Shown in pieces: positions 1 through 64,000 of a stretch of DNA of 64,000 bases (the stretch's first letter is position 1; every line of letters starts with the position of its first letter). The position numbers and the translations under genes are program-made. Under the pieces are notes generated by a model. That model was not told the DNA's origin. It did no database searches and saw only the letters and a program-made list of their open reading frames with translations. The stretch comes from Kordia periserrulae. Its GTDB lineage: Bacteria > Bacteroidota > Bacteroidia > Flavobacteriales > Flavobacteriaceae. The DNA lies in the NCBI RefSeq assembly GCF_003054265.1, contig NZ_QBKT01000002.1, forward strand, positions 124,001 to 188,000, given 5' to 3'.

Positions 1-1
1 T

Positions 2-2041
2 GGTGCGTCTGGTATTGCAGTTGGAATGGCAACAAATATGCCTCCTCACAACTTATCGGAAGTCGTAGACGGAATTCACGCTTATATCGATAATAACGAT
101 ATTGAAATTGACGAATTAATTCAGCATGTAAAAGCACCTGATTTTCCAACAGGAGGAATCATTTATGGTTATGATGGCGTGCGAGAAGCGTTTAAAACAG
201 GACGTGGAAAAGTTGTCATGCGTGGAAAAGCTTCTATTGAAGAAGTCCAAGGAAGAGAATGTATCGTTGTTTCTGAAATTCCGTATCAAGTCAATAAGGC
301 AGACATGATTAAGAAAACTGCCGATTTGATTAATGAAAAGAAAATTGACGGTATTTCTTCAATTCGTGATGAATCTGACCGAAAAGGAATGCGCATTGTA
401 TATATATTGAAGCGTGAAGCGATTCCAAATATCGTTCTGAATAAATTATACAAATACACAGCGTTGCAGTCGTCTTTTAGTGTGAATAATATTGCATTGG
501 TGAATGGACGCCCGCAATTGTTAAATTTAAAAGACTTAATACACTATTTCGTTGAGCATAGACACGAAGTTGTAACACGTAGAACGGAATACGAATTAAA
601 GAAAGCTGAAGAGCGCGCACATATTTTAGAAGGATTGATTATTGCTTCTGACAATATTGACGAGGTGATTGCTATCATTCGTGGTTCACAAAATGCAGAA
701 GATGCACGTAACAACTTAATCAAACGTTTTGAACTGACAGAGATTCAGGCGAAAGCCATCGTAGAAATGCGATTGCGTCAATTGACAGGTCTGGAACAAG
801 ACAAATTGCGTGCGGAGTATGAAGAGATCATGAAAAGTATCGAAGATTATAAAGATATTTTAGCAAATAAGTCTCGAAGAATGGACATCATCAAAGAAGA
901 GTTGGCTGTTATCAAAGATAAATATGGTGACGAAAGACGTTCGATGATTGAATATGCTGGCGGTGACGTAAGTATTGAAGATTTAATTCCAGATGAAAAA
1001 GTAGTTATTACCATTTCACATGCAGGATACATTAAGCGTACTTCGCTGACGGAATATAAAAAGCAAAATAGAGGTGGTGTTGGACAAAAAGGAAGTGCGA
1101 CTCGAAACGAAGATTTCTTAGAGCATTTATTCGTTGGAACCAATCACCAATACATGTTGTTCTTTACGCAGCAAGGAAAATGTTTCTGGATGCGTGTGTA
1201 TGAAATTCCAGAAGGAAGCAAAACATCAAAAGGTAGAGCGATTCAAAACCTAATCAATATTGAAAAAGATGACAAAGTAAAAGCTTTCATCTGTACACAA
1301 AACTTGAAAGACGAAGAATATATCAATAGTCACTATGTGATTATGGCTACGAAAAAAGGACAAGTAAAAAAGACGCCTTTAGAGCAATATTCACGTCCGC
1401 GTACCAATGGAATCAACGCGATTACCATTAAAGAAGGTGATGAATTGTTAGAAGCGAAGTTGACTACTGGAAACAGTCAAGTGATGTTGGCAGTAAAATC
1501 TGGAAAAGCGATTCGTTTTGAAGAAGAAAAAACACGTCCGATGGGAAGAAATGCTTCTGGAGTGCGTGGAATTACCTTAGCCGATGAAAATGATGAAGTA
1601 GTAGGAATGGTTTCTGTAAACGATATGGAAAGCGATATTTTGGTAGTTTCTGAAAACGGATACGGAAAACGTTCAAGCTTAGAAGATTACCGAATTACCA
1701 ATCGTGGAGGAAAAGGTGTAAAAACCATCTCTGTTACAGAAAAAACAGGTAATTTAGTAGCCATTAAAAACGTAAGTGATGAAGATGGCTTGATGATTAT
1801 CAACAAATCTGGAATTGCAATTCGTATGGCAGTGTCTGATTTAAGAGTTATGGGAAGAGCGACACAAGGTGTTCGACTCATTAATATTAAAGGAAAAGAT
1901 TCAATTGCAGCAGTTGCCAAAGTTCATAACGAACAAGAGGAGGAAGATGATGCAGTGGAAGGTATTGAAAACACAGATGCTACAGAAAATGGCACGGCAG
2001 TTGATATGAATAACGAGAGTGATGAAGAATCACAAGAATAA
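2..2041 (+). CDS. gyrA: DNA gyrase subunit A, 5'-truncated by the window
   Basis: This is the C-terminal part of the ATP-dependent type II topoisomerase subunit that cuts and rejoins DNA. The frame is open from base 2 and opens with GASGIAVGMATNMPPHN, which lies near residue 170 of E. coli GyrA. The N-terminal winged helix and the active-site tyrosine therefore lie outside the window. What remains is the tower and coiled-coil region, then a C-terminal beta-pinwheel with repeated blades. A degenerate GyrA box is seen as QNRGGVG (consensus QRRGGKG), and a later blade has NRGGKG. The protein ends in an acidic tail rich in D, E and N. ParC is the alternative, but the pinwheel blades and the following TPR gene fit flavobacterial gyrA better. 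Confidence 0.95.
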   Translation, partial: GASGIAVGMATNMPPHNLSEVVDGIHAYIDNNDIEIDELIQHVKAPDFPTGGIIYGYDGVREAFKTGRGKVVMRGKASIEEVQGRECIVVSEIPYQVNKADMIKKTADLINEKKIDGISSIRDESDRKGMRIVYILKREAIPNIVLNKLYKYTALQSSFSVNNIALVNGRPQLLNLKDLIHYFVEHRHEVVTRRTEYELKKAEERAHILEGLIIASDNIDEVIAIIRGSQNAEDARNNLIKRFELTEIQAKAIVEMRLRQLTGLEQDKLRAEYEEIMKSIEDYKDILANKSRRMDIIKEELAVIKDKYGDERRSMIEYAGGDVSIEDLIPDEKVVITISHAGYIKRTSLTEYKKQNRGGVGQKGSATRNEDFLEHLFVGTNHQYMLFFTQQGKCFWMRVYEIPEGSKTSKGRAIQNLINIEKDDKVKAFICTQNLKDEEYINSHYVIMATKKGQVKKTPLEQYSRPRTNGINAITIKEGDELLEAKLTTGNSQVMLAVKSGKAIRFEEEKTRPMGRNASGVRGITLADENDEVVGMVSVNDMESDILVVSENGYGKRSSLEDYRITNRGGKGVKTISVTEKTGNLVAIKNVSDEDGLMIINKSGIAIRMAVSDLRVMGRATQGVRLINIKGKDSIAAVAKVHNEQEEEDDAVEGIENTDATENGTAVDMNNESDEESQE

Positions 2042-2080
2042 TAACAAATAAAAAACCTCAATTATTTAAACATTCACAAA

Positions 2081-3367
2081 ATGAAGAAGACAGTTTTAAT
2101 TTTTTCAGCCTTGTTGATTACAGCCTTTTCTTTTGCGCAAAAAAAAGAACTTAAAGCTGCTGAAAAAGCATTAAAAAAAGAAAATCTAGCTGAAGCAAAA
2201 ACCATTCTTGAAGGACTTTCTGGAACTATTGAAAGTTCGGATGCCAAATATGTTGCTAAATATTATTTCCTAAAAGGGCAAACATATCAAAATATGGCAG
2301 ACAAAGGAATGGATGTCAACAATTCGTTAAAGATAGCTGGTGAAGCATACAATAAATTGCTAGCGTACGAAAAAGAGCAAAAAAGTTTTGAATACACAAA
2401 AGAAGCAAAGCCAAACTTGCAAACAATGGTGGGCAAGTTGGTAGATAAAGCTATTGATGCGCAAAACGCAAAAGAAAACGCAAAAGCTTCTGATTTCTTA
2501 CACATGGCTTATGTTTTACAGCCAGACAACAAGAATTTATTATACTTTGCAGCTTCAAACTCTATTTCTGCAAAAGATTATGATAAGGCTTTAAAGTATT
2601 ATGAAGAGTTAAAAGATGCACAGTACACTGGTGTAGAAACTAAGTACTACGCGGTTAATGTTGCTACAGGTGAAAAAGAATCTTTTACTGATAAAAACTT
2701 TAGAGATATATCTATAAAAGCTAAATCACACAAAAATCCTACGCAAGAAAAAACGAAGTCAAGATTGCCAGAAATCGTTAAAAATATTTCTTGGATATAC
2801 ACCAATCATGTTGGTGATAACGACAAAGCATTGGCTGCGGTAGAAGAAGCTATCAAAGTAAGTCCAGACGATCCTTCTCTGTTATTGACAAAAGGAAACT
2901 TGTATTACAAAATGGGCGATACAGCTAAGTTTAAAGAAATCATGCAAGAAATCATCACTAAAAACCCTAATGATGTAGATTCATACTATAACATTGGTGT
3001 AATTAGCGCTGAAAATGGAGATGTTGAAGAGGCGAGAGCTTCGTACAGAAAAGTATTGGAGTTAGATCCAGGTTATGTAAATGCAGCTATCAACTTATCT
3101 AAAACCTATTTAGACGAGGCTTCTGATATCGTTGATAAAATGAACAAATTAGGAAATTCATCTGCAGACAATAAGAAATTTGCAGAGTATCAAGACCAAC
3201 AAATTGTTTTATATAAAGAATCGCTTAAAGTTTTAGAAGGAATTATTGAAACAGTTCCTGAAGATGTAGGCATCTTAAAGCAATTAAAAGGATTGTACTC
3301 TTTCTTAGGAGAAGATGAAAAATACAAAAAAGTAAAAGCAAAATTAGCGGAACTTGGAGAGCAGTAA
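2081..3367 (+). CDS. Secreted tetratricopeptide-repeat protein
   Basis: A 428-residue protein with a signal peptide (MKKTVLIFSALLITAFSFAQ, cleaved after about residue 20) followed by helical repeats. Clear TPR units lie in the second half: the stretch around VGDNDKALAAVEEAIKVSPDDPSLLLTKG is followed by another with YYNIGVISAENGDVEEARASYRKVLELDPG. The first half is Lys/Glu/Ala-rich with poorer TPR matches. It is probably a periplasmic scaffold; no enzymatic motif is seen. It begins 39 nt after gyrA and may be cotranscribed with it. It ends at a strong intrinsic terminator. The exact partner is unknown. Confidence 0.85.
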   Translation: MKKTVLIFSALLITAFSFAQKKELKAAEKALKKENLAEAKTILEGLSGTIESSDAKYVAKYYFLKGQTYQNMADKGMDVNNSLKIAGEAYNKLLAYEKEQKSFEYTKEAKPNLQTMVGKLVDKAIDAQNAKENAKASDFLHMAYVLQPDNKNLLYFAASNSISAKDYDKALKYYEELKDAQYTGVETKYYAVNVATGEKESFTDKNFRDISIKAKSHKNPTQEKTKSRLPEIVKNISWIYTNHVGDNDKALAAVEEAIKVSPDDPSLLLTKGNLYYKMGDTAKFKEIMQEIITKNPNDVDSYYNIGVISAENGDVEEARASYRKVLELDPGYVNAAINLSKTYLDEASDIVDKMNKLGNSSADNKKFAEYQDQQIVLYKESLKVLEGIIETVPEDVGILKQLKGLYSFLGEDEKYKKVKAKLAELGEQ

Positions 3368-3390
3368 ATTTCACTGTTTTTAAAAAACTT

Positions 3391-3425
3391 AAGTCGTTTC
3401 AATACAAATTGAAACGACTTTTTTT
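3391..3425 (+). terminator. Intrinsic terminator after the gyrA-TPR unit
   Basis: A perfect 13-bp stem (3391-3403 with 3408-3420), a 4-nt loop and a run of T to 3425. It separates the gyrA-TPR unit from the lanthipeptide locus. Confidence 0.9.
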
Positions 3426-3661
3426 ATGCCTTTTTTGTAGGGTAGCAATTTTAAAGGCTAATTTTTTCTACGCAAGATTTTTTTGTAAGGTGTTTATTTA
3501 GTGTAGGTTATAATAATAATCTAAAAAAGTCCTATTTTTTAACTTTTATAAAATACAAAAAAAATCTTAAATAAAACAAGTGTTTTTGCTTACAATGTTT
3601 ATTGTTTTTATTCCATTATGAGTCAGTTAAAACCGTAATTTTAATTTACCATTGCAATGCT

Positions 3662-3695
3662 GGCGAATCCGAAAAGCCATTAATAGAGTAGGTAA
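3662..3695 (+). promoter_or_regulatory. Conserved 5' leader element upstream of the lanthipeptide precursor
   Basis: The block contains GGCG, then ATCCGAAAAGCC, then AGAGTAGG, ending 23 nt before the precursor ATG. The same three sub-blocks in the same order occur upstream of two minus-strand genes (22201-22234 and 26017-26051). The A/T-rich segment between the block and ATG is also similar in all three. A short GGC/GCC stem can be drawn inside it. It may be a structured RNA leader or a DNA-binding site; the sequence alone does not decide. Confidence 0.6.
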
Positions 3696-3715
3696 CCTTA
3701 TTAAATACTTGAATT

Positions 3716-3910
3716 ATGAAAAAAAATGAAATCATTAAAGCATGGAAAGATGCAAAAAGCAAAGAAGAATTATCAAACATGATTGGAGCTCCAGAAGTAA
3801 ACAAAGAAGTTGTTAGAGGTGGAGCTGAAGATTCTGATTCTGCAGGATGGATTTGCTCTGTAAGCGGTGAGTGCTGGGGCTTCTCTTGTAATCCTTTTAA
3901 TAGAAAATAA
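3716..3910 (+). CDS. Type 2 lanthipeptide precursor (mersacidin/lichenicidin-like)
   Basis: A 64-residue peptide. Residues 1-36 look like a leader: a helical, charged start with an IIKAWKD box as in mersacidin/lichenicidin-type leaders, ending in a double-glycine site (VVRGG, 35-36). The predicted core is residues 37-64, 28 residues, with five Ser (40, 42, 48, 50, 57), three Cys (47, 53, 58) and no Thr. The segment CSVSGEC (47-53) matches the CTLTxEC pattern of the lipid-II-binding ring of mersacidin, with Ser in place of Thr. The following gene is a LanM. The product would be a (methyl)lanthionine-type peptide if the cyclase works. Cleavage site and rings are inferred. Confidence 0.85.
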   Translation: MKKNEIIKAWKDAKSKEELSNMIGAPEVNKEVVRGGAEDSDSAGWICSVSGECWGFSCNPFNRK

Positions 3911-3933
3911 GAATTCATTCTTTAATTAAATAA

Positions 3934-3969
3934 ATAAACGACTTCTTGTACAAGAAGTCGTTTATATAT
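3934..3969 (+). terminator. Perfect palindrome between precursor and LanM (attenuator-like)
   Basis: A 32-nt perfect inverted repeat (3934-3949 with 3950-3965) lies in the 73-nt gap between the precursor and the LanM gene, followed by a short, imperfect T/A tract (atata). This arrangement usually gives more precursor than enzyme, either by partial termination or by protecting the short upstream mRNA from 3' decay. The weak U tract argues for leaky termination. Confidence 0.65.
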
Positions 3970-3983
3970 ACACCTACATCACC

Positions 3984-6857
3984 ATGCCACTAACCATTGA
4001 AAAGCAAGACGCCATTTTTATAGATTTTTCTTCCGATAATATTCAAACGGGCTTACTGAATCTGTGTTTGCCACTTATAAACTCTACTGTTGAAGAACTA
4101 AAAAAAAGATCGAACACGCGATTTACAAATCGTTTTGTGAACTCACATGAGGTTGTCATTTATAATTTATTGGGAAGTCTACTGACATTATCACACAAAA
4201 CACTGATTTCGAGTTACAAGTTTTTGAAAAAGAAAGGGCTATTTCCAGAAGCAACTGAAAATGAGCGCTTAAAATCGTTTAGCGATCACTTAAAAGAACC
4301 CGAAATTCGTTCGTTTATATTAGAGCAATATCCATTACTGGAAAAATGGCTTATCAACGAAGCAAGTGTTTGGTTAAAACAAACCTGTAAATTGGCGGAA
4401 CGACTTGAAAAAGATTATAAAATCATTCAAGAAAAGTTTTTCAATAATGAGGCGTTGGGAGAAATTGATTACATTACCTACGGCATGGGCGACAGGCATC
4501 GCGGTGGACAATCAGTAGCGATGATTACATTTCAATCGGGTAAAAAACTTCTGTACAAACCTCGCAACTTAGCTATTGACATACATTTTAGGAACTTTTT
4601 AAATGAAATAGACAAAGATGTACAATTAGGATTCATCACTCCAAAACTTATTCAATTTGAAACCTATGGTTGGGTTGAATTTATAGCATATACCTCATGC
4701 ACGAAAGTTTCTGAAATTAACGATTATTATGAACGAATGGGAGCGTATTTGGCAGTTCTCTACACGCTAGAAGCAACAGATTTTCACTACGAAAATATCA
4801 TTGCACATGGCGCGCATCCTGTGTTAATTGATTTAGAATCGTTTTTTCATCCATACTTTCCAACAGAAGGAACAGAAACCAATGAAGCTACCAATCAATC
4901 TGTATTGCGAACAGGACTTTTACCGAGCAAATCAGCACCTGTAGAAGGCGCTACGGATATTAGTGGACTTACCGATGTAGAGCAAAAAGAAGGATTGTTG
5001 CCCAATATGATATTAAAAATGGAAGGTGACAATATAGAATACGTGCGAGATAAAGGAGTTTTGCTAGGCGGAAATAATATTCCAATCCTTAATGGTGAAA
5101 AAGTGTCTATTTCGAAAAAGCACATGCCATATTTTAAATCAGGTTTTAAAAAAACATATAACTACGTTGTAAAAAACAAAGAAAAAGTAAAAAAAGAACT
5201 GCTCAATTTTGCTAACGATGAAGTGCGTGTTTTGTTTAGAAATACGGTGGCGTATGTGCATCTATTAGAAGAAAGTACACATCCTAAAATCATGGAAAGC
5301 GTTGAAAATGCACAAGAACATTTTAATATTTTGGCTGAGAAAATTAGAGTCAATAAAATTGCAAAACACTTTGTGCCACACGAAGCTGCTAGTTTAATGA
5401 AACGCGAAGTTCCACTATTTACGACCAAAGTAAATTCTCGCCATTTATGGGTTGAAGAAGATGTGTATTTAGAAAACTTCTTTGAAAGTACAGGAATTGA
5501 AACGGTATCAAACCGTATAGATTTGATGTGTGAAGCAGATTTAAAACGTCAACTTTGGATTATTGATGCTTCCTTTGAAATCAATGTTTCTGAAGAACAT
5601 ATCATACCAGAAAACAAACGAATCAATCCAAGAGAAGCTAAAGTTACGCCAACGCAAAAAGAACTGCTCGACGAAAGTTTGAAAGTAGCAAACTATATTG
5701 AAAATACAATCCATCTAACGAAAGACTCATGTAGTTGGTTGGTGTTTAAACCTATAAATTTAGAAGGAACTTCATATAGAATAGCCGAATCGTTTTACGA
5801 TTTATTCAGCGGAATGCCTGGAGAAATTCTCTATTTTGCCTATTTGTATGAAATTATGGGTGATGAAAAATTCAAGAAAATTGCTGTCAATGCTGTTACA
5901 TATTTACAAGAAAAACTACAAAATTCGAAAGATGCTATCAACGTATTAGGTTTTTACACAGGCTGGGGAAGTATTATTGACTTATACACAAAACTTGCAA
6001 TATTGTGGAAAGATGATTCGTATTTAGAAAAAATAGAAAAACTTTACGAAGAAATAGATTTTGAGGCATATTTAGAAAAAGATCAAGATTTTTCTCTAGT
6101 AAAAGGAGCTGCGGGATTTATGGTGGCAAACATCAACTATTATAATCAAACCACTTCAGCAAAAGCCTTGGAGTTGGCTGAAAAGTCAGCTAGGTATTTA
6201 CTGAATAAAGCCCAAAAAACAGACGATTATATTGCTTGGAAAATCATTAGTAAAGTACCAATCAGTGGGCTTTCGCATGGTGCTTCGGGGTTTGCACTTG
6301 CGTTTGCAAAATTATACAACGCTACAAAAGATGACTCTTATCTAACAATTGTTGAAAAAATCCTTAATTACGAAAAAACACTATTTGTAGAAGCACAGCA
6401 AAATTGGCAGGATTGTCGCGATATCATCACACAAACTTTTCCTAATCAAATCATGTGTGCAACCACTTGGTCACATGGAGCAGCCGGCATCGGTTTGGCA
6501 CGATTGGAAATGTTGAAACTCGGAATTCCTTTTTCAAACCTAAAAGAAGATTTGGAAATCGCATTACAAACAACACTAAAAAACGGCTTTGGAGGAAAAC
6601 ATTCGCTCAGTGCAGGAGATTTTGGCAATCTTGAATTGCTACTGCAATATGCCACGTACTATAAAGATGAAAACGTGATGCATCAATTGCAAAATATCTT
6701 ACGCTCTCTTATGGACGACATTTCTGAAAATAGTTGGAAAATTGGAACAAAACGAATTCAATCTTTAGGTTTAATGACAGGAGTTACGGGAATTGGATAT
6801 CAATTTTTACGAATGGCATATCCAAACAAAGTACCTTCGTTATTAGTTGCTTCTTAA
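3984..6857 (+). CDS. lanM: Class II lanthipeptide synthetase (LanM) with zinc-ligand-less cyclase domain
   Basis: A 957-residue bifunctional enzyme. The N-terminal half is a DUF4135 dehydratase that phosphorylates and eliminates Ser/Thr. The catalytic set is visible: D170 and H172 in GMGDRHRGG, K192 in YKPR, D266/H268/N271 in TDFHYENIIA, D283/E285 in IDLE, R415 and T421 (same spacing as CylM R506/T512). The C-terminal half is a LanC-like cyclase with the GLSHG motif (H765) and (alpha/alpha)6-type repeats. The usual zinc ligands are absent: W829-S830-H-G replaces WCHG, and S876-A877-G replaces CHG or CCG. The surrounding motif residues (AAGIG, GDFGNLELL) are intact, so this is a site-specific loss rather than decay. 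Loss of zinc ligands is known in class III cyclases, where rings form without zinc. The gene is preceded by the precursor and followed 11 nt later by a membrane protein. Confidence 0.93.
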   Translation: MPLTIEKQDAIFIDFSSDNIQTGLLNLCLPLINSTVEELKKRSNTRFTNRFVNSHEVVIYNLLGSLLTLSHKTLISSYKFLKKKGLFPEATENERLKSFSDHLKEPEIRSFILEQYPLLEKWLINEASVWLKQTCKLAERLEKDYKIIQEKFFNNEALGEIDYITYGMGDRHRGGQSVAMITFQSGKKLLYKPRNLAIDIHFRNFLNEIDKDVQLGFITPKLIQFETYGWVEFIAYTSCTKVSEINDYYERMGAYLAVLYTLEATDFHYENIIAHGAHPVLIDLESFFHPYFPTEGTETNEATNQSVLRTGLLPSKSAPVEGATDISGLTDVEQKEGLLPNMILKMEGDNIEYVRDKGVLLGGNNIPILNGEKVSISKKHMPYFKSGFKKTYNYVVKNKEKVKKELLNFANDEVRVLFRNTVAYVHLLEESTHPKIMESVENAQEHFNILAEKIRVNKIAKHFVPHEAASLMKREVPLFTTKVNSRHLWVEEDVYLENFFESTGIETVSNRIDLMCEADLKRQLWIIDASFEINVSEEHIIPENKRINPREAKVTPTQKELLDESLKVANYIENTIHLTKDSCSWLVFKPINLEGTSYRIAESFYDLFSGMPGEILYFAYLYEIMGDEKFKKIAVNAVTYLQEKLQNSKDAINVLGFYTGWGSIIDLYTKLAILWKDDSYLEKIEKLYEEIDFEAYLEKDQDFSLVKGAAGFMVANINYYNQTTSAKALELAEKSARYLLNKAQKTDDYIAWKIISKVPISGLSHGASGFALAFAKLYNATKDDSYLTIVEKILNYEKTLFVEAQQNWQDCRDIITQTFPNQIMCATTWSHGAAGIGLARLEMLKLGIPFSNLKEDLEIALQTTLKNGFGGKHSLSAGDFGNLELLLQYATYYKDENVMHQLQNILRSLMDDISENSWKIGTKRIQSLGLMTGVTGIGYQFLRMAYPNKVPSLLVAS

Positions 6858-6868
6858 AAAAACATAAC

Positions 6869-7504
6869 ATGCTTGAAAAGTGGAAACAAAAAATATGGTT
6901 GCAAATATTTGTCATCTATACACGATATTTAATTGGCGGAACTTTTGTGTTTGCTAGTTTGATAAAAATTAAAGGAACGCGTTTTACTTCTGAAAGTGGA
7001 GCTGATAACCCAATCAATAGTGCGTGGCACTTTTTTGAAACATTATACGAGTCAGGATTATATTGGCGATTTATCGGAATAGCACAACTTACAGCCGGAT
7101 TTCTCTTAATGACACAACGATATGCAAAACTAGGTGCTATAGTAAATTTCCCAATTATCTTAAACATTTTTATCATCACACTTTCGTACTATTTTGCCTT
7201 TACACCAGTCATAACTGGAGCAATGTTGTTGGCAAATTTTGCATTATTAGTTTGGGATTGGAACGAATTGAAAGTACTATTCAATAAAAAACCAACATAC
7301 TCTGAAAAAATACGCTTGGAAAATGATAAAACGTGGGAACTTACCGGATTAGCATTATTCTTATTTACCTTTGGCTATCGTGCTTTTGTAAATAAATACG
7401 ATATATTTTTGTGGTTTGGAGTGAGTGTTTTAATAGGATTGATAGGACTCATCATCGGATTGAAGCGACGCAAAAAAACACAACCAACACTGCATATTAA
7501 ATAA
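6869..7504 (+). CDS. DoxX-like integral membrane protein
   Basis: A 211-residue protein with about six hydrophobic segments and a basic C-terminal tail (LKRRKKTQPTLHIK). The N-terminal region (RYLIGGTFVFASLIKIKG, then NPINSAWHFFETLYESGLYW) resembles the DoxX/DoxD family of small membrane proteins. The ATG at 6869 is chosen: it follows the LanM stop by 11 nt, and upstream in-frame codons lie inside LanM and do not look membrane-like. Tight spacing suggests cotranslation with LanM. A role in peptide export, immunity or redox handling of cysteines is possible but not shown. Its 3' end overlaps the convergent NlpC/P60 gene by 8 nt. Confidence 0.75.
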   Translation: MLEKWKQKIWLQIFVIYTRYLIGGTFVFASLIKIKGTRFTSESGADNPINSAWHFFETLYESGLYWRFIGIAQLTAGFLLMTQRYAKLGAIVNFPIILNIFIITLSYYFAFTPVITGAMLLANFALLVWDWNELKVLFNKKPTYSEKIRLENDKTWELTGLALFLFTFGYRAFVNKYDIFLWFGVSVLIGLIGLIIGLKRRKKTQPTLHIK

Positions 7505-8243
7505 CCTTCTTTATCACGCGCAATCGATGTGTATGTCGGCGGGTTTCTATGTTGAAAATCCCAGAATGGTCAATACGATCAATTCTTACTTTTCCGTGTG
7601 CGTGAATGATATAGTTGTTTTCCATAATGATGCCTACGTGAATAATGTTGCCTTCTTCATTATCGAAAAATGCCAAATCGCCAGGTTCACTCTCTTCAAT
7701 AAAACTCAAGGCTTCTCCTTGTGTTGCTTGTTGCGATGCATCGCGAAGTAATTTATAACCGTTCAACTTGTACACCATTTGCGTAAACCCTGAACAATCA
7801 ATTCCGAAAGGCGTTTTTCCGCCCCACAAATATGGCGCGCCCAAATACATGTACGAAGTTTTGATAAGATTTTCTTTTGAAACAATACCACTCACCGTAT
7901 TGCCATCATGTTGATGCGATAATAAATTCAGAGAATTTAATACCGAGCCGATAGGAATAGGCATCAAAAGTGATTCATCTGTGACGAACTCCACCAAATC
8001 GGAAGATAATACAAGTTGTTCTGTATCTTTTTCTTTGTAGATTTCTTCTGTAATTTCTACGTATTGTTTGTTGTCAATCCAACCTTCATATTTATCAAAT
8101 GCAATACGAATGCGACTCCATTTTTTGCGTTGTTCCAATACTTTAAAATGTTCTCCATACAACACTTGCGATACAAGTTCACTTGTATCACTTGGTTCGG
8201 CACGAAGCGGAACAATACTCAAATTGCAAATTCCATATTGCAT
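7497..8243 (-). CDS. NlpC/P60 (C40) cell-wall peptidase with SH3-like domain
   Basis: A 248-residue cysteine peptidase that should cut within peptidoglycan stem peptides. Residues 1-70 look like a bacterial SH3 domain (VPLRAEPSDTSELVSQVLYGE, GWIDNKQYVEI). The catalytic domain follows: C150 in GIDCSGF, H202 in GNIIHVGII, and a third polar residue at H214/H216. No signal peptide is obvious, as for many flavobacterial relatives. It is convergent with the lanthipeptide locus, so it is probably an independent gene rather than a leader protease: family members cut D-Glu-containing cell-wall bonds. Confidence 0.88.
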   Translation of the reverse strand: MQYGICNLSIVPLRAEPSDTSELVSQVLYGEHFKVLEQRKKWSRIRIAFDKYEGWIDNKQYVEITEEIYKEKDTEQLVLSSDLVEFVTDESLLMPIPIGSVLNSLNLLSHQHDGNTVSGIVSKENLIKTSYMYLGAPYLWGGKTPFGIDCSGFTQMVYKLNGYKLLRDASQQATQGEALSFIEESEPGDLAFFDNEEGNIIHVGIIMENNYIIHAHGKVRIDRIDHSGIFNIETRRHTHRLRVIKKVI

Positions 8244-8276
8244 GTACTAAAGTCAGGTGTTTTTTTGAATTGGAAA

Positions 8277-9455
8277 TTAAGCTCTTTCAACAACAAATGC
8301 AGAAGCACCACCGCCACCATTACAAATAGCTGCGGCTCCTATTTTTGCATCATTCTGTTTCAATACATTCAACAAAGTAATCAAAATTCGCACTCCAGAA
8401 CAACCTAATGGATGTCCTAACGAAACCGCGCCACCGTTGACATTTACTTTATCGTCTGACAAGCCTAAAATTTTCATATTTGCCAATCCAACTACTGAGA
8501 AAGCTTCGTTAAATTCAAAGAAATCTACGTCTTCTAAGTTAATATTTGCTTTAGCCAATGCTTTTGGAAGTGCTTTTGCAGGCGCTGTCGTAAACCATTT
8601 TGGTTCGTGTGCTGCATCGGCATATCCTTTTACAGTTGCTAATGGTGTCAATCCTAATTCTTCAGCTTTTTCAGCGCTCATTAGCACCATCGCGCCAGCG
8701 CCGTCGTTGATGGTAGAGGCATTTGCGGCAGTTACGGTACCATCTTTGGTAAAAGCTGGACGTAAACTTGGAATCTTTTCCATTTTTACGTTTTTATATT
8801 CTTCATCTTCGCTAACGATGATTGGTTCACCGCGTCGTTGTGGTACTTCTACAGGAACAACCTCATCCGCAAACTTTCCTTCTGCCCAAGCTTTTGCAGA
8901 ACGCTCGTATGACTGAATCGCAAAGGCATCTTGGTCTTCTCTTGAAAATTCATATTCTGTTGCACAGGCATCCGCACAAACGCCCATAGCCACATTATCA
9001 TATACATCTACCAAACCATCTTTCTGCATGCCGTCTTCCATTTTGGCTGGTCCAAATTTGGTAGCTGTTCTTGCATGGTAATAATGTGGAATTAAACTCA
9101 TGTTTTCCATTCCTCCCGCAACTACAATATCAGCATCACCCAAAGCGATGGCTTGTGCAGCTTGCATTACGGCTTTCATTCCAGAAGCACACACTTTATT
9201 TACAGTTGTGCAAGGAACCGTATCAGGAATTCCGGCAAAAATCGCGGCTTGTCTTGCAGGTGCTTGTCCAGTACCCGCTTGCACAACATTCCCCATAATC
9301 ACTTCTTCAACATGTTCTGGAGCCAAATTAATTTGTGCCAAAGCACCTTTGATTGCTGTAGCTCCGAGTTTTGGAGCAGGTATAGAGGATAAAGCACCTA
9401 AAAAACTTCCGATAGGAGTTCTTGCAGCTGCTACAATTACAACTTTTTTACTCAT
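8277..9455 (-). CDS. Acetyl-CoA C-acyltransferase (thiolase)
   Basis: A 392-residue thiolase, the usual length. It catalyses reversible Claisen condensation or cleavage of acyl-CoA in fatty-acid oxidation or acetoacetyl-CoA formation. The nucleophile is C89 (NKVCASGMKAV), with H348 in GHPLGCSG and C378 in CNGGGGA. Members of this branch are annotated as acetyl-CoA acetyltransferase; the sequence does not separate AtoB-type from FadA-type. No beta-oxidation partner is adjacent. It is transcribed on the minus strand, 33 nt upstream of the NlpC/P60 gene, so the two may be cotranscribed. Confidence 0.93.
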   Translation of the reverse strand: MSKKVVIVAAARTPIGSFLGALSSIPAPKLGATAIKGALAQINLAPEHVEEVIMGNVVQAGTGQAPARQAAIFAGIPDTVPCTTVNKVCASGMKAVMQAAQAIALGDADIVVAGGMENMSLIPHYYHARTATKFGPAKMEDGMQKDGLVDVYDNVAMGVCADACATEYEFSREDQDAFAIQSYERSAKAWAEGKFADEVVPVEVPQRRGEPIIVSEDEEYKNVKMEKIPSLRPAFTKDGTVTAANASTINDGAGAMVLMSAEKAEELGLTPLATVKGYADAAHEPKWFTTAPAKALPKALAKANINLEDVDFFEFNEAFSVVGLANMKILGLSDDKVNVNGGAVSLGHPLGCSGVRILITLLNVLKQNDAKIGAAAICNGGGGASAFVVERA

Positions 9456-9510
9456 GATTTTCGCTTATAGTTTAATAGCTGCGAATTTAATTATTTTTTA
9501 GAAGATATCC

Positions 9511-9685
9511 GTAATAATACCATTTATAACTTGAAATTACCGCAATAAAAAGCGCTTTTTCCCTTTCTTCTTCTTTTAAAAAAGAAATCGTAGCTAAGGC
9601 TATGTTTGATTTTTTAAATTCGAATAAAGAAAAAAATCATCATTTTCTTTTACAGTAATTTCAAATCATAACTGGTATAAATTAT
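9511..9685. repeat. Imperfect long-range inverted repeat, possible MITE remnant
   Basis: Arms of about 30 nt (9511-9540 and 9655-9685) are imperfect reverse complements that share TTGAAATTAC and a central ATACCA block. They enclose about 115 nt of A/T-rich DNA with no gene. Together with the promoter at 9805-9835 this accounts for most of the 384-nt gap between the divergent thiolase and PgpH genes. Confidence 0.4.
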
Positions 9686-9804
9686 CAATTAAGCAATAAA
9701 AGCTGCTGTTTTTTATGACAAGTGTAAGCGTTACAAAACGTTCTTCACCAGGTCTCTTTCCTAAACCTCAAAAATATACGCTTCAAATAATAAGTTGCGC
9801 GAAG

Positions 9805-9835
9805 TTTGATTACTTTTACATATTACCTATATTCG
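9805..9835 (+). promoter_or_regulatory. Bacteroidota-type promoter abutting the PgpH-like start codon
   Basis: TTTG (9805-9808), a 19-nt spacer, then TATATTCG (9828-9835), one mismatch from TAnnTTTG. The ATG follows only 4 nt later, so transcription would begin at or next to the start codon. Confidence 0.5.
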
Positions 9836-9839
9836 TTTA

Positions 9840-11933
9840 ATGAAGCAGCTCATCACCAAATTATATAAAAATCAATCGTTTCTATATAAACTACTATTAC
9901 ACATTTTAACCACGGTTTTAGTAGTATATCTTTTCCCGAAAGGCGGAAAATTTCAATATGAGTTTCAAAAAGGAAAACCTTGGCAATACGAAACGCTGAT
10001 TGCGCCTTTTGATTTTCCAATTATCAAATCGCCAGAAGAAATAGAAGCTGAAAAATCGCAATTGACGACCGATGCAAAAACGTACTATGAGTATGATAGC
10101 GAAGTTGTTGAAAAAGTGCAAAACGATTTTGAAGCGCAGTTCAATCAATTATTTTCACTGGATAGTTTGATAGATTCGAGCAGTTTTAATGATTTAAAGC
10201 GAAAGACGCGTCAATTGTTGGATAATTTTTATCGAAATGGCGTTATTGAAACTGTTGACGAATCGCAACATGATAAATTGGTAGTATTGATGGAAGATAA
10301 TGTGGAAAAAGGAATTGTCAGTTATGACAGTTTTATAAAGCTCAACAATCTTCAAGAATATATTAAAAAGTTTGTGGACAAAACGGGATTGCAAAGTTAT
10401 GAAACGCTTTTGTACAATCTGTTCTTTGAAATCATAGAACCCAATGTAAAACTCGATCAAGAATATACCAATTCAGTATTGGCAGCCGAACTTGACAAAA
10501 TAGCGCCCACACGCGGAAATGTTCAAAAAGGCATTCGAATCATTGCCAAAGGAGAAGTTGTAGAAGGACAGAAGCTAGAGCAACTCAGTTCCCTCAAAAA
10601 AGAATACGAATCGCAGGTTTGGAACGAATCCAATTACAATTGGATCGTTTTTGGCTATATCATTTTAGTCGCATTGGCGTTGATGATGTTGTTGTTATTC
10701 ATTCGAAAATACCGTCCAGAAATCTACGAAAACAACAATAAAGTCACGTTTATCTTCATGAATATTGTGTTCATGATAATCCTCACGACACTTATTGTAA
10801 AATACAATACCAAATACGTATATGTTGTGCCTTTGTGTATTTTACCGTTGATTCTAAAAGCATTTTTTGATGCGCGATTGGGCTTATTTGCGCACGTTCT
10901 TACCGTATTACTATTAGGATTCATTGTGCCAAATAGTTCAGAATACATCTTTTTACAAATCATTGCGGGAATCGTGACCATTTTGACCGTTTCGGAATTG
11001 TACAAACGGGCAAATCTCTTTATTTCTGTCGGACAGATAACGCTAATTTACATTGTAGCGTATTTTGCGTTTTACATTACGCATGAAGGCGGGATCAAAT
11101 TTTCGGAAGTTTTCAGCATGAACGAATCGGGTGATTTGCATGTTATTTGGATGTACTTCTTACAATTTATGTTGTGCGGACTGGCAACGTTATTCGTGCA
11201 ACCGTTAATTTATATTTATGAAAAGATATTTGGACTGGTGTCAGATGTGTCTTTGCTGGAACTTTCGGACACCAATTCCAAACTTTTGAAGCGACTTGCC
11301 AATGAAGCACCTGGAACCTTTCATCATTCACTTCAAGTGGCAAATCTCGCGGAAGCGGCAGCCAGTGAAATCGGCGCAAACACGATGTTGGTTAGAGTAG
11401 GAGCGTTGTATCATGATATTGGAAAAATGAACAATCCGACATTTTTCATTGAAAATCAGGCAACTTCGGTAAATCCTCACGACGAATTAGCACCCGATGA
11501 AAGTGCAAAAACCATTATTGATCATGTGCTAGACGGTATCGAAATCGCGAAAAGTAATAAATTACCAGACAGAGTCATCGATTTCATCCGAACACATCAC
11601 GGAACATCAACAGTGTATTATTTCTATCAAAAAGCCAAAGAAATAGATGAAGACGTTCCGATTGAAAAATTTCAATATCCAGGACCGATTCCTTTCTCTA
11701 AAGAAACCGCCATTTTAATGATGGCAGACTCGGTAGAAGCGGCTTCTAAAAGCATAAAAGAGCCAACATCACAAATCATCGATGATTTTGTAGAGCGTAT
11801 CATTAACAAGCAAATGGACGAGCAGCAATTTATGAATGCAGATATTACTTTGAAAGAGATTGTAATCATCAAAAAAGTCTTGAAAAAGAAGCTAAATAAC
11901 ATCTATCATTTACGAATTGAATATCCAGAATAA
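9840..11933 (+). CDS. 7TM-HD cyclic-di-AMP phosphodiesterase, PgpH family
   Basis: A 697-residue membrane phosphodiesterase. One transmembrane helix near residues 17-33 is followed by an extracytoplasmic 7TMR-HDED-type domain to about residue 265, a block of seven helices (about 268-465), and a cytosolic HD domain. The HD motifs are clear: GTFHHSLQVANLAEAAA, then ALYHDIGKM, and a later FIRTHHGTS. PgpH of Listeria hydrolyses c-di-AMP and the Bacteroidota members have the same layout, so turnover of c-di-AMP is the likely role. It is monocistronic. A Bacteroidota promoter sits directly before it. The downstream end has no clear terminator before the tRNA genes. Confidence 0.9.
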   Translation: MKQLITKLYKNQSFLYKLLLHILTTVLVVYLFPKGGKFQYEFQKGKPWQYETLIAPFDFPIIKSPEEIEAEKSQLTTDAKTYYEYDSEVVEKVQNDFEAQFNQLFSLDSLIDSSSFNDLKRKTRQLLDNFYRNGVIETVDESQHDKLVVLMEDNVEKGIVSYDSFIKLNNLQEYIKKFVDKTGLQSYETLLYNLFFEIIEPNVKLDQEYTNSVLAAELDKIAPTRGNVQKGIRIIAKGEVVEGQKLEQLSSLKKEYESQVWNESNYNWIVFGYIILVALALMMLLLFIRKYRPEIYENNNKVTFIFMNIVFMIILTTLIVKYNTKYVYVVPLCILPLILKAFFDARLGLFAHVLTVLLLGFIVPNSSEYIFLQIIAGIVTILTVSELYKRANLFISVGQITLIYIVAYFAFYITHEGGIKFSEVFSMNESGDLHVIWMYFLQFMLCGLATLFVQPLIYIYEKIFGLVSDVSLLELSDTNSKLLKRLANEAPGTFHHSLQVANLAEAAASEIGANTMLVRVGALYHDIGKMNNPTFFIENQATSVNPHDELAPDESAKTIIDHVLDGIEIAKSNKLPDRVIDFIRTHHGTSTVYYFYQKAKEIDEDVPIEKFQYPGPIPFSKETAILMMADSVEAASKSIKEPTSQIIDDFVERIINKQMDEQQFMNADITLKEIVIIKKVLKKKLNNIYHLRIEYPE

Positions 11934-12083
11934 TCAATAGTCAATTGAAAATTAAATTATTGCGAAAAAAATAATTACAAAACGCCAAAAAAGTACAGAA
12001 ATAGTTGTGTGATACGAAAGGAACAGTTACATTTGCAACCGCAATTTCACAATTGTACAAGTTCTTATTCAAAAGAGAATAAT

Positions 12084-12165
12084 GGAGAGGTGGCAGAGTG
12101 GTAATGCAGCAGCCTGCTAAGCTGTCAACCTTCGGGTTGCCCGGGTTCGAATCCCGGTCTCTCCG
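12084..12165 (+). tRNA. tRNA-Ser (GCT anticodon)
   Basis: A class II cloverleaf: acceptor GGAGAGG pairs with TCTCTCC, the anticodon loop CTGCTAA gives GCT, there is a long variable arm, and the T loop is GTTCGAATC. CCA is not encoded. It reads codons AGC/AGU. Confidence 0.95.
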
Positions 12166-12186
12166 CATTTTTACTGAAAAAATCAC

Positions 12187-12298
12187 TATGTAGTCTCTCA
12201 AATTTACTTGGGATAAGCTACATTACGATTTTATGATTTTTCGAGGTGTAGCCTCTCGACATGGCTCGAGATAAACTACATACGAATTTATCACTTTT
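12187..12298 (+). repeat. Two diverged copies of a ~58-nt inter-tRNA spacer unit
   Basis: The 133-nt gap between tRNA-Ser and tRNA-Pro contains two similar units in tandem (about 12187-12241 and 12242-12298). Each has TGTAG, CTCTC, GATAA(A/G)CTACA, TACGA and TTTTCG in the same order. The second begins CGAGGTGTAGC, which resembles the tRNA-Pro 5' end CGGGGTGTAGC. A related palindrome (AGTTTATC ... GATAAACT) lies between tRNA-Pro and tRNA-Arg. These may be remnants of duplicated tRNA units or processing hairpins. Confidence 0.55.
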
Positions 12299-12373
12299 CG
12301 GGGTGTAGCGTAGCCCGGTTATCGCGCCGCGTTTGGGACGCGGAGGTCGCAGGTTCGAATCCTGCCACCCCGA
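12299..12373 (+). tRNA. tRNA-Pro (TGG anticodon)
   Basis: Acceptor CGGGGTG pairs with CACCCCG, the anticodon loop TTTGGGA gives TGG, and the T arm holds GGTTCGAATCC. CCA is not encoded. A 75-nt class I tRNA. Confidence 0.95.
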
Positions 12374-12437
12374 CACAGAAAAGTGCTAGTTTATCCGTTG
12401 ATGCGATAAACTACACAGACAAATTGCTATATGCAAT

Positions 12438-12511
12438 GGTCGCGTAGCTCAGCTGGATAGAGCATCTGCCTTCTAAGCAGACGGTCACAGGTTCGAATCC
12501 TGTCGCGATCA
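12438..12511 (+). tRNA. tRNA-Arg (TCT anticodon)
   Basis: Acceptor GGTCGCG pairs with CGCGATC (one G-T pair). The anticodon loop CTTCTAA gives TCT, with a normal D arm (AGCTCAGCTGGATAGAGC) and T arm. CCA is not encoded. It reads AGA/AGG. Confidence 0.95.
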
Positions 12512-12522
12512 CAAGTATATCA

Positions 12523-12557
12523 AGGCTTTCGAGAAATCGAGAGCCTTTCTTGTTTTT
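12523..12557 (+). terminator. Intrinsic terminator of the tRNA operon
   Basis: A 10-bp stem (12523-12532 with 12537-12546), GAAA loop and T-rich tail follow tRNA-Arg. The next 440 nt to the following gene hold no gene that I can support. They contain an isolated TATTTTTG -7-like box (12665-12672) and an imperfect inverted repeat (about 12885-12901 with 12930-12950). Confidence 0.85.
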
Positions 12558-12997
12558 AATGTGCACGAGATTTGCACAAAAATCTAGATTTGTAGTAATT
12601 ATATTTCTTACTGAAACTACAGACGCAAACAATCACAAAATCATCACAGCAGAAACAGATTGTGTATTTTTGTATGACAAAAGATTTCTAGTCAAAAAAG
12701 ATACCGAGTACAGATACTTGAATTATTAAAAAAACAACAATAGTCTTTTCTATAGATAACCAAATTTCTTCTCATTAGTGACTTGATAATTGCTGTAGAA
12801 ACTATGAAAATCACAGATAAATTCTCCCCAGTATCTCTTGAAAATTTACTTTTTCAATAAAGCTGACAAGGTATAATTCCAGTTACATTCCAACCTTTTA
12901 TACGCCAATTATAATTCAGTTATAACAATATGAAAGGGTTGCGGAATGCTTTGGTGTGAACAGAAATCTTGTATCAGTATCAATTAAAATTTACAAG

Positions 12998-13276
12998 ATG
13001 AACTCAGTAAAACTTATAAAAAACAATCATAGCAAAGCACAACGATGGTGGGTATTTGTCGTACGACTCGTGGGCTTTTTAGTGTTTGTGATTCCGCTCA
13101 TTCAACCCATGTATTCGTACATGATTATTGGTATGGAAGAAGTGGAATTTTCAAAAACAAGAACCATTTTGGTCATTGTGGGATTTGTCACTTGCTCCAA
13201 TGGAAAACTTATCGGAATCGTAAATAATAATGTGGGAATGTTTATCAGACAGGCACTTAAAAAATTAATTTCTTGA
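12998..13276 (+). CDS. Small two-helix membrane protein, unknown
   Basis: A 92-residue protein that I do not recognise. It has a basic start (MNSVKLIKNNHSKAQRWW) and two hydrophobic segments, about residues 19-42 and 53-75. The size and layout resemble small holin-like or accessory membrane proteins, but no family motif is visible. The ATG at 12998 is preferred over an in-frame start 42 nt upstream because the membrane protein begins naturally there; this is not certain. Its TGA stop overlaps the ATG of the next gene by one base, so the two products are probably made together. Confidence 0.6.
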   Translation: MNSVKLIKNNHSKAQRWWVFVVRLVGFLVFVIPLIQPMYSYMIIGMEEVEFSKTRTILVIVGFVTCSNGKLIGIVNNNVGMFIRQALKKLIS

Positions 13277-13836
13277 TGAAAGACGAAGAAACAGTTAAAA
13301 AACAAAAATGGTATAAACGTTTTTTTGATGTATGTCAAAAATATCGCTTGTTTACGTACATTCCAATCTTAGTATTGTCGGTATCATCCTTTAGCTTGCG
13401 TCAAAAGAATGAAGTTTTAGTCGATCGTGTTGGACGTTTGGAAACCTTGAATGAAACATTGGTGTCCAATATGATTTTGTATAACAGAGGTTTTGAAACT
13501 TTTCCAATGCCTATTTTTCAAAAGCTAAAGCGTGGAAACCGTTTTATTGCACAGTATTTTAATCCTGCGTATGTTCAATTGATGGGGCATAATTTTAGCT
13601 ATAACCGATATGCGTATATCGGGAAAACGGATTATGAATACTTTTCAAAACGAACTGCTGATTTGTATTATAGTTATGATGTGTCTGTAGCATTTACGGG
13701 AATTCCAATGAAAATTGCTGTCACAATCAAAGATTCATCAGACACAAAATTGAATGTAGACGTGATGAAATGGCGTCAAATTCGTGAAAAAGACACGTTG
13801 ATTTACGGAATGATTATTTTAGAAAAACCGATGTAA
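13276..13836 (+). CDS. Membrane-anchored PAS-like protein without output domain
   Basis: A 186-residue protein. A basic N-terminus and one hydrophobic helix (about residues 24-40) are followed by a short coiled segment (QKNEVLVDRVGRLETLNETL). The C-terminal domain has a PAS-like pattern: AQYFNPAYVQLMGHNFS, then YIGKTDYEYF, then a small-residue turn before beta strands. No kinase, cyclase or HTH follows, so any sensing must be passed on through a partner. The obvious candidate is the small membrane protein with which it overlaps (TGATG). The ATG start at 13276 is set by that overlap. Confidence 0.6.
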   Translation: MKDEETVKKQKWYKRFFDVCQKYRLFTYIPILVLSVSSFSLRQKNEVLVDRVGRLETLNETLVSNMILYNRGFETFPMPIFQKLKRGNRFIAQYFNPAYVQLMGHNFSYNRYAYIGKTDYEYFSKRTADLYYSYDVSVAFTGIPMKIAVTIKDSSDTKLNVDVMKWRQIREKDTLIYGMIILEKPM

Positions 13837-13845
13837 TTACTTTTT

Positions 13846-13885
13846 AGAAAGTCCTGTTGTACTAAACAGGATTTTCTATTTTTTA
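13846..13885. terminator. Terminator between convergent PAS-like and LysR genes
   Basis: A 13-bp stem with one G-T pair (13846-13858 with 13865-13877), followed on the plus strand by ATTTTTT. It lies between convergent genes and may serve both. Confidence 0.8.
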
Positions 13886-13895
13886 TGAGAATAAA

Positions 13896-14816
13896 TCACT
13901 CTTCCACCCAACTAAAATATTTACTTTTAATCGCATCTTTTTCCGCTTCCAAATACGCGATAAACGCATTGGCAACTGGAGAAAGCGACTTATTTTTGAG
14001 CCAAACAATATTCCACTGTGTGTGAATTGGTAATCCTTTGTGTTTGATGATTTTGATGTCTCCATTATCAACTGCATTTTTAATTCCCAACAACGGCATT
14101 ATAGAATATCCCAAACCTGCAATAACCGCTTGCTTCAGTGCTTCGTTGGAAGTTAATTCAATTTTTTTCTGGATAGATACATTCTTTCCGTCGATAAATG
14201 CTTCCATTGCATTTCGAGTGGCAGAACCTTTCTCGCGGTACAATAAAGGTTCTTCAACAAAAATATCTTCAATTTTTCCCGTTCTTCGAGTTTCACGTTC
14301 GCGTCCACCAACCAAATACAAACTATTTTTTAGTAAAGGAAATGTTTCTAGCGATAAATGTGTTGGTAGTACAGAAACTAAGGCAAAATCAACGCGATTT
14401 TCTTCCAAATCTTTCACTACATTCTGCTTATTGGTCACGTCAATCGTAAAATCAATTCCGGTGTGCTGATTGACAAATCCTGATAAATAATACGGCAATA
14501 CATATTTTCCTGTAGAAACACATGAAAGTGTCAATTTTCCCGCCAACTTTCCTTGATATTCTTTGGTTTTATGGTCAATAGTAGAAACCTCATCCAAAAT
14601 TTTTTGCGCTGTGGCGGCGATTTCTTTTCCAAAATTTGTCACGTACAATTTTCTTCCTACAACTTCGGTGAGTGGCAAGGGAAACTGATCTTGAAATTTT
14701 TTAAGCTGAATAGAAACAGCAGGTTGTGTTAAAAATAACGCTTCTGAAGCTTTGGTAATGCTTTGTTTTTTAACAATTTCCACAAAGACTTTTAGTTGGT
14801 GTAATGTATAGTTCAT
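13896..14816 (-). CDS. LysR-family transcriptional regulator
   Basis: A 306-residue LTTR. The N-terminal winged helix is standard (TLHQLKVFVEIVKKQSITKA ... LFLTQPAVSIQLKKF), followed by a periplasmic-binding-like effector domain. It is divergent from the small-protein/bicarbonate-transporter operon with only 81 nt between. The subgroup therefore fits CbbR/CmpR/CcmR-like regulators that sense carbon status. Regulation of the transporter is an inference from position and from a TTCATA/TATGAA dyad in the shared promoter region. Confidence 0.9.
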   Translation of the reverse strand: MNYTLHQLKVFVEIVKKQSITKASEALFLTQPAVSIQLKKFQDQFPLPLTEVVGRKLYVTNFGKEIAATAQKILDEVSTIDHKTKEYQGKLAGKLTLSCVSTGKYVLPYYLSGFVNQHTGIDFTIDVTNKQNVVKDLEENRVDFALVSVLPTHLSLETFPLLKNSLYLVGGRERETRRTGKIEDIFVEEPLLYREKGSATRNAMEAFIDGKNVSIQKKIELTSNEALKQAVIAGLGYSIMPLLGIKNAVDNGDIKIIKHKGLPIHTQWNIVWLKNKSLSPVANAFIAYLEAEKDAIKSKYFSWVEE

Positions 14817-14833
14817 AAATGTAGCTTATGTTT

Positions 14834-14864
14834 TTCATAATAAATATAAATAAAAATATATGAA
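14834..14864. promoter_or_regulatory. Candidate LysR operator in the divergent promoter
   Basis: A dyad of TTCATA (14834-14839) and TATGAA (14859-14864) lies in the 81-nt region between the LysR gene and the transporter operon. LysR proteins typically bind dyads of this size near their own promoters. The region is very A/T rich, so chance is possible. Confidence 0.35.
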
Positions 14865-14897
14865 TATAAAATATAACCTTTGCACTGTAAAATAAAA

Positions 14898-15173
14898 ATG
14901 ATGTCAAAAACTATTGTACTCAACGATAAAATTAAAAACTCTATCCGTTCAGTTAAAGTTCGAAATGATGACACCATCTTCTCTATAAAAATAAACAAAA
15001 ATTGGCTTACTGCGCTGCTGAAACGTATGGCTTTTACAGGAGTTTTAACAGGATATGTATTGATAACATACCTAAGTTACAGCATCAACGTAACACATTT
15101 TTGGACTTTAGTCAAAGTAGGTGTGATTTTAGTATTACTCTCATTTTTTATGCAAATACCTAACAAAAATTAA
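14898..15173 (+). CDS. Small membrane protein of the bicarbonate-transporter operon
   Basis: A 91-residue protein of no known family. Residues 1-40 are polar and basic (KTIVLNDKIKNSIRSVKV), then two hydrophobic segments (about 46-65 and 69-85). The ATG at 14898 is chosen; an ATG codon directly after it (14901) is equally possible. It is the first gene of a three-gene operon, 12 nt before the next gene. A subunit or regulator of the transporter is a reasonable guess. Confidence 0.65.
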   Translation: MMSKTIVLNDKIKNSIRSVKVRNDDTIFSIKINKNWLTALLKRMAFTGVLTGYVLITYLSYSINVTHFWTLVKVGVILVLLSFFMQIPNKN

Positions 15174-15185
15174 ATATTGAATATT

Positions 15186-15476
15186 ATGGCAACAACAGAA
15201 GTAATGCACAAAGTAAAGTTGGTAGACGGAAAGTTTACAGCTTTGGAAGCAAAAGAAGTAATCAACTCGTTAATTGACGAAAAAATCAATTTTCACAAAA
15301 TTCACCGTTTGGCATTGTGTGAAGGAAACGAAAAGTCAGATACTACTTTTGACGACAGCAGAGTAGGAGAGCTGATGCGTGAAAAAGAAGATTTCAGAGA
15401 AATCTATATGGAAGCAAAAAAAGCAGGAAAACAATTGCGAATTCAAGGAACATTAGAAATAGAAATCATTGACTAA
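15186..15476 (+). CDS. Small soluble protein of the bicarbonate-transporter operon
   Basis: A 96-residue cytosolic alpha/beta protein of unknown function. It is charged and has no membrane segment. Recognisable features are a mid-protein stretch IHRLALCEGNEKSDTTFDDSR and a C-terminal beta pattern (LRIQGTLEIEIID). Cyanobacterial SbtA is partnered by SbtB, a PII-like protein of about 110 residues. This protein occupies the same position and is of similar size, but I cannot see the PII T-loop signature, so homology is not claimed. The ATG at 15186 is set by spacing. Confidence 0.65.
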   Translation: MATTEVMHKVKLVDGKFTALEAKEVINSLIDEKINFHKIHRLALCEGNEKSDTTFDDSRVGELMREKEDFREIYMEAKKAGKQLRIQGTLEIEIID

Positions 15477-15506
15477 AGGTAGTATTTATACCTGAAAATC
15501 AGATAC

Positions 15507-16469
15507 ATGGATTTACATTTACTATTCGATAATTTAACGAATCCGGCATTATTATTTTTCGTTTTAGGAATTTTTGCAGCGCAGTTAAAAAGCGATTTAG
15601 AGATTCCAAAAAACTCTTCAAAATTCATCTCTTTATATCTCTTGCTTGCTATCGGTTTTAAAGGTGGGCAAGAGTTAGCTCATAGCAATTATACAGCAGA
15701 TATCGGTTGGTCGCTTGTGATGGGAATTGCATTGGCAATCATAGTGCCTTTGTATTCGTATTACATTTTACGATTAAAATTTACAGTTGAAAATGCAGGA
15801 GCCATTGCTGCAGCGTACGGTTCTGTAAGTGCGGTAACGTTTGTAACGGCTATCAGCTTTTTAGAAATGGAGCAGATTGAATACGGCGGACACATGGTCG
15901 CAGTGATGGCGTTGATGGAAGCACCTTCGATTATTGTAGGAGTACTGTTAATGCGAATTCACTCTAACGGAAAAAAGTCGTACGGCGAAATGCTCGGACT
16001 CGTAAAACACGCAGTCACTAACGGAAGTGTATTGCTCATTTTAGGAAGTTTGGTCATCGGTTTTGTAGCAAGTGATGCACAAGCCGAAGGAATCAAACCG
16101 TTTACCACAGATATATTTAAAGGATTTTTAGCAGTTTTCTTGCTCGATATGGGAATTACCAGTGGAAAGAAAATTGGCGCGCTTATCAAAAAAGGATGGT
16201 TTGCGCTCATTTTCGCAATTTTTATTCCAATTGTAAACGGAATTACAGTAGCATATACATCGTCACATGTATTGAGTAGTGATGGCGATCGTTTATTGTT
16301 GGCTATTTTGGCAGCAAGTGCTTCGTATATTGCGGTTCCTGCTGCGATGCGAATTGCAGCACCGAAAGCAAATCCGAGTTTGTATTTACCCATGGCATTG
16401 GCAATTACGTTTCCGTTCAATATTACGCTCGGAATGCCAATGTATATGTGGTTTATACAGCATTCATAA
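15507..16469 (+). CDS. sbtA: Sodium-dependent bicarbonate transporter, SbtA family
   Basis: A 320-residue permease of the family of cyanobacterial SbtA (formerly DUF897). It has about ten hydrophobic segments arranged as two similar halves. Characteristic pieces are NPALLFFVLGIFAAQLKSDL at the N-terminus, the GFKGG motif near residue 51, and the small-residue segments AAAYGSVSAVTFVTA and ASYIAVPAAMR. It is expected to take up HCO3- with Na+. In a heterotroph this would feed carboxylases such as PEP, pyruvate or biotin-dependent enzymes rather than RuBisCO. It is the third gene of the operon controlled by the divergent LysR gene. Confidence 0.9.
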   Translation: MDLHLLFDNLTNPALLFFVLGIFAAQLKSDLEIPKNSSKFISLYLLLAIGFKGGQELAHSNYTADIGWSLVMGIALAIIVPLYSYYILRLKFTVENAGAIAAAYGSVSAVTFVTAISFLEMEQIEYGGHMVAVMALMEAPSIIVGVLLMRIHSNGKKSYGEMLGLVKHAVTNGSVLLILGSLVIGFVASDAQAEGIKPFTTDIFKGFLAVFLLDMGITSGKKIGALIKKGWFALIFAIFIPIVNGITVAYTSSHVLSSDGDRLLLAILAASASYIAVPAAMRIAAPKANPSLYLPMALAITFPFNITLGMPMYMWFIQHS

Positions 16470-16505
16470 AAAGTATCTACCAGAATTCACATTTGAAAAA
16501 TGGCG

Positions 16506-16545
16506 CAAGTCTTACCAACCCATTGGTAAGGCTTGTTTTATTTTT
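16506..16545 (+). terminator. Intrinsic terminator after sbtA
   Basis: A 13-bp stem with one G-T pair (16506-16518 with 16523-16535), then TTTTATTTTT. It extends into the 3' end of the convergent esterase gene. Confidence 0.8.
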
Positions 16546-17362
16546 GCTTGAAAATAGCTTCAAATGCAGCATACACTGCCAAATGCAAAGCATCTCCGTG
16601 ATCTTGTGCTTCTAGAAATTTAAAAGCTAAGGAATACTTTTTCTCGCCTTCCACATTCAGTTTGTAATACAACTCTTTGGCAGTTCGCTCCATAGTGGGA
16701 CCTTCTTTTCCAACCGCGATAAAAATAGATTTTTCCTTTTCAAAAGTAGGAAGCTGCATTTGCAAAAGCGATTCATCATTCCACCATAAACTTGGACTCA
16801 CAATAATATAATTGTCAAATAATTCAGATTGTGTAAAGAGAATTTCTGTTGCTAATAAACCGCCGAGCGATTGTCCAATGAGGGTTTTTGTAGTTGTAGT
16901 TCGATAATTCTTCGTGATGAATGGTTGCAGTTCTTTTTCAATAAATTGAATAAACTTTTCAGAGCCGCCTGTGGTTGGAAAGTCTTTTTTGTCTTGTTCA
17001 TTTTTGGTGGGAAACGTGAAATCGTGTTTTCTATCAATATTTGAAATGCCGACAACAATTGACTCAGGCACCATTTGAATCCACGAAAAAGAGCCAAATT
17101 GTACCAAACCAACAATATGAATAAAATCTTCATTCAGCGAACCATCTAGCAAATAAATAACAGGATAGGTTGCAGCAGTTTCTTTGGCATAACTTTCTGG
17201 AAGATATATGTTCAGAATTCGTTCCTGATTTAAAATTTTTGACGAAATCGTCACACTTTCGCCAATGGTAATCGGTTTACTTTTAGTTTCAAGATTTTGC
17301 GCGATCGTAGCATTCTTCCACAAGAAAAACGAAAGAATAAGTAGGAATAGTTTTGGATACAT
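16538..17362 (-). CDS. Secreted alpha/beta-hydrolase esterase (esterase D / IroE-like)
   Basis: A 274-residue exported hydrolase. Signal peptide MYPKLFLLILSFFLWKNATI is followed by AQ. The fold is of the putative esterase family (siderophore esterase IroE or esterase D type): ILNIYLPESY near residue 50, YPVIYLLDG near residue 65, the nucleophile elbow GQSLGG near residue 164, and the likely catalytic His in EAQDHGDALH near the C-terminus. The substrate is unknown. Family members cleave siderophore esters, S-formylglutathione or acyl esters; the export signal makes a siderophore or polymer ester more likely. It is a single gene on the minus strand. Confidence 0.85.
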   Translation of the reverse strand: MYPKLFLLILSFFLWKNATIAQNLETKSKPITIGESVTISSKILNQERILNIYLPESYAKETAATYPVIYLLDGSLNEDFIHIVGLVQFGSFSWIQMVPESIVVGISNIDRKHDFTFPTKNEQDKKDFPTTGGSEKFIQFIEKELQPFITKNYRTTTTKTLIGQSLGGLLATEILFTQSELFDNYIIVSPSLWWNDESLLQMQLPTFEKEKSIFIAVGKEGPTMERTAKELYYKLNVEGEKKYSLAFKFLEAQDHGDALHLAVYAAFEAIFKQK

Positions 17363-17456
17363 CTGTAATTTTTGTTGAAGATACTAACTTTCTCACAAAA
17401 AAATAGATTAGTAGAAAATTCGTTCTTTTACTCAGTTTTTGGATAAATAAATACTC

Positions 17457-17530
17457 GTCATTTCGAGCGCAGTCGAGAAAACTTAGAAAAGCTAGAGTTT
17501 CGATTTAATCTCTACTGCGCTCGATTTGAC
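17457..17530. repeat. Dispersed palindromic repeat (variant of the 34/50/56-kb family)
   Basis: Arms GTCATTTCGAGCGCAGTCGA and the reverse complement at 17509-17530 enclose about 30 nt. The 5' end resembles the CACTTCGAGTG repeats at 34.4, 50.0 and 56.0 kb. It lies in the gap between the esterase and cupin genes. Confidence 0.6.
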
Positions 17531-17615
17531 ACTCAGTGTAAAAGACTCATATTTATATATTAAAATTAGTGCGTCGAACTCATACTAATCTAAATTAATA
17601 TCAAGATTAAAAAAA

Positions 17616-18353
17616 CTACGAAAGCCCAATACGCTCGTATAGTTTTTTCATTAAATTCTCTTTCAGTTCAATAATTTCAGGTGTTTGCTCTTGACGGTGA
17701 TAATAATCAAGCATCAACTTTGCGTAATTGATAAACACCTCATCGGTTGGTTCTGGACACGGTTCAAAGTCATAAATTTGCGCTTCTGGAAGATTGAAAA
17801 ATGCACCGCCAGTGGTGTGATTTACACGGTCATGCTCCAATTCAAAATTCTTTGCGTCTGCGGTAATATCGCCTGCTTTTTCGCAAGAACCATAAATATG
17901 TAAGGTCATATAGCGTTCTGTTGACGGATTTCCCATTTGGTGAATCATTGCGTTGACAACTTTTACAATAGCACCTGCCGTTAAAATTTCCTTCTTCGCA
18001 AAACGCAACTGATTGTTTTTGTTTTGATAAATAAAATGATGGGTATTTCCAAACACTTGCACCACGCCCCATTGTGTGTATCCGTGATTGTGAATAGAAG
18101 AATAATCACCAGGATTCCATGACATTGCCATAATTTCAAACTGTCCACCATCGTAAATCATTTTACGCCCGTAGCCATCTTCAATCGGATGGTCAAAATC
18201 AGCATACGCTTCCAAATCTTTTTGCGTGATTTGTGCGCGTTCAACAAATTCCTTAATGTGCGATGCCGTGACTTTTTCACCACTATCAATAGCATCTTGA
18301 ATCCACATTTTTAAGTTTTCTAGTGCAGGGGCTAAAACTACTTCTTGTACCAT
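17616..18353 (-). CDS. Cysteine-dioxygenase-like cupin protein
   Basis: A 245-residue cupin of the cysteine dioxygenase family. Metal-binding residues are visible: HNHG in YSSIHNHGYTQWGVV (two His), and a third His in NAMIHQMGNPS, with DLEAYADFDH upstream. CDO oxidises a thiol to a sulfinate with O2 and Fe(II). The ATG at 18353 is chosen because AAAGGA lies 5 nt upstream; a longer in-frame start would extend into the GNAT stop region. It is the last gene of a four-gene operon (racemase, deacylase, GNAT, cupin). Thiol oxidation of the acylated amino acid is a possible purpose but is not established. Confidence 0.82.
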   Translation of the reverse strand: MVQEVVLAPALENLKMWIQDAIDSGEKVTASHIKEFVERAQITQKDLEAYADFDHPIEDGYGRKMIYDGGQFEIMAMSWNPGDYSSIHNHGYTQWGVVQVFGNTHHFIYQNKNNQLRFAKKEILTAGAIVKVVNAMIHQMGNPSTERYMTLHIYGSCEKAGDITADAKNFELEHDRVNHTTGGAFFNLPEAQIYDFEPCPEPTDEVFINYAKLMLDYYHRQEQTPEIIELKENLMKKLYERIGLS

Positions 18354-18386
18354 GATGTCCTTTGTGTTTTTTAGTTTATTTCTCAA

Positions 18387-18887
18387 TTATTCAAATACAT
18401 ATTGCATGATAATCATGTCAACCCATTGTCCGTTTCGAAAGCCAATTTGATGTTGACGACCTACAATTGTGTATCCTAGTTTTTCATTATATGCAATACT
18501 TGCTGTGTTTGTGGCAAAAACTTTGGCAACCAAATGTTTGTAATCTAGTTTTTTACATTGTACAATTACAAATTTTTTCATTTGTGTTCCGTAGCCTTTT
18601 CCCAATTCCGTTTGCGTGAAATACACGGCAGTTTCACATGCAAAACGATATCCTTCTCTGTCACTGTAGCGTTTTATAATTCCCCAACCAATCACTTTTT
18701 CGTCTTTTGTGTAGACATATAATTTTTCTCGATGGTTAAAATTCGCTACCCAATTCGCAACAGCTTCGGTGGTTTTTGGCGTTTCTTCCATATTGGAAGT
18801 TCCCAATGTGATGTATTCGTTATATATGTCAGCAATTATCTGATAATCAGATGTGTTTGCTTCTCGTATGTTTGTATTCGTTTGCAT
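18387..18887 (-). CDS. GNAT N-acetyltransferase (phosphinothricin acetyltransferase-like)
   Basis: A 166-residue GNAT protein. It has IREANTSDYQIIADIYNEYI at the start, as in PAT/MddA-type enzymes, and an acetyl-CoA-binding region ELGKGYGTQMKKF (Q/RxxGxG/A-type loop), then ATNTASIAYNEKLGY near the C-terminus. Relatives acetylate the amino group of amino-acid analogues such as methionine sulfone, sulfoximine or phosphinothricin. It begins one base after the deacylase stop and is followed by the cupin, so it belongs to the acyl-amino-acid operon and probably supplies an N-acylated amino acid. Confidence 0.88.
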   Translation of the reverse strand: MQTNTNIREANTSDYQIIADIYNEYITLGTSNMEETPKTTEAVANWVANFNHREKLYVYTKDEKVIGWGIIKRYSDREGYRFACETAVYFTQTELGKGYGTQMKKFVIVQCKKLDYKHLVAKVFATNTASIAYNEKLGYTIVGRQHQIGFRNGQWVDMIIMQYVFE

Positions 18888-18888
18888 G

Positions 18889-20460
18889 TCAATCGTTCAG
18901 CGTCAATATCTTTCCAGGTGTGTTGTCTTGCATTTTTGTGTTTTGAATAAGATGCGAACCATTTACCCACAAATGTTCAACACCTGACGATAATTTTCGT
19001 GGCGACAAATAGGTGGCATTGGCTTTTACGTTTTCAGGATTGAACAATACAATATCTGCATAGTAATCTTCTTTAATTAAACCTCTGTGTTTCAACTGAA
19101 AAAACTCTGCTGGCAAATAAGTCACTTTATGAATGGCTTCTTCCCAGCTCAACATTTTTTTTTCAATGACGAAACGCTGTAAATATTCCGTAAACGCTCC
19201 GTACGAACGCGGATGCGGCTGTCCAATACTTTTTGGCGCGTTGATCGGATAACTCCACGAATCGGTACAAATCATGGAATTTTGCCACATCACAGCGGTA
19301 TCAATATCTTTTTGGTCAATGCAATGATATACCACCCACGTTTCGGTACTTGCAGTTAAAATATTTGCCATTGCTTGTGCTAGCGAAATATGTTGTTCTT
19401 CAGCAATTTCAGACACATTTTTGTTGTAATAGTCTTTTAAATCATCCGAAATAATTAACATGCGTGATAAATCGTAATCTTTCTTTTCAATCCATTCTGC
19501 AATAGCTTGAACATTTTTGGCATCTTTCATTTTTTCCGCTACAGCGGGAATGCCATCTTGTAATAAATATTTTGGAATAAACGCGCGCAATTTGGTAGAA
19601 ACAGCCGTGTACGGATACACATCGCACGCCGCTTGCAATTCACTTGTTTTGTTAAATTCTTCAATTTTATGAAGCACCTTTGGTATTTTTCCCCAATTTT
19701 CTTTTTCCGCCGCTTTGATATGACTGATTAACACACGAATATTCGCTTGCTTTCCGATAGTGAGTGCTTCTTCAACAGCTTCTTCCAAGCCATCGCGTTC
19801 GTTGCGAACATGTGAAGCGTAGACGCCACCTTTTTCAGCGGCAACTTTTGCGAGTGAAACAATTTCATCCATATCAGCAAAACAGCCTGGCGCATAGATT
19901 AATCCTGTGGAAATTCCGAGCGCACCTTCGTCCATAGCTTCTGCCAACGCCGTTTTCATGGCTTCCATTTGTGAAGGTTTCAAGTTGTGCCAATCGTCCA
20001 TATTTCCAGCGCGTAAGGTACTGTGTCCGACCAACGTAGCAATATTGAATTGCAATGTACTTTCTATTTGATTGAAATATTCTTGAAGCGATCGCCATTC
20101 AAAAGGAAAACCAATTTCGTTAGACAAACGATTCATGGTTTTTACCAAATGTTCACCAATCGGAGCTGGCGATGTACCGCAGTTTCCAAAGATTTCCGTT
20201 GTAATTCCTTGATACAATTTATGGTCTGCCGCATTTGGAAAGAAATACCCAAAACCTGTCGAAGCATGTGGGTCAATAAAACCAGGTGTTAGCACCAATC
20301 CTGTCGCATCAATCGTTTGTTTGGCTTCTGGCGTTATAAAATTTTCATCGTGATAGTGAATACATGCAATACGGTCATTTTGGATACCCACATTACCAAT
20401 CTTGGCAGTTTCCTTGTGTCCTGTACAAATTTTTGCGTTTTGTATGTAAAAATCTAACAT
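18889..20460 (-). CDS. N-acyl-D-amino-acid deacylase (amidohydrolase)
   Basis: A 523-residue amidohydrolase of the D-aminoacylase family. The start at 20460 (MLDFYIQNAKI) matches the family, and an upstream in-frame start would lie inside the preceding gene. Visible metal-site parts are Cys in GNCGTSPAP, His in ASHVRNERDG, His in LISHIKAAEKENWGK, and Asp in ICTDSWSYP. The usual HxH of GFIDVHTHDD is FIDPHAST here, so the second His is replaced by Ser. The enzyme should remove an acyl group from an N-acyl-D-amino acid; substrate class is not resolved. It overlaps the preceding racemase gene by 7 nt and abuts the GNAT gene. Confidence 0.88.
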   Translation of the reverse strand: MLDFYIQNAKICTGHKETAKIGNVGIQNDRIACIHYHDENFITPEAKQTIDATGLVLTPGFIDPHASTGFGYFFPNAADHKLYQGITTEIFGNCGTSPAPIGEHLVKTMNRLSNEIGFPFEWRSLQEYFNQIESTLQFNIATLVGHSTLRAGNMDDWHNLKPSQMEAMKTALAEAMDEGALGISTGLIYAPGCFADMDEIVSLAKVAAEKGGVYASHVRNERDGLEEAVEEALTIGKQANIRVLISHIKAAEKENWGKIPKVLHKIEEFNKTSELQAACDVYPYTAVSTKLRAFIPKYLLQDGIPAVAEKMKDAKNVQAIAEWIEKKDYDLSRMLIISDDLKDYYNKNVSEIAEEQHISLAQAMANILTASTETWVVYHCIDQKDIDTAVMWQNSMICTDSWSYPINAPKSIGQPHPRSYGAFTEYLQRFVIEKKMLSWEEAIHKVTYLPAEFFQLKHRGLIKEDYYADIVLFNPENVKANATYLSPRKLSSGVEHLWVNGSHLIQNTKMQDNTPGKILTLND

Positions 20461-21605
20461 GTACTTGCTATCGTTTTTTGTTCTATGGTATATTTTTCTA
20501 GTAAATTGAGTTGGACTTGACAGTTTTTTACACTTTCCATGCATACAAAACCGTTTTCCATTTCCACATTCGGCGCAATGATATCTTCTAAAAAGTAACG
20601 ATCGGACGGACTTAAATCGTGTGCGCGTGCATTCGGTAAATAGGAAGCCATGCGTAAGTTGAGTATTCTTCCAATGCCAGTTTCAAACATACCGCCAATC
20701 CAACACGGAATGTTGTGTTTAGCGCAATATTGGATGATTTCGATACTTTTCATTACACCGCCAACACGTCCTACTTTGAGATTGACTTCATCCAACACGC
20801 CTAAATGATGTAGTTTGATGACATCACCGAGCGATTTTATTTCTTCGTCATAACAAATAAATACCGACGGATTTTCTTGTTTGGCTTTCAACAATAAATC
20901 GAATCGAGCAGGAGCAAACGGTTGTTCTATCATGGTTTGATAGCTATTTGCAAAATAATTGAACACCTCAAAATCAGCATCTCCAAAACTTCCATTCGCG
21001 TCAAAACCTACATAGGTATCTGCTTTAAACAACAACGGATTGATGTCTTCAAAAAAGTCAGTTTGAACGTTTGGTGATATTTTAAATTTTAGGCGTCTGT
21101 ATCCAGTTTCTAACGCGTTTTTCACCACTTTTTTAATGTGGTTAAGGTCTGTGTAGAGTCCAAGAGAGATGCCTACAGGTACTTTTTGTAATGGTGTGTT
21201 TTCTAACAATTCAAACGGCGAATGACCTGTATTTTTTTCAATGACTTGCAACGCGGCCATTTCTACGGCGGCTTTGGAAAAGTTCCAACCGCGAATTTTA
21301 TCGAGTAGTTTCAGTAAATCACCAAAAGATTGTTCCGCTTTTAAAAACGGCACGATAAATTGATTCACCAACGCAATAGCGCCATCAATAAATTCGGCAG
21401 AGTAGTATGGGTCAGGTCTGCACGAGCATTCTCCATAGCCTTTTACATCATTGGCATCAGTCCATTCTACAATCAAAGCTTCACGAGAATTTCGCACGCC
21501 AATTCCGGAGACAAATTGTTCTTTTTGTGGTAAATTTAAGCGTATAAGACGAATGTTTTTAAAAGAGATGGGTAGTTTGTGTATGTATTCTTTTGTTTTT
21601 GACAT
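20454..21605 (-). CDS. Enolase-superfamily racemase, OSBS / N-succinylamino-acid racemase group
   Basis: A 383-residue enzyme of the mandelate-racemase/muconate-lactonising group. Catalytic and metal residues are seen in order: KxK in RLKFKISP, Asp in FDANGSF, Glu in MIEQPF, Asp/Glu in CYDEEIKS, and a second-side Lys in VNLKVGRVGG. The C-terminal segment GGMFETGIGRILNLRMASYLP and the D-x-SPSDRYF run are typical of o-succinylbenzoate synthase/NSAR members rather than dipeptide epimerases. No menaquinone genes are near. With a downstream deacylase and GNAT, racemisation of N-acyl amino acids is the likely activity. It is the first gene of the operon. Confidence 0.85.
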   Translation of the reverse strand: MSKTKEYIHKLPISFKNIRLIRLNLPQKEQFVSGIGVRNSREALIVEWTDANDVKGYGECSCRPDPYYSAEFIDGAIALVNQFIVPFLKAEQSFGDLLKLLDKIRGWNFSKAAVEMAALQVIEKNTGHSPFELLENTPLQKVPVGISLGLYTDLNHIKKVVKNALETGYRRLKFKISPNVQTDFFEDINPLLFKADTYVGFDANGSFGDADFEVFNYFANSYQTMIEQPFAPARFDLLLKAKQENPSVFICYDEEIKSLGDVIKLHHLGVLDEVNLKVGRVGGVMKSIEIIQYCAKHNIPCWIGGMFETGIGRILNLRMASYLPNARAHDLSPSDRYFLEDIIAPNVEMENGFVCMESVKNCQVQLNLLEKYTIEQKTIASTC

Positions 21606-21764
21606 TCTGTCTTCGTCTATTAGGGTAGCGCGGTGTTTTCTTTAAAACAGTGCAAAGGTACAAAATTTTAACAGAACATTGAAGAATCGTTAAATTTGTA
21701 AATAAAAGCAGAAGATATTTTTAATAATCTATAAAGTTAGTAGGGTTTTGTTGTGAATAAAATA

Positions 21765-21805
21765 AAAGAGCATTGTTTTCTAAATTGGAGAAAACAACAC
21801 TCTTT
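21765..21805 (-). terminator. Terminator of the 21826-22179 gene
   Basis: Arms 21765-21781 and 21789-21805 pair over 15 of 17 positions. On the minus strand the hairpin is followed by CTTTTATTTT. Confidence 0.7.
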
Positions 21806-21825
21806 CTAAATTTATACTTCAATAT

Positions 21826-22179
21826 TTATTTTACACCTCTTATTGAAAAAGTTACTTTTGGATTTGGTGTAAATTTTGGACTAGTCCAATTCCAGACTTG
21901 AATAAAACCGTTTGGTCCCATTTGAAAAGTTTTTTTGGTAGTATCTCCAGCTGCAAGCGTATAGTTGTCAATTATGAACTTTCGGTCATTATAGGCATAA
22001 ATTATTGCTTCCAAATCTTCATCATCATTATCTACTATAAGTCTATAATTTTTTCCTGGTCTTCCATAAATTTTAGCACTTTCTTTTGGACTTAAAGTCT
22101 CTGTATTGGGTGCTGAAAAAACTTCAGAACTATTTCTCATTAACTCTTCGACTTTGTTTTGAATATTAGTTGATTCCAT
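21826..22179 (-). CDS. Unknown protein with MGPN C-terminal motif
   Basis: A 117-residue protein that I do not recognise. The N-terminus is helical and polar (ESTNIQNKVEELMRNSSEV), and the C-terminal two-thirds look beta-rich. The stretch KKTFQMGPNGFIQVWNW resembles NFEMGPNDRLQLTYYV of the 24974-25993 protein, with similar spacing of upstream hydrophobic residues (IIYAYNDRKFI versus IFFYENFLD). No signal peptide is seen. Its leader carries the same element as the lanthipeptide precursor and the 24974-25993 gene. It lies directly beyond a LytTR two-component operon. Function unknown. Confidence 0.6.
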   Translation of the reverse strand: MESTNIQNKVEELMRNSSEVFSAPNTETLSPKESAKIYGRPGKNYRLIVDNDDEDLEAIIYAYNDRKFIIDNYTLAAGDTTKKTFQMGPNGFIQVWNWTSPKFTPNPKVTFSIRGVK

Positions 22180-22200
22180 AATTTCTAAATTTTTAATAAG

Positions 22201-22234
22201 TAATTCCTACTCTAAAGGCTTTTCGGATTCCGCC
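22201..22234 (-). promoter_or_regulatory. Conserved 5' leader element, copy 2
   Basis: Read on the minus strand: GGCGGAATCCGAAAAGCC, then AGAGTAGG, ending 26 nt before the ATG at 22179. The ATCCGAAAAGCC block is identical to the copy at 3662-3695. Confidence 0.6.
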
Positions 22235-22393
22235 ATGATTGATTGAATAAATTTGCTAGCGTTTTATTTCTGAGGTGAAATTAGCTAGGAAATCAACGTG
22301 CGAGTAGATAAAAGGAATGAGTCGTGCGTTTTGAGTCACGAGATGGGAAATAGGAAGTATAAAGTCTGAAAACTATAGCTTGTTTGCCAACAA

Positions 22394-23143
22394 CTATTTC
22401 AACGTTCGAAATTTACTAATAATCTCATCTTTATACTTTCCGCTGAGTGTGGCTTTATAATTGCCTTCTAACATGACCAAATTGTCTTTGGGAATGATTT
22501 CTTCTATTTTAAGAATGTTGATAATAAAGTTGCGGTGCGTTCGGTAGAATTTTGAGCTATCTAGCAATTCCAAAATTTTGACAAGCGATATAAGAATGAC
22601 AAACTTTTCTTTCACTGTCATGATGTTACAGTATTTTTCTTCTACTTCTATATAAACGATTTCATCTGTGCGAACTTTTTTGAGCGATTTGCCTTTTTTG
22701 ATGAATAAATGCTCTTGACTGATAACGGTATTTTCTTCTTCTGCTGTAAAGGAATTATCTTGACCGTAAAATTTTTCGATAGCATTTTCAATTGCGTAAA
22801 TCAGCTCCAATTCATTATAGGGTTTGATAAGGTAGGCAAAAGGTTTTGTCAGTTTGGCACGATTAAAAATATCGCGACTTGTCGCACTTGTCAAAAATAT
22901 AAACGGTTTGAGTCCGTTGGGTTGCACATCCACAAATTCTGCAAAAGAGATGCCTTCTGGGCGTCCATTTAGAAAAATATCAATGATGATGATGTCAAAA
23001 TCTTTATGATGGAACATCTCGACAGCTTCTTGAAAATTTGTCGCTACTCCCGCGATGTAAAAACCATGATTTTCGAGCATTTGCGACAAATGTTCGCTTT
23101 GCTCTTGGTTGTCTTCAACAATCAATATCCGTATGTGTTCCAT
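22394..23143 (-). CDS. LytTR-family response regulator
   Basis: A 249-residue response regulator. A receiver domain (phospho-acceptor Asp in FDIIIIDIFLNG near residue 57, conserved LTSATS and KPF) is followed by a LytTR DNA-binding domain (LFIKKGKSLKKV, then FYRTHRNFIINI). LytTR regulators bind direct repeats upstream of their targets and often control secreted peptides or cell-surface products. It overlaps the histidine-kinase gene by one base and so forms an operon with it. Its targets are not shown; the two flanking unknown genes and the lanthipeptide precursor share a leader element. Confidence 0.93.
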   Translation of the reverse strand: MEHIRILIVEDNQEQSEHLSQMLENHGFYIAGVATNFQEAVEMFHHKDFDIIIIDIFLNGRPEGISFAEFVDVQPNGLKPFIFLTSATSRDIFNRAKLTKPFAYLIKPYNELELIYAIENAIEKFYGQDNSFTAEEENTVISQEHLFIKKGKSLKKVRTDEIVYIEVEEKYCNIMTVKEKFVILISLVKILELLDSSKFYRTHRNFIINILKIEEIIPKDNLVMLEGNYKATLSGKYKDEIISKFRTLK

Positions 23144-24882
23144 TAGGTAGGTTTTTTTGGTAGTGATAGTATAATTTTGGTACCTTTTCCCAATTCGCTT
23201 TCAATGGTAAAAGTACCGTTGTTCTTTTTTATCATCGATTTGCAGAGTTGCATGCCCAAGCCAGTTCCGATGCTGTTTTCGTGTTGTTTTTTTGCGAGTA
23301 GCGACGTGTCTTCTAACAATGCTAAACGCGTGGTTTCACTCATGCCGATTCCAGTATCTTCAACGATAAGTTGACAAAATTCTGTGTCGTTATTTTTTGT
23401 GTAAATCGTAATAGCATCACCTTCATTGGAAAATTTGATTGCATTGTCTAGTAAGTTTCGCAGCACAATTTTTAAGGATTCGCTGTCTGCCAACACAAAT
23501 TCACTTTTAGCAACTGTATTTTTAAATGAAATTTCTTTATCCGCCAAGATTGCTTTGTAATTGTAAGCAACATGTTCAACTATCGTATGCAAACGAAGTG
23601 TTGTGATTTCAAAATGTGTTTGTTTGGTTTGTAGCAACGCCCAATTCAGCAAATTATCCAATAGCGTATAGGCACTGTTTACGATGCTGCTGTTGTTTTG
23701 TAATAAGCTGTTGACTTCTGTAGATTTTTCAGTTTCCAGCTTACTGATTAATTTTTTATTACTTGTTTTAATCGCATGAACCGAAGACCGCAAATCGTGA
23801 CTCACAATAGAGAATAACTTATCTTTTGTGGCATTCAGTTCGTCTAAATCTTCTTTTTGTTGATGGATGATTTTGTTGCGTTTTACTTTTTCGCGATAGA
23901 AATAGAAGCTTACACCAAACATCACAAATAGAATTATTGCAGAATACAAATACATTTTACCTTGTGCATCTTTAACTTTATTATCTGCTTTTAAAATAGC
24001 AACTTCTTTCTCTTTCTTTTCAACGGCGGTCTTTTTTTCTTCTTGTGCTACGGCGTAAATTTTATTTTGATCGTTGACAGAATCTTTCCATTGTTCATAT
24101 TCTTTTCGGTATTGTAAAGCTTTCAGGTAATCTTTTCGGTTTTCTTCTACAACCGCCATGTTTTTGGTAGTTTTTGCTTTAGCATCAAAATCATTTGTAG
24201 TTTTGGCTAAGTCGTATGCTTTTTGAAACAGTGGAATGGCTTGATCGTCCTTATATTGGTCGTAATATAGTGTAGCTAAATCACCATAACAACCAATCAA
24301 CTGTATAGTATCTTTTCCTTTTTCATGTAAAGTGCGACTTTCTTTTAGGTATTTTTCAGCATTAGGGAATTTTTGTAGATGTAAATAGCACAGTCCAATA
24401 TTATGCTTTACGCGATCCATTCTAACAAGAACATTTTGTGTTTTGGCTAATTCTTCAACTTTTAAATAATACGAAAGTGCTTTTTTAAAATCAGACTTTT
24501 CTAAGGCTATAGAACCTAATTTGGATAGCGTATTGGGTAAAAAATCAAATGTGTTTGAGATTTTTAAAAGCGCATTTTCAGCATCATTGTATAATTTTTT
24601 ATTGAAAAAACTAAATCCTCTAAAAAAGAAAATATAATCATTCAGCTTTTGATTGTTAGTATCTGTATTTAAAATTTTTGAAGAATATACGAGTGTAGAA
24701 TCCCATTCAGAAGCGGCTAAAAAAGTAACTACTTTTTGAAAGTCAGCATCTTTTTTTAGCGTAGCAGTTTTTTCTTCAATACTGTTAATTAACTTATCAT
24801 ACACAGAAACATTTTGAGAAAAAGTTAGTGATGTTAAAAAAAAAATAACGTAAAAAAAATTAATCTTTGATTTACAATACAT
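23143..24882 (-). CDS. TPR-containing sensor histidine kinase
   Basis: A 579-residue kinase. Signal peptide region FFYVIFFLTSLTFSQ, then an exported TPR domain (about residues 30-295; e.g. FPNAEKYLKESRTLHEKGKD, then DDQAIPLFQKAYDLAKTTND), a charged coiled linker and a transmembrane helix (YLYSAIILFVMFGVSFYF). The cytosolic part has the H box SHDLRSSVHAIK and HATPase boxes NLLDNAIKF, VEDTGIGMSE and GTGLGMQL. The TPR input suggests sensing of a peptide or protein in the periplasm. It is followed by the LytTR response regulator, its likely partner. Confidence 0.93.
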   Translation of the reverse strand: MYCKSKINFFYVIFFLTSLTFSQNVSVYDKLINSIEEKTATLKKDADFQKVVTFLAASEWDSTLVYSSKILNTDTNNQKLNDYIFFFRGFSFFNKKLYNDAENALLKISNTFDFLPNTLSKLGSIALEKSDFKKALSYYLKVEELAKTQNVLVRMDRVKHNIGLCYLHLQKFPNAEKYLKESRTLHEKGKDTIQLIGCYGDLATLYYDQYKDDQAIPLFQKAYDLAKTTNDFDAKAKTTKNMAVVEENRKDYLKALQYRKEYEQWKDSVNDQNKIYAVAQEEKKTAVEKKEKEVAILKADNKVKDAQGKMYLYSAIILFVMFGVSFYFYREKVKRNKIIHQQKEDLDELNATKDKLFSIVSHDLRSSVHAIKTSNKKLISKLETEKSTEVNSLLQNNSSIVNSAYTLLDNLLNWALLQTKQTHFEITTLRLHTIVEHVAYNYKAILADKEISFKNTVAKSEFVLADSESLKIVLRNLLDNAIKFSNEGDAITIYTKNNDTEFCQLIVEDTGIGMSETTRLALLEDTSLLAKKQHENSIGTGLGMQLCKSMIKKNNGTFTIESELGKGTKIILSLPKKPT

Positions 24883-24921
24883 AATTGTTTTTCTACAATG
24901 TAGGGAAAATGCTGAAAATAT

Positions 24922-24951
24922 AAAAGTAGTGCTGATAATAACACTACTTTT
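24922..24951 (-). terminator. Terminator of the 24974-25993 gene
   Basis: A 10-bp perfect stem (24922-24931 with 24942-24951), then on the minus strand TTTTATATTTT. It insulates the unknown gene from the kinase gene downstream. Confidence 0.7.
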
Positions 24952-24973
24952 TAGAACTTAAAATTTATGAAAC

Positions 24974-25993
24974 TTAATTTCCACTAGCATCCTTTACGGT
25001 GGTAGAAGTACCTCTCGAAGCTTCTGGGTTTACATTAATTACAAAAGCCATTACTTCATCAATTTCATTAATATCTAAAACAACTTTATCTCTCATGTTA
25101 TCATTGTTTTGTCTAAAAGGGGTATATTCAACATCTTCATTCTTTATTGAAAATTTATGCATTCTATACGTATCTCCTCTTTGCCTTTCAAAGCCAGTTC
25201 GTTTAAAACATACATAATATGTTAGTTGTAGTCGATCGTTTGGTCCCATCTCAAAATTTTGGTAAATATTAAAGCTGCTTTTTTGAAACTTATTATCTAG
25301 AAAATTTTCATAGAAGAAAATATTAGTAAAGATATTTGTTTTATTATTTCTAGTAGCTCTTAAAGCTCCAACTGTAGGTTGAACGACTAAATTTTCAGCA
25401 TCACAGCTTTTCATATAATCATTATAGATTTCACTGAATTGTCCTTCAACTTTATTAATATTTCTTGCGATAAATTGATTGTTTAAACGTTTCACTACTT
25501 CTTCTTTTTCAGAATGAAGTATAAACTTTAAAAACTCGCAAGCTTTAGGAGATTCACACGGTTTGTTTTTTTGTTCCTTAGAAGAATCCTTTACAAGATT
25601 TATATGATTCCTTAAAAATGAATGAGCTTCACTATTTCCTGTATTTCTAATTTTCTTTAGTACAGATTCAAGAACTTCTGTTGTTGGTTTTTCTGTGAAA
25701 AACAATAATTTTTCTAAAAGAATGTATGCATCTTTACTAGATAAATTTCGTAATCTATCGACGACTTCATTTAAAGCATCGTCCTTCAAGTTTATTTTTT
25801 TAATTAAAATATCGATGAGGGATTGAGAACAATCTTCTAGTTCTTTTTTCTTTTTTTCTTCTATCAACTTTTTCAAGAAAATTTTTGCTTTAATGTATTT
25901 GTTTGGATCTGGGATGCCGACGACTAAGTTATAGTCAAAACTTTCATCACTTAATATCTTTCCTGGAATTGGGTGCTCTCTTCTATTACACAT
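24974..25993 (-). CDS. Unknown protein with MGPN C-terminal motif (long form)
   Basis: A 339-residue protein of no recognised family. The first 200 residues are helical and charged (KKLIEEKKKKELED and similar), the rest looks beta-rich. The region around IYQNFEMGPNDRLQLTYYV is shared in outline with the 117-residue protein on the other side of the two-component operon. No signal peptide or membrane segment is seen. Base composition is more A/T rich than the flanking genes. Its leader carries the third copy of the conserved element. Function unknown; association with the LytTR system and the lanthipeptide is suggested only by the shared leader and position. Confidence 0.55.
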   Translation of the reverse strand: MCNRREHPIPGKILSDESFDYNLVVGIPDPNKYIKAKIFLKKLIEEKKKKELEDCSQSLIDILIKKINLKDDALNEVVDRLRNLSSKDAYILLEKLLFFTEKPTTEVLESVLKKIRNTGNSEAHSFLRNHINLVKDSSKEQKNKPCESPKACEFLKFILHSEKEEVVKRLNNQFIARNINKVEGQFSEIYNDYMKSCDAENLVVQPTVGALRATRNNKTNIFTNIFFYENFLDNKFQKSSFNIYQNFEMGPNDRLQLTYYVCFKRTGFERQRGDTYRMHKFSIKNEDVEYTPFRQNNDNMRDKVVLDINEIDEVMAFVINVNPEASRGTSTTVKDASGN

Positions 25994-26016
25994 GATTTCA
26001 ATGGTTTTAATTAGTT

Positions 26017-26051
26017 GTTCCTTACTCTATTGAGGCTTTTCAGATGCCGCC
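26017..26051 (-). promoter_or_regulatory. Conserved 5' leader element, copy 3
   Basis: On the minus strand: GGCGGCATCTGAAAAGCC, then AGAGTAAGG, ending 26 nt before the ATG at 25993. Two substitutions relative to copies 1 and 2 in the central block. Confidence 0.55.
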
Positions 26052-26067
26052 GTTTATTCATTTAATT

Positions 26068-26105
26068 GTATAGAATTGCTAGTTTGCAATGAAGCAATTC
26101 TATAC
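26068..26105. promoter_or_regulatory. 13-bp perfect palindrome upstream of the 24974-25993 gene
   Basis: GTATAGAATTGCT (26068-26080) pairs perfectly with 26093-26105 across a 12-nt loop. It lies just upstream of leader copy 3 and could be an operator or an upstream hairpin. Confidence 0.4.
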
Positions 26106-26189
26106 AAAGAGAGTACAATTCGTTTTTTATTTTGGAAAAAATGGAAGGAAATACTCCTTTTTTGGAACGAAAACGGAAAGTTTAGGCAT

Positions 26190-26213
26190 AAAAAAAGCGA
26201 ACCGAAGTTCGCT
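26190..26213 (-). terminator. Terminator of the 26243-26839 gene
   Basis: A 7-bp GC-rich stem (26196-26202 with 26207-26213) with loop TTCG on the minus strand, followed there by a run of six T (26190-26196). Confidence 0.85.
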
Positions 26214-26242
26214 GTACTATTGTTGAGGTATGTTTTGAAAAA

Positions 26243-26839
26243 TTATTGGTCACTTTCTTTAATAATCTCCCGAATCCAGTCGTTTGGAATCATATCAATG
26301 GTCAAATTGACACGTTCAGTATTGCCATTATTAATCACTCTGTGCGGATCGGTTAAGCGTAAATACCAACATTCGCCAGGTTGCATTGGCACTTCTGTAT
26401 CATTTAAGAAAAACTGAATGCCTTCTTTGTTTAAAATTGGAACCGTTAAACGAATCACAGATTTGTGAACTTCCAAGCCCAATGTTGGATCGGTATGTTG
26501 TTGCACCACAGAATTCGGAGCCAAACGCAACAAACGCACTAAGGTTACTTTGGTTTTTGCTTTAAAGGTATCTATGACTTCATTCAAATACGGCGAGCTT
26601 TTTAAATAATCCGTATCCATCCAATCGCACCAAGAACCATCCGCATAATCATCTGCTGGCGGTGGAAATGGAAGGGAAGTGTCTACCGTATGCGCAGGCG
26701 CACGAAGCGGAATCACATTGTAATATTCAAATTGTTGGAGTTTTAAGGCTTCAAATTCTGCCAACATTTTTTCGGCATCAAATGTAAAAGGAAGCTTTAC
26801 TCTATCTGTACTTGCGGTTTTGGGTGCTGCGTGTGCCAT
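26243..26839 (-). CDS. Aspartyl/asparaginyl beta-hydroxylase-family protein
   Basis: A 198-residue protein of the Asp/Asn beta-hydroxylase fold, i.e. a non-haem Fe(II)/2-oxoglutarate oxygenase candidate. The iron ligands fit QQHTDPTLGLEVHKSVIRL (first His and a following acid-side residue) and LTDPHRVINNG (second His), with the Arg in HKSVIRLTVPI for 2-oxoglutarate. It is a cytosolic single gene. The substrate is unknown; bacterial members hydroxylate peptides or free amino acids in natural-product pathways. Confidence 0.82.
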   Translation of the reverse strand: MAHAAPKTASTDRVKLPFTFDAEKMLAEFEALKLQQFEYYNVIPLRAPAHTVDTSLPFPPPADDYADGSWCDWMDTDYLKSSPYLNEVIDTFKAKTKVTLVRLLRLAPNSVVQQHTDPTLGLEVHKSVIRLTVPILNKEGIQFFLNDTEVPMQPGECWYLRLTDPHRVINNGNTERVNLTIDMIPNDWIREIIKESDQ

Positions 26840-26946
26840 ATTTTCTGAATTAAGATTCCTAAAGTACTAAAAAAGTCGAAAATTGAAAATAGTCCGCTCA
26901 ATTAATCAAACAAATCAGCAAAAATCACGTAAGTGTATTCTTAAAA

Positions 26947-26994
26947 AAAAGCCGTTTCAAAAATATCTATTTTAAATATTTTGAAACAGCTTTT
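26947..26994 (-). terminator. Terminator of the outer-membrane receptor gene
   Basis: A long imperfect stem (AAAAGCCGTTTCAAAA against TTTTGAAACAGCTTTT) with T-rich tail on the minus strand. Confidence 0.75.
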
Positions 26995-27024
26995 GTATAC
27001 TGTTTTTGAATAATTTATATAAAA

Positions 27025-29451
27025 TTACGGCGTAGCGGTAAATCCACCATCATCACCTTCATCATCATCTCTTCCGTTGCGCTCACGCTCTTTTTTCTGG
27101 TTGAAACGATAGGTAAACGAAAGATTAAATGTACGTACACGCCATTGGAATTCGCCTTCGCTTCTAAAGGTGTCTGTAAACGATTCAGAACGTCTGATAC
27201 GTGAATTGAATACATCGCTCACATTAAAAGCAATTGAAGCTTTGTCGTCGAATAATTCTTTACTAAAAGCTAAATTTGCAGAAAACAATCCTTTACGAAT
27301 ATTTTGCGCATCTTCGTTTGGGCCACGATAAAATAAACGCGTTTGCCAATCAATGCCACCAGGTAAGGTTACTTTATTATTTACGCGAACAAACCAACTC
27401 AAGTTATCCGCGTCAAAATTGACACCATTAAACTCACCGCGATTGTATGACTGGAATAGGTTGAAGTTTCCATTCAATCGCCATTTGCGTGACGGATTGT
27501 ACGTCAGTGTAAATTCAAAACCAAAACGGTCGTTTCTCGCTAAGTTAATTGGCGTTCTGCGAATAATTGGTACTTCTTCACCATTCAAAATGGTGGTTTG
27601 TCCTGTATCTTCACTAATAAAGTTAAATACATCCGTAGAACGTTGAAAATAAATAGAGGAATTTAGTGTCACTTTTCCAAAACGATTCAAATATCCTAAA
27701 TCAATCGCGTTGGAAAAACTTGGGTCAATATCTGGATTTCCTTGAAAAACATTGGTAATACTCGAACGCGAAGGAAACGGATTGATAAATCGTGAACGCG
27801 GACGTCGAATTCTACGATTGTATCCTAAAGTGATACTTTGGTCTTCCGAAATTTCATATCCTAAATTGATAGTAGGGAAGAAGCTTACATAATTTTTTCG
27901 TTCAAAATCACTACTCGTTAACTGATTGATAGCAATTCGGGAATCTTCCATACGCAATCCTAAAAGGAAAGAAAATTTGTCGTTTATTTTGTTTCCGTAT
28001 TGCGTGTAAAATGCATTTACGTATTCGCGATAATTTAAAACATTACTCAAATTGGAATCTGCAACAAATTCATCATCTTCTAAAAAGGCTACCAAATAAT
28101 CGGTCGTTAAATCGAGAAAGTTACCACGATATCCAAACTCAAACTGAGCTGTTTCACTAAGCGGCACTACATAATCCGTTTGTAATAACACACGGTCTTG
28201 ATTTTCTACAGTACGCACTTGCTCTGCCAATGCGCCATCAACCAAAATAAATGAGTTTTCAGTTTCTGTACTATTTTCAAACTGGAAATCGGCCGTTAAT
28301 TTGTGACCACTTTTTTCAAAATTCTTATCAAAGTTCAATCCATACTGCAAATTTTGATCGCCTTCTGTTTCTGGGTCAAAACGTGTGCTTACATTGGTGA
28401 CATTAAAATCAGAATCAAACTGCGTTAAAATATTGTTTGTTTCACGTTCGTCGTCGCTATTTCTGTAAATCAACGAAGCGGTGATGGAGGTTTTGTCATT
28501 GATATACCATTCCACTCCAAAATTGGTATTAAATCCTTTTTGGAAACGTTCAAAATCACGGTCTTCATTCAAAAAGGTATTTGGATTGTCGCCATTGAAA
28601 TATTCTGTAAAGGTATTTGAGTTTCCTGGAACTTCCCGATAGTTGTATCCGGAAGTCGTAAAGAAGTTAAAATCTCCCGTACGATAGTTTACATTTCCCG
28701 AAATTCCATAGCCTTCAGGATGCGAAACGTTGGTCGTAATAGCTCCGTTGAGTCCTTGCAATTTGCTTCTACGCAAAATAATATTTAAAATACCAGCGCT
28801 TCCTTCGGCATCGTAACGCGCAGAAGGTGAGGTAATAATTTCTACTTTTTCAATGGCATCCGCAGGAAGTTGTCGTAGTGCATCTGTGGAATTCAATCCG
28901 ACCAATCCAGAAGGTTTTCCGTTGATTAAAATTCGAACATCATCATTTCCACGAAGTGATACATTTCCTTCCACATCCACAGACACTGACGGAACATTGT
29001 CTAATACATCACTCACGGTTCCACCGCGAACTGTTAAATCTTTTCCAACATTGTATATTTTTTTATCAAGCTTGAGCTGAACCGTCGTTTTTTCGGCAAT
29101 AATCTCTACGGCTTCTAAGGCTTTCGAATCCATTTCCAAATAGAAACTTCCTAGCGAAGTATTGGAGCGCAATTCTTTGGCTTTAATTTCTTGTGATTTG
29201 AATGAAATGAATTCTATGGCAATGTCATAAACATCCGCTTCTACTTCAATAGAAAATTCTCCTTTCATATTGGTCATTCCACCTGTAACCGCACGTTTCT
29301 TAGCAATATCTTGAAGAACGATGGTCGCAAATTCTAAAGGTTGATTGGTAGATTTGTCAAAGACTTTTCCTGTGACAGTTACTGTTTTATTTTGTGCAGA
29401 AAGGGTGAGAATGGTTCCGAAAAAGGTGAGAAAAAGTAATATTTTCTTCAT
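27025..29451 (-). CDS. TonB-dependent-receptor-like outer membrane beta-barrel protein
   Basis: An 808-residue outer-membrane protein. The start at 29451 gives a signal peptide (MKKILLFLTFFGTILTLSAQ); upstream in-frame codons are not signal-like. Residues 20-105 are a carboxypeptidase-D-regulatory-like domain (GKVFDKSTNQPLEFATIVLQ). A plug domain follows (VSDVLDNVPSVSVDVEGNVS, IEIITSPSARYDAEGSAGI) and a large barrel ends in aromatic strands, then an acidic Asp/Gly-rich tail. The barrel type matches the outer-membrane family related to TonB receptors without an evident TonB box. No SusD partner is adjacent. The ligand is unknown. Confidence 0.88.
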   Translation of the reverse strand: MKKILLFLTFFGTILTLSAQNKTVTVTGKVFDKSTNQPLEFATIVLQDIAKKRAVTGGMTNMKGEFSIEVEADVYDIAIEFISFKSQEIKAKELRSNTSLGSFYLEMDSKALEAVEIIAEKTTVQLKLDKKIYNVGKDLTVRGGTVSDVLDNVPSVSVDVEGNVSLRGNDDVRILINGKPSGLVGLNSTDALRQLPADAIEKVEIITSPSARYDAEGSAGILNIILRRSKLQGLNGAITTNVSHPEGYGISGNVNYRTGDFNFFTTSGYNYREVPGNSNTFTEYFNGDNPNTFLNEDRDFERFQKGFNTNFGVEWYINDKTSITASLIYRNSDDERETNNILTQFDSDFNVTNVSTRFDPETEGDQNLQYGLNFDKNFEKSGHKLTADFQFENSTETENSFILVDGALAEQVRTVENQDRVLLQTDYVVPLSETAQFEFGYRGNFLDLTTDYLVAFLEDDEFVADSNLSNVLNYREYVNAFYTQYGNKINDKFSFLLGLRMEDSRIAINQLTSSDFERKNYVSFFPTINLGYEISEDQSITLGYNRRIRRPRSRFINPFPSRSSITNVFQGNPDIDPSFSNAIDLGYLNRFGKVTLNSSIYFQRSTDVFNFISEDTGQTTILNGEEVPIIRRTPINLARNDRFGFEFTLTYNPSRKWRLNGNFNLFQSYNRGEFNGVNFDADNLSWFVRVNNKVTLPGGIDWQTRLFYRGPNEDAQNIRKGLFSANLAFSKELFDDKASIAFNVSDVFNSRIRRSESFTDTFRSEGEFQWRVRTFNLSFTYRFNQKKERERNGRDDDEGDDGGFTATP

Positions 29452-29553
29452 TTTGAGTGTTTTAGTTTTCTTTTTAGTTAGCAATTTTTAGTGTTTGACT
29501 GCAAAGAAACGACATGGTTTAAACCTTTTTGGTTAAAGTTCTGTTAAAAGAAA

Positions 29554-29575
29554 AATCCAGCAATAACGCTGGATT
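29554..29575 (-). terminator. Terminator of the ArsC-like gene
   Basis: An 8-bp stem (29554-29561 with 29568-29575), loop of 6, T-run on the minus strand. Confidence 0.8.
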
Positions 29576-29586
29576 CGGGATTTTCT

Positions 29587-29928
29587 TTATAAAATTCTGT
29601 TAATGTCTTCAGGTGGTCGTCCGATGACTGCTTTTTTGTTATGAATAACGATGGGACGCTCTATCAATTTTGGATGTTCAACCATCGCTTGAATGATTTC
29701 TGAATCCGAAAGTTCCTTGCCTTTGTAGTTTTCTTTCCAGATTGTTTCATTCTTTCGAACAAGTTGCTCAGGCGCAATTCCCAAAAGTTTGATAATTTCA
29801 GAAAGTTCGTCTGTAGAAAGCGGATTGTCTAAATATTTTACAATGTCAAAGTCTTTTCCAGAAGCTTCCAAAATCGCCAAGCCTTCTCTAGATTTTCTAC
29901 AACGTGGATTGTGATATATTTTTAGCAT
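29587..29928 (-). CDS. arsC: Arsenate reductase-like (ArsC/Spx family) protein
   Basis: A 113-residue thioredoxin-fold protein, the length of glutaredoxin-dependent ArsC. The nucleophile is C10 in YHNPRCRKSREGL. The C-terminal RPIVIHNKKAVIGRPPEDINRIL contains the family Arg and cis-Pro-loop elements. Typical members reduce arsenate with glutaredoxin. The ArsR gene at 55.4 kb is distant. Physiological arsenate reduction is likely, though Spx-like roles cannot be excluded. It is cotranscribed with the upstream zinc-ribbon gene (9-nt gap). Confidence 0.85.
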   Translation of the reverse strand: MLKIYHNPRCRKSREGLAILEASGKDFDIVKYLDNPLSTDELSEIIKLLGIAPEQLVRKNETIWKENYKGKELSDSEIIQAMVEHPKLIERPIVIHNKKAVIGRPPEDINRIL

Positions 29929-29937
29929 AGCTTAGAT

Positions 29938-30555
29938 TTAATGTTTGAATATATTTTCAATTTCACCATTTTTATGCAATGAATCTATTTCCTCTTGTGT
30001 GTAATACACTTGAATTTCAGAAAAGAAGTCTTTAACTTCTCTACGTTTTTCATTCACTTCCGATTCGTTAGGAATTTTATCAATCGTGTAATTTCCATAA
30101 TACATATAAATAGTATCGTTGGATTTTTCGATGACTTTTGCAAACGAATATTCTCCATCAGGATTATCAAAAACAATGACGTCTTTCGGTTCTAAATTCT
30201 GAAGATTTACCAATAACTCTTCATCTTGTCTTATAGAGTTATAGGTAATGTATATCGCGATAAGCGCAATAAGACCAGTTCCAGCGAACAAGTAAAAAGG
30301 CGTTTTAAAATGATGTTTTTCAATTTCTAACTTGTCCTTTATTTGCTTTGGCATTTCCTTCTTTTTCAACACTTGTTGGCAATTTCCACAAATGGAAAAG
30401 TACTTTTTTGCGTAAGGAAAAATAGGAATCCAAAACACATCAAAATACCTTGATATAGCTTGTAAATGAATGTCGTTGGCTTCACAGTTTGGACATCTGG
30501 TACCTTGTAATTTTCGGGTTCCCAAATCTTTTGAACCCGTTCCGTAAATAATCAT
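29938..30555 (-). CDS. Zinc-ribbon membrane protein
   Basis: A 205-residue protein. An N-terminal zinc ribbon is formed by CPNCEAND and later CGNCQQV. A single transmembrane helix (about residues 86-103, YLFAGTGLIALIAIYITY) follows, then an acidic external or cytosolic tail (DNPDGEYSFAKVIEKSND). The function is unknown. Paired with ArsC-like it may just be a housekeeping neighbour. The ATG at 30555 is the only plausible start. Confidence 0.75.
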   Translation of the reverse strand: MIIYGTGSKDLGTRKLQGTRCPNCEANDIHLQAISRYFDVFWIPIFPYAKKYFSICGNCQQVLKKKEMPKQIKDKLEIEKHHFKTPFYLFAGTGLIALIAIYITYNSIRQDEELLVNLQNLEPKDVIVFDNPDGEYSFAKVIEKSNDTIYMYYGNYTIDKIPNESEVNEKRREVKDFFSEIQVYYTQEEIDSLHKNGEIENIFKH

Positions 30556-30613
30556 TTTTTTTGAATTAAGTTATGTAGATGCAAGTATAGTGAAATATTG
30601 AATATGAATTATT

Positions 30614-31721
30614 CTACAATTCGCTATCGTCTTTTTGTTGTCCCATTGACATTAAATAGGATTTCAAAAACTCATCAATATAACCGTCCATTACGGCATC
30701 AACATTTCCTGTTTCGTGTCCGGTGCGAACGTCTTTTACCAATTTGTACGGATGCATTACATAGTTGCGAATTTGCGAGCCCCATTCAATCTTCATCTTT
30801 CCAGCTTCAATGTCTTCGCGCGCTTCTAGTTGTTTTTTCAGCTCAATTTCATACAACTGCGATTTCAACATTTGCATCGCTCGTGTTCGGTTGTCATGTT
30901 GAGAACGTGTTTCAGAGCAGGAAATTTGAATTCCTGTAGGCTTGTGCGTCAACTGTACTTTGGTTTCTACCTTGTTGACATTTTGTCCACCAGCACCACT
31001 AGAGCGCGCGGTTGTAATTTCAATATCTGCTGGATTGATTTCAATTTCAATCGTATCATCCACCAACGGATACACATATACAGACGCAAACGAAGTATGT
31101 CGTTTGGCATTGCTGTCAAAAGGAGAAATTCGCACCAAACGATGCACACCGTTTTCACCTTTCAGCCAACCAAAAGCATAATCGCCCTCAATTTCGAGTG
31201 TTACGGTTTTAATCCCAGCAACATCACCTTCTTGATAATTGAGTTCTTTGACTTTATAACCTTGTTTTTCTGCAAACATCAAATACATTCGCATTAGCAT
31301 ACTTGCCCAGTCGCAACTTTCGGTTCCGCCTGCGCCCGCTGTAATTTGTAGCACCGCGCTCATGCTGTCACCTTCGTCCGACAACATATTGCGAAACTCT
31401 AAATCTTCAATTTTTGTAGTGGTTTTATCAAATTGTGCAGTAACCTCTTCTAACGTAGCGTCGCCTTCTTTGTAAAATTCATACAACACTTCCAAATCTC
31501 CAATAAGCGTTGCGATTTCATTATAATCGTCCACCCACTTTTTCTGGGTTCGGAGTTGTTTCATAATAATTTCAGCTTCTCTCGGGTTGTCCCAAAAGTC
31601 AGGCGCATATGTTTTTTCCTCTTCGTTGGCAATTTCTATCAGTTTGGCATCTATGTCAAAGATACCTCCTTAACGCACCAAGGCGATTGATAAGATCTTT
31701 TATCTGATCGGATGTTATCAT
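30614..31721 (-). CDS. prfB: Peptide chain release factor 2, with programmed +1 frameshift
   Basis: RF2 recognises UGA/UAA stop codons and releases the peptide. The gene begins at ATG 31721, reads 21 codons, then meets an in-frame UGA (31658-31656). The +1 shift at CUU-U (skipping T31658) leads to 347 further codons, giving 368 residues, normal for RF2. The SPF stop-recognition tripeptide is in [11 protein letters not shown], and GGQ in [11 protein letters not shown] is the catalytic motif. The arrangement provides autoregulation: low RF2 favours the frameshift. The upstream start is the only way to supply domain 1. Confidence 0.95.
31655..31670 (-). promoter_or_regulatory. RF2 programmed frameshift site
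   Basis: Minus-strand AGGAGGTATCTTTGAC: an internal Shine-Dalgarno-like AGGAGG, three bases, CTT then TGA C. It matches the classic RF2 frameshift signal. Confidence 0.95.
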
Positions 31722-31860
31722 GTTTGTTTTTTTAATTCCTACAAAAATAAGATGTTTTGCGTATATTCATAGCCTAAAATAAAAAAACCGATAGAATCGT
31801 CAATACGACTTTTTGTAGACAGCAAAATTGACGCTTTTTAGGCTCGATAAAACCATCGTG

Positions 31861-34284
31861 ATGAAAAAATATACTTTCTTGATTTTCATTTTTTTAGGTG
31901 TCTTTTCTATAAGTCATTCACAAGAAAAAACGAAAACAAAAACCTACCCTCGAGAACATTTTAAAGGATTTTTTAATTTTTCGTATGAAGAGAAAACCGA
32001 TAAAATTTTTTTAGAAGTTGACAAACTCGATGAAGATTTTTTATATGTGTACTCGCTGGCAAGCGGCGTTGGGTCTAATGATATTGGGTTGGATAGAGGA
32101 CAAATTGGCGATGGAGTCGTGGTGCAATTTCAAAAAATGGGCAACAAACTTATGTTGATTCAACCAAATTTGCGCTACAGAGCCAATACGACAAACGACT
32201 TGGAACGCAAAAGTGTTGAACAAGCCTTTGCAAAATCGGTTTTGTTCGGTTTCCCGATTGTTTCTGAAAAAGACAACAAATATACGGTCGATTTGACACC
32301 GTTTTTACTGCAAGATGCGCACGGAGTTATTGAAAGTTTGGCGAATAACAAACAAGGAACGTATAAAATTGACACCACAAAAAGTGCGCTTGCTTTAAAC
32401 AGAACCAAAGCATTCCCTAAAAACGTAGAATTTGAAGCTTTGTTAACATTTGCGGGAAAACCAAAAGACGGAAATATCAAAAGCGTCACTCCCAATGCGT
32501 CGTTGGTTTCGGTGATTCAGCATCATTCGTTTGTAGAATTGCCAGACGACAATTACAAACCAAGAGTATTTGACCCAAGAAGTGGCGCCATTAGTATTTC
32601 GTATTACGATTACGCAACGCCGATTCAAGAACCCATGTTGAAACGTTTTATCACACGTCATCGCTTGGAAAAGAAAAATCCGAATGCGGCAAAAAGTGAA
32701 GCCAAAGAACCAATAATTTACTATCTCGATCCTGGAACGCCTGAACCTGTACGTTCTGCCTTGTTAGAAGGGGCGCGTTGGTGGAATGAAGCCTACGAAG
32801 CTATTGGCTATACAAATGCGTTTCAAGTAAAAATGTTGCCGAAAGATGCTGATCCGATGGACTTGCGTTACAATGTCATTCAGTGGGTACATCGTTCTAC
32901 GCGTGGTTGGAGTTATGGCGCGAGTGTCGTAGATCCGCGAACAGGCGAAATTATCAAAGGACATGTGAGTTTGGGTAGCTTGCGAATTCGACAAGATTTT
33001 TTAATTGCACAAGCGTTATTGAATAAACCATTTGCACAAAGCGACGAGAATTATCAACCGATGTTGGAAATGGCGTTGGCACGAATTCGTCAATTATCAG
33101 CGCATGAAGTGGGGCATACCATTGGTTTTGCTCATAACTTTTCAGCAAGCACGAACAACAGAAGTTCTGTGATGGATTATCCGCATCCCACCGTGAAAAT
33201 CACAAATGGAAAAATTGACTTGTCAGACGCGTACGCTACGGGAATTGGTTCGTGGGATAAAATTACGGTAGCATATTCCTATTCAGAGTTTCCCTCTGCG
33301 GAAGCGGAAAAAACAGGATTACAAACCATTTTAAACAATGCATACAAAGCAGGACATCGTTTTATTTCGGATGCAGACGCACGACCAGCTGGTGGCGCGC
33401 ATGCCAATGCACATTTGTGGGATAATGGAGAAAGTGCTGCTGCCGAATTGGAAAAAGTGCTAAAAATACGCGAGTTAGCGATTCGAAATTTTTCAAAAGA
33501 CAATATTCGTACAGGTGAACCGTATACTGTTTTGGAAGACGTTTTTGTGCCGTTGTACTTTTTCCATAGATACCAAACCGAAGCGACTTCCAAATTGATT
33601 GGTGGATTGGAATATAATTATGCCACTAAAGGCGACGGACAGCTAATTACGACTGTAATTTCACCGAGAAAGCAACGCGAAGCATTACAAGCCATTTTAA
33701 AAACCTTAGATGCGGAAACGTTGGCAATTCCAGCAGATAAATTGGATTTGTTTCCGCCACGTGCTTTTAGCTATGGACGTACAAGAGAATCGTTTAAAGG
33801 AACAACTGGTGTAGGTTTTGATGCGATAGCGCCCGCAGCAACAGCAAGTGATATGACGTTGCAATTTTTATTTCATCCTGAACGCGCGGCGCGATTGATT
33901 CAGCAGAAAAGTTTGGATAAACAGCAATTGGGCTTTATGGAAATGACACGAACAGTTTTGGACAATACGTTGTATAAAGATTACAAAGATGCACACCATC
34001 AAGAGTTGGGACATGCTGTGAATGCTAACGTTTTAAACTATTTGATGCATTTGGCAACAGATTCAAAATCGTCGTTTGGAGTGAAAGCTCAAAGTAAATA
34101 CTTGCTAACTGAAATTGCTCGAAAAATAGAAGCTAAAAAATATAAAGAGGAAGAAAAATCATATCAATTAGTGTATCTTGAAATAATAAATCAATTCTTC
34201 AAATATCCAGAAAAATTCAAACTAGAAGCCTCACCAAAAATTCCAGATGGTTCGCCAATTGGAACAGATGCGTGTGGATTTTAG
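31861..34284 (+). CDS. Secreted zinc-dependent metalloprotease (DUF5117/DUF4953 type)
   Basis: An 807-residue secreted peptidase. The ATG at 31861 begins a signal peptide (MKKYTFLIFIFLGVFSISHSQ). N-terminal DUF5117-like sequence follows, then the zinc site HEVGHTIGFAHNFSAS near residue 420 (HExxHxxGxxH) with a downstream Met-turn candidate SSVMDYPHP. The layout is of the large metzincin-like proteases of Bacteroidota. It probably acts outside or in the periplasm on proteins; the substrate is unknown. It is divergent from prfB and stands alone. Confidence 0.88.
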   Translation: MKKYTFLIFIFLGVFSISHSQEKTKTKTYPREHFKGFFNFSYEEKTDKIFLEVDKLDEDFLYVYSLASGVGSNDIGLDRGQIGDGVVVQFQKMGNKLMLIQPNLRYRANTTNDLERKSVEQAFAKSVLFGFPIVSEKDNKYTVDLTPFLLQDAHGVIESLANNKQGTYKIDTTKSALALNRTKAFPKNVEFEALLTFAGKPKDGNIKSVTPNASLVSVIQHHSFVELPDDNYKPRVFDPRSGAISISYYDYATPIQEPMLKRFITRHRLEKKNPNAAKSEAKEPIIYYLDPGTPEPVRSALLEGARWWNEAYEAIGYTNAFQVKMLPKDADPMDLRYNVIQWVHRSTRGWSYGASVVDPRTGEIIKGHVSLGSLRIRQDFLIAQALLNKPFAQSDENYQPMLEMALARIRQLSAHEVGHTIGFAHNFSASTNNRSSVMDYPHPTVKITNGKIDLSDAYATGIGSWDKITVAYSYSEFPSAEAEKTGLQTILNNAYKAGHRFISDADARPAGGAHANAHLWDNGESAAAELEKVLKIRELAIRNFSKDNIRTGEPYTVLEDVFVPLYFFHRYQTEATSKLIGGLEYNYATKGDGQLITTVISPRKQREALQAILKTLDAETLAIPADKLDLFPPRAFSYGRTRESFKGTTGVGFDAIAPAATASDMTLQFLFHPERAARLIQQKSLDKQQLGFMEMTRTVLDNTLYKDYKDAHHQELGHAVNANVLNYLMHLATDSKSSFGVKAQSKYLLTEIARKIEAKKYKEEEKSYQLVYLEIINQFFKYPEKFKLEASPKIPDGSPIGTDACGF

Positions 34285-34355
34285 AGGTACGATTGTCGAT
34301 TTTTGATTTTTGATTTACGATTTACGCTTTTTTATGGTTATGAATAGAATAAAAG

Positions 34356-34400
34356 CACTTCTCGATACTAAATTTCTGCGAAATTTCACTCGAAGTGACG
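34356..34400. repeat. Dispersed repeat copy (34.4 kb)
   Basis: A 45-nt unit that starts CACTTCTCGATACTAAATTT and ends CACTCGAAGTGACG. It is 44/46 identical in reverse complement to 56010-56055 and related to the inverted pair at 49956-50067. It is in the 411-nt gap after the metalloprotease. Confidence 0.75.
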
Positions 34401-34610
34401 CTTTTTTAATGTGTCAATTTGATAATTTGAAAATGTATCAATGTTTTTTATTTTAAGATTGAAAACGTACTTCGTCAAGCTAAACTTGATTCAGCTTCTC
34501 ACAAGCAGCTAAAATTTTCAGCAAAAATACTTACGTTTGTCATAGAAATCGAAGTGACGTATTGAAAAAGTTTAATTAGTTTTTAAAATTCATGCAATAA
34601 CGTATCTAAG

Positions 34611-34690
34611 AAACAACGAAAAACAAACAACAAACAACAAACAACAAAAAAACGGAATACCAACACCTAATACCCAATACCCAAAACCTA
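34611..34690. repeat. Low-complexity tandem AAACAAC tract
   Basis: A heptamer-like AAACAAC run (34611-34650) followed by repeated CCAATACC/AATACCC words up to the threonine aldolase start. Similar word repetition occurs at 62.5-62.6 kb. No gene or clear promoter is seen in it. Confidence 0.6.
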
Positions 34691-34695
34691 AAAAA

Positions 34696-35718
34696 ATGCG
34701 AATAAACCTAATAAGTGATACTGTAACCAAACCTACGCCAAAAATGTTAGAAGCCATGTTTGCTGCTGAAGTTGGCGATGATGTGTTTAAAAAAGATCCA
34801 TCGATTAACAAGTTGGAGCAAAAAGTAGCAGAAATGTTTGGCAAAGAAGCGGCATTGTTTTTTCCAAGCGGAACCATGGCAAATCAAACAGCGATAAAAT
34901 TGCACACCAATCCTGGCGATCAGGTGATTTGTGATAAAGATGCACATATTTACAATTATGAAGGTGGCGGTGTGAGCTTTAACAGTGGCGCTTCGTGTAA
35001 ATTGATTGACGGACATCGCGGGATGTTTACTGCCGAGCAAGCCAAAGCAGCAATCAATCCACCAGATTTTTATCACAGTCCACTCAGCGCGTTGATTGCA
35101 CTCGAAAATACCGCAAACCGTGGTGGTGGGGCTTGTTGGGATTTTTCAGAGATTGAAAAAATTCACGCAGTTGCACGCGAACACAATTTGGGTTTTCACT
35201 TAGATGGCGCGCGTTTGTGGAATGCCTTAGTAGAAAAAGGAGAAACTCCTGCGCAATACGGAAAATTGTTTGATACCATTTCGGTGTGTTTGTCTAAAGG
35301 ATTGGGTTGTCCTGTAGGTTCTGTGTTGGTTGCGGATGAAGAAACCATTCACAAAGCATTGCGGGTACGCAAGATTTTAGGTGGCGGAATGCGTCAGGCA
35401 GGATATTTGGCTGCGGCGGGAATTTACGCGTTAGATCATCATATAGCGCGATTGGCAGAAGATCATGAAAAGGCAAAAGAAATCGGGAAGGTGTTGGAAA
35501 GTTTGTCGATTATCAAAAAAGTAGAACCGATTGAAACCAACATCATCATTTTTTATCTGCAAGATGATATTGACGAACAAGCGTTTTTGGATAAATTGAC
35601 CGAATTAGGCATTGATTTGATTGGTATGGGAAGTGGGAAACTCCGAATCGTAACACACTTAGATTACACTGCAGCAATGCATCACGAATTTTTAAAAGTG
35701 ATTCAAAAAGTCATCTAA
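34696..35718 (+). CDS. ltaE: Low-specificity L-threonine aldolase
   Basis: A 340-residue PLP enzyme that splits L-threonine or L-allo-threonine to glycine and acetaldehyde. Family landmarks are ISDTVTKPTPKM at the start, FFPSGTMANQ near residue 55, FHLDGARLWN near 168, and the Schiff-base lysine in SVCLSKGLGCPVGS near 200. Length is typical. It is a single gene ending at a bidirectional terminator. Confidence 0.93.
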   Translation: MRINLISDTVTKPTPKMLEAMFAAEVGDDVFKKDPSINKLEQKVAEMFGKEAALFFPSGTMANQTAIKLHTNPGDQVICDKDAHIYNYEGGGVSFNSGASCKLIDGHRGMFTAEQAKAAINPPDFYHSPLSALIALENTANRGGGACWDFSEIEKIHAVAREHNLGFHLDGARLWNALVEKGETPAQYGKLFDTISVCLSKGLGCPVGSVLVADEETIHKALRVRKILGGGMRQAGYLAAAGIYALDHHIARLAEDHEKAKEIGKVLESLSIIKKVEPIETNIIIFYLQDDIDEQAFLDKLTELGIDLIGMGSGKLRIVTHLDYTAAMHHEFLKVIQKVI

Positions 35719-35746
35719 AAGTAGATGAATTAAAAAAATCAACACA

Positions 35747-35774
35747 AAAAAAGCAGCTCAAAAAGCTGCTTTTA
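35747..35774. terminator. Bidirectional terminator, threonine aldolase / YegP
   Basis: AAAAGCAGCT and AGCTGCTTTT form a stem flanked by A and T runs, so both convergent transcripts can use it. Confidence 0.85.
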
Positions 35775-35792
35775 CTATAAAAAAATATTTTT

Positions 35793-36122
35793 CTATTCTG
35801 TTAAGTCTTTTGTTTCTGCGCTTCCTGCATTTTTCTTTACAGATTCAATTCCGTTCTCCATTCCAGCTTCGCTAGCGTACATTTGACTCGTTCCAATAAT
35901 TTGACCATTTCCTGCTTTTAAACTGAAATGAAACTTACCGTTTTTAGCCGTTTTACGTTCAAATTTGCTATCGTCTGTTGAATTCTTTTTACAAGATTCA
36001 ATTCCGTTTTTAGCACCACTTTTATCAGCATATCCTTGGCTAGACATGATGATTTGTCCATTTTTTGCTTTTAAGTTAAAATAGAATTTTTGATTGTTTT
36101 CACTTTGGAATAATTCAAACAT
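35793..36122 (-). CDS. DUF1508 / YegP-like double-repeat protein
   Basis: A 109-residue protein made of two similar units of about 50 residues, with FYFNLKAKNGQIIMSSQGYADKSG in the first and FHFSLKAGNGQIIGTSQMYAS in the second. This is the UPF0339 (YegP) family, small soluble proteins of unknown function often stress-related. The tail ends NAGSAETKDLTE. It is a single gene on the minus strand. Confidence 0.88.
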   Translation of the reverse strand: MFELFQSENNQKFYFNLKAKNGQIIMSSQGYADKSGAKNGIESCKKNSTDDSKFERKTAKNGKFHFSLKAGNGQIIGTSQMYASEAGMENGIESVKKNAGSAETKDLTE

Positions 36123-36295
36123 AGTTATGTAGAGATTTAGTTAAGATGAGTAAATATATCAAAAATATATGGTAAAAGAAATGCTGATGACGGCAATTTT
36201 AAAAGTTTGTACAGGTTTTTTCCCTAAAAAATGTTGTTTGCCGATAAAAATGTTGCTTTTAACCTAAATTTAAAATAGCATCATAGTATCGTAAC

Positions 36296-36324
36296 TTGTT
36301 TTATGAAGCAAAAAAATAATTTTG
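36296..36324 (+). promoter_or_regulatory. Bacteroidota promoter of the OmpA-repeat gene
   Basis: TTG (36296-36298), 18-nt spacer, TAATTTTG (36317-36324), a full TAnnTTTG match. It lies about 50 nt before the start codon. Confidence 0.6.
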
Positions 36325-36376
36325 TATCTTAATAAACAATAAAAACAATAATCGAATAACTAATCATTTTAAAGAC

Positions 36377-38059
36377 ATGAGAAAAAAATTAGTAGTTGGA
36401 CTGGCATTTGTTTTTGGTTCTTTTGCTTTTGGGCAAGATTTACCAACAAATCCAGAACCAGGAAAATGTTATGTCCGTTGTGTGACGCCTGATGTATATG
36501 AAAATCAGGAAGTACGCGTTATGGTATCGCCAGCTTACAAAAAGCTGAAAGTTGTCCCAGCAACATATACCAATGTAAACGAAACAGTTGTATCAAAAGT
36601 AGCAGGTGAAGAATTGGCTGTAGTTCCAGCAGTGTACGGAACTGAAACTTTTGATGTTGTAACAAAAGAAGCTTCTCAACGCTTAGTGAAAGTGCCATCT
36701 ACTTCAAGTAGAGAAACGGAAACTGTAGTTGTAAAAGAAGCGAGTTACAAACTGAAAATTGTTCCTGCGGTATATGAAAACAGAACTTTTGAAGTGGTCA
36801 CAAGACCAGCATATCAAAAGGTAGAAATTGTTCCTGCGGTGTATGAAACAAGAGATGTTGTAATTCCTGTAAAGGAAGCATCGCAACGTTTGGAAGTGAT
36901 TCCTGCAGAATGGGGACAAGAAACAGTAACGTATAAGAAAAGAGAGTTTGGTTCATCCATTAGCATTACCAAAGCATCTTTTACAGACGATTTTGAAACG
37001 GTTGAAATCAAACCAGCTGCTGCTGAATGGCAAATGAGTGAAATTCCTCCAGCTGACTGTAATTCTTCCAATCCTGACGATTGTAGATATTGGTGTTACA
37101 AAGCAATTCCTGCTCAAAACGAAATTATTCCTGTAAAGCGTTTAGCAGCCGATGCTTCTTCTGTAAGAACTCCTGATTGCGATCCAAATAATAACGGTGG
37201 AAAACCATGTGGTGAAGGAACATTTACTAGAACAATTATGGTAAAACCTGCAAGTACACGTATTATAGAGATTCCAGGTACCACAAAAACCATTAAGAAA
37301 ACAGTAATGGTAACGCCACCAACAACGCGTATTATTGACGTGCCAGCGGAAGTAAAAACAATGACGCGTAGAGTGATGGTAACGCCACCAACTACAGAGC
37401 GAATTGAAATTCCAGCAGTAACAGAAACTGTACGAAAAACAATCATCACGAATGAAAGTACGCGTGTAGAAGATATTCCTGCTGTAAGTCAAACATACAA
37501 GAAAACTGTAATGACTCAAGCACCAACCACAAGAACTATTCCTGTAGCGCAAAAGGAAACTACCTTAAAAACTACAAAATTGGTAGAAGATGCACGTGTA
37601 GTGGAAACAGAAGTTCCTGCAGTATACAAAACAGTTACAAAAGAAGTATTGACTAAGAAAGGTGGATTAACTACTTGGAAAGAAGTTGATTGTAAATTTT
37701 TAACGTATAACGACTTAAATATTAATTGGAACTTAGGAAGTGCAACGTTAACGCCTGCTGCAAAGCGTGAAATTGACACAAAATTATTACCAGTGTTACA
37801 AACAGGTGTATCTGTAGAAATTGCATCGCATACAGACTCTAGAGGTTCTGCAGCAAGCAACGAAGCATTGTCGCAAAGAAGAGCCCAAGCGGTGACCAAT
37901 TACTTAATTTCAAAAGGAATCAATCCTAGTAAAATTGTATCTAACGGATACGGTGAAAGAAGATTGGTAAACCGTTGTAAAGATGGAGTTTCTTGTACAG
38001 AAAGAGAGCATTTACAAAACAGAAGAACGCAATTTAGAGTATTAGATCAAAAGAACTAA
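36377..38059 (+). CDS. OmpA-family outer-membrane protein with twelve ~23-residue repeats
   Basis: A 560-residue exported protein with signal MRKKLVVGLAFVFGSFAFGQ. About six repeats of 23 residues lie before residue 200, with the pattern VPAVYxTxTFxVVTKEASxRL. After a Cys-containing region (PADCNSSNPDDCRYWCY) a second set of about six follows with VMVTPPTTRIIDVPAEVK-type units. The last 110 residues are an OmpA C-terminal peptidoglycan-binding domain (LTPAAKREID, EIASHTDSRGSAASNEALSQ, VSNGYGERR). It likely links the outer membrane to the wall with a long repetitive outer or periplasmic stalk. Confidence 0.9.
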   Translation: MRKKLVVGLAFVFGSFAFGQDLPTNPEPGKCYVRCVTPDVYENQEVRVMVSPAYKKLKVVPATYTNVNETVVSKVAGEELAVVPAVYGTETFDVVTKEASQRLVKVPSTSSRETETVVVKEASYKLKIVPAVYENRTFEVVTRPAYQKVEIVPAVYETRDVVIPVKEASQRLEVIPAEWGQETVTYKKREFGSSISITKASFTDDFETVEIKPAAAEWQMSEIPPADCNSSNPDDCRYWCYKAIPAQNEIIPVKRLAADASSVRTPDCDPNNNGGKPCGEGTFTRTIMVKPASTRIIEIPGTTKTIKKTVMVTPPTTRIIDVPAEVKTMTRRVMVTPPTTERIEIPAVTETVRKTIITNESTRVEDIPAVSQTYKKTVMTQAPTTRTIPVAQKETTLKTTKLVEDARVVETEVPAVYKTVTKEVLTKKGGLTTWKEVDCKFLTYNDLNINWNLGSATLTPAAKREIDTKLLPVLQTGVSVEIASHTDSRGSAASNEALSQRRAQAVTNYLISKGINPSKIVSNGYGERRLVNRCKDGVSCTEREHLQNRRTQFRVLDQKN

Positions 38060-38080
38060 ACTTTAGAATAGTATAATGAT

Positions 38081-38112
38081 AAAAGGGAAACCAAAACGGT
38101 TTCCCTTTTTTT
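38081..38112 (+). terminator. Intrinsic terminator after the OmpA-repeat gene
   Basis: A 12-bp stem (38081-38092 with 38098-38109) and T run. Confidence 0.9.
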
Positions 38113-38154
38113 GTAAGTAGTGTGGATTGACTAATTTTTAATGTGATGTTTGAT

Positions 38155-38478
38155 TTACGAAAACATGTCCATGCCAGGAATATTTGGCATGCCATCTTTG
38201 GCAACTGCGGCAACTTCAGCTTCATGCACTTCACCAGCACGTTTAATGGCTTTATTTAAGGTCAGAATTAGATAGTCTTCCAACTGTTCTTTATCTTCCA
38301 GCAATTCATCTGAGACTTCTATCGCTTTAATTTCTCTATTTGCCGTTACCGTTACTTTCAATAAACCATCAGAGCTTTGTTCATCAATCAAAACAGTATG
38401 TAAACGCTCTTTCGTTTCTGCTACTTTTTGCTGGGTTTCTTTAAGTTTTCCCATCATTCCCATTAAGTCTCCAAACAT
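38155..38478 (-). CDS. YbaB/EbfC nucleoid-associated protein
   Basis: A 107-residue DNA-binding protein of the YbaB/EbfC family. It opens [25 protein letters not shown], then has beta strands [23 protein letters not shown], as in family members. It binds DNA as a dimer and is usually near recR/dnaX elsewhere; here it is a single gene between oligopeptidase and OmpA genes. Confidence 0.9.
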
Positions 38479-38546
38479 TTGTGTATATAATTAAAGGTTA
38501 CTATGGACAAAATTATTAAATTGTGGACTTTTAAATAAATTTTTAA

Positions 38547-40679
38547 ATGAAAAAAAGTATCATCATCTTTCTGATGACCGCGACACTATTAAATTCTTGT
38601 AAAGAGCATTTACCAACTATGAAAAATGAAATACCTGTGCCTACCATCGCCAAAAAACCTACAAAACTTGAAAAACATGGCGATGTTAGAATCGACAACT
38701 ATTATTGGTTGAACGATAGAGAAAATCCTGAAGTCATTGCCTATTTAGAAGCTGAAAATACCTACAATGATGCCATGACAGCACACACAAAGGATTTTCA
38801 AAAAGATTTATTTAATGAACTCAAAGGAAGAATCAAAGAAGACGATTCTTCTGTTCCCTATAAACTTAACGGATATTGGTACATAAAACGATACGAAGAA
38901 GGCAAAGATTATCCAATTCATACTCGAAAAAAAGGTTCGCTTGATGCGCCAGAAGAAATATTGTTTGATGTCAACGAAATGGCAAAAGGACATTCGTATT
39001 ATAAACTTACAGGCATCAATATCAGTCCCGATAATAAACTCGCTGCATTTGGTGTGGATACCATAAGTAGACGTCAATACGTGATTCATATCAAAAATCT
39101 GGAAACAGGAGAAATTTATAAAGAAAAGATAGAAAATACAACGGGAAGTTCCACGTGGGCGACGGATAATAAAACGTTATTTTACGCCAATAAAGATGAG
39201 CAAACGCTGCGTTCGGAAAAAATATACAAACACAAACTTGGTGACGATGTAGTAAATGATGAGGTGGTTTTTCATGAAGAAGACGAAACCTTTATCACCT
39301 TTGTGTACAAAACAAAATCTAGAAAATACATTGTCATTGGCTCGTATAGTACGTTGACAATGGAATACCGAATTTTAGAAGCGGACAATCCAGATGGAGA
39401 ATTCAGAATCTTTCAGCCACGCGTGCGAGGGCTGGAATACGGAATTTCTCATTATGACGATCATTTTTATGTAATGAGTAACAAAGACGCTGCTATCAAC
39501 TTTAAACTCTCCAAAACTCCAGAAGATAAAACAGGCATGGAGCATTGGGAAGACATCATTCCGCATCGTCCAGATGTATTGTTGGAAGATGTTGACATCT
39601 TTAAAGACTATTTGGTATTGAGTGAACGCTCCAATGGTTTAAATAAAATCAGAATCATCCGTTGGGACGGAAGCGAAGACTACTACTTGCCTTTCGACAA
39701 TGAAACGTATACCGCAAATACGAGCGTCAACGTGGACTTTGATACTAAAATTTTACGATATTCTTACAATTCCATGACAACGCCAGCTTCGGTAATTGAT
39801 TTTAACATGGAAACCAAAACCAAAGAAGTCAAAAAAGAACAAGAAGTGTTGGGAGGAAAGTTTGACAAAAACAATTATATGTCCGAGCGTTTATGGGCAA
39901 CTTCGGCAGATGGTACCAAAGTTCCAATGTCTGTTGTCTACCGCAAAGGAATCAAAAGAGATGGAAGCAATCCAGTATTGCAATATGCGTATGGTTCGTA
40001 TGGAAGCACCATTGATCCGTATTTTTCTTCGGCGCGATTAAGTCTTTTAGACAGAGGATTTATATATGTCATAGCCCATGTACGCGGTGGCGAATACTTA
40101 GGTAGAAACTGGTACGATGATGGAAAATTGATGGACAAAAAAAATACCTTTACTGATTTCATTGCTTGCTCAAAATACCTCATTGAACAAAAATATACGT
40201 CGCCTGAACATTTATATGCTTCTGGTGGAAGTGCTGGCGGACTATTAATGGGCGCCATTGCAAATATGAATCCGGAATTATACAAAGGTATCATTGCGTC
40301 AGTTCCTTTTGTAGATGTTATCACTACAATGTTAGACGATAGCATTCCACTCACTACTGGAGAATATGACGAATGGGGCAATCCGAACGAAAAAGAATAT
40401 TATGACTATATGAAGTCGTATTCACCGTATGACAATGTGGAAGCAAAAAAATATCCAAACATGTTAGTCACGACAGGTTTGCACGATTCGCAAGTACAAT
40501 ATTGGGAGCCAGCGAAGTGGGTTGCCAAGCTTCGCGAACTAAAAACGGATAGCAATATTTTGCTATTGCATACCAACATGGATGCGGGTCATGGCGGTGC
40601 TTCTGGACGCTTTGAAGCCTTGAAAGAAGTAGCCGAAGAATACGCGTTTTTACTAGACTTAGAGAATATAAAAGAGTAA
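38547..40679 (+). CDS. ptrB: Oligopeptidase B (S9A), lipoprotein
   Basis: A 710-residue serine oligopeptidase. The N-terminus is a lipoprotein signal (IFLMTATLLNSC, lipobox Cys near residue 17), which would anchor it in a membrane. A beta-propeller (about 70-430) is followed by an alpha/beta hydrolase domain. Catalytic Ser is in YASGGSAGGLLMG and catalytic His in MDAGHGGASGRF near the C-terminus. It cuts short peptides, usually after basic residues. It is alone, 83 nt before capA. Confidence 0.9.
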   Translation: MKKSIIIFLMTATLLNSCKEHLPTMKNEIPVPTIAKKPTKLEKHGDVRIDNYYWLNDRENPEVIAYLEAENTYNDAMTAHTKDFQKDLFNELKGRIKEDDSSVPYKLNGYWYIKRYEEGKDYPIHTRKKGSLDAPEEILFDVNEMAKGHSYYKLTGINISPDNKLAAFGVDTISRRQYVIHIKNLETGEIYKEKIENTTGSSTWATDNKTLFYANKDEQTLRSEKIYKHKLGDDVVNDEVVFHEEDETFITFVYKTKSRKYIVIGSYSTLTMEYRILEADNPDGEFRIFQPRVRGLEYGISHYDDHFYVMSNKDAAINFKLSKTPEDKTGMEHWEDIIPHRPDVLLEDVDIFKDYLVLSERSNGLNKIRIIRWDGSEDYYLPFDNETYTANTSVNVDFDTKILRYSYNSMTTPASVIDFNMETKTKEVKKEQEVLGGKFDKNNYMSERLWATSADGTKVPMSVVYRKGIKRDGSNPVLQYAYGSYGSTIDPYFSSARLSLLDRGFIYVIAHVRGGEYLGRNWYDDGKLMDKKNTFTDFIACSKYLIEQKYTSPEHLYASGGSAGGLLMGAIANMNPELYKGIIASVPFVDVITTMLDDSIPLTTGEYDEWGNPNEKEYYDYMKSYSPYDNVEAKKYPNMLVTTGLHDSQVQYWEPAKWVAKLRELKTDSNILLLHTNMDAGHGGASGRFEALKEVAEEYAFLLDLENIKE

Positions 40680-40694
40680 TTAAAAAATTTAACT

Positions 40695-40702
40695 TAAATT
40701 TG
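40695..40702 (+). promoter_or_regulatory. Candidate -7 box upstream of capA
   Basis: TAAATTTG is a full TAnnTTTG match 60 nt before the start codon, but no clear -33 TTTG is found at the usual distance. Confidence 0.4.
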
Positions 40703-40762
40703 CAAGGTTTTGCACGTTTACAAAACATATAAAATAAAACCCTGTACAACTTAATAGTTTTT

Positions 40763-41803
40763 ATGGAACAACAAATTAATGCTTTTGATAATGTACTCGA
40801 ACTTATCGGAAATACACCTTTGATAAGATTAAAACACATCACAAAAAATATTAAAGGAAACTTCTATGCTAAGGTTGAGGCATTCAATCCAGGACATTCA
40901 ACAAAAGATAGAATTGCTTTATACATTATTGAAGAGGCAGAAAGAAAAGGCATCATCAAACCTGGTGATACTATTATAGAAACGACTTCAGGAAACACAG
41001 GATTTAGTATTGCCATGGTAAGTATCATTAAAGGATACGAATGTATATTAGCCGTAAGTTCTAAATCTTCCAAAGATAAAATAGACATGTTGCGTTCTAT
41101 GGGCGCAAAAGTATATGTTTGTCCTGCACACGTAAGCGCTGATGATCCGCGTTCGTATTATCAGGTTGCAAAACGTATTCACGAAGAAACGAAAGGCTCT
41201 GTATATATTAATCAATATTTCAACGAATTGAATATTGACGCACATTACAATACAACAGGACCAGAAATTTGGAATCAAACCAACGGAGCTATCACGCACT
41301 TAGTGGCATGTAGTGGAACAGGAGGAACGATTTCTGGAACAGCAAGATACTTAAAAGAACAAAATCCGGACATCAGAATATTAGGTGTGGATGCCTATGG
41401 TTCGGTATTGAAAAAATATCATGAAACGCGTGAATTTGATTCGGAAGAAATCTATCCATATCGCATAGAAGGATTGGGGAAAAACTTAATTCCAACTGCA
41501 ACCGATTTTGACGTGATTGATAAATTCGTCAAAGTAAAAGACGAAGAAAGTGCACACAAAGCACGTGAAATCTCTAAAACAGAAGGTTTATTTGTTGGAT
41601 ATACCAGCGGTGCAGCCATGCAAGCGATTGAGCAATTGGCAGAAGAAGGTGAATTTGATGAAAACAGTAATGTGATTGTTATCTTCCCAGATCACGGTTC
41701 GCGCTATATGAGTAAAGTGTACAGTGACGAATGGATGAGCGCACAAGGCTTTTTTGACAGTAAAAATATTGAAGAAGCGCAAAAAATAGAATATATAAAA
41801 TAA
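40763..41803 (+). CDS. capA: Cysteate synthase-like PLP enzyme (CapA type)
   Basis: A 346-residue fold type II PLP enzyme close to cystathionine beta-synthase/cysteine synthase. Landmarks are [15 protein letters not shown], the Schiff-base lysine in [22 protein letters not shown] near residue 78, and the glycine loop [15 protein letters not shown]. No CBS pair is attached. Capnocytophaga CapA makes cysteate from O-phosphoserine and sulfite for sulfonolipids. Adjacency to a serine-palmitoyltransferase-like gene makes that role the best choice here. A cysteine synthase or cystathionine beta-synthase function is the alternative. Confidence 0.8.
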
Positions 41804-41833
41804 TAGCAGTTTTATCTGTCTAACATATTCAAA

Positions 41834-41865
41834 AGCAGCATACTAACAAGTATGTTGCTTTTTTT
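41834..41865 (+). terminator. Intrinsic terminator after capA
   Basis: A 10-bp stem with one G-T pair (41834-41843 with 41850-41859) and T-run to 41865. It separates capA from capB transcription. Confidence 0.85.
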
Positions 41866-41921
41866 GTAATATACATTCCAAATCCTCAAAAATTTTCTCA
41901 AAAAAGTAGCAATCTAACATA

Positions 41922-41965
41922 AACTGTCAATAATTATGTCAGACAGTTAAAAATATTTATTTTTG
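41922..41965 (+). promoter_or_regulatory. capB promoter with a candidate operator
   Basis: TATTTTTG (41958-41965) is a TAnnTTTG match, with TATG 19 nt upstream as a weak -33 box. AACTGTC (41922-41928) and GACAGTT (41942-41948) form a dyad across the -33 region, so a repressor or activator site is possible. Confidence 0.5.
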
Positions 41966-42037
41966 CCGTTGAAGTTTTCAAAAAAACTTCATACATTACC
42001 ATAACCCGAATTGATACATATAGAAAAACTGAGATAG

Positions 42038-43297
42038 ATGAAGGATTTATTTGCTAAAATTTACAAGGACAAAGGACCACTAGGAAAATGGGCATCACAA
42101 GCAGAAGGATATTTTGTTTTTCCGAAATTAGAAGGTGAAATTTCAAATCGTATGAAATTTCAAGGGAAAGATGTAATTACTTGGAGTATCAACGATTACT
42201 TAGGCTTGGCAAACCATCCTGAAGTTCGTAAAATTGACGCAGAAGCAGCTGCAACATACGGTTCTGCCTATCCAATGGGGGCACGTATGATGTCTGGTCA
42301 CACAGACTTACATGAGCAATTGCAAAATGAATTAGCTGCATTCGTAAATAAAGAAGCAGCTTATTTACTAAACTTCGGATATCAAGGAATGGTATCTACC
42401 GTAGATGCATTGGTTTCTAAAGACGATATCATTGTGTATGATGTAGATTCACATGCATGTATCATTGACGGAGTGCGTTTGCACATGGGAAAACGTTTTA
42501 CGTTTAAGCACAACGACATTGAAAGTTTAGAAAAAAACTTAGAGCGTGCTACCAAAATGGCAGAGCAAACTGGCGGTGGGATTTTAGTGATTTCTGAAGG
42601 AGTGTTTGGAATGCGTGGAGAACAAGGAAAACTAAAAGAAATTGTAGCACTTAAGAAAAAATACAATTTCCGTTTATTTGTAGATGATGCACACGGTTTT
42701 GGAACTTTAGGAAAAACAGGAGCTGGAGCAGGAGAAGAGCAAGGCGTACAAGACGAGATCGATGTATATTTCGCAACCTTTGCAAAATCCATGGCAAGTA
42801 CAGGAGCATTTATTGCAGCAGATAAAGAAATTATCGATTACTTAAAATACAACTTGCGTTCGCAAATGTTCGCAAAATCATTACAAATGCAATTGGTCGT
42901 TGGAGCGTTAAAACGTTTGGATATGTTACGCACGATGCCAGAATTGAAAGAAAATCTTTGGAAAATCGTAAACGCATTGCAAAGCGGACTCAAAGAACGC
43001 GGATTTGACATTGGAACAACACAAAGTTGTGTCACGCCTGTGTACTTGAAAGGAAGCATTCCTGAAGCGATGGCGTTGGTAAAAGACTTGCGTGAAAACC
43101 ACGGAATCTTCTGTTCCATCGTAGTCTATCCAGTCATTCCAAAAGGACTCATTCTATTACGAATGATTCCAACAGCATCACATACCTTACAAGATGTAGA
43201 AGAGACCTTAGAAGCATTCTCAGCAATCCGTACACGCTTAGAAGACGGAACGTATAAAAGAGTTTCTGCGAAGTTGATGGAGATGATGGGAGAGTAG
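42038..43297 (+). CDS. capB: Cysteate C-fatty acyltransferase-like enzyme (CapB type; alpha-oxoamine synthase)
   Basis: A 419-residue fold type I PLP enzyme of the alpha-oxoamine synthase family (serine palmitoyltransferase, KBL, AONS). Landmarks are WSINDYLGLANHPEV, the stacking-His region in DVDSHACIIDG, DDAHGFGTLG near residue 220, and the PLP lysine in ATFAKSMASTGAF near 250. In Bacteroidota the branch with a neighbouring cysteate synthase condenses cysteate with an acyl-CoA to give dehydrocapnine, the sulfonolipid precursor. A serine palmitoyltransferase is the alternative. It is transcribed from its own promoter after capA. The final reductase is not in the window. Confidence 0.82.
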   Translation: MKDLFAKIYKDKGPLGKWASQAEGYFVFPKLEGEISNRMKFQGKDVITWSINDYLGLANHPEVRKIDAEAAATYGSAYPMGARMMSGHTDLHEQLQNELAAFVNKEAAYLLNFGYQGMVSTVDALVSKDDIIVYDVDSHACIIDGVRLHMGKRFTFKHNDIESLEKNLERATKMAEQTGGGILVISEGVFGMRGEQGKLKEIVALKKKYNFRLFVDDAHGFGTLGKTGAGAGEEQGVQDEIDVYFATFAKSMASTGAFIAADKEIIDYLKYNLRSQMFAKSLQMQLVVGALKRLDMLRTMPELKENLWKIVNALQSGLKERGFDIGTTQSCVTPVYLKGSIPEAMALVKDLRENHGIFCSIVVYPVIPKGLILLRMIPTASHTLQDVEETLEAFSAIRTRLEDGTYKRVSAKLMEMMGE

Positions 43298-43324
43298 TTC
43301 TCTTAAAAAATATATTTATTTAGG

Positions 43325-43357
43325 AACCGTGGCTAGTTTTTAGTTGCGGTTTTTTTT
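43325..43357 (+). terminator. Weak terminator after capB
   Basis: AACCG and CGGTT with G-T-rich inner pairing enclose a short loop, then a run of T. Confidence 0.5.
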
Positions 43358-43493
43358 ATGTCCTATCACTATTTAAAAATGTTTTTTCAACTTAAAACCA
43401 ATAAAATTCATTTTTCAATCGCTCCTTAAAACATACATTATTAAACACTTACATTTTCATTTTTAAATTTATTAAGATTAAGTCTAAATAAAC

Positions 43494-43524
43494 TTTGAAA
43501 ATAAAACTTCCGATAATATATTTG
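43494..43524 (+). promoter_or_regulatory. Bacteroidota promoter of the DUF4856-imelysin cluster
   Basis: TTTG (43494-43497), a 19-nt spacer, TATATTTG (43517-43524). This is a perfect match to the Bacteroidota promoter consensus and is the clearest one in the window. It lies 37 nt before the start codon. Confidence 0.8.
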
Positions 43525-43560
43525 CAGTGTTAAAAACAATACCTCAAAAAAAATCAAAAA

Positions 43561-44763
43561 ATGAAAAAAATAATCCTAGGAGTTATAGCCGTAACTAGTT
43601 TTATGTATACATCGTGTTCAAGTGATGATGGAAATGCGCCATTAGATATGAATCAAGTAATTGCACCAGCAACGTATGAATTTAGCAGAAATGGAGCTAC
43701 AACAGTTGACTATAATGGACAAACTACACGTATTCAAATGGGCGAAGAATTAATCAGTGCATTATTAGACCCGACACAGTCAGAAGCTGCAATCGATGGA
43801 ATGTTTGCGCATGTGGAAGGAGAAAATAACTTTAGTAATGCCGATTTGAACGCTTCCAACAAAAGCATTCGTAGTAAAACTGCAGCTTCTACTGATTATT
43901 TCTCAGCAAACACCACCGATGCAAACGCTATCAGAGCCGATTTTGATGGCTGGATTGCCAATCAAGTTGCAATGGTATATCCAAGTTGGAACAATACAGC
44001 AACTGCTGGAAACGCAGGTAACCTACAAGAATTAGGTGGCGGAGCGGTTCGTTATGTGAATGGCAAAGGATTGGAGTACAATCAAGCAGTTAACAAATCA
44101 TTAATCGGTGCGTTGATGGTCGATCAAATGTTGAATAACTATTTGAGTACTTCTGTACTTGATGCAGGAAACAATCGCGCAGATAATGACGCTGATATCT
44201 TGGCAGAAGCAAAAAATTATACGAACATGGAACACAAATGGGATGAAGCGTTCGGATATTTGTACGGAACTGACAATGCGACTTCACCATTGTTGAACGA
44301 GGATAGTTTCCTAAACAAATACCTTTCTCGCGTAGAAAATGATACTGATTTTCAAGGAATCGCTTCCGAAATTTATGAAGCCTTTAAACTAGGAAGAGCA
44401 GCCATCGTAGCTAAAAATTACGAAGTGCGTGATCAACAAGCAGAGATCATTCGCGAAAAAATATCTGAAATTATCGGAATTCGTGCAGTATACTATCTGC
44501 AACAAGCTAAAAACTTCTTAGCAACGGATAAAGCTGCGGCGTTTCACGATTTATCAGAAGGTTACGGATTTATCTACAGCTTACAATTCACACGCAAACC
44601 AGGAACCAACGCACCTTACTTTACCAAAACAGAAGTAGATGCATTTATTGCGCAACTGATGGAAGGAAACGGTTTTTGGGACGTAACAACGGAAACGTTA
44701 GACGCTATTTCTGACGAAATTTCAGCCGAATTCAACTTCACAACAGCGCAAGCTGGAAGCTAA
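43561..44763 (+). CDS. DUF4856 lipoprotein
   Basis: A 400-residue lipoprotein (VTSFMYTSCSS, lipobox Cys near residue 19). The body matches the DUF4856 family found in iron-uptake loci of Bacteroidota (e.g. YEFSRNGATTVDYNGQTTRI near residue 39, QFTRKPGTNAPYFTKTEVDA near the end). It is alpha-helical and is the first of the cluster with imelysin, an HTTM protein and a TonB receptor. It probably helps handle iron or haem at the cell surface; the reaction is unknown. Confidence 0.85.
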   Translation: MKKIILGVIAVTSFMYTSCSSDDGNAPLDMNQVIAPATYEFSRNGATTVDYNGQTTRIQMGEELISALLDPTQSEAAIDGMFAHVEGENNFSNADLNASNKSIRSKTAASTDYFSANTTDANAIRADFDGWIANQVAMVYPSWNNTATAGNAGNLQELGGGAVRYVNGKGLEYNQAVNKSLIGALMVDQMLNNYLSTSVLDAGNNRADNDADILAEAKNYTNMEHKWDEAFGYLYGTDNATSPLLNEDSFLNKYLSRVENDTDFQGIASEIYEAFKLGRAAIVAKNYEVRDQQAEIIREKISEIIGIRAVYYLQQAKNFLATDKAAAFHDLSEGYGFIYSLQFTRKPGTNAPYFTKTEVDAFIAQLMEGNGFWDVTTETLDAISDEISAEFNFTTAQAGS

Positions 44764-44785
44764 CAATATTATTTAGAATTAGTAT

Positions 44786-44835
44786 AAAAAAGTAGCCGAT
44801 GTATTAGGTTAACAAACGCTACTTTTTTATTTTTG
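44786..44835 (+). terminator. Terminator fused to an internal promoter box
   Basis: AAAAAGTAGC and GCTACTTTTT (44786-44796 with 44818-44828) form a terminator after DUF4856. The T-rich tail contains TATTTTTG (44828-44835), a TAnnTTTG -7 box for the imelysin gene. The -33 region is weak. Confidence 0.6.
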
Positions 44836-44872
44836 CAACGTTTATTTAGAATAAATAGAAATAAAAATACTG

Positions 44873-45988
44873 ATGAAGAAAATTTTCCCACTCGTAGTTT
44901 TACTTATTATTACAGCCTGTAGTTCTGGTGATGATACACCAACTCCCAATAACGGAAATGGCGGAAGCGGAATAGCTTTTGACAGAGCCGCAATGTTAAC
45001 AAATCTAGCAGACAACATCATCATTCCTTCGTATCAAGCACTCAATACAAATCTGAATGCGTTGGTAACTTCTAAAGACAATTTTATTGCAACTCCAAAT
45101 CAAGCAAATTTGGATAATGTACGCGCAGCTTGGCTTACAGCATACAAATCTTGGCAACGTGTAGAAGCCTTCAATATTGGATTGGCAGAGCAAACGGCGT
45201 ATTACTTTCAAATGAACACCTATCCTGTAAATACAACGGATGTAGAAAACAACATTGCTAGCGGAAGTTACGATTTAACACATCCAAATAATAATGACGC
45301 CGTTGGTTTTCCAGCGTTGGATTATATGTTGTACGGATTGGATGCGATTGATGCTTCTATCGTTGCAAAATATGATACAGATGCACAAGCTGCGGATTAT
45401 AAAAGTTATCTATCTGACTTAATCAACCAAATGCAATCGCTTACGCAAGATATCTTAAATGATTGGACAAATAATTACAGAAACACCTTTGTGGCAAGTA
45501 CTGCAAACACAGCTACGGGCGCGGCAAACATGTTTATCAACGATTACATTTTCTATTACGAAAAAGGACTGCGCGCAAACAAAATTGGAATTCCAGCAGG
45601 AAACTTCTCGGCTACACCATTGCCAGACAGAGTAGAAGCATACTATAATCAAGAAGTATCGAAAGAATTAGCTTTAGAAGCTTTAGATGCGGTCATTGAT
45701 ATCTTTAATGGAACTAAATTCAATGGCACTACAGCAGGCGAAAGCTTTAAAACCTATTTGATTTCACTAAACAGAAGCGATTTAGCAACGTCTATCATCA
45801 ATCAGTTGAACGCTGCACGCGGAAGAATTCAAGAACTAAATGCAAACTTTACAACGCAAATCAATACTGACAATACAAAAATGACACTAGCATACGATGC
45901 GTTACAAACGGCAGTTGTATTGCTAAAAGTAGACATGTTACAAGCATTTGACATTTCGGTAGATTACCAAGATGCAGATGGCGACTAA
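44873..45988 (+). CDS. Imelysin-family (M75-like) lipoprotein
   Basis: A 371-residue lipoprotein with signal MKKIFPLVVLLIITACSSGDD. The body matches the imelysin/insulin-cleaving membrane peptidase family: NVRAAWLTAYKSWQRVEAFNIG, then a GFPALDYMLYG signature near residue 147. Members bind iron or haem periplasmically; proteolysis is not certain. It is second in the cluster. A terminator precedes the next gene. Confidence 0.87.
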   Translation: MKKIFPLVVLLIITACSSGDDTPTPNNGNGGSGIAFDRAAMLTNLADNIIIPSYQALNTNLNALVTSKDNFIATPNQANLDNVRAAWLTAYKSWQRVEAFNIGLAEQTAYYFQMNTYPVNTTDVENNIASGSYDLTHPNNNDAVGFPALDYMLYGLDAIDASIVAKYDTDAQAADYKSYLSDLINQMQSLTQDILNDWTNNYRNTFVASTANTATGAANMFINDYIFYYEKGLRANKIGIPAGNFSATPLPDRVEAYYNQEVSKELALEALDAVIDIFNGTKFNGTTAGESFKTYLISLNRSDLATSIINQLNAARGRIQELNANFTTQINTDNTKMTLAYDALQTAVVLLKVDMLQAFDISVDYQDADGD

Positions 45989-46010
45989 ACTATAAATTGC
46001 TCAAAAATAT

Positions 46011-46040
46011 AAGGTTGTCGCACGTGACAACCTTTTTTTT
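46011..46040 (+). terminator. Terminator between imelysin and HTTM genes
   Basis: A 9-bp stem (46011-46019 with 46026-46034) and a long T run. It ends only 8 nt before the GTG start of the HTTM gene, so that gene needs read-through or a promoter inside this region. Confidence 0.85.
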
Positions 46041-46048
46041 ATTCAACA

Positions 46049-47419
46049 GTGAATCGTTTTCAAACATACATACAACAACAAACCAGTGCGGCGCCTTTGG
46101 CAGTATTTCGCATAGGTTTTGGGTTGATGATGTGTTACGGAATCATTCGTTTTTGGGCGCATGGTTGGATAGAAACACAATACCTAGAACCCACATTTCA
46201 CTTTTCCTATTACGGTTTTGAATGGGTAAAACCACTAGGAAACTTCACGTATGTGCTCTTTTTTATCTGTGGATTAGCTGCTTTTTTCGTTGCGTTGGGA
46301 CTCAAATACCGAATTGCAATCATTGCGTTCTTTCTGAGTTTTACATACATCGAATTGATGGACAAAACCACCTATCTCAATCATTACTACTTTATCAGTA
46401 TTGCAAGTTTTTTAATGATATTTCTTCCAGCGAACGCGCTATTTTCGGTAGACAATCTATGGCGGAAGAAAAACTATGAAAATATTCCAAAATGGACGAT
46501 TGATGCGGTAAAATTACTCTTAGGAATTGTCTATTTCTACGCAGGATTGGCAAAAATAAATACCGATTGGCTCTTCAAAGCGCAACCGTTAAAAATATGG
46601 CTGCCGTCTAAATTCGATTTGCCAATTATTGGAGAAACACTCCTGCAACAAAACTGGTTTCACTACGCCATGAGTTGGTCGGGAATGCTGTACGATTTGC
46701 TCATTCCATTTCTGTTATTATACAGAAAAACGCGCCTAATTGCCTTTGCTTTGGTAGTGTTCTTTCATGTCTTTACGAGAGTATTATTCCCGATTGGAAT
46801 GTTTCCGTTTATCATGATTATCAGTACGTTAATCTTCTTTGATGCGAAACTACATCTCAAAATTATTTCGTTTCTCAAAAAAATAATCCAGCGTTTCATC
46901 AAGCTAAAGACAGCAAATATTCAGACGATTTCACAGTATAAAATTGCTTACAAATCGTTTATCATTCCTGTGATTGTTACTTTTTTTGTGATTCAAATAC
47001 TATTTCCATTCAGATTCATGCTATATCCTGGCAATTTATTTTGGACAGAACAAGGATATCGCTTCTCGTGGCGCGTGATGCTGATGGAAAAACGAGGCAT
47101 TTCCACCTTTAAAATTGTAGATGGAAAAACAGGAAACTTTTTCTACGTAAACAACGGTGATTTCCTCACAGAACGACAAGAAAAACAAATGAGCTTTCAA
47201 CCCGATTTCATTCTCGAATACGCACACTATTTAGGCGATCATTTTACCAATCAAGGTCATAAAAATGTGGAAGTATATGTAGAAAGTTATGTCGCGCTCA
47301 ACGGTCGTATGAGTCAGAAATTTATCGATGAAAGCGTGAATTTATACCAAGAAAAAGAATCATTCAAACATAAAAACTGGATTTTACCATTTAAAGAGCA
47401 AACACCCAAAACGGACTAA
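46049..47419 (+). CDS. HTTM-domain membrane protein (gamma-carboxylase-like)
   Basis: A 456-residue protein with an HTTM domain as in vitamin-K-dependent gamma-carboxylase: LAVFRIGFGLMMCYGIIRF near residue 18, then several helices and a soluble C-terminal half. The GTG at 46049 is chosen because later ATG codons would cut the first helix. It is preceded by a terminator and followed 40 nt later by a TonB receptor. Its reaction in bacteria is not defined; conservation with imelysin neighbours suggests a role in the metal-uptake cluster. Confidence 0.82.
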   Translation: MNRFQTYIQQQTSAAPLAVFRIGFGLMMCYGIIRFWAHGWIETQYLEPTFHFSYYGFEWVKPLGNFTYVLFFICGLAAFFVALGLKYRIAIIAFFLSFTYIELMDKTTYLNHYYFISIASFLMIFLPANALFSVDNLWRKKNYENIPKWTIDAVKLLLGIVYFYAGLAKINTDWLFKAQPLKIWLPSKFDLPIIGETLLQQNWFHYAMSWSGMLYDLLIPFLLLYRKTRLIAFALVVFFHVFTRVLFPIGMFPFIMIISTLIFFDAKLHLKIISFLKKIIQRFIKLKTANIQTISQYKIAYKSFIIPVIVTFFVIQILFPFRFMLYPGNLFWTEQGYRFSWRVMLMEKRGISTFKIVDGKTGNFFYVNNGDFLTERQEKQMSFQPDFILEYAHYLGDHFTNQGHKNVEVYVESYVALNGRMSQKFIDESVNLYQEKESFKHKNWILPFKEQTPKTD

Positions 47420-47459
47420 AAAAAGTGTTTTCTCAATCCAAAAGAATAAAAGCAAACTA

Positions 47460-49886
47460 ATGAAATTACAAGATTTTTACGCGGTATTACTCTGTTGCTT
47501 TTGCTGCATTTCCCTAACAGCACAGCAAAAAATTTCGGGAACGGTACGTGCCGCCGACACCCAAAAACCAATTGCCAATGTGGATGTTTACGACCAATCT
47601 TCAGGAAAATTGGCAACGACAAATGCAGCAGGTTACTACGAATTCACCACTGAAGCAACACAACTCAAACTTATCTTTTTCTCGTACGAATATGAAGTAA
47701 GTGAAAAAATCATCACTATCACGGAAAATGTTACACTTGACGTGAATTTAAAGCCTTTGGGCGAACAACTTTCGGAAGTAGAATTGAACGTGCGAAAAAC
47801 GAAAATATTTGCATTAAAACGCTTAAAAGACGTCGAAGAAACGGCAATTTACGCTGGAAAAAAGACAGAAGTGGTATTGGTAGAACAATCGATGGCGAAT
47901 TTAGCATCGAACAACGCGCGTCAAATTTACAGTCAAGTAGTAGGCTTGAATATTTACCAAAATGACGATGCAGGTTTGCAACTAAACATCGGTGGTCGCG
48001 GACTCGATCCGAATCGTACGGCAAACTTCAACACGCGTCAAAATGGTTATGATATCAGCGCTGATGTACTCGGTTATCCAGAAAGTTACTATTCGCCAGC
48101 GGCAGAAGGTTTACAGGAAATTCAAATCATTCGCGGCGCGGCTTCGTTGCAATACGGAACGCAATTTGGCGGTTTGGTGAATTTTGTAATGAAGAAACCG
48201 AATCAAGCAAAACCTTTTGAGTTTATTACTAGAAATACGCTGGGAAGCAACAATTTATATACAAATTTTACAAGCGTCAGCGGAACGACAGGAAAATTCA
48301 GTTACTATTCGTTTTTCAATTATAAAAAAGGTGACGGATTTCGTCCCAACTCCGAATTTGAATCCAAAAACGCCTATGCGCATGTGGGTTATCAATTCAA
48401 TGAACGTACAAAATTAGAAGCTGAGGTAACGTACTTGCGCTATTTGGCAAAGCAAGCGGGTGGACTCACGGACGCAATGTTTGCCGAAAATCCATTCCAA
48501 AGCAACAGAGAACGCAACTGGTTTCAGATTGATTGGCTGTTGTACAACTTGAAATTTGCGCATAAATTCTCTGAAGACACCAACTTTACGTTTAACTTTT
48601 TTGGCTTGAATGCAGAACGAAATGCACTCGGTTTTAGAACGAATCGTGTGAATCAAGTAGATCCAGGTAGCGTTCGTGACTTAATTAAAGGTGATTTTAA
48701 CAACTTCGGAATGGAAGCACGATTGTTGAGCAACTATGAAATTTTTGGAAAAAAATCGACGTTTTTAGTCGGTTCTAAATTTTACAAAGCAGACAATACC
48801 AGCGCGCAAGGTCCAGGAAGTGCGGGAAGCAATCCAAATTTTGAATTTCAAACAGCCGATTTTCCAAATTATCAAAATCAGTCCGCGTATGACTATCCGA
48901 ATTTGAATGTGGCGGTTTTTGGGGAGAATATATTTTATGTGAACGATAAATTGTCTATCACGCCAGGAATTCGTTTTGAACATATCAAAACCGAAAGCGA
49001 CGGATTTTTCAAGCGAATCAACACAGACGGTGCTGGAAACGTTATTTTAAACGAAACCGTAGATAACAGCGAAGTGCGCGAGCGTTCGTTTGTATTGTTC
49101 GGATTGGGCGCAAGTTACAAGCCTACCGATGCGTTGGAAATCTATGGAAATGTGAGCCAAAACTATCGTTCGGTTACGTTTACAGATATCAGTATTATCA
49201 ATCCCGCTTTTGCGATTAGTCCAGATATTGACGACGAAAAAGGAATGACGGTTGATTTCGGGGTACGCGGAAATTATAAAAACAAAATTTCGTACGATAT
49301 TGGTGCGTTTGGATTGTTTTACAACGACCGAATTGGTTTTGTACAACGGGCATTTTCAGACGGAAGCGTGAAAAGCGAACGTGGAAATATTGGTGATGCC
49401 GTGATGTACGGAATTGAATCGCTGATTGACTTTAACCTCAACGAAATCTTCCTGAAAAACGAAGATTATAGTTTCAATTATTTCATCAACGTCGCATTAA
49501 CGGATTCTGAATATACCAATTCTGACGAAAACGGAGTAGAAGGCAACAACGTAGAATTTGTACCCAATGTCAACCTAAAAACAGGATTGCTTTTTGGATA
49601 TAAAAACTTCTTATCAAACATTCAGTACACCTATTTATCACAACAATTTACAGACGCTTCCAATGCTGTAGAGAGCAATTTAAGTGGTGTTATTGGAGAA
49701 ATTCCAGCGTATGATATTTTGGATATTTCAGTTTCGTACACATACAAAAACTTCAAGCTAGAAGCGGGAATTAATAATGTGCTGGACAACGCCTATTTCA
49801 CACGTCGCGCCACAGGTTATCCGGGACCAGGCATCATTCCGTCGAACAATCGAAATTTTTATACGACGTTGCAGGTGAAGTTTTAA
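47460..49886 (+). CDS. TonB-dependent receptor, FecA-like
   Basis: An 808-residue outer-membrane receptor with signal peptide (LLCCFCCISLTAQ) and an N-terminal CarboxypepD_reg-like domain (ISGTVRAADTQKPIANVDVYD). The plug domain (SNNARQIYSQVVGLNIYQ, IQIIRGAASLQYGTQFGGLV) precedes a 22-strand barrel ending YYTTLQVKF-like. It resembles ferric-citrate-type receptors. As last gene of the DUF4856-imelysin-HTTM group it is probably the iron or haem importer of the cluster. Confidence 0.9.
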   Translation: MKLQDFYAVLLCCFCCISLTAQQKISGTVRAADTQKPIANVDVYDQSSGKLATTNAAGYYEFTTEATQLKLIFFSYEYEVSEKIITITENVTLDVNLKPLGEQLSEVELNVRKTKIFALKRLKDVEETAIYAGKKTEVVLVEQSMANLASNNARQIYSQVVGLNIYQNDDAGLQLNIGGRGLDPNRTANFNTRQNGYDISADVLGYPESYYSPAAEGLQEIQIIRGAASLQYGTQFGGLVNFVMKKPNQAKPFEFITRNTLGSNNLYTNFTSVSGTTGKFSYYSFFNYKKGDGFRPNSEFESKNAYAHVGYQFNERTKLEAEVTYLRYLAKQAGGLTDAMFAENPFQSNRERNWFQIDWLLYNLKFAHKFSEDTNFTFNFFGLNAERNALGFRTNRVNQVDPGSVRDLIKGDFNNFGMEARLLSNYEIFGKKSTFLVGSKFYKADNTSAQGPGSAGSNPNFEFQTADFPNYQNQSAYDYPNLNVAVFGENIFYVNDKLSITPGIRFEHIKTESDGFFKRINTDGAGNVILNETVDNSEVRERSFVLFGLGASYKPTDALEIYGNVSQNYRSVTFTDISIINPAFAISPDIDDEKGMTVDFGVRGNYKNKISYDIGAFGLFYNDRIGFVQRAFSDGSVKSERGNIGDAVMYGIESLIDFNLNEIFLKNEDYSFNYFINVALTDSEYTNSDENGVEGNNVEFVPNVNLKTGLLFGYKNFLSNIQYTYLSQQFTDASNAVESNLSGVIGEIPAYDILDISVSYTYKNFKLEAGINNVLDNAYFTRRATGYPGPGIIPSNNRNFYTTLQVKF

Positions 49887-49955
49887 TTGAAAGATTGAAT
49901 GATTAAAAAATTCAAAAATCTAAAATCAACAATCCTAAATCGTTAATCAAAAGCT

Positions 49956-50067
49956 GTCACTTCGAGTGTTTTTTCGAAGAAAAAATGTATCGAGAAGTAC
50001 TTTGATAATAAGAGTTTCATAGCACTTCTCGATACAAAATCTCTCCGAGATTTCACTCGAAGTGACG
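49956..50067. repeat. Inverted pair of dispersed repeats
   Basis: Two copies of the CACTTCGAGTG/GTATCGAGAAGTAC repeat (49956-50000 and 50022-50067) in opposite orientation, about 21 nt apart, making a large palindrome. It fills most of the 312-nt gap after the TonB receptor. Confidence 0.75.
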
Positions 50068-50198
50068 ATTGTATTTCTGCAAGAAGAAATTAATCCAACA
50101 TTCAAAATCCAGCATTCAACATTCAGAATTAAAAAAATCCCAAACCATTCCATAAATTATTTATACTTTTATACATTGAATTTTAGGAAGTTTTTTTA

Positions 50199-51134
50199 AT
50201 GAAAGTACTTATCACGGGAATCGCGGGTTTTATTGGCTCGCACGTTGCAGAATATTTGCAGGATGCAGGTCATGAAGTTATCGGAATTGATAATTTTTCA
50301 GATTATTATCCAGTTGATTTAAAAAATAAAAATGCAGCAGATTTGCGTGAAAAAGGAATCATTGTGTTGGAAGCAGATTTACGAGAAACTTCTTCCATTG
50401 CACAACTTCCAAACGGAATTCAGTACATTTTTCACTTTGCAGCGCAACCTGGCATTGCTGCAACCTCAACCTTTGAAGATTATTTGACGAATAACGTCAT
50501 TGCCACACAAAACTTATTGAATTACGCTTTACAGCAAACTTCGCTACAACTTTTTGTAAACATTGGAACCTCATCTATTTACGGTTTAAATGCTACGTTT
50601 CCAGAAACCGAAGCGCCAAAACCTGCTTCGCATTACGGAGTTACGAAATTAGCAGCAGAGCAGTTGGTTTTATGCAGTTCACGACTGAATCAGTTTAAAG
50701 CGTGTTCGTTGCGTTTGTATTCGGTATACGGTTCACGAGAGCGCCCAGATAAGTTGTTTACCAAATTGTTAGATTGCGGATTGAATCAAAAAGAATTCCC
50801 ACTCTTTGAAGGCAGTTTGTCACATTTGCGAAGCTTTACGCATGTGAGCGATATTGTAAAAGGAATTGTGAGCGTAATAGGGAAAGAAGAAATTTGTAAC
50901 GGAGAAATCTTCAACATCGGAACGGAAGCTGAATATACGACACAACAAGGAGTAGATGCGGTTGAAAAATTGCTCAATACTAAAATACAATTCAAGCATT
51001 TACCGCCACGATCGGGCGATCAACAACGCACCAAAGCCAATATTGATAAAGCTCGAAAATTGCTCAATTACAATCCTACAGTAACTTTGGAAGAAGGTGT
51101 TGCAGAGCAATTAGCGTGGTTCAAAAACTTGTAA
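50199..51134 (+). CDS. NAD-dependent epimerase/dehydratase (extended SDR)
   Basis: A 311-residue enzyme with a Rossmann N-terminus (GIAGFIGSHVAEYL), a TSS and catalytic YxxxK in SHYGVTKLAAEQL near residue 148, and the extended-SDR pattern FHFAAQPGI. It resembles UDP-glucuronate 4-epimerases and is likely to modify a nucleotide sugar for envelope polysaccharide. It is close to the lipid-A-type glycosyltransferase operon but on the other strand. Substrate not determined. Confidence 0.88.
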   Translation: MKVLITGIAGFIGSHVAEYLQDAGHEVIGIDNFSDYYPVDLKNKNAADLREKGIIVLEADLRETSSIAQLPNGIQYIFHFAAQPGIAATSTFEDYLTNNVIATQNLLNYALQQTSLQLFVNIGTSSIYGLNATFPETEAPKPASHYGVTKLAAEQLVLCSSRLNQFKACSLRLYSVYGSRERPDKLFTKLLDCGLNQKEFPLFEGSLSHLRSFTHVSDIVKGIVSVIGKEEICNGEIFNIGTEAEYTTQQGVDAVEKLLNTKIQFKHLPPRSGDQQRTKANIDKARKLLNYNPTVTLEEGVAEQLAWFKNL

Positions 51135-51168
51135 TTGTTGGTTGGAAGAAGCCTTATTAAAAAAGCTA

Positions 51169-51780
51169 TTATTTCTTTTTTGTTAACTTATGATACACTT
51201 CGGCACTTGTGGGCATGTTATCTAAGTTATACTTTATTCGTTCGTATAAGTCGTTAAAATTAGCTTCATAATTTAAGACTTTCACAGTATATTCAATAGG
51301 ATACAAGGAAAGTTTTGCACCTTGGTTGTCATATTTTAGTGTCATATCTCTTAGCGGATATTCAGGTTCAGTATCTTTATAAAGTTTAAAACCGTGTTGT
51401 TTAATCATAAAATCATTAAAAGCCATTGCTAATAATCCAACAGCATAATTTTCGTCCATATCAAGTGCTTTGCAATACATGTCAAAGCCAAATCCTTCAT
51501 TAATCGTAAGGTCTAAATTCTTTGGATGATTGATGGGGTTTGTTATCGCAGGCTTTAGTTTATTTGCTACAAAATAACCTTCAATCATTTTCAAAGTGCC
51601 ATCAAGTACAGTTGCATCCATTGTATCTTTTTGGTATCTTTTGTCAAAATATTCTTCGGTAGCAATCGTATTGATATTTGCTTTTTTAGAATTATTTTGA
51701 GGTTGAGAAGAAGTAGTCTTTTCTGATTGAGAATCCATGTTCTCTTTCTTTTTTGAAAATAATTTTTTGAAAAAATTCAT
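51169..51780 (-). CDS. Hypothetical soluble protein
   Basis: A 203-residue protein. A Lys-rich start (MNFFKKLFSKKKENMDSQSE) may be an amphipathic membrane-binding segment. The rest is a mixed alpha/beta domain (INEGFGFDMYCKALDMDENY, AFNDFMIKQHGFKL, LSLYPIEYTVKVL). The last part is faintly similar to DUF3806-type proteins; this is not certain. It lies 48 nt downstream of the GT39 gene and may be the operon's last gene. Function unknown. Confidence 0.6.
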   Translation of the reverse strand: MNFFKKLFSKKKENMDSQSEKTTSSQPQNNSKKANINTIATEEYFDKRYQKDTMDATVLDGTLKMIEGYFVANKLKPAITNPINHPKNLDLTINEGFGFDMYCKALDMDENYAVGLLAMAFNDFMIKQHGFKLYKDTEPEYPLRDMTLKYDNQGAKLSLYPIEYTVKVLNYEANFNDLYERIKYNLDNMPTSAEVYHKLTKKK

Positions 51781-51828
51781 ATATTTATTTATAATGTGTA
51801 AATGTTATTTTTTTATTGAAATAGATGA

Positions 51829-53460
51829 TTAATTATGCTGAATAAGATACATATCCGTACGCAAGCGGTCTTTATAACCACTTTTGGTACTGTCAATCGG
51901 ATTTAAGTCAAAGGTTTCTAAGTAAGTGATTTTAGCGTTAGGAAATGCTTCTTCCAGACTTTTTTTCGCACCAATCATCACCAAAGTTTTAAAGGTTTTT
52001 TCTTTAGGAATCGTTAAATCGTGACTGTGTAATAATGGCACTTTTCCTCCGTAATCCCACACCAATTCTGGCGATTGAATATTGAACATATACACAGGAA
52101 TTTGTTCGGTTTCCGCTTTACGCGAAATATCTTGAAGCGAATTGTATTTCGGATTGTCTAAAAACGCATTCGCCAACGGAAAACCAAACGTAACGGCAGT
52201 CATCAAAAAGCCAATAATTAAATAGAAAGCCATGTGAATTTTTCGCTGAATCACATATTTTAGAATAAAGAAGCCAATCATTACTAAAATGATTGAAGTA
52301 ATCGCAAATGGCGAGAGAAATCCCGTAAGTCTATCTTTTAAGAACAGATATCCCACAATTGGAAACGCAACGCCGACCAATCCGATTAAACCAAAGTTTA
52401 TATAAATAGGAATACGCTCAAATTTAGGAAGCTTTTTTTCAAATGATTTGAAAATATACGTCAAATAAAAACTTGTGGTATACGCTAACGGAATTAATAC
52501 AGGCAATAAATACCGCGATTTTTTTTCAGGAATTAGCGACAATAATACGACGGCAGCCAATGTCCAAAACAAACTGAATTTATAGGCTTTTAAGTTTTCT
52601 ACGCGCGATTTTAAGTATGGATACAACAAGCTCACAAAAGCAACTACTGTCCACACACCCGATTGTACAAAGAAACTCCAATAGTAATAAAACGGACGCA
52701 CATTGCGGTCTTTCCAGGCAGTGGTTTCTTTTTCGGCAATGGCTTTTGCGGTTTCGCCATCCATCACACTAATGTAATACGGCCACCAAATAGAAATCAC
52801 AGTGGCAACGATTAAAAGACTTATCAAGGGAAGCCATTTTTTCTTGAAATTGCTGTATTTGTAAACGATGCTATACGCGATTAGGAATGGTAAAAACAAC
52901 GCAAAATGCGATACAGGGCCTTTACTCATAAACGATATTCCGATGAATGTTCCCGCTAAAAGCGCATTTCGCCAAATTTTTTCATCACTCGAAAAGAATT
53001 GAAATATATAGTAAATTCCAATCATCATGAAGCTGTGCGCAAAAATATCCCAGGTTCCGTTTCGTCCCGCAAAGACAACGTAAAATGAAGTTGCAAGTAC
53101 TAAACTGCTTATAAACGCTTGCTTTTTGTCTTTTAAAAAATAAACGCCCAATCGATAGGAAAAAAGTACTAAAATCAGCGTAATGATGGCAGAAGGAATT
53201 CGCAAAGCCGTCAGATTATCAAAACTAAATAACATTCCTGCAACAGCGGCTAACCATGTTGGTAATGGTGGCTTTTCATAGCGTGGTTCGCCGTTCATAG
53301 TGGTGAGTAGCCAATTGTCATCGGTTACCATTTCGCGAGCCGTGATGAAGTTTCGCGCTTCCATGATGTTTGGATATAAGACATCCAAATTCATAAAAAA
53401 GATAAAAAAACATACGATAACGAGTATCCAAACGTAATTTTTCTCCTGTATTATATTCAT
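51829..53460 (-). CDS. Glycosyltransferase family 39 (ArnT-like)
   Basis: A 543-residue membrane protein with about 12 hydrophobic segments. The first loop has LDVLYPNIMEARNFITAREMV and then NGEPRYEKPPLPTWLAAVAG, the acidic and ExPP-type signature of ArnT/PMT transferases. It would transfer a sugar from an undecaprenyl or dolichyl phosphate carrier to lipid A or another surface acceptor. It overlaps the LAB_N gene by 4 nt and belongs to an operon with GT2 and LAB_N proteins. Confidence 0.9.
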   Translation of the reverse strand: MNIIQEKNYVWILVIVCFFIFFMNLDVLYPNIMEARNFITAREMVTDDNWLLTTMNGEPRYEKPPLPTWLAAVAGMLFSFDNLTALRIPSAIITLILVLFSYRLGVYFLKDKKQAFISSLVLATSFYVVFAGRNGTWDIFAHSFMMIGIYYIFQFFSSDEKIWRNALLAGTFIGISFMSKGPVSHFALFLPFLIAYSIVYKYSNFKKKWLPLISLLIVATVISIWWPYYISVMDGETAKAIAEKETTAWKDRNVRPFYYYWSFFVQSGVWTVVAFVSLLYPYLKSRVENLKAYKFSLFWTLAAVVLLSLIPEKKSRYLLPVLIPLAYTTSFYLTYIFKSFEKKLPKFERIPIYINFGLIGLVGVAFPIVGYLFLKDRLTGFLSPFAITSIILVMIGFFILKYVIQRKIHMAFYLIIGFLMTAVTFGFPLANAFLDNPKYNSLQDISRKAETEQIPVYMFNIQSPELVWDYGGKVPLLHSHDLTIPKEKTFKTLVMIGAKKSLEEAFPNAKITYLETFDLNPIDSTKSGYKDRLRTDMYLIQHN

Positions 53461-54077
53461 GCGTGATTTCTTAAAAGCATTATGTTTCGTACGTAGGTAA
53501 TAATTCCAAAGGTGTGACCAGCAATGAGAATTGGATCTTTTCTAAAAATGGCATATAAAAAAATCAAACTCGCGCCAAGCAAACTCAACATCCAAAATCC
53601 TAGTGGCAAGGATGATTCTTTTTTACGTTCGGAATATATCCACTGATATACAAAGCGTAAGGTAAAAATTATTTGAGAAATTATTCCTAAATACAACAAC
53701 CAATCTGGAATGTCTTCGCTGTTGAGTAAGTTGTAAATGTCTTGTTTGTTATTGTTGTAACCAATCGTGATGATGATGAGCGGAAAAATGATGATAAAAA
53801 TACGCACCAATTGATGCATCCGATTCCATTCGCCTTGCAATTGCATGTTTCGAACGTAAATAAAATAGGTTAATACTTGCCCAAGCATGATGGCAAAGTC
53901 GTTTCGAAGATAACCGTAAACAAAGAGTAGGAACGAGGCAATAAGACTGAGTTTCCAGAATAATGCTGGTGTAAGTACTTTTTTGTTACGCTCTGAAATA
54001 ATCCACTGCAATAAGGTTCGTGCAGAGAATAATAATTGCGCAATTCCACCAATTACGTAAACGAGCCATGTCATCAT
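53457..54077 (-). CDS. Lipid-A-biosynthesis N-terminal-domain (LAB_N) membrane protein
   Basis: A 206-residue protein with two similar halves (YVIGGIAQLLFSARTLLQWIIS and YLGIISQIIFTLRFVYQWIYS), each with transmembrane pairs. This is the LAB_N domain found at the start of lipid A biosynthesis/flippase-type proteins. It lies between GT2 and GT39 with 4-nt overlaps at both ends, so it probably works in the same lipid-linked sugar pathway, possibly in carrier flipping. Confidence 0.85.
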   Translation of the reverse strand: MMTWLVYVIGGIAQLLFSARTLLQWIISERNKKVLTPALFWKLSLIASFLLFVYGYLRNDFAIMLGQVLTYFIYVRNMQLQGEWNRMHQLVRIFIIIFPLIIITIGYNNNKQDIYNLLNSEDIPDWLLYLGIISQIIFTLRFVYQWIYSERKKESSLPLGFWMLSLLGASLIFLYAIFRKDPILIAGHTFGIITYVRNIMLLRNHA

Positions 54078-54787
54078 CCTTTTTTAGCAATGGAATAGTT
54101 GATGTATTTTTTCTTCATCCAAAGGTACGCAAAACAGTCCATGAGCGGACCAAATAAGCGATTCCACAAACCGTATTTTGCTTGTCCCGCAATGCGTGGA
54201 AAGTGTTGCACGGGAATTTGCTTTATGTTGCCTTCTTGCAATAAAATCATGGCAGGTAAAAAGCGGTGCAAACCTTTAAACATCGGAATGCGCTTGGCAA
54301 AGTCTGTTTTGATAATTTTTAACGGACAACCAGTATCGTCCATACCATCTTTGGTAAACGCTCTACGAATTCCATTGGCAATTTTGGACGACATATTTTT
54401 GACAAACGAATCTTTGCGATTGGCACGAACGCCCGTCACCAAATCGTATTCGTCAATATGTTCAAGGAGTAAATCGAAGTCAGCCGGCGCGGTTTGTAAA
54501 TCGGAATCAATATAGCCAACCAAATTGGTTTCCGTATGGTCAAATCCCGCTTTGATAGCAGCACTTAATCCACGATTTTCCGCAAAACATATATAATTGA
54601 ACGTATCGCTATTGGCGCAGATATTTTCAATCATTTCCTGACTTTTGTCTTTAGAACCATCATTTACAAACAAAATTTTGACAGGAATTTTAGCGTTTTC
54701 GGCATACGCGCCCAACTCTTTTTCAACTCTTTCTAAATTATCTTCTTCATTGTAAACAGGAACGACAATTGTAAGTGCTTTATCCAT
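54074..54787 (-). CDS. Glycosyltransferase family 2 (ArnC/DPM-like)
   Basis: A 237-residue GT-A enzyme. Signatures are IVVPVYNEEDNLERV, FVNDGSKDKS, and the DxD at GYIDSDLQTAP, with the acceptor-side ADFDLLLEHID later. It has no C-terminal transmembrane pair, so it is close to soluble dolichol-phosphate-mannose synthase or ArnC types. It would load a sugar on a polyprenyl phosphate for the following GT39. It is first in the operon. Confidence 0.9.
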   Translation of the reverse strand: MDKALTIVVPVYNEEDNLERVEKELGAYAENAKIPVKILFVNDGSKDKSQEMIENICANSDTFNYICFAENRGLSAAIKAGFDHTETNLVGYIDSDLQTAPADFDLLLEHIDEYDLVTGVRANRKDSFVKNMSSKIANGIRRAFTKDGMDDTGCPLKIIKTDFAKRIPMFKGLHRFLPAMILLQEGNIKQIPVQHFPRIAGQAKYGLWNRLFGPLMDCFAYLWMKKKYINYSIAKKG

Positions 54788-54890
54788 TGCTCAAATTTTG
54801 TTTCTATAAATATAAATAGTGTAAAATTCGCGTCAAAGGTATCGTTTTTTTACAATATGGACTGAAAGAATGCAATTTATTCCCAATTTC

Positions 54891-55364
54891 CTAACAACAA
54901 CCTGAATTTGGGTCACAGCCACCACTTAGTTGCGCTTGCAATTCAGATAATTTCATTTTTGGTTTTTGTGCAGGAATTCCGCAATTGTCTTTAGCCAAAC
55001 AATCGGTTTGTTTTGTGGTGAGAACGAAATGACCATTTTCAAAATCCAATCCGTATTTCCCGATGGTTTCTGCTTGGTATTCTACTTCAACTTCCAAATC
55101 TTCAATTCCCAATACTTTTTCAGAAAGGTCAATAATATGTCTTAATTTTTGAGGCTCTAATCTGTGATCTACATCGTCTGCGGACCACAATTGAAAATTG
55201 ACAACTTTTTCATTACGAACTACGCCGCCGCAATCGATAAAGTTTTTGGTAATCATTCCCACTTCCGTCACGTGAAAATGACTTTCAACTTTTTGCGAGT
55301 TTGGAAGATAAAAATCGAGTTGATCTATTTCTTGAAGGTGTTTTTTTACTTGTGATAATTTCAT
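54891..55364 (-). CDS. DUF6428 protein with Cys-rich tail
   Basis: A 157-residue protein that matches the DUF6428 type seen next to ArsR regulators. It contains YLPNSQKVESHFHVTEVGMI near the N-terminus and ends LSGGCDPNSGCC. The Cys residues in the tail and near KDNCGIPAQ suggest metal or metalloid binding. It follows the ArsR gene by 17 nt and is probably controlled by it. Function is otherwise unknown. Confidence 0.75.
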   Translation of the reverse strand: MKLSQVKKHLQEIDQLDFYLPNSQKVESHFHVTEVGMITKNFIDCGGVVRNEKVVNFQLWSADDVDHRLEPQKLRHIIDLSEKVLGIEDLEVEVEYQAETIGKYGLDFENGHFVLTTKQTDCLAKDNCGIPAQKPKMKLSELQAQLSGGCDPNSGCC

Positions 55365-55381
55365 GAATTCTTATGTTTAAT

Positions 55382-55708
55382 TTAGCATTTTTTTGTGTTC
55401 GATAGGGAAGAAGTAATCGTTTCCAAGTGGTGCAACACTTCCTGCCATTTTTGCAAATTGATACAATAGCAAATATTTTTCCCTGAGATTTCCCCTTGAA
55501 TCAATCCCACTTTTTTTAATTCCGACAAATGTCTAGAAATGGTAGGTTGCGCCAATGGCAATTCCATCACGATATCATTGCAAATACACGACGGACTGTT
55601 GGCTAGAAACTGCATAATCGACAATCGCGCAGGATGTCCCAATGCTTTTAAAATTTCTGCCATTGCATTCACTTCTTCAGAAAAGCCGATTGTTTTTGTT
55701 ATTCCCAT
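55382..55708 (-). CDS. ArsR/SmtB-family regulator
   Basis: A 108-residue winged-helix protein. It has MAEILKALGHPARLSIMQFL at the start, Cys residues in NSPSCICNDIV before the recognition helix, and AQPTISRHLSELKKVGL. The Cys pair may sense a metal or arsenite. It is the first gene of a two-gene operon with DUF6428. Its 5' side opens on the long gene-free region at 55.7-56.8 kb. Confidence 0.9.
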   Translation of the reverse strand: MGITKTIGFSEEVNAMAEILKALGHPARLSIMQFLANSPSCICNDIVMELPLAQPTISRHLSELKKVGLIQGEISGKNICYCINLQKWQEVLHHLETITSSLSNTKKC

Positions 55709-55843
55709 ATTGCAATATTAGAATATGTTTTTGAATTGAGCAAGTTTTTGTTCGTTTTTTGTTTTTTTGTTGTTCGTCAATTTGTTTTTTTCGCTATTCG
55801 CTAATAATTCTTTTTGGGAAAAAATAGAAAGTTATTTTGAACT

Positions 55844-55947
55844 GTCATTACGAGGCAAAAGCCGAAGTAATCTGTTGAAATGATACTAAGATTTTTCTTT
55901 GAAATACACAGATTGCCGCGAATTTTTATAAAATTCTCGCAAAGACG
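55844..55947. repeat. Palindromic repeat (TCATTACGAGG family)
   Basis: GTCATTACGAG (55844-55854) pairs with CTCGCAAAGAC (55936-55946), with inner pairing of GTAATCTGT and ACAGATTGC. This is the general shape of the degenerate palindromic repeats common in Bacteroidota intergenic DNA. Confidence 0.7.
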
Positions 55948-56009
55948 TTTCAAAAAAATCAAAAACATTGTTACATTTTCAAATTATCAAATTTACACAT
56001 TAAAATAGC

Positions 56010-56055
56010 CGTCACTTCGAGTGAAATTTCGTAGAAATTTAGTATCGAGAAGTAC
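56010..56055. repeat. Dispersed repeat copy (56.0 kb)
   Basis: A 46-nt unit, CGTCACTTCGAGTG ... GTATCGAGAAGTAC, the reverse complement of 34356-34400 with two differences. Confidence 0.75.
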
Positions 56056-56214
56056 TTTGAAACTAAAGACTTTGAATATTATCAAATTGATACATTAATA
56101 AGCTGCGATAATGAAATTTGATATTTCGCTTATTCAATTATAGTAGAGATATATTTCGAAGAAAGATTTACCAAAAACATTGGTGCATTTTTCAAATTAC
56201 CAAATTGGTACATT

Positions 56215-56298
56215 AAAAAAAGGGAGGCCCTACCATAAACCTCCCTTCAAGATGTTGTATTTGCATACAACTGTAAAAATTCGGTTACCGAATTTTTA
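56215..56298 (-). terminator. Minus-strand terminator plus two further hairpins in the gene-free region
   Basis: On the minus strand, GGGAGG ... CCTCCC (56222-56227 with 56240-56245) is followed by seven T, a good intrinsic terminator. Just upstream on that strand lie two perfect hairpins: GTTGTAT/ATACAAC (56254-56260, 56265-56271) and an 11-bp stem (56274-56284, 56288-56298). There is no gene ending here, so a transcript from the minus strand of the region is implied. Confidence 0.6.
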
Positions 56299-56794
56299 TT
56301 AGCTGTTTAGTACTATTGTGTGTAATTTTGGCTTATTTATTACACTAACACGTATATTTTGAAAGCTAGTTAGCTTCCAGTTTTAGTAAATGTTATTTTA
56401 ACTGACAGTAAAACTATTGAATAAGTGATATAAAACACCATGATTTAAAGCGCATTCTACCAACTCCACATTTTTTCGATTAATGCAATAAATTGAAAGA
56501 AATATCTTATAAATAAAATTGTTTTTGAGAATTTGACAAAATAAAAAATGGCTTAGAAAGTAAGATTTATAGCTGAAAGACGAAGATTGGATTGGTTTTT
56601 AGTTTGTAAACACATCACCCTATAAAAGAAGTAAGGGGAACTTAAAAAGTTCCCCAAAGTATAGTGGATTCCCCTAAATCCCTAAAACTGTATTGCATGT
56701 ACCAAATGTAGGCAGAAGTCTTTAGTCTAGGATAAGGTGTCATATTATAAAAGCTACGGTAAAACCGTAAAAGCGAATTTTTAACGCTTTATTT
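56299..56794. other. Structured region without an identifiable gene
   Basis: About 500 nt between the hairpin cluster and the THUMP-like gene. It holds a perfect 8-bp GGGGAACT/AGTTCCCC hairpin (56635-56655), an ACGGTAAAACCGT palindrome near 56756-56768 and a short AAAGCG/CGCTTT stem (56770-56790) that may terminate the THUMP-like gene. No ORF with coding character is seen on either strand. On the minus strand TACATTTG (56708-56701) is a TAnnTTTG box, without a good -33. Confidence 0.55.
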
Positions 56795-57979
56795 TTACAC
56801 TTTATGGCAATGAATTAATACTTTATCATTTGATAATAAGGTGGTTGCAAACAAAAAGTCACTACCGCCATCTGTAAGTGTTAATTTTTTGCGAATTCCC
56901 GCAACAGACGTTGGAAAATTGCGTGTGGTAATGTTTGCCTTTTGTAAAGCTACTTCTTTTTTAAAAACTTTTTTGTTGAATGGAATAACTTTTTGAATTT
57001 CAAAACGTCTTCCTGGAAAGTCAATGAACTTGTCAGACGTATATATATGTGAATGTGGATGTAATTTTTCAAGTTGAAATGTGTTGGAAATGCTTGAAAA
57101 TCCGCCAGCTTTCATAATCGCAGCATTGGGTTCATACAAATATTTTTTGGGAGCTGTATAATTGACTTCTAATTGTTTTTCTTCTAAAAGTGAAAAAGTA
57201 AAAGACTCCGTTTCTTTGTTGGTGATATTTACCGTTTTCACTACGACATCTTCGCTTTGTGTATGTGTATCTATCAACCACAACAATTCTTTGACTTCAT
57301 TCTGAACCGCAACCACATGAATTTCTTTTACATTTTCTAGCGAGCGCAAACCATTGGTAATATCTAGCAACGGCGAAGTTTTGATAAGAATTGTATCTGC
57401 ATGTGCTTGCAATAGCTTTTGATGCGAAACGACATCAGGCAAACAATCTTCCAATAAAAATACTTTTCCTTTAGCTTCATTTCTTCGAGAAGGATCAATA
57501 TAGATACAATCGTAGGTTTGCGAAGTTTGCTGTAAAAAGGCAATACCATCTTGCGCAATGGTTTTGATGTTTTCTTTTTGTAAAACCACAAAATTGTGTG
57601 AGACAATTTCAGAAAGTGCTGTCGAAATCTCACAATGGGTTACATTTTGAAACTTTTCAGCGAAAGCGAAACAATCCACGCCAAATCCGCCTGTCAAATC
57701 AATAAGTGAATTTCCATCTACAATACTTGCCTTGTAGCGAGCCGTTTTTTCAGAGGAGGTTTGCTCTATATTTAATTTGTTAGGATAATAAATGTTGTCA
57801 GTGCTAAACCACGTAGGAAGTTTTTTTTCGCAGCGTGCTTTTGCTTGAATCTGCTCCACAATTTCAGCAATCGGAACATCAAAAAGTGTTTTGTACTTTA
57901 ACAATAACTTCGCAGCATCATCTTTTAGATGCTCGTTGATAAATTGCTGTATTTCTGGATGAAGTAATGCTAGATTCAA
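56795..57979 (-). CDS. Class I methyltransferase with THUMP-like domain
   Basis: A 394-residue SAM-dependent methyltransferase. The Rossmann part has LIDLTGGFGVDCFAFAEKF near residue 92 (SAM loop) and CIYIDPSRRNEAKGKV near 160 (DPxR/DPPY-type catalytic loop). The C-terminal 130 residues are the THUMP-like domain seen in this family (e.g. EPNAAIMKAGGFSSIS). The family is probably an RNA or protein methyltransferase. It is 3 nt after the AI-2E gene and shares its operon. Confidence 0.85.
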   Translation of the reverse strand: MNLALLHPEIQQFINEHLKDDAAKLLLKYKTLFDVPIAEIVEQIQAKARCEKKLPTWFSTDNIYYPNKLNIEQTSSEKTARYKASIVDGNSLIDLTGGFGVDCFAFAEKFQNVTHCEISTALSEIVSHNFVVLQKENIKTIAQDGIAFLQQTSQTYDCIYIDPSRRNEAKGKVFLLEDCLPDVVSHQKLLQAHADTILIKTSPLLDITNGLRSLENVKEIHVVAVQNEVKELLWLIDTHTQSEDVVVKTVNITNKETESFTFSLLEEKQLEVNYTAPKKYLYEPNAAIMKAGGFSSISNTFQLEKLHPHSHIYTSDKFIDFPGRRFEIQKVIPFNKKVFKKEVALQKANITTRNFPTSVAGIRKKLTLTDGGSDFLFATTLLSNDKVLIHCHKV

Positions 57980-57982
57980 GAA

Positions 57983-59071
57983 TTACATATCTTTTGTGAT
58001 GGATTTGACAATTTTATTCTCCGATAAAAATTCTTTCGCAATCACTTTTAAAGCTGTGTACGACGGAACGGCAACAATCATTCCGACGATTCCAAATAAA
58101 ATTCCCCAAATGATAATCACCAAGAAAATTTCCAGCGGATGCGATTTTACAGAATTTGAAAAAATAAGTGGCTGACTTAAAAAGTTGTCGATTAATTGTG
58201 CAACTAAAAAGACTGCCATCACACCAAGTGTTTTAGGTAAAATAACCGAGCTAAAATCTGCGGTAATATTACTGGTCATGCACAAAACAATCATCAAAGC
58301 GGCGCCAAGTAATGGTCCTACATACGGAATAATGTTGATTAATGCACATAAAAACGCAATGGCAATGGCATTGTCAATTCCGAAAATAAGCAAGGCAACT
58401 GTGTAAATTACAAAGAGAATAAACAATTGAAGTAGCAAGCCTGCGAAATAGCGCGAGAGTAAATCCTTAATTTTTTCAAACGATTTTGCCAATCTACTTT
58501 CTTTGCTGTCTGGGACAAATGCCATGATGCTATCTTGTAATAACTGACTGTCTTTCAATAGAAAAAACGAAATAAAAAGGACGGATAACAATCCCATACT
58601 AAAGTTTCCAAAACCACTAATGAGCGAATTGAAAAAGTTAGGAATGATAGAATAATCAATTTGAGAAAATAGTTTCGAGTTGGTGATGGATTCATTAATA
58701 TGAACACCTTTATGCGATAAATATTCGCGGATTTGCGCATATAAACTTTCAATTTTTCCTTGAAGTTCTTCAATATTTAGAAGTGATAATTTGGTTGCTT
58801 GCTCTTCAATTAGTGGAATAAAAATTGAAATCAACCCAATCACCAGTCCAATCATAATGCTAATTGTCACAATGACGGCAAACGAATTTTTAAATTTCAA
58901 ACGACGTTTTAAAAAGCGTACAATCGGTCTTCCGAGCAAGGTAACTACGGCGGCAATCGCAATATAAACTAAAACTACCTGAATTTTATATAAAAAATAT
59001 AGCACTAAAAAAACGCCAACAACAATAGCCAAAGCTTTTAAAATTCCGTTCGCAATTGTGTTTGAAGTCAT
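57983..59071 (-). CDS. AI-2E family exporter
   Basis: A 362-residue membrane protein with about eight helices. Characteristic pieces are VAVVTLLGRPIVRFL-like segments near residues 35-45, the central soluble region, and the conserved LINIIPYVGPLLGA near residue 262. TqsA/YdiK-type proteins export autoinducer-2 or other small molecules; substrate is not predictable. It is in an operon with the THUMP-like methyltransferase. Confidence 0.88.
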   Translation of the reverse strand: MTSNTIANGILKALAIVVGVFLVLYFLYKIQVVLVYIAIAAVVTLLGRPIVRFLKRRLKFKNSFAVIVTISIMIGLVIGLISIFIPLIEEQATKLSLLNIEELQGKIESLYAQIREYLSHKGVHINESITNSKLFSQIDYSIIPNFFNSLISGFGNFSMGLLSVLFISFFLLKDSQLLQDSIMAFVPDSKESRLAKSFEKIKDLLSRYFAGLLLQLFILFVIYTVALLIFGIDNAIAIAFLCALINIIPYVGPLLGAALMIVLCMTSNITADFSSVILPKTLGVMAVFLVAQLIDNFLSQPLIFSNSVKSHPLEIFLVIIIWGILFGIVGMIVAVPSYTALKVIAKEFLSENKIVKSITKDM

Positions 59072-59109
59072 CGGTTACTCAATTTGACATTAAAAATAGT
59101 ACAATAAAA

Positions 59110-59625
59110 TTACTTTGCAAGAATTTGTTGTTTGGTTATTTCATACAATACAATATTGGTGGCTTGCACAACATTCATACTGCTGTTTTGCCCAAACATA
59201 TCAATATGTACCACAAGCGCTGATTCGTAGATGGTTTCTGGGTTGACGCCAAAGTTTTCATCGCCAACCACCAAAGCAATTCTTTCAAACTTTGAAAAAT
59301 CAATGGTATGAACCGATTGACTATTTTTGGTAATTTCTAAAGAAATAATTGTGTATTGTTCTTGTTGCAGTTGTGAAATTACGCTGTGAATATCTTCTTG
59401 AATTTCAAATGGAACCACTTTTTCCGTTGCGCGCGCTGTTTTCGTCATTCTTCTTCCAAAAACAGGAATATTTTCACCACAAAAAATAATTTTTTCCACA
59501 CCAAACGCATCACTAATTCGAAACAACGAACCAATATTTGGCGCGTTGGACACTTGATCGGTTATCAAAACGATAGGAAACTTACGTTTTTTAAAATTGG
59601 TAGTGTAATGTGTGAGTTGGGACAT
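59110..59625 (-). CDS. SPOUT RNA methyltransferase (TrmH family)
   Basis: A 171-residue SPOUT enzyme. Three motifs are present: VSNAPNIGSLFRISDAFGV, ALVVGDENFGVNP, and QNSSMNVVQATNIVLYE, the SAM-binding knot. It should methylate a ribose 2'-OH in tRNA or rRNA. The length is short, lacking the extra N-terminal substrate-binding domain. It stands 38 nt before the AI-2E gene on the same strand. Confidence 0.88.
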   Translation of the reverse strand: MSQLTHYTTNFKKRKFPIVLITDQVSNAPNIGSLFRISDAFGVEKIIFCGENIPVFGRRMTKTARATEKVVPFEIQEDIHSVISQLQQEQYTIISLEITKNSQSVHTIDFSKFERIALVVGDENFGVNPETIYESALVVHIDMFGQNSSMNVVQATNIVLYEITKQQILAK

Positions 59626-59636
59626 AAAAGAGATGT

Positions 59637-59909
59637 TTACTTAATTGTACTTGCTTTTTCTAAAGCATCAAAAATAATTGAAGAAGCAATATTCTTTTTT
59701 GAAGAAGGAGTGGTTTCCGTTTTTCCAGGATAGATGAAATTTCCCCATCCATCTTCGGATTCACTATATTCGTGTGGGAAGTATTGAATAACCTCAGTGA
59801 TGTCTTCCATTTTTTTTAATTCTTTTTGTGCAATAGTATATACTTTTGTTAAGAATTTTTCCTCATGCTCATCAACAGCTTTCTTATCATAAATAAACTT
59901 TAGGATCAT
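59637..59909 (-). CDS. Hypothetical small soluble protein
   Basis: A 90-residue protein, not recognised. It is charged and probably helical at the start (MILKFIYDKKAVDEHEEKFL), with an aromatic central part (YFPHEYSESEDGWGNFIYPG). It is followed by TrmH after 11 nt and preceded by a cyclic-phosphate-receiver-like gene after 16 nt, so it is in the same operon. Function unknown. Confidence 0.55.
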   Translation of the reverse strand: MILKFIYDKKAVDEHEEKFLTKVYTIAQKELKKMEDITEVIQYFPHEYSESEDGWGNFIYPGKTETTPSSKKNIASSIIFDALEKASTIK

Positions 59910-59925
59910 TTGTAAATGTTTGTTT

Positions 59926-60267
59926 TTAGGAATTTGAGCTTAAATAATTGATATAATTTGTCAGTAAACCTTCAATTTGTTTTGCAGCAACTGGATTTGC
60001 AGAATGCACATAAAACTCTAAATTCCGTATGTCTAATCCAGAATGATACACTAACCATTTTGCAGCAGCGTAACCATCTTCAGCTACGTCTCCATCAGCG
60101 TTTAGTCCTAAATCATTATCAAAACTAATATACTTAGGAAGTCCGTTAGCTTTAATATGCGCTACAAATTTTTCATACGTGCGTACAATGACAAAATCAT
60201 ACTCTTCAGGATTTCGATACACCATTTCAGGTACACGAATATCGTCTAAAAAAAGGTTGTAACTCAT
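59926..60267 (-). CDS. Cyclic-phosphate-processing receiver-like protein
   Basis: A 113-residue protein with a minimal receiver fold: LFLDDIRVPEMV at the N-terminus (acidic residues), ISFDNDLGLNADGD near residue 51, and a C-terminal YVHSANPVAAKQIEGL. This matches the cPhosRR domain linked to cyclic-phosphate or RNA-end processing systems. No HTH or enzyme domain is attached. It lies next to an RNA methyltransferase. RNA-related function is an inference. Confidence 0.7.
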   Translation of the reverse strand: MSYNLFLDDIRVPEMVYRNPEEYDFVIVRTYEKFVAHIKANGLPKYISFDNDLGLNADGDVAEDGYAAAKWLVYHSGLDIRNLEFYVHSANPVAAKQIEGLLTNYINYLSSNS

Positions 60268-60268
60268 A

Positions 60269-60910
60269 CTAATGTTTAAATGCGTAATTCACAATATTAG
60301 CGCCCATTTGCAAGGCTTTTAAGCGAACTTCATCCGAGTCGTTGTGAATTTCTTTGTTTTCCCAACCGTCGCCTAAATCGCTTTCAAAAGTAAACAACAA
60401 GACCAATCTATTTTCATAAAACAAACCTAAGGCTTGTGGTCGCAAACCGTCGTGTTCATGAATTTTTGGCAATCCTTTCGGGAAGGAATACGGTTGTTGA
60501 AAAATAGGATGATTCGCAGGAATTTCACGCAATTCTTGATTTGGAAAGACTTTTTTCAATTCTTTTCGAATGTATTGATTCATTCCGTAATTGTCATCAA
60601 TATGTAAAAAACCACCAGAAGTCAGGTATTTTCGAAGGTTTTCGGCATCATCTTCCGAAAAAAACACATTTCCATGTCCCGTCATGTGTACAAACGGAAA
60701 CTGAAATAAATCCGTACTACCCACCTCAACGGTTTGTGGTTTTGCCTTAATTGCGGTGTTGATATTTTGATTGCAAAACGTAATCAAATTGGGCAACGCT
60801 GTCGGATTCGAATACCAATCGCCACCACCGCCATATTTTAAAATGGCAATTTCTTGAGCATTCGTCAACGAAAAACTCAACAAAAATAAAAGTACCGTAA
60901 GCTTCTTCAT
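60269..60910 (-). CDS. DUF4159 secreted protein
   Basis: A 213-residue protein. The ATG at 60910 begins a signal peptide (MKKLTVLLFLLSFSLTNAQ); the longer in-frame start would place it inside the protein. The mature part matches DUF4159: EIAILKYGGGGDWYSNPTAL, HMTGHGNVFFSEDDAENLRKYL, and GGFLHIDDNYGMN. The fold is probably class-I-glutaminase-like (as in trehalose-utilisation-type proteins). It is 1 nt upstream of the cPhosRR gene; divergent from DUF1223. Confidence 0.8.
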   Translation of the reverse strand: MKKLTVLLFLLSFSLTNAQEIAILKYGGGGDWYSNPTALPNLITFCNQNINTAIKAKPQTVEVGSTDLFQFPFVHMTGHGNVFFSEDDAENLRKYLTSGGFLHIDDNYGMNQYIRKELKKVFPNQELREIPANHPIFQQPYSFPKGLPKIHEHDGLRPQALGLFYENRLVLLFTFESDLGDGWENKEIHNDSDEVRLKALQMGANIVNYAFKH

Positions 60911-60950
60911 AGAATATCGTCTTATACACTGCAAGGTAAACTTTCCAACG

Positions 60951-61694
60951 ATGAAACGAAAATATTTAATAACACTTTCACTTTTTGCAATGTTAATTGT
61001 CACTTCTTTTACGACAATTGTCGAACCCAAACACGATGGCGTTGTTGTACTCGAGCTTTTTACTTCACAAGGTTGTTCAAGTTGTCCGAGTGCGGATGAT
61101 TTGTTGGGAAAAGTCAGTGACGAATTCGAAAATAAAAATGTATTTGCGTTGTCGTATCACGTAGATTACTGGAATTATATTGGTTGGAACGATCCGTTTA
61201 GTCAAAAAGAATTCACGCAAAAGCAACGCAGTTATGCACAAAAATTTAGAGACAATCAAATCTATACGCCAGCCGTTGTGGTGAATGGAAAAGAGCATTT
61301 TGTAGGTTCTAATCGTGCAAAAATGTATGCCAAAATTAAGTCTTATCAGCAAAAATCATCTACGTATAACATTTCGCTTGACGCGATGGAAAACACTTCA
61401 GAAACCATCAAATTCAATTATACGATTGACGGAAACATCACAGCAACCAACGCACGTGTCGTATTGGTAATCAAAGAACGGACAACGCACGTAAAGCGCG
61501 GAGAGAATGCAAACCGAACTTTGAAAAATCACAATATTGTAGTGGCAGAAACGTACTTGACCACTTTTGAAAACAAAGGAAATTACGCCGTAAACATTCC
61601 CAAAATCGTCAATAAAAATGATGAATTGAGATTGTTTTTTATTCTAGAAAATGATTCGAAAGATATTGTTGGAGCTTCTAGCTTGGATTTTTAG
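60951..61694 (+). CDS. DUF1223 thioredoxin-like secreted protein
   Basis: A 247-residue exported protein with signal LFAMLIVTSFTTIVEP. The mature domain begins VVVLELFTSQGCSSCPSADDLL, giving a thioredoxin-like CSSC active site, and ends with a beta domain (YTIDGNITATNARVVLVIKE). The DUF1223 family is periplasmic; disulfide exchange is plausible given CxxC. It is divergent from DUF4159 with 40 nt between. Confidence 0.85.
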   Translation: MKRKYLITLSLFAMLIVTSFTTIVEPKHDGVVVLELFTSQGCSSCPSADDLLGKVSDEFENKNVFALSYHVDYWNYIGWNDPFSQKEFTQKQRSYAQKFRDNQIYTPAVVVNGKEHFVGSNRAKMYAKIKSYQQKSSTYNISLDAMENTSETIKFNYTIDGNITATNARVVLVIKERTTHVKRGENANRTLKNHNIVVAETYLTTFENKGNYAVNIPKIVNKNDELRLFFILENDSKDIVGASSLDF

Positions 61695-61788
61695 TATCGG
61701 CTTCGCCTGTGAGTATTTTGGTATTGCTTCGCTATTAGTGTTGCTGCTGGATTTTAGAAAGTAATCAACACATTTTCAAATCATCAAA

Positions 61789-62496
61789 TTAATCATGGTT
61801 CAAAAATGCCACAGAATGGCAGGCAACAATGGCAGCAGTTTCTGTACGCAAACGTGTGTCGCCTAAGGTTACGGGAATGTACTTGTTTTCCAGTGCAAGA
61901 GCAATTTCTTCTGGTGAAAAATCACCTTCAGGACCGATTAAAATGGTAACACTTTTATTAGCATGTAATGCTTTTTTGAGCGATTTTTTATCATGTTCCT
62001 CACAATGTGCGATAAATAACTGTTCGTCCGTATGTTTTTCGATGAATTCTGAAAATGGCGTTAACGGTCGCAATTCAGGAAAATAAGCTGTTAACGATTG
62101 TTTTGTTGCAGATTGAATGATTTTTTCAAAACGTTCCGTCTTAATCACCTTTCGTTCCGAGCGTTCGCAGAGAATTGGCGTAATGGTATCGATTCCGATT
62201 TCCGTTGCTTTTTCCAAAAACCACTCAAAACGATCGTTCATCTTAGTTGGCGCTACTGCCAAATGCAATTGGTAGTTTTTTGGTTGCTGAAACTCATGAG
62301 AAATAATCACGACACGACAATTTTTCTGGTCTGCAAGCGTGATTTTAGCTGAAAAAATGTGCCCTTTTCCGTTGGTCACTTGCAACACATCATCTACACG
62401 CTTCCGCAACACACGCACAATATGCTTGCTTTCTTCTTTCGAAAACGTATACGTTGTAGTTTCGGTTGTTATTTCTGGTGTGTAAAACAGTTGCAT
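61789..62496 (-). CDS. rsmE: 16S rRNA (uracil1498-N3)-methyltransferase
   Basis: A 235-residue SPOUT methyltransferase. An N-terminal PUA-like domain (HIVRVLRKRVDDVLQVTNGKG) is followed by the knot domain with CERSERKVIKTERFEK and IGPEGDFSPEEIALA, then LGDTRLRTETAAIVA near the end. This matches RsmE, which methylates U1498 of 16S rRNA. It is a single gene. Before the next gene on the same strand (tsaD) there are 150 nt of word-repetitive, A/T-rich DNA. Confidence 0.95.
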   Translation of the reverse strand: MQLFYTPEITTETTTYTFSKEESKHIVRVLRKRVDDVLQVTNGKGHIFSAKITLADQKNCRVVIISHEFQQPKNYQLHLAVAPTKMNDRFEWFLEKATEIGIDTITPILCERSERKVIKTERFEKIIQSATKQSLTAYFPELRPLTPFSEFIEKHTDEQLFIAHCEEHDKKSLKKALHANKSVTILIGPEGDFSPEEIALALENKYIPVTLGDTRLRTETAAIVACHSVAFLNHD

Positions 62497-62646
62497 GCTA
62501 TTTATAAATGTTGGATTTTGGATGTTAAATTTTGAATTTTTCTTGTTGCAAATTTCTTTGAAATTTAAGCCAATGGACGCTTTTTTAATCTATCAATTTT
62601 AAATAAAGAATCTCAATTCTTACGACTAATATCTCAATACTAATAC

Positions 62647-63669
62647 CTAAAACTTAAATCGAGAATTCGCCGTCACAGCTTCATTGGTAAAATCTTCTTT
62701 TAAATATTTTAAATAACCCACAATTCCAATCATCGCGGCATTGTCTGTCGTGTATGCAAACTTCGGAATATGTGCTGTCCAGCCATACTTTTTCTCACCA
62801 TCTTTCAATGCTTTTCGGATGGCAGAATTTGCCGAAACACCGCCGCCAATGGCAATAGTTTTGATGCCTGTTTGTTTGGACGCTTTTTTCAATTTATCCA
62901 AAATAATATTCACAATCGTATGTTGAATAGACGCGCAAATATCTTGTAAATTCTCTTCAATAAAGTTCGGATTTGCGTTGGTTTGCTTTTGGATAAAATA
63001 TAAAATAGCAGTTTTTAATCCGGAAAAACTAAAATTCAAACCCTCTACTTTGGGTTTTGGAAATTGAAAGGCTTTTGGGTTTCCCTCGTTTGCCAATTTG
63101 TCAATAATCGGTCCCGCAGGATAGGGAAGTCCTAAAATCTTTCCACTTTTATCATACGCTTCGCCAACCGCATCATCAATCGTTTCGCCAATGACTTCCA
63201 TGTCAAAATGGTCTTTTACGACAACAATTTGTGTATGTCCGCCCGAAATGGTCATTGCCAAAAATGGAAACTTCGGAATGGTTTGCGCTTCATCCTCAAT
63301 AAAATGTGCCAAAATATGCGCTTGCATGTGGTTCACTTCAATCAACGGAATGTTCAACCCTAAGGCTAATGATTTTGCAAAAGAAGTTCCTACCAACAGC
63401 GATCCCATCAATCCTGGACCGCGCGTAAAAGCTATGGCATTTAGCTGTTTTTTGTCGATATTTGCAACAGCGAGTGCTTGGTGTACCACAGGAACAATAT
63501 TTTGTTGATGTGCTCGCGACGCCAATTCAGGAACTACGCCACCATACGCCTCGTGTATTTTTTGATTGGCAATAACATTTGACAATACTTTTCCGTTCTG
63601 TAATACAGCCGCGGAAGTATCATCACATGACGATTCAATAGCTAAAATATATACATCTTTTGTGCTCAT
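62647..63669 (-). CDS. tsaD: tRNA N6-adenosine threonylcarbamoyltransferase
   Basis: A 340-residue TsaD, the usual length. It places the threonylcarbamoyl group on A37 of ANN-decoding tRNAs. Metal-binding His are in EVNHMQAHILAHF (near residue 110), with the nucleotide loop ESSCDDTSAAV at the start, PGLMGSLLVGTSF near 90, and a late SGLKTAILY region. It is divergent from tamB. The ATG at 63669 is the family start. Confidence 0.95.
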   Translation of the reverse strand: MSTKDVYILAIESSCDDTSAAVLQNGKVLSNVIANQKIHEAYGGVVPELASRAHQQNIVPVVHQALAVANIDKKQLNAIAFTRGPGLMGSLLVGTSFAKSLALGLNIPLIEVNHMQAHILAHFIEDEAQTIPKFPFLAMTISGGHTQIVVVKDHFDMEVIGETIDDAVGEAYDKSGKILGLPYPAGPIIDKLANEGNPKAFQFPKPKVEGLNFSFSGLKTAILYFIQKQTNANPNFIEENLQDICASIQHTIVNIILDKLKKASKQTGIKTIAIGGGVSANSAIRKALKDGEKKYGWTAHIPKFAYTTDNAAMIGIVGYLKYLKEDFTNEAVTANSRFKF

Positions 63670-63794
63670 AAACGTTGTAAAGGCATAAAAATTGATATAA
63701 AGTCACAAAGATATGCTAAACATCGTGTTTTGTAATAATTTTTTTGTGAATTTGCAGTGTCTAACGCGAGTGTAAACTCTAAATAAGAAGCATC

Positions 63795-64000
63795 ATTAAA
63801 AAACTCTGGAAAATAATCAAACGTACACTGATAGCAATCATTTTGCTATTTTTCTTGTTGGTGATTATTTTCTCGATTCCTGCAGTGCAAACCGCTATTG
63901 GTAAAAAGGCAACCAATTGGCTGAATGAAAAATACGGAACCAATATCAACATTGATCGTATTGGTTTGAAGTGGAACGGCGATATTTCGTTGAAAAATAT
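63795..64000 (+). CDS. Translocation/assembly module TamB, 5' end (truncated by window)
   Basis: The last 206 nt read in one frame as a single transmembrane N-terminus: basic KKLWKIIKRT, then a hydrophobic helix LIAIILLFFLLVIIFSIPAV, then TAIGKKATNWLNEKYGTNIN. This is the usual opening of a flavobacterial TamB, the inner-membrane-anchored part of the outer-membrane protein insertion system. No ATG, GTG or TTG lies between the last in-frame stop (63780-63782) and the helix. The most likely start is the ATT at 63795 (ATC at 63792 is also possible). The gene continues beyond the window. Confidence 0.75.
   Translation, partial: MKKLWKIIKRTLIAIILLFFLLVIIFSIPAVQTAIGKKATNWLNEKYGTNINIDRIGLKWNGDISLKN

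Follow-up and report, generated by a model that had tools for sequence, protein, structure and literature searches.

A Kordia periserrulae class II lanthipeptide synthetase with replaced zinc ligands, and a clade of relatives sharing the loss

In the lanthionine cyclases of classes I, II and IV, zinc is considered the catalyst, and the reason why class III can dispense with it is unsettled. A 64,000-nucleotide stretch of the genome of the marine bacterium Kordia periserrulae (contig NZ_QBKT01000002.1, positions 124,001 to 188,000; the window hereafter) encodes a class II synthetase, LanM, next to a putative precursor gene, and in this enzyme none of the three zinc-ligand positions of the cyclase domain carries a ligand residue. 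The question raised by the locus is whether such an enzyme still closes thioether rings, and by what chemistry.

The altered zinc site of an otherwise intact LanM

The gene is translated without interruption into 957 residues, and the product scores 773.7 bits against TIGR03897 (cut-off 304), which makes it a LanM by that model; PF13575 and PF05147 both match, corresponding to a DUF4135 dehydratase fused to a LanC-like domain (Table 1). In an alignment with LicM2 (6st5), the WCHG and SLCHG motifs of LicM2 face WSHG and HSL-S-A-G of the Kordia enzyme, so that the Cys, Cys and His ligands become Ser830, Ser876 and Ala877. The original prediction, made from the DNA letters alone, had proposed this ligand loss, encoded by TCA, AGT and GCA with no frameshift nearby, and had described H765 and the other cyclase motifs as kept; translation and alignment confirm each of these points, with the 957-residue frame unbroken and W829, H831, His765 and the GxxG motifs all retained. 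Mapped by motif, His765 would correspond to NisC His212, which has an acid-base role and is not a zinc ligand. Because Ser, Ser and Ala stand in place of a Cys-Cys-His or Cys-Cys-Cys zinc triad, the enzyme is filed here solely as a zinc-less variant and not as a zinc-dependent LanM.

The dehydratase catalytic residues D170, H172, K192, D266, N271, D283, R415 and T421 are all present, as are the counterparts of CylM Asp252, His254, Arg506 and Thr512, matched by spacing and alignment to the published description of that enzyme in its accessible part (PMC4550811). The structure prediction that had been proposed as a check, run on residues 565-957, gave a fold with a mean pLDDT of 94.7 and LicM2 as its best structural match (VIA-align). 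The same prediction had allowed for zinc bound through a nearby Cys, numbered C826; the residue is in fact C825, it varies across the zinc-less clade described below, and zinc held by it was rejected.

Table 1. Features of the lanthipeptide locus (positions within the window)
Feature	Positions	Strand	Basis or distribution
LanA precursor, 64 aa, leader ending ...VVRGG, core AEDSDSAGWICSVSGECWGFSCNPFNRK, three Cys	3716..3910	+	aligned with 13 related precursors
LanM, class II lanthipeptide synthetase, 957 aa	3984..6857	+	TIGR03897, PF13575, PF05147
Dehydratase domain (DUF4135), residues 116-481	4329..5426	+	invariant alignment columns; CylM counterparts
Cyclase domain (LANC_like), residues 605-954	5796..6845	+	domain match
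Glu614 (GAA), acidic residue common to the zinc-less clade	5823..5825	+	12/12 clade vs 0/63 zinc-type
His765 (CAT), conserved cyclase His	6276..6278	+	63/63 zinc-type LanMs and every clade member examined
Cys811 (TGT)	6414..6416	+	alignment; 8/12 clade members, 0 zinc-type LanMs
Cys825 (TGT)	6456..6458	+	not conserved
First former zinc-ligand position, Ser830 (TCA) in W829-S-H-G	6471..6473	+	LicM2 alignment
Second and third former zinc-ligand positions, Ser876 (AGT, 6609-6611) and Ala877 (GCA, 6612-6614) in HSL-S-A-G	6609..6614	+	LicM2 alignment
Membrane-like protein, 211 aa, directly 3' of LanM	6869..7504	+	also after LanM in both Kordia orthologues and L028

Distribution, phylogeny and conservation of zinc-less LanMs

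A scan of the genomes of 84,980 species gave 94 confirmed LanM loci. The 80 ranked highest by likeness to the window LanM were retained, so the zinc-less share among them is no population frequency. Of the 81 LanMs aligned, these 80 and the window enzyme, 51 have a CCH triad, 12 a CCC triad and 14 an altered one, and four could not be aligned at the ligand sites (L080, L086, L087 and L089, dropped before the counts). L061, whose frame is broken, was kept out of the trees and identity pairs and yet stands within the 51 CCH and 63 zinc-type enzymes. Twelve of the 14 altered LanMs, the window enzyme and 11 other loci, constitute a zinc-less clade with differing replacements; the remaining two are cyanobacterial (S/C/N and S/S/C) and fall inside the CCC group.

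Within the clade, the triad reads S/S/A in the orthologue of Kordia sp. TARA_039 (L004/L029, 94% identity), A/S/F in that of K. aestuariivivens (L005/L027, 76% identity), A/T/F in a Flavobacteriia MAG, A/T/M in three near-identical Saprospiraceae-like MAGs, A/L/S in the isolate Lysobacter telluris, S/C/F in Bacteroidota bin211 (L033), which retains a single ligand Cys and has Ser in place of K192, and S/I/F in a trio of one Epilithonimonas and two Chryseobacterium. A sequencing error or a recent mutation was rejected as the source of the change, since orthologues at 94%, 76% and 62% identity carry their own replacements, the two Kordia enzymes among those altered. Owing to near-copies (L030, L031 and L034 at 91-95%, and also the window and L029), the 12 members represent about seven lineages. 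Sampling of 397 genomes of the family at E 1e-60 returned one match, the window's own genome, and no further zinc-less LanM, while in 395 genomes of the phylum TIGR03897 matched at E 1e-60 in nine, six of them over the cut-off with the window's own included. No closer relative was found on plasmids, where 192 records matched, all below 60% identity and the best at about 32%.

A 96-row cyclase tree groups nine of the 12 zinc-less LanMs in a clade (SH-aLRT 100) among the CCH LanMs, with the Epilithonimonas/Chryseobacterium trio unresolved beside it and ten class III, two class IV-like and three LanMbC-like rows far away; kinship of the clade with class III or LanMbC enzymes was rejected on motifs and on this tree. 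When only CCH and zinc-less LanMs are included (62 rows), all 12 unite with an SH-aLRT of 97. The full-length tree separates the trio from the other zinc-less LanMs, as does the dehydratase tree, though there the support is weak (37 and 66), and an AU test with 33 selected rows did not reject a single zinc-less clade (p 0.0715). A single loss of the zinc ligands is the simplest reading, and two independent losses are possible.

The cyclase domain is not decaying, as judged from a mean cyclase identity of 0.411 in 22 zinc-less pairs versus 0.326 in 422 zinc-type pairs whose dehydratase domains are likewise 30-40% identical. For the pair in which synonymous change is unsaturated (window and L029), omega is well below 1 in both domains, at 0.103 for the cyclase and 0.060 for the dehydratase. 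Identity in close Kordia pairs is 0.74 for the cyclase versus 0.79 for the dehydratase; the somewhat faster divergence of the cyclase may reflect a slight relaxation.

Candidate pocket residues and the precursor peptide

A scan of 393 alignment columns with 11 residue classes found only two columns in which a class reaches 12/12 clade members and at most 3/63 zinc-type LanMs, an acidic residue at 614 and an aliphatic residue at 815, and position 614 is the sole clean gain of charge. Glu occupies it in nine clade members and Asp in three, and an acid is present there in none of 63 zinc-type LanMs, 12 class III/IV, three LanMbC-like and four LanC rows, although the residue was chosen after the data had been seen and within what is possibly one lineage. 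In the predicted fold, residue 614 is part of the opening turn of the first inner-barrel helix (model residues 47-61), and His765 and the old ligand sites are placed just before three other inner-barrel helices; the starts of these helices we take, from LanC structures, to lie at one end of the barrel. E614 may, as a hypothesis, act as a base that replaces zinc. The third ligand place holds no acid in the zinc-less clade, unlike in the class III enzyme ThurKC, where it is Asp, so the chemistry of E614, if real, would use a position other than that of ThurKC.

The putative precursor gene, lanA, lies on the same strand as the LanM gene, with 73 bases between its stop codon and the LanM start. 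Its orthologues in two other Kordia are 97% and 89% identical and retain the Cys motif. A mersacidin-like motif, [ST]xS[GA][ED]C, followed by a further Cys is present in precursors near 11/11 fetched clade loci and in the window, and the ring motif is retained from Kordia to Lysobacter. More generally, a small ORF with a G-rich stretch followed by [ST]x[ST]x[ED]C occurs at 11/13 altered loci (all 11 fetched clade members and neither cyanobacterial locus) versus 22/63 zinc-type loci, or 11/13 versus 21/63 under a stricter filter on position and strand. With the stricter filter, the second motif residue is Ser at 11/11 clade loci versus 2/21 zinc-type loci, one of which (L095) is doubtful as a precursor ORF; zinc-type relatives mostly have Thr there. 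Most clade precursors have Thr as the first residue of the motif. An alignment of 14 precursors, 13 from zinc-less loci and one from Chitinophaga, shows no variation in the GG, in one Ser and in two Cys. Upstream of the Nostoc LanM L071, which has an SSC triad and Asp in place of His765, lie GG-leader peptides with no Cys in the core.

The window peptide scores 15.4 bits against TIGR03898, below the cut-off of 23.5, which is passed only by the precursor of Chitinophaga tropicalis (L040) at 43.4 bits. There a CCH LanM adjoins the core SGGWVCTISGECNGGSCCNPFTSR, and the closeness of this core to the Kordia core SAGWICSVSGECWGFSCNPFNRK suggests a similar product. A lipid II-binding motif of the mersacidin type is given as TxTxEC in the accessible part of a published account (PMC7268733), and SVSGEC of the window peptide fits this pattern if Ser stands for Thr.

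The gene pair is preceded by gyrA and a TPR protein gene, and LanM is followed by the 211-residue membrane-like protein and then by NlpC/P60, thiolase and 7TM-HD genes. The 211-residue proteins are 70-93% identical among four loci (window, two Kordia orthologues and L028) and have no Pfam match. Next to the pair, the window showed neither an exporter nor a protease gene. Matches to C39 peptidase are present elsewhere in the K. periserrulae genome, LanM of the Saprospiraceae-like cluster is followed by genes for a C39-type exporter and an HlyD-like protein, and the Chryseobacterium JM1 cluster has a C39-type exporter.

Routes to ring closure and comparison with known systems

The best explanation, which we consider probable by a modest degree, is that the Kordia enzyme, a class II synthetase, carries out normal dehydration, uses a metal-free pocket for ring closure and makes a mersacidin-like peptide. 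Judging from its intact catalytic residues, the DUF4135 domain would phosphorylate Ser and Thr of the LanA core and then eliminate, and the dehydrated core would move to the LanC-like domain, where thioether rings would close without zinc. The pocket would still supply His765 and the W-x-H-G and GxxG scaffold, and the task of zinc, placing the Cys thiol and lowering its pKa, would pass to other groups; the leading candidate is hypothetically Glu/Asp614, where the first inner-barrel helix begins, and the substrate may help through its second ring-motif residue, Ser and hence Dha. The original prediction had left open two outcomes, zinc-free cyclisation or dehydration alone, the rings then arising spontaneously or through another enzyme. 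Zinc-free cyclisation by the enzyme itself is favoured by the conserved cyclase domain, the ring motif and the lack of any other LanC-domain match in 5/12 genomes, and the recourse to another enzyme is unlikely as a general answer. Counting against zinc-free cyclisation, LctM zinc-ligand mutants (Paul et al. 2007) reportedly keep dehydration and lose much of their cyclisation. A more specific proposal, that class II possesses a metal-free cyclase of its own in which E/D614 at the barrel rim replaces zinc and one ring acceptor has changed from Thr to Ser, is tentative; if the full-length tree is right, such a cyclase would have arisen on two occasions, each time gaining the acid at 614 and acting on the same type of substrate.

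The main rival, which we regard as rather unlikely, holds that LanM only dehydrates and that rings close uncatalysed on a pre-organised, Ser-rich core, with the cyclase domain as a substrate-holding scaffold. Dha is more thiol-reactive than Dhb, and the prevalence of Ser at the second motif position of clade precursors would suit such closure. A scaffold has a precedent in CcaM, whose zinc-independent cyclase domain is described in the accessible text as required for dehydration without rings (PMC10676384). However, Thr at the first motif position of most clade precursors speaks against unaided closure, a mere scaffold would not need the His765 that all clade members keep, and the zinc-type Chitinophaga precursor also has Ser as its second motif residue, so Ser alone does not track zinc loss. 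Metal binding by the pocket through a different set of residues, for example E614, C811, H831 or H765, is improbable: the first and, in eight of 12 members, the second are new in the clade and the two His are present, but C811 is missing from the Epilithonimonas/Chryseobacterium trio and L033, C825 is unconserved, and most zinc-type LanMs have H831 as well.

Ring closure in trans by a separate zinc LanC appears quite improbable, even though seven of the 12 clade genomes have further LanC-domain matches (three in K. periserrulae), an intact stand-alone LanC occurs in 10/11 Kordia genomes, and LanB and LanC genes adjoin LanM at L070. A PF05147 search found no LanC-domain match besides the zinc-less LanM in the other five genomes, namely the three Saprospiraceae-like ones, Lysobacter telluris and bin211, four of which are MAGs and may be incomplete while L. 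telluris is an isolate. The stand-alone Kordia LanC is, moreover, also present in genomes where the search for zinc-less LanMs found none, and it adjoins HopA1 and APH-type genes. A YcaO partner (PF02624) was rejected, with 0/12 clade genomes matching versus 5/14 of a control set. A linear product, dehydrated and with free or disulphide-bonded Cys, or a dying system, is highly improbable: the ligands are lost, and LanMbC, in the accessible text, gives dehydrated products without lanthionine (PMC10676384), yet the Kordia LanA orthologues keep an intact Cys motif, omega is well below 1 in both domains and the ring motif persists from Kordia to Lysobacter.

With regard to published systems, an account of this zinc-less clade was not found in the literature searched, largely openly available papers; the original statement that no such LanM was known to have been described is only partly right, as other zinc-less DUF4135 enzymes are in print. 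A survey category, the 'D-Unk' synthetases, joins DUF4135 to an undefined cyclase triad (47 predicted peptides), and the available text of that survey does not describe the clade, nor does its main text contain the name Kordia (PMC11251773). A lanthipeptide cluster of Kordia antarctica (PMC7477175) and a Kordia proteusin cluster (PMC10734526) are noted in the accessible parts of their reports with no detail on a zinc-less LanM. The LanMbC enzymes of Flavobacteriia, such as CcaM (carnazolamide), resemble the Kordia LanM in joining DUF4135 to a LanC-like domain that lacks zinc ligands; CcaM, as far as the accessible text describes it, is zinc-independent, dehydrates only, forms no lanthionine rings and works with YcaO (PMC10676384). 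LanMbC co-occurs with YcaO, in contrast to the zinc-less clade, and in L127-L129, called LanMbC-like by resemblance from length and neighbours, the His765 and W-x-H-G motifs are unalignable with those of the clade. CA_C0082 of Clostridium acetobutylicum is also LanM-like and without the zinc motif; its homologues are described, in the part of the report available, as proteins of 670-728 residues that lack the dehydratase residues, follow agr operons and include an Agr effector (PMC10301443). The Kordia LanM differs in its length, its intact dehydratase and its adjacent lanA, and no agr gene was found among the neighbours examined.

The class III enzyme ThurKC offers a precedent, by analogy, for a metal-free LanC fold, since according to the accessible text it forms rings with its zinc ligands replaced by Ser, Phe and Asp, the last (Asp771, at the third ligand place) being the proposed base; Ser at the first ligand place is common to ThurKC and the Kordia LanM (PMC10604976). 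LanKC enzymes have another dehydratase architecture and the motifs PYLGxGS and PGLFxG, and they are separate from the zinc-less clade in the cyclase tree; the Kordia LanM scores 79.9 bits against the class III model NF038151, below its cut-off of 575, and no kinase or lyase domain match was found in it. The zinc-dependent class II enzymes LicM2 and CylM retain their zinc ligands, whereas the Kordia LanM has all three replaced and has gained the acidic residue at 614. The zinc-less clade presents a class II pocket that is nearly whole except for the metal ligands and, set against the zinc-type Chitinophaga LanM with its closely similar neighbouring core, provides a natural comparison with and without zinc. 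Such a comparison opens the role of the metal to direct test, and the clade could also yield a metal-independent tool for ring formation.

Altered ligand positions inside and outside the zinc-less clade

Among members of the zinc-less clade, the LanM of L033 retains one Cys among its ligand sites, and the position of dehydratase Lys192 (window LanM numbering) aligns with Ser. The change of triad in the Nostoc LanM of L071 is a loss separate from that clade; Asp stands in place of His765, and the adjoining GG-leader peptides have cores devoid of Cys. This enzyme fits dehydration only.

Features at the window and compared loci
Locus	Coordinates	Feature
Window	6869-7504	small membrane-like protein near zinc-less LanM
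L075	11956-12462	same
L070	5888-6397	same
L105	5778-6284	same
L033	5955-8825	zinc-less LanM
L071	5017-9883	Nostoc LanM, triad S/S/C
L075	5907-6158	one precursor ORF
L070	9794-14245	LanB and LanC genes with own precursor
L105	10945-13416	six short GG-leader peptides, downstream gene
L134 (G000:C10)	8856-12250	LanC, then HopA1-type and APH-type genes
L133 (G000:C3)	1503-8806	DUF4135-only protein (512 aa) with neighbours

Neighbours of the zinc-less LanMs

The membrane-like proteins of Kordia and L028 form one family and those of Chryseobacterium and Epilithonimonas another, with one member weakly DoxX-like; comparison of the two families found no clear similarity between them.

At the latter genera's loci, the L075 precursor carries its core in two copies (GSGYINTVSGECNSSGRSCWKALKD twice) and adjoins single-core copies, and the LanB and LanC genes of L070 immediately follow the zinc-less LanM. 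The L105 peptides, most with SLFSDIE-type ends, precede a gene that weakly matches MvdD pre-ATP-grasp; this group may be a graspetide cluster.

Further loci in the window's genome

In L133, likely a proteusin-type cluster, the gene for the DUF4135-only protein is accompanied by a glycosyltransferase-like gene and by five small ORFs whose long leaders end in AGG. The stand-alone LanC of L134 has intact zinc motifs, was found in 10 of 11 Kordia genomes, and lies in a gene order that recalls class V lanthipeptide machinery.
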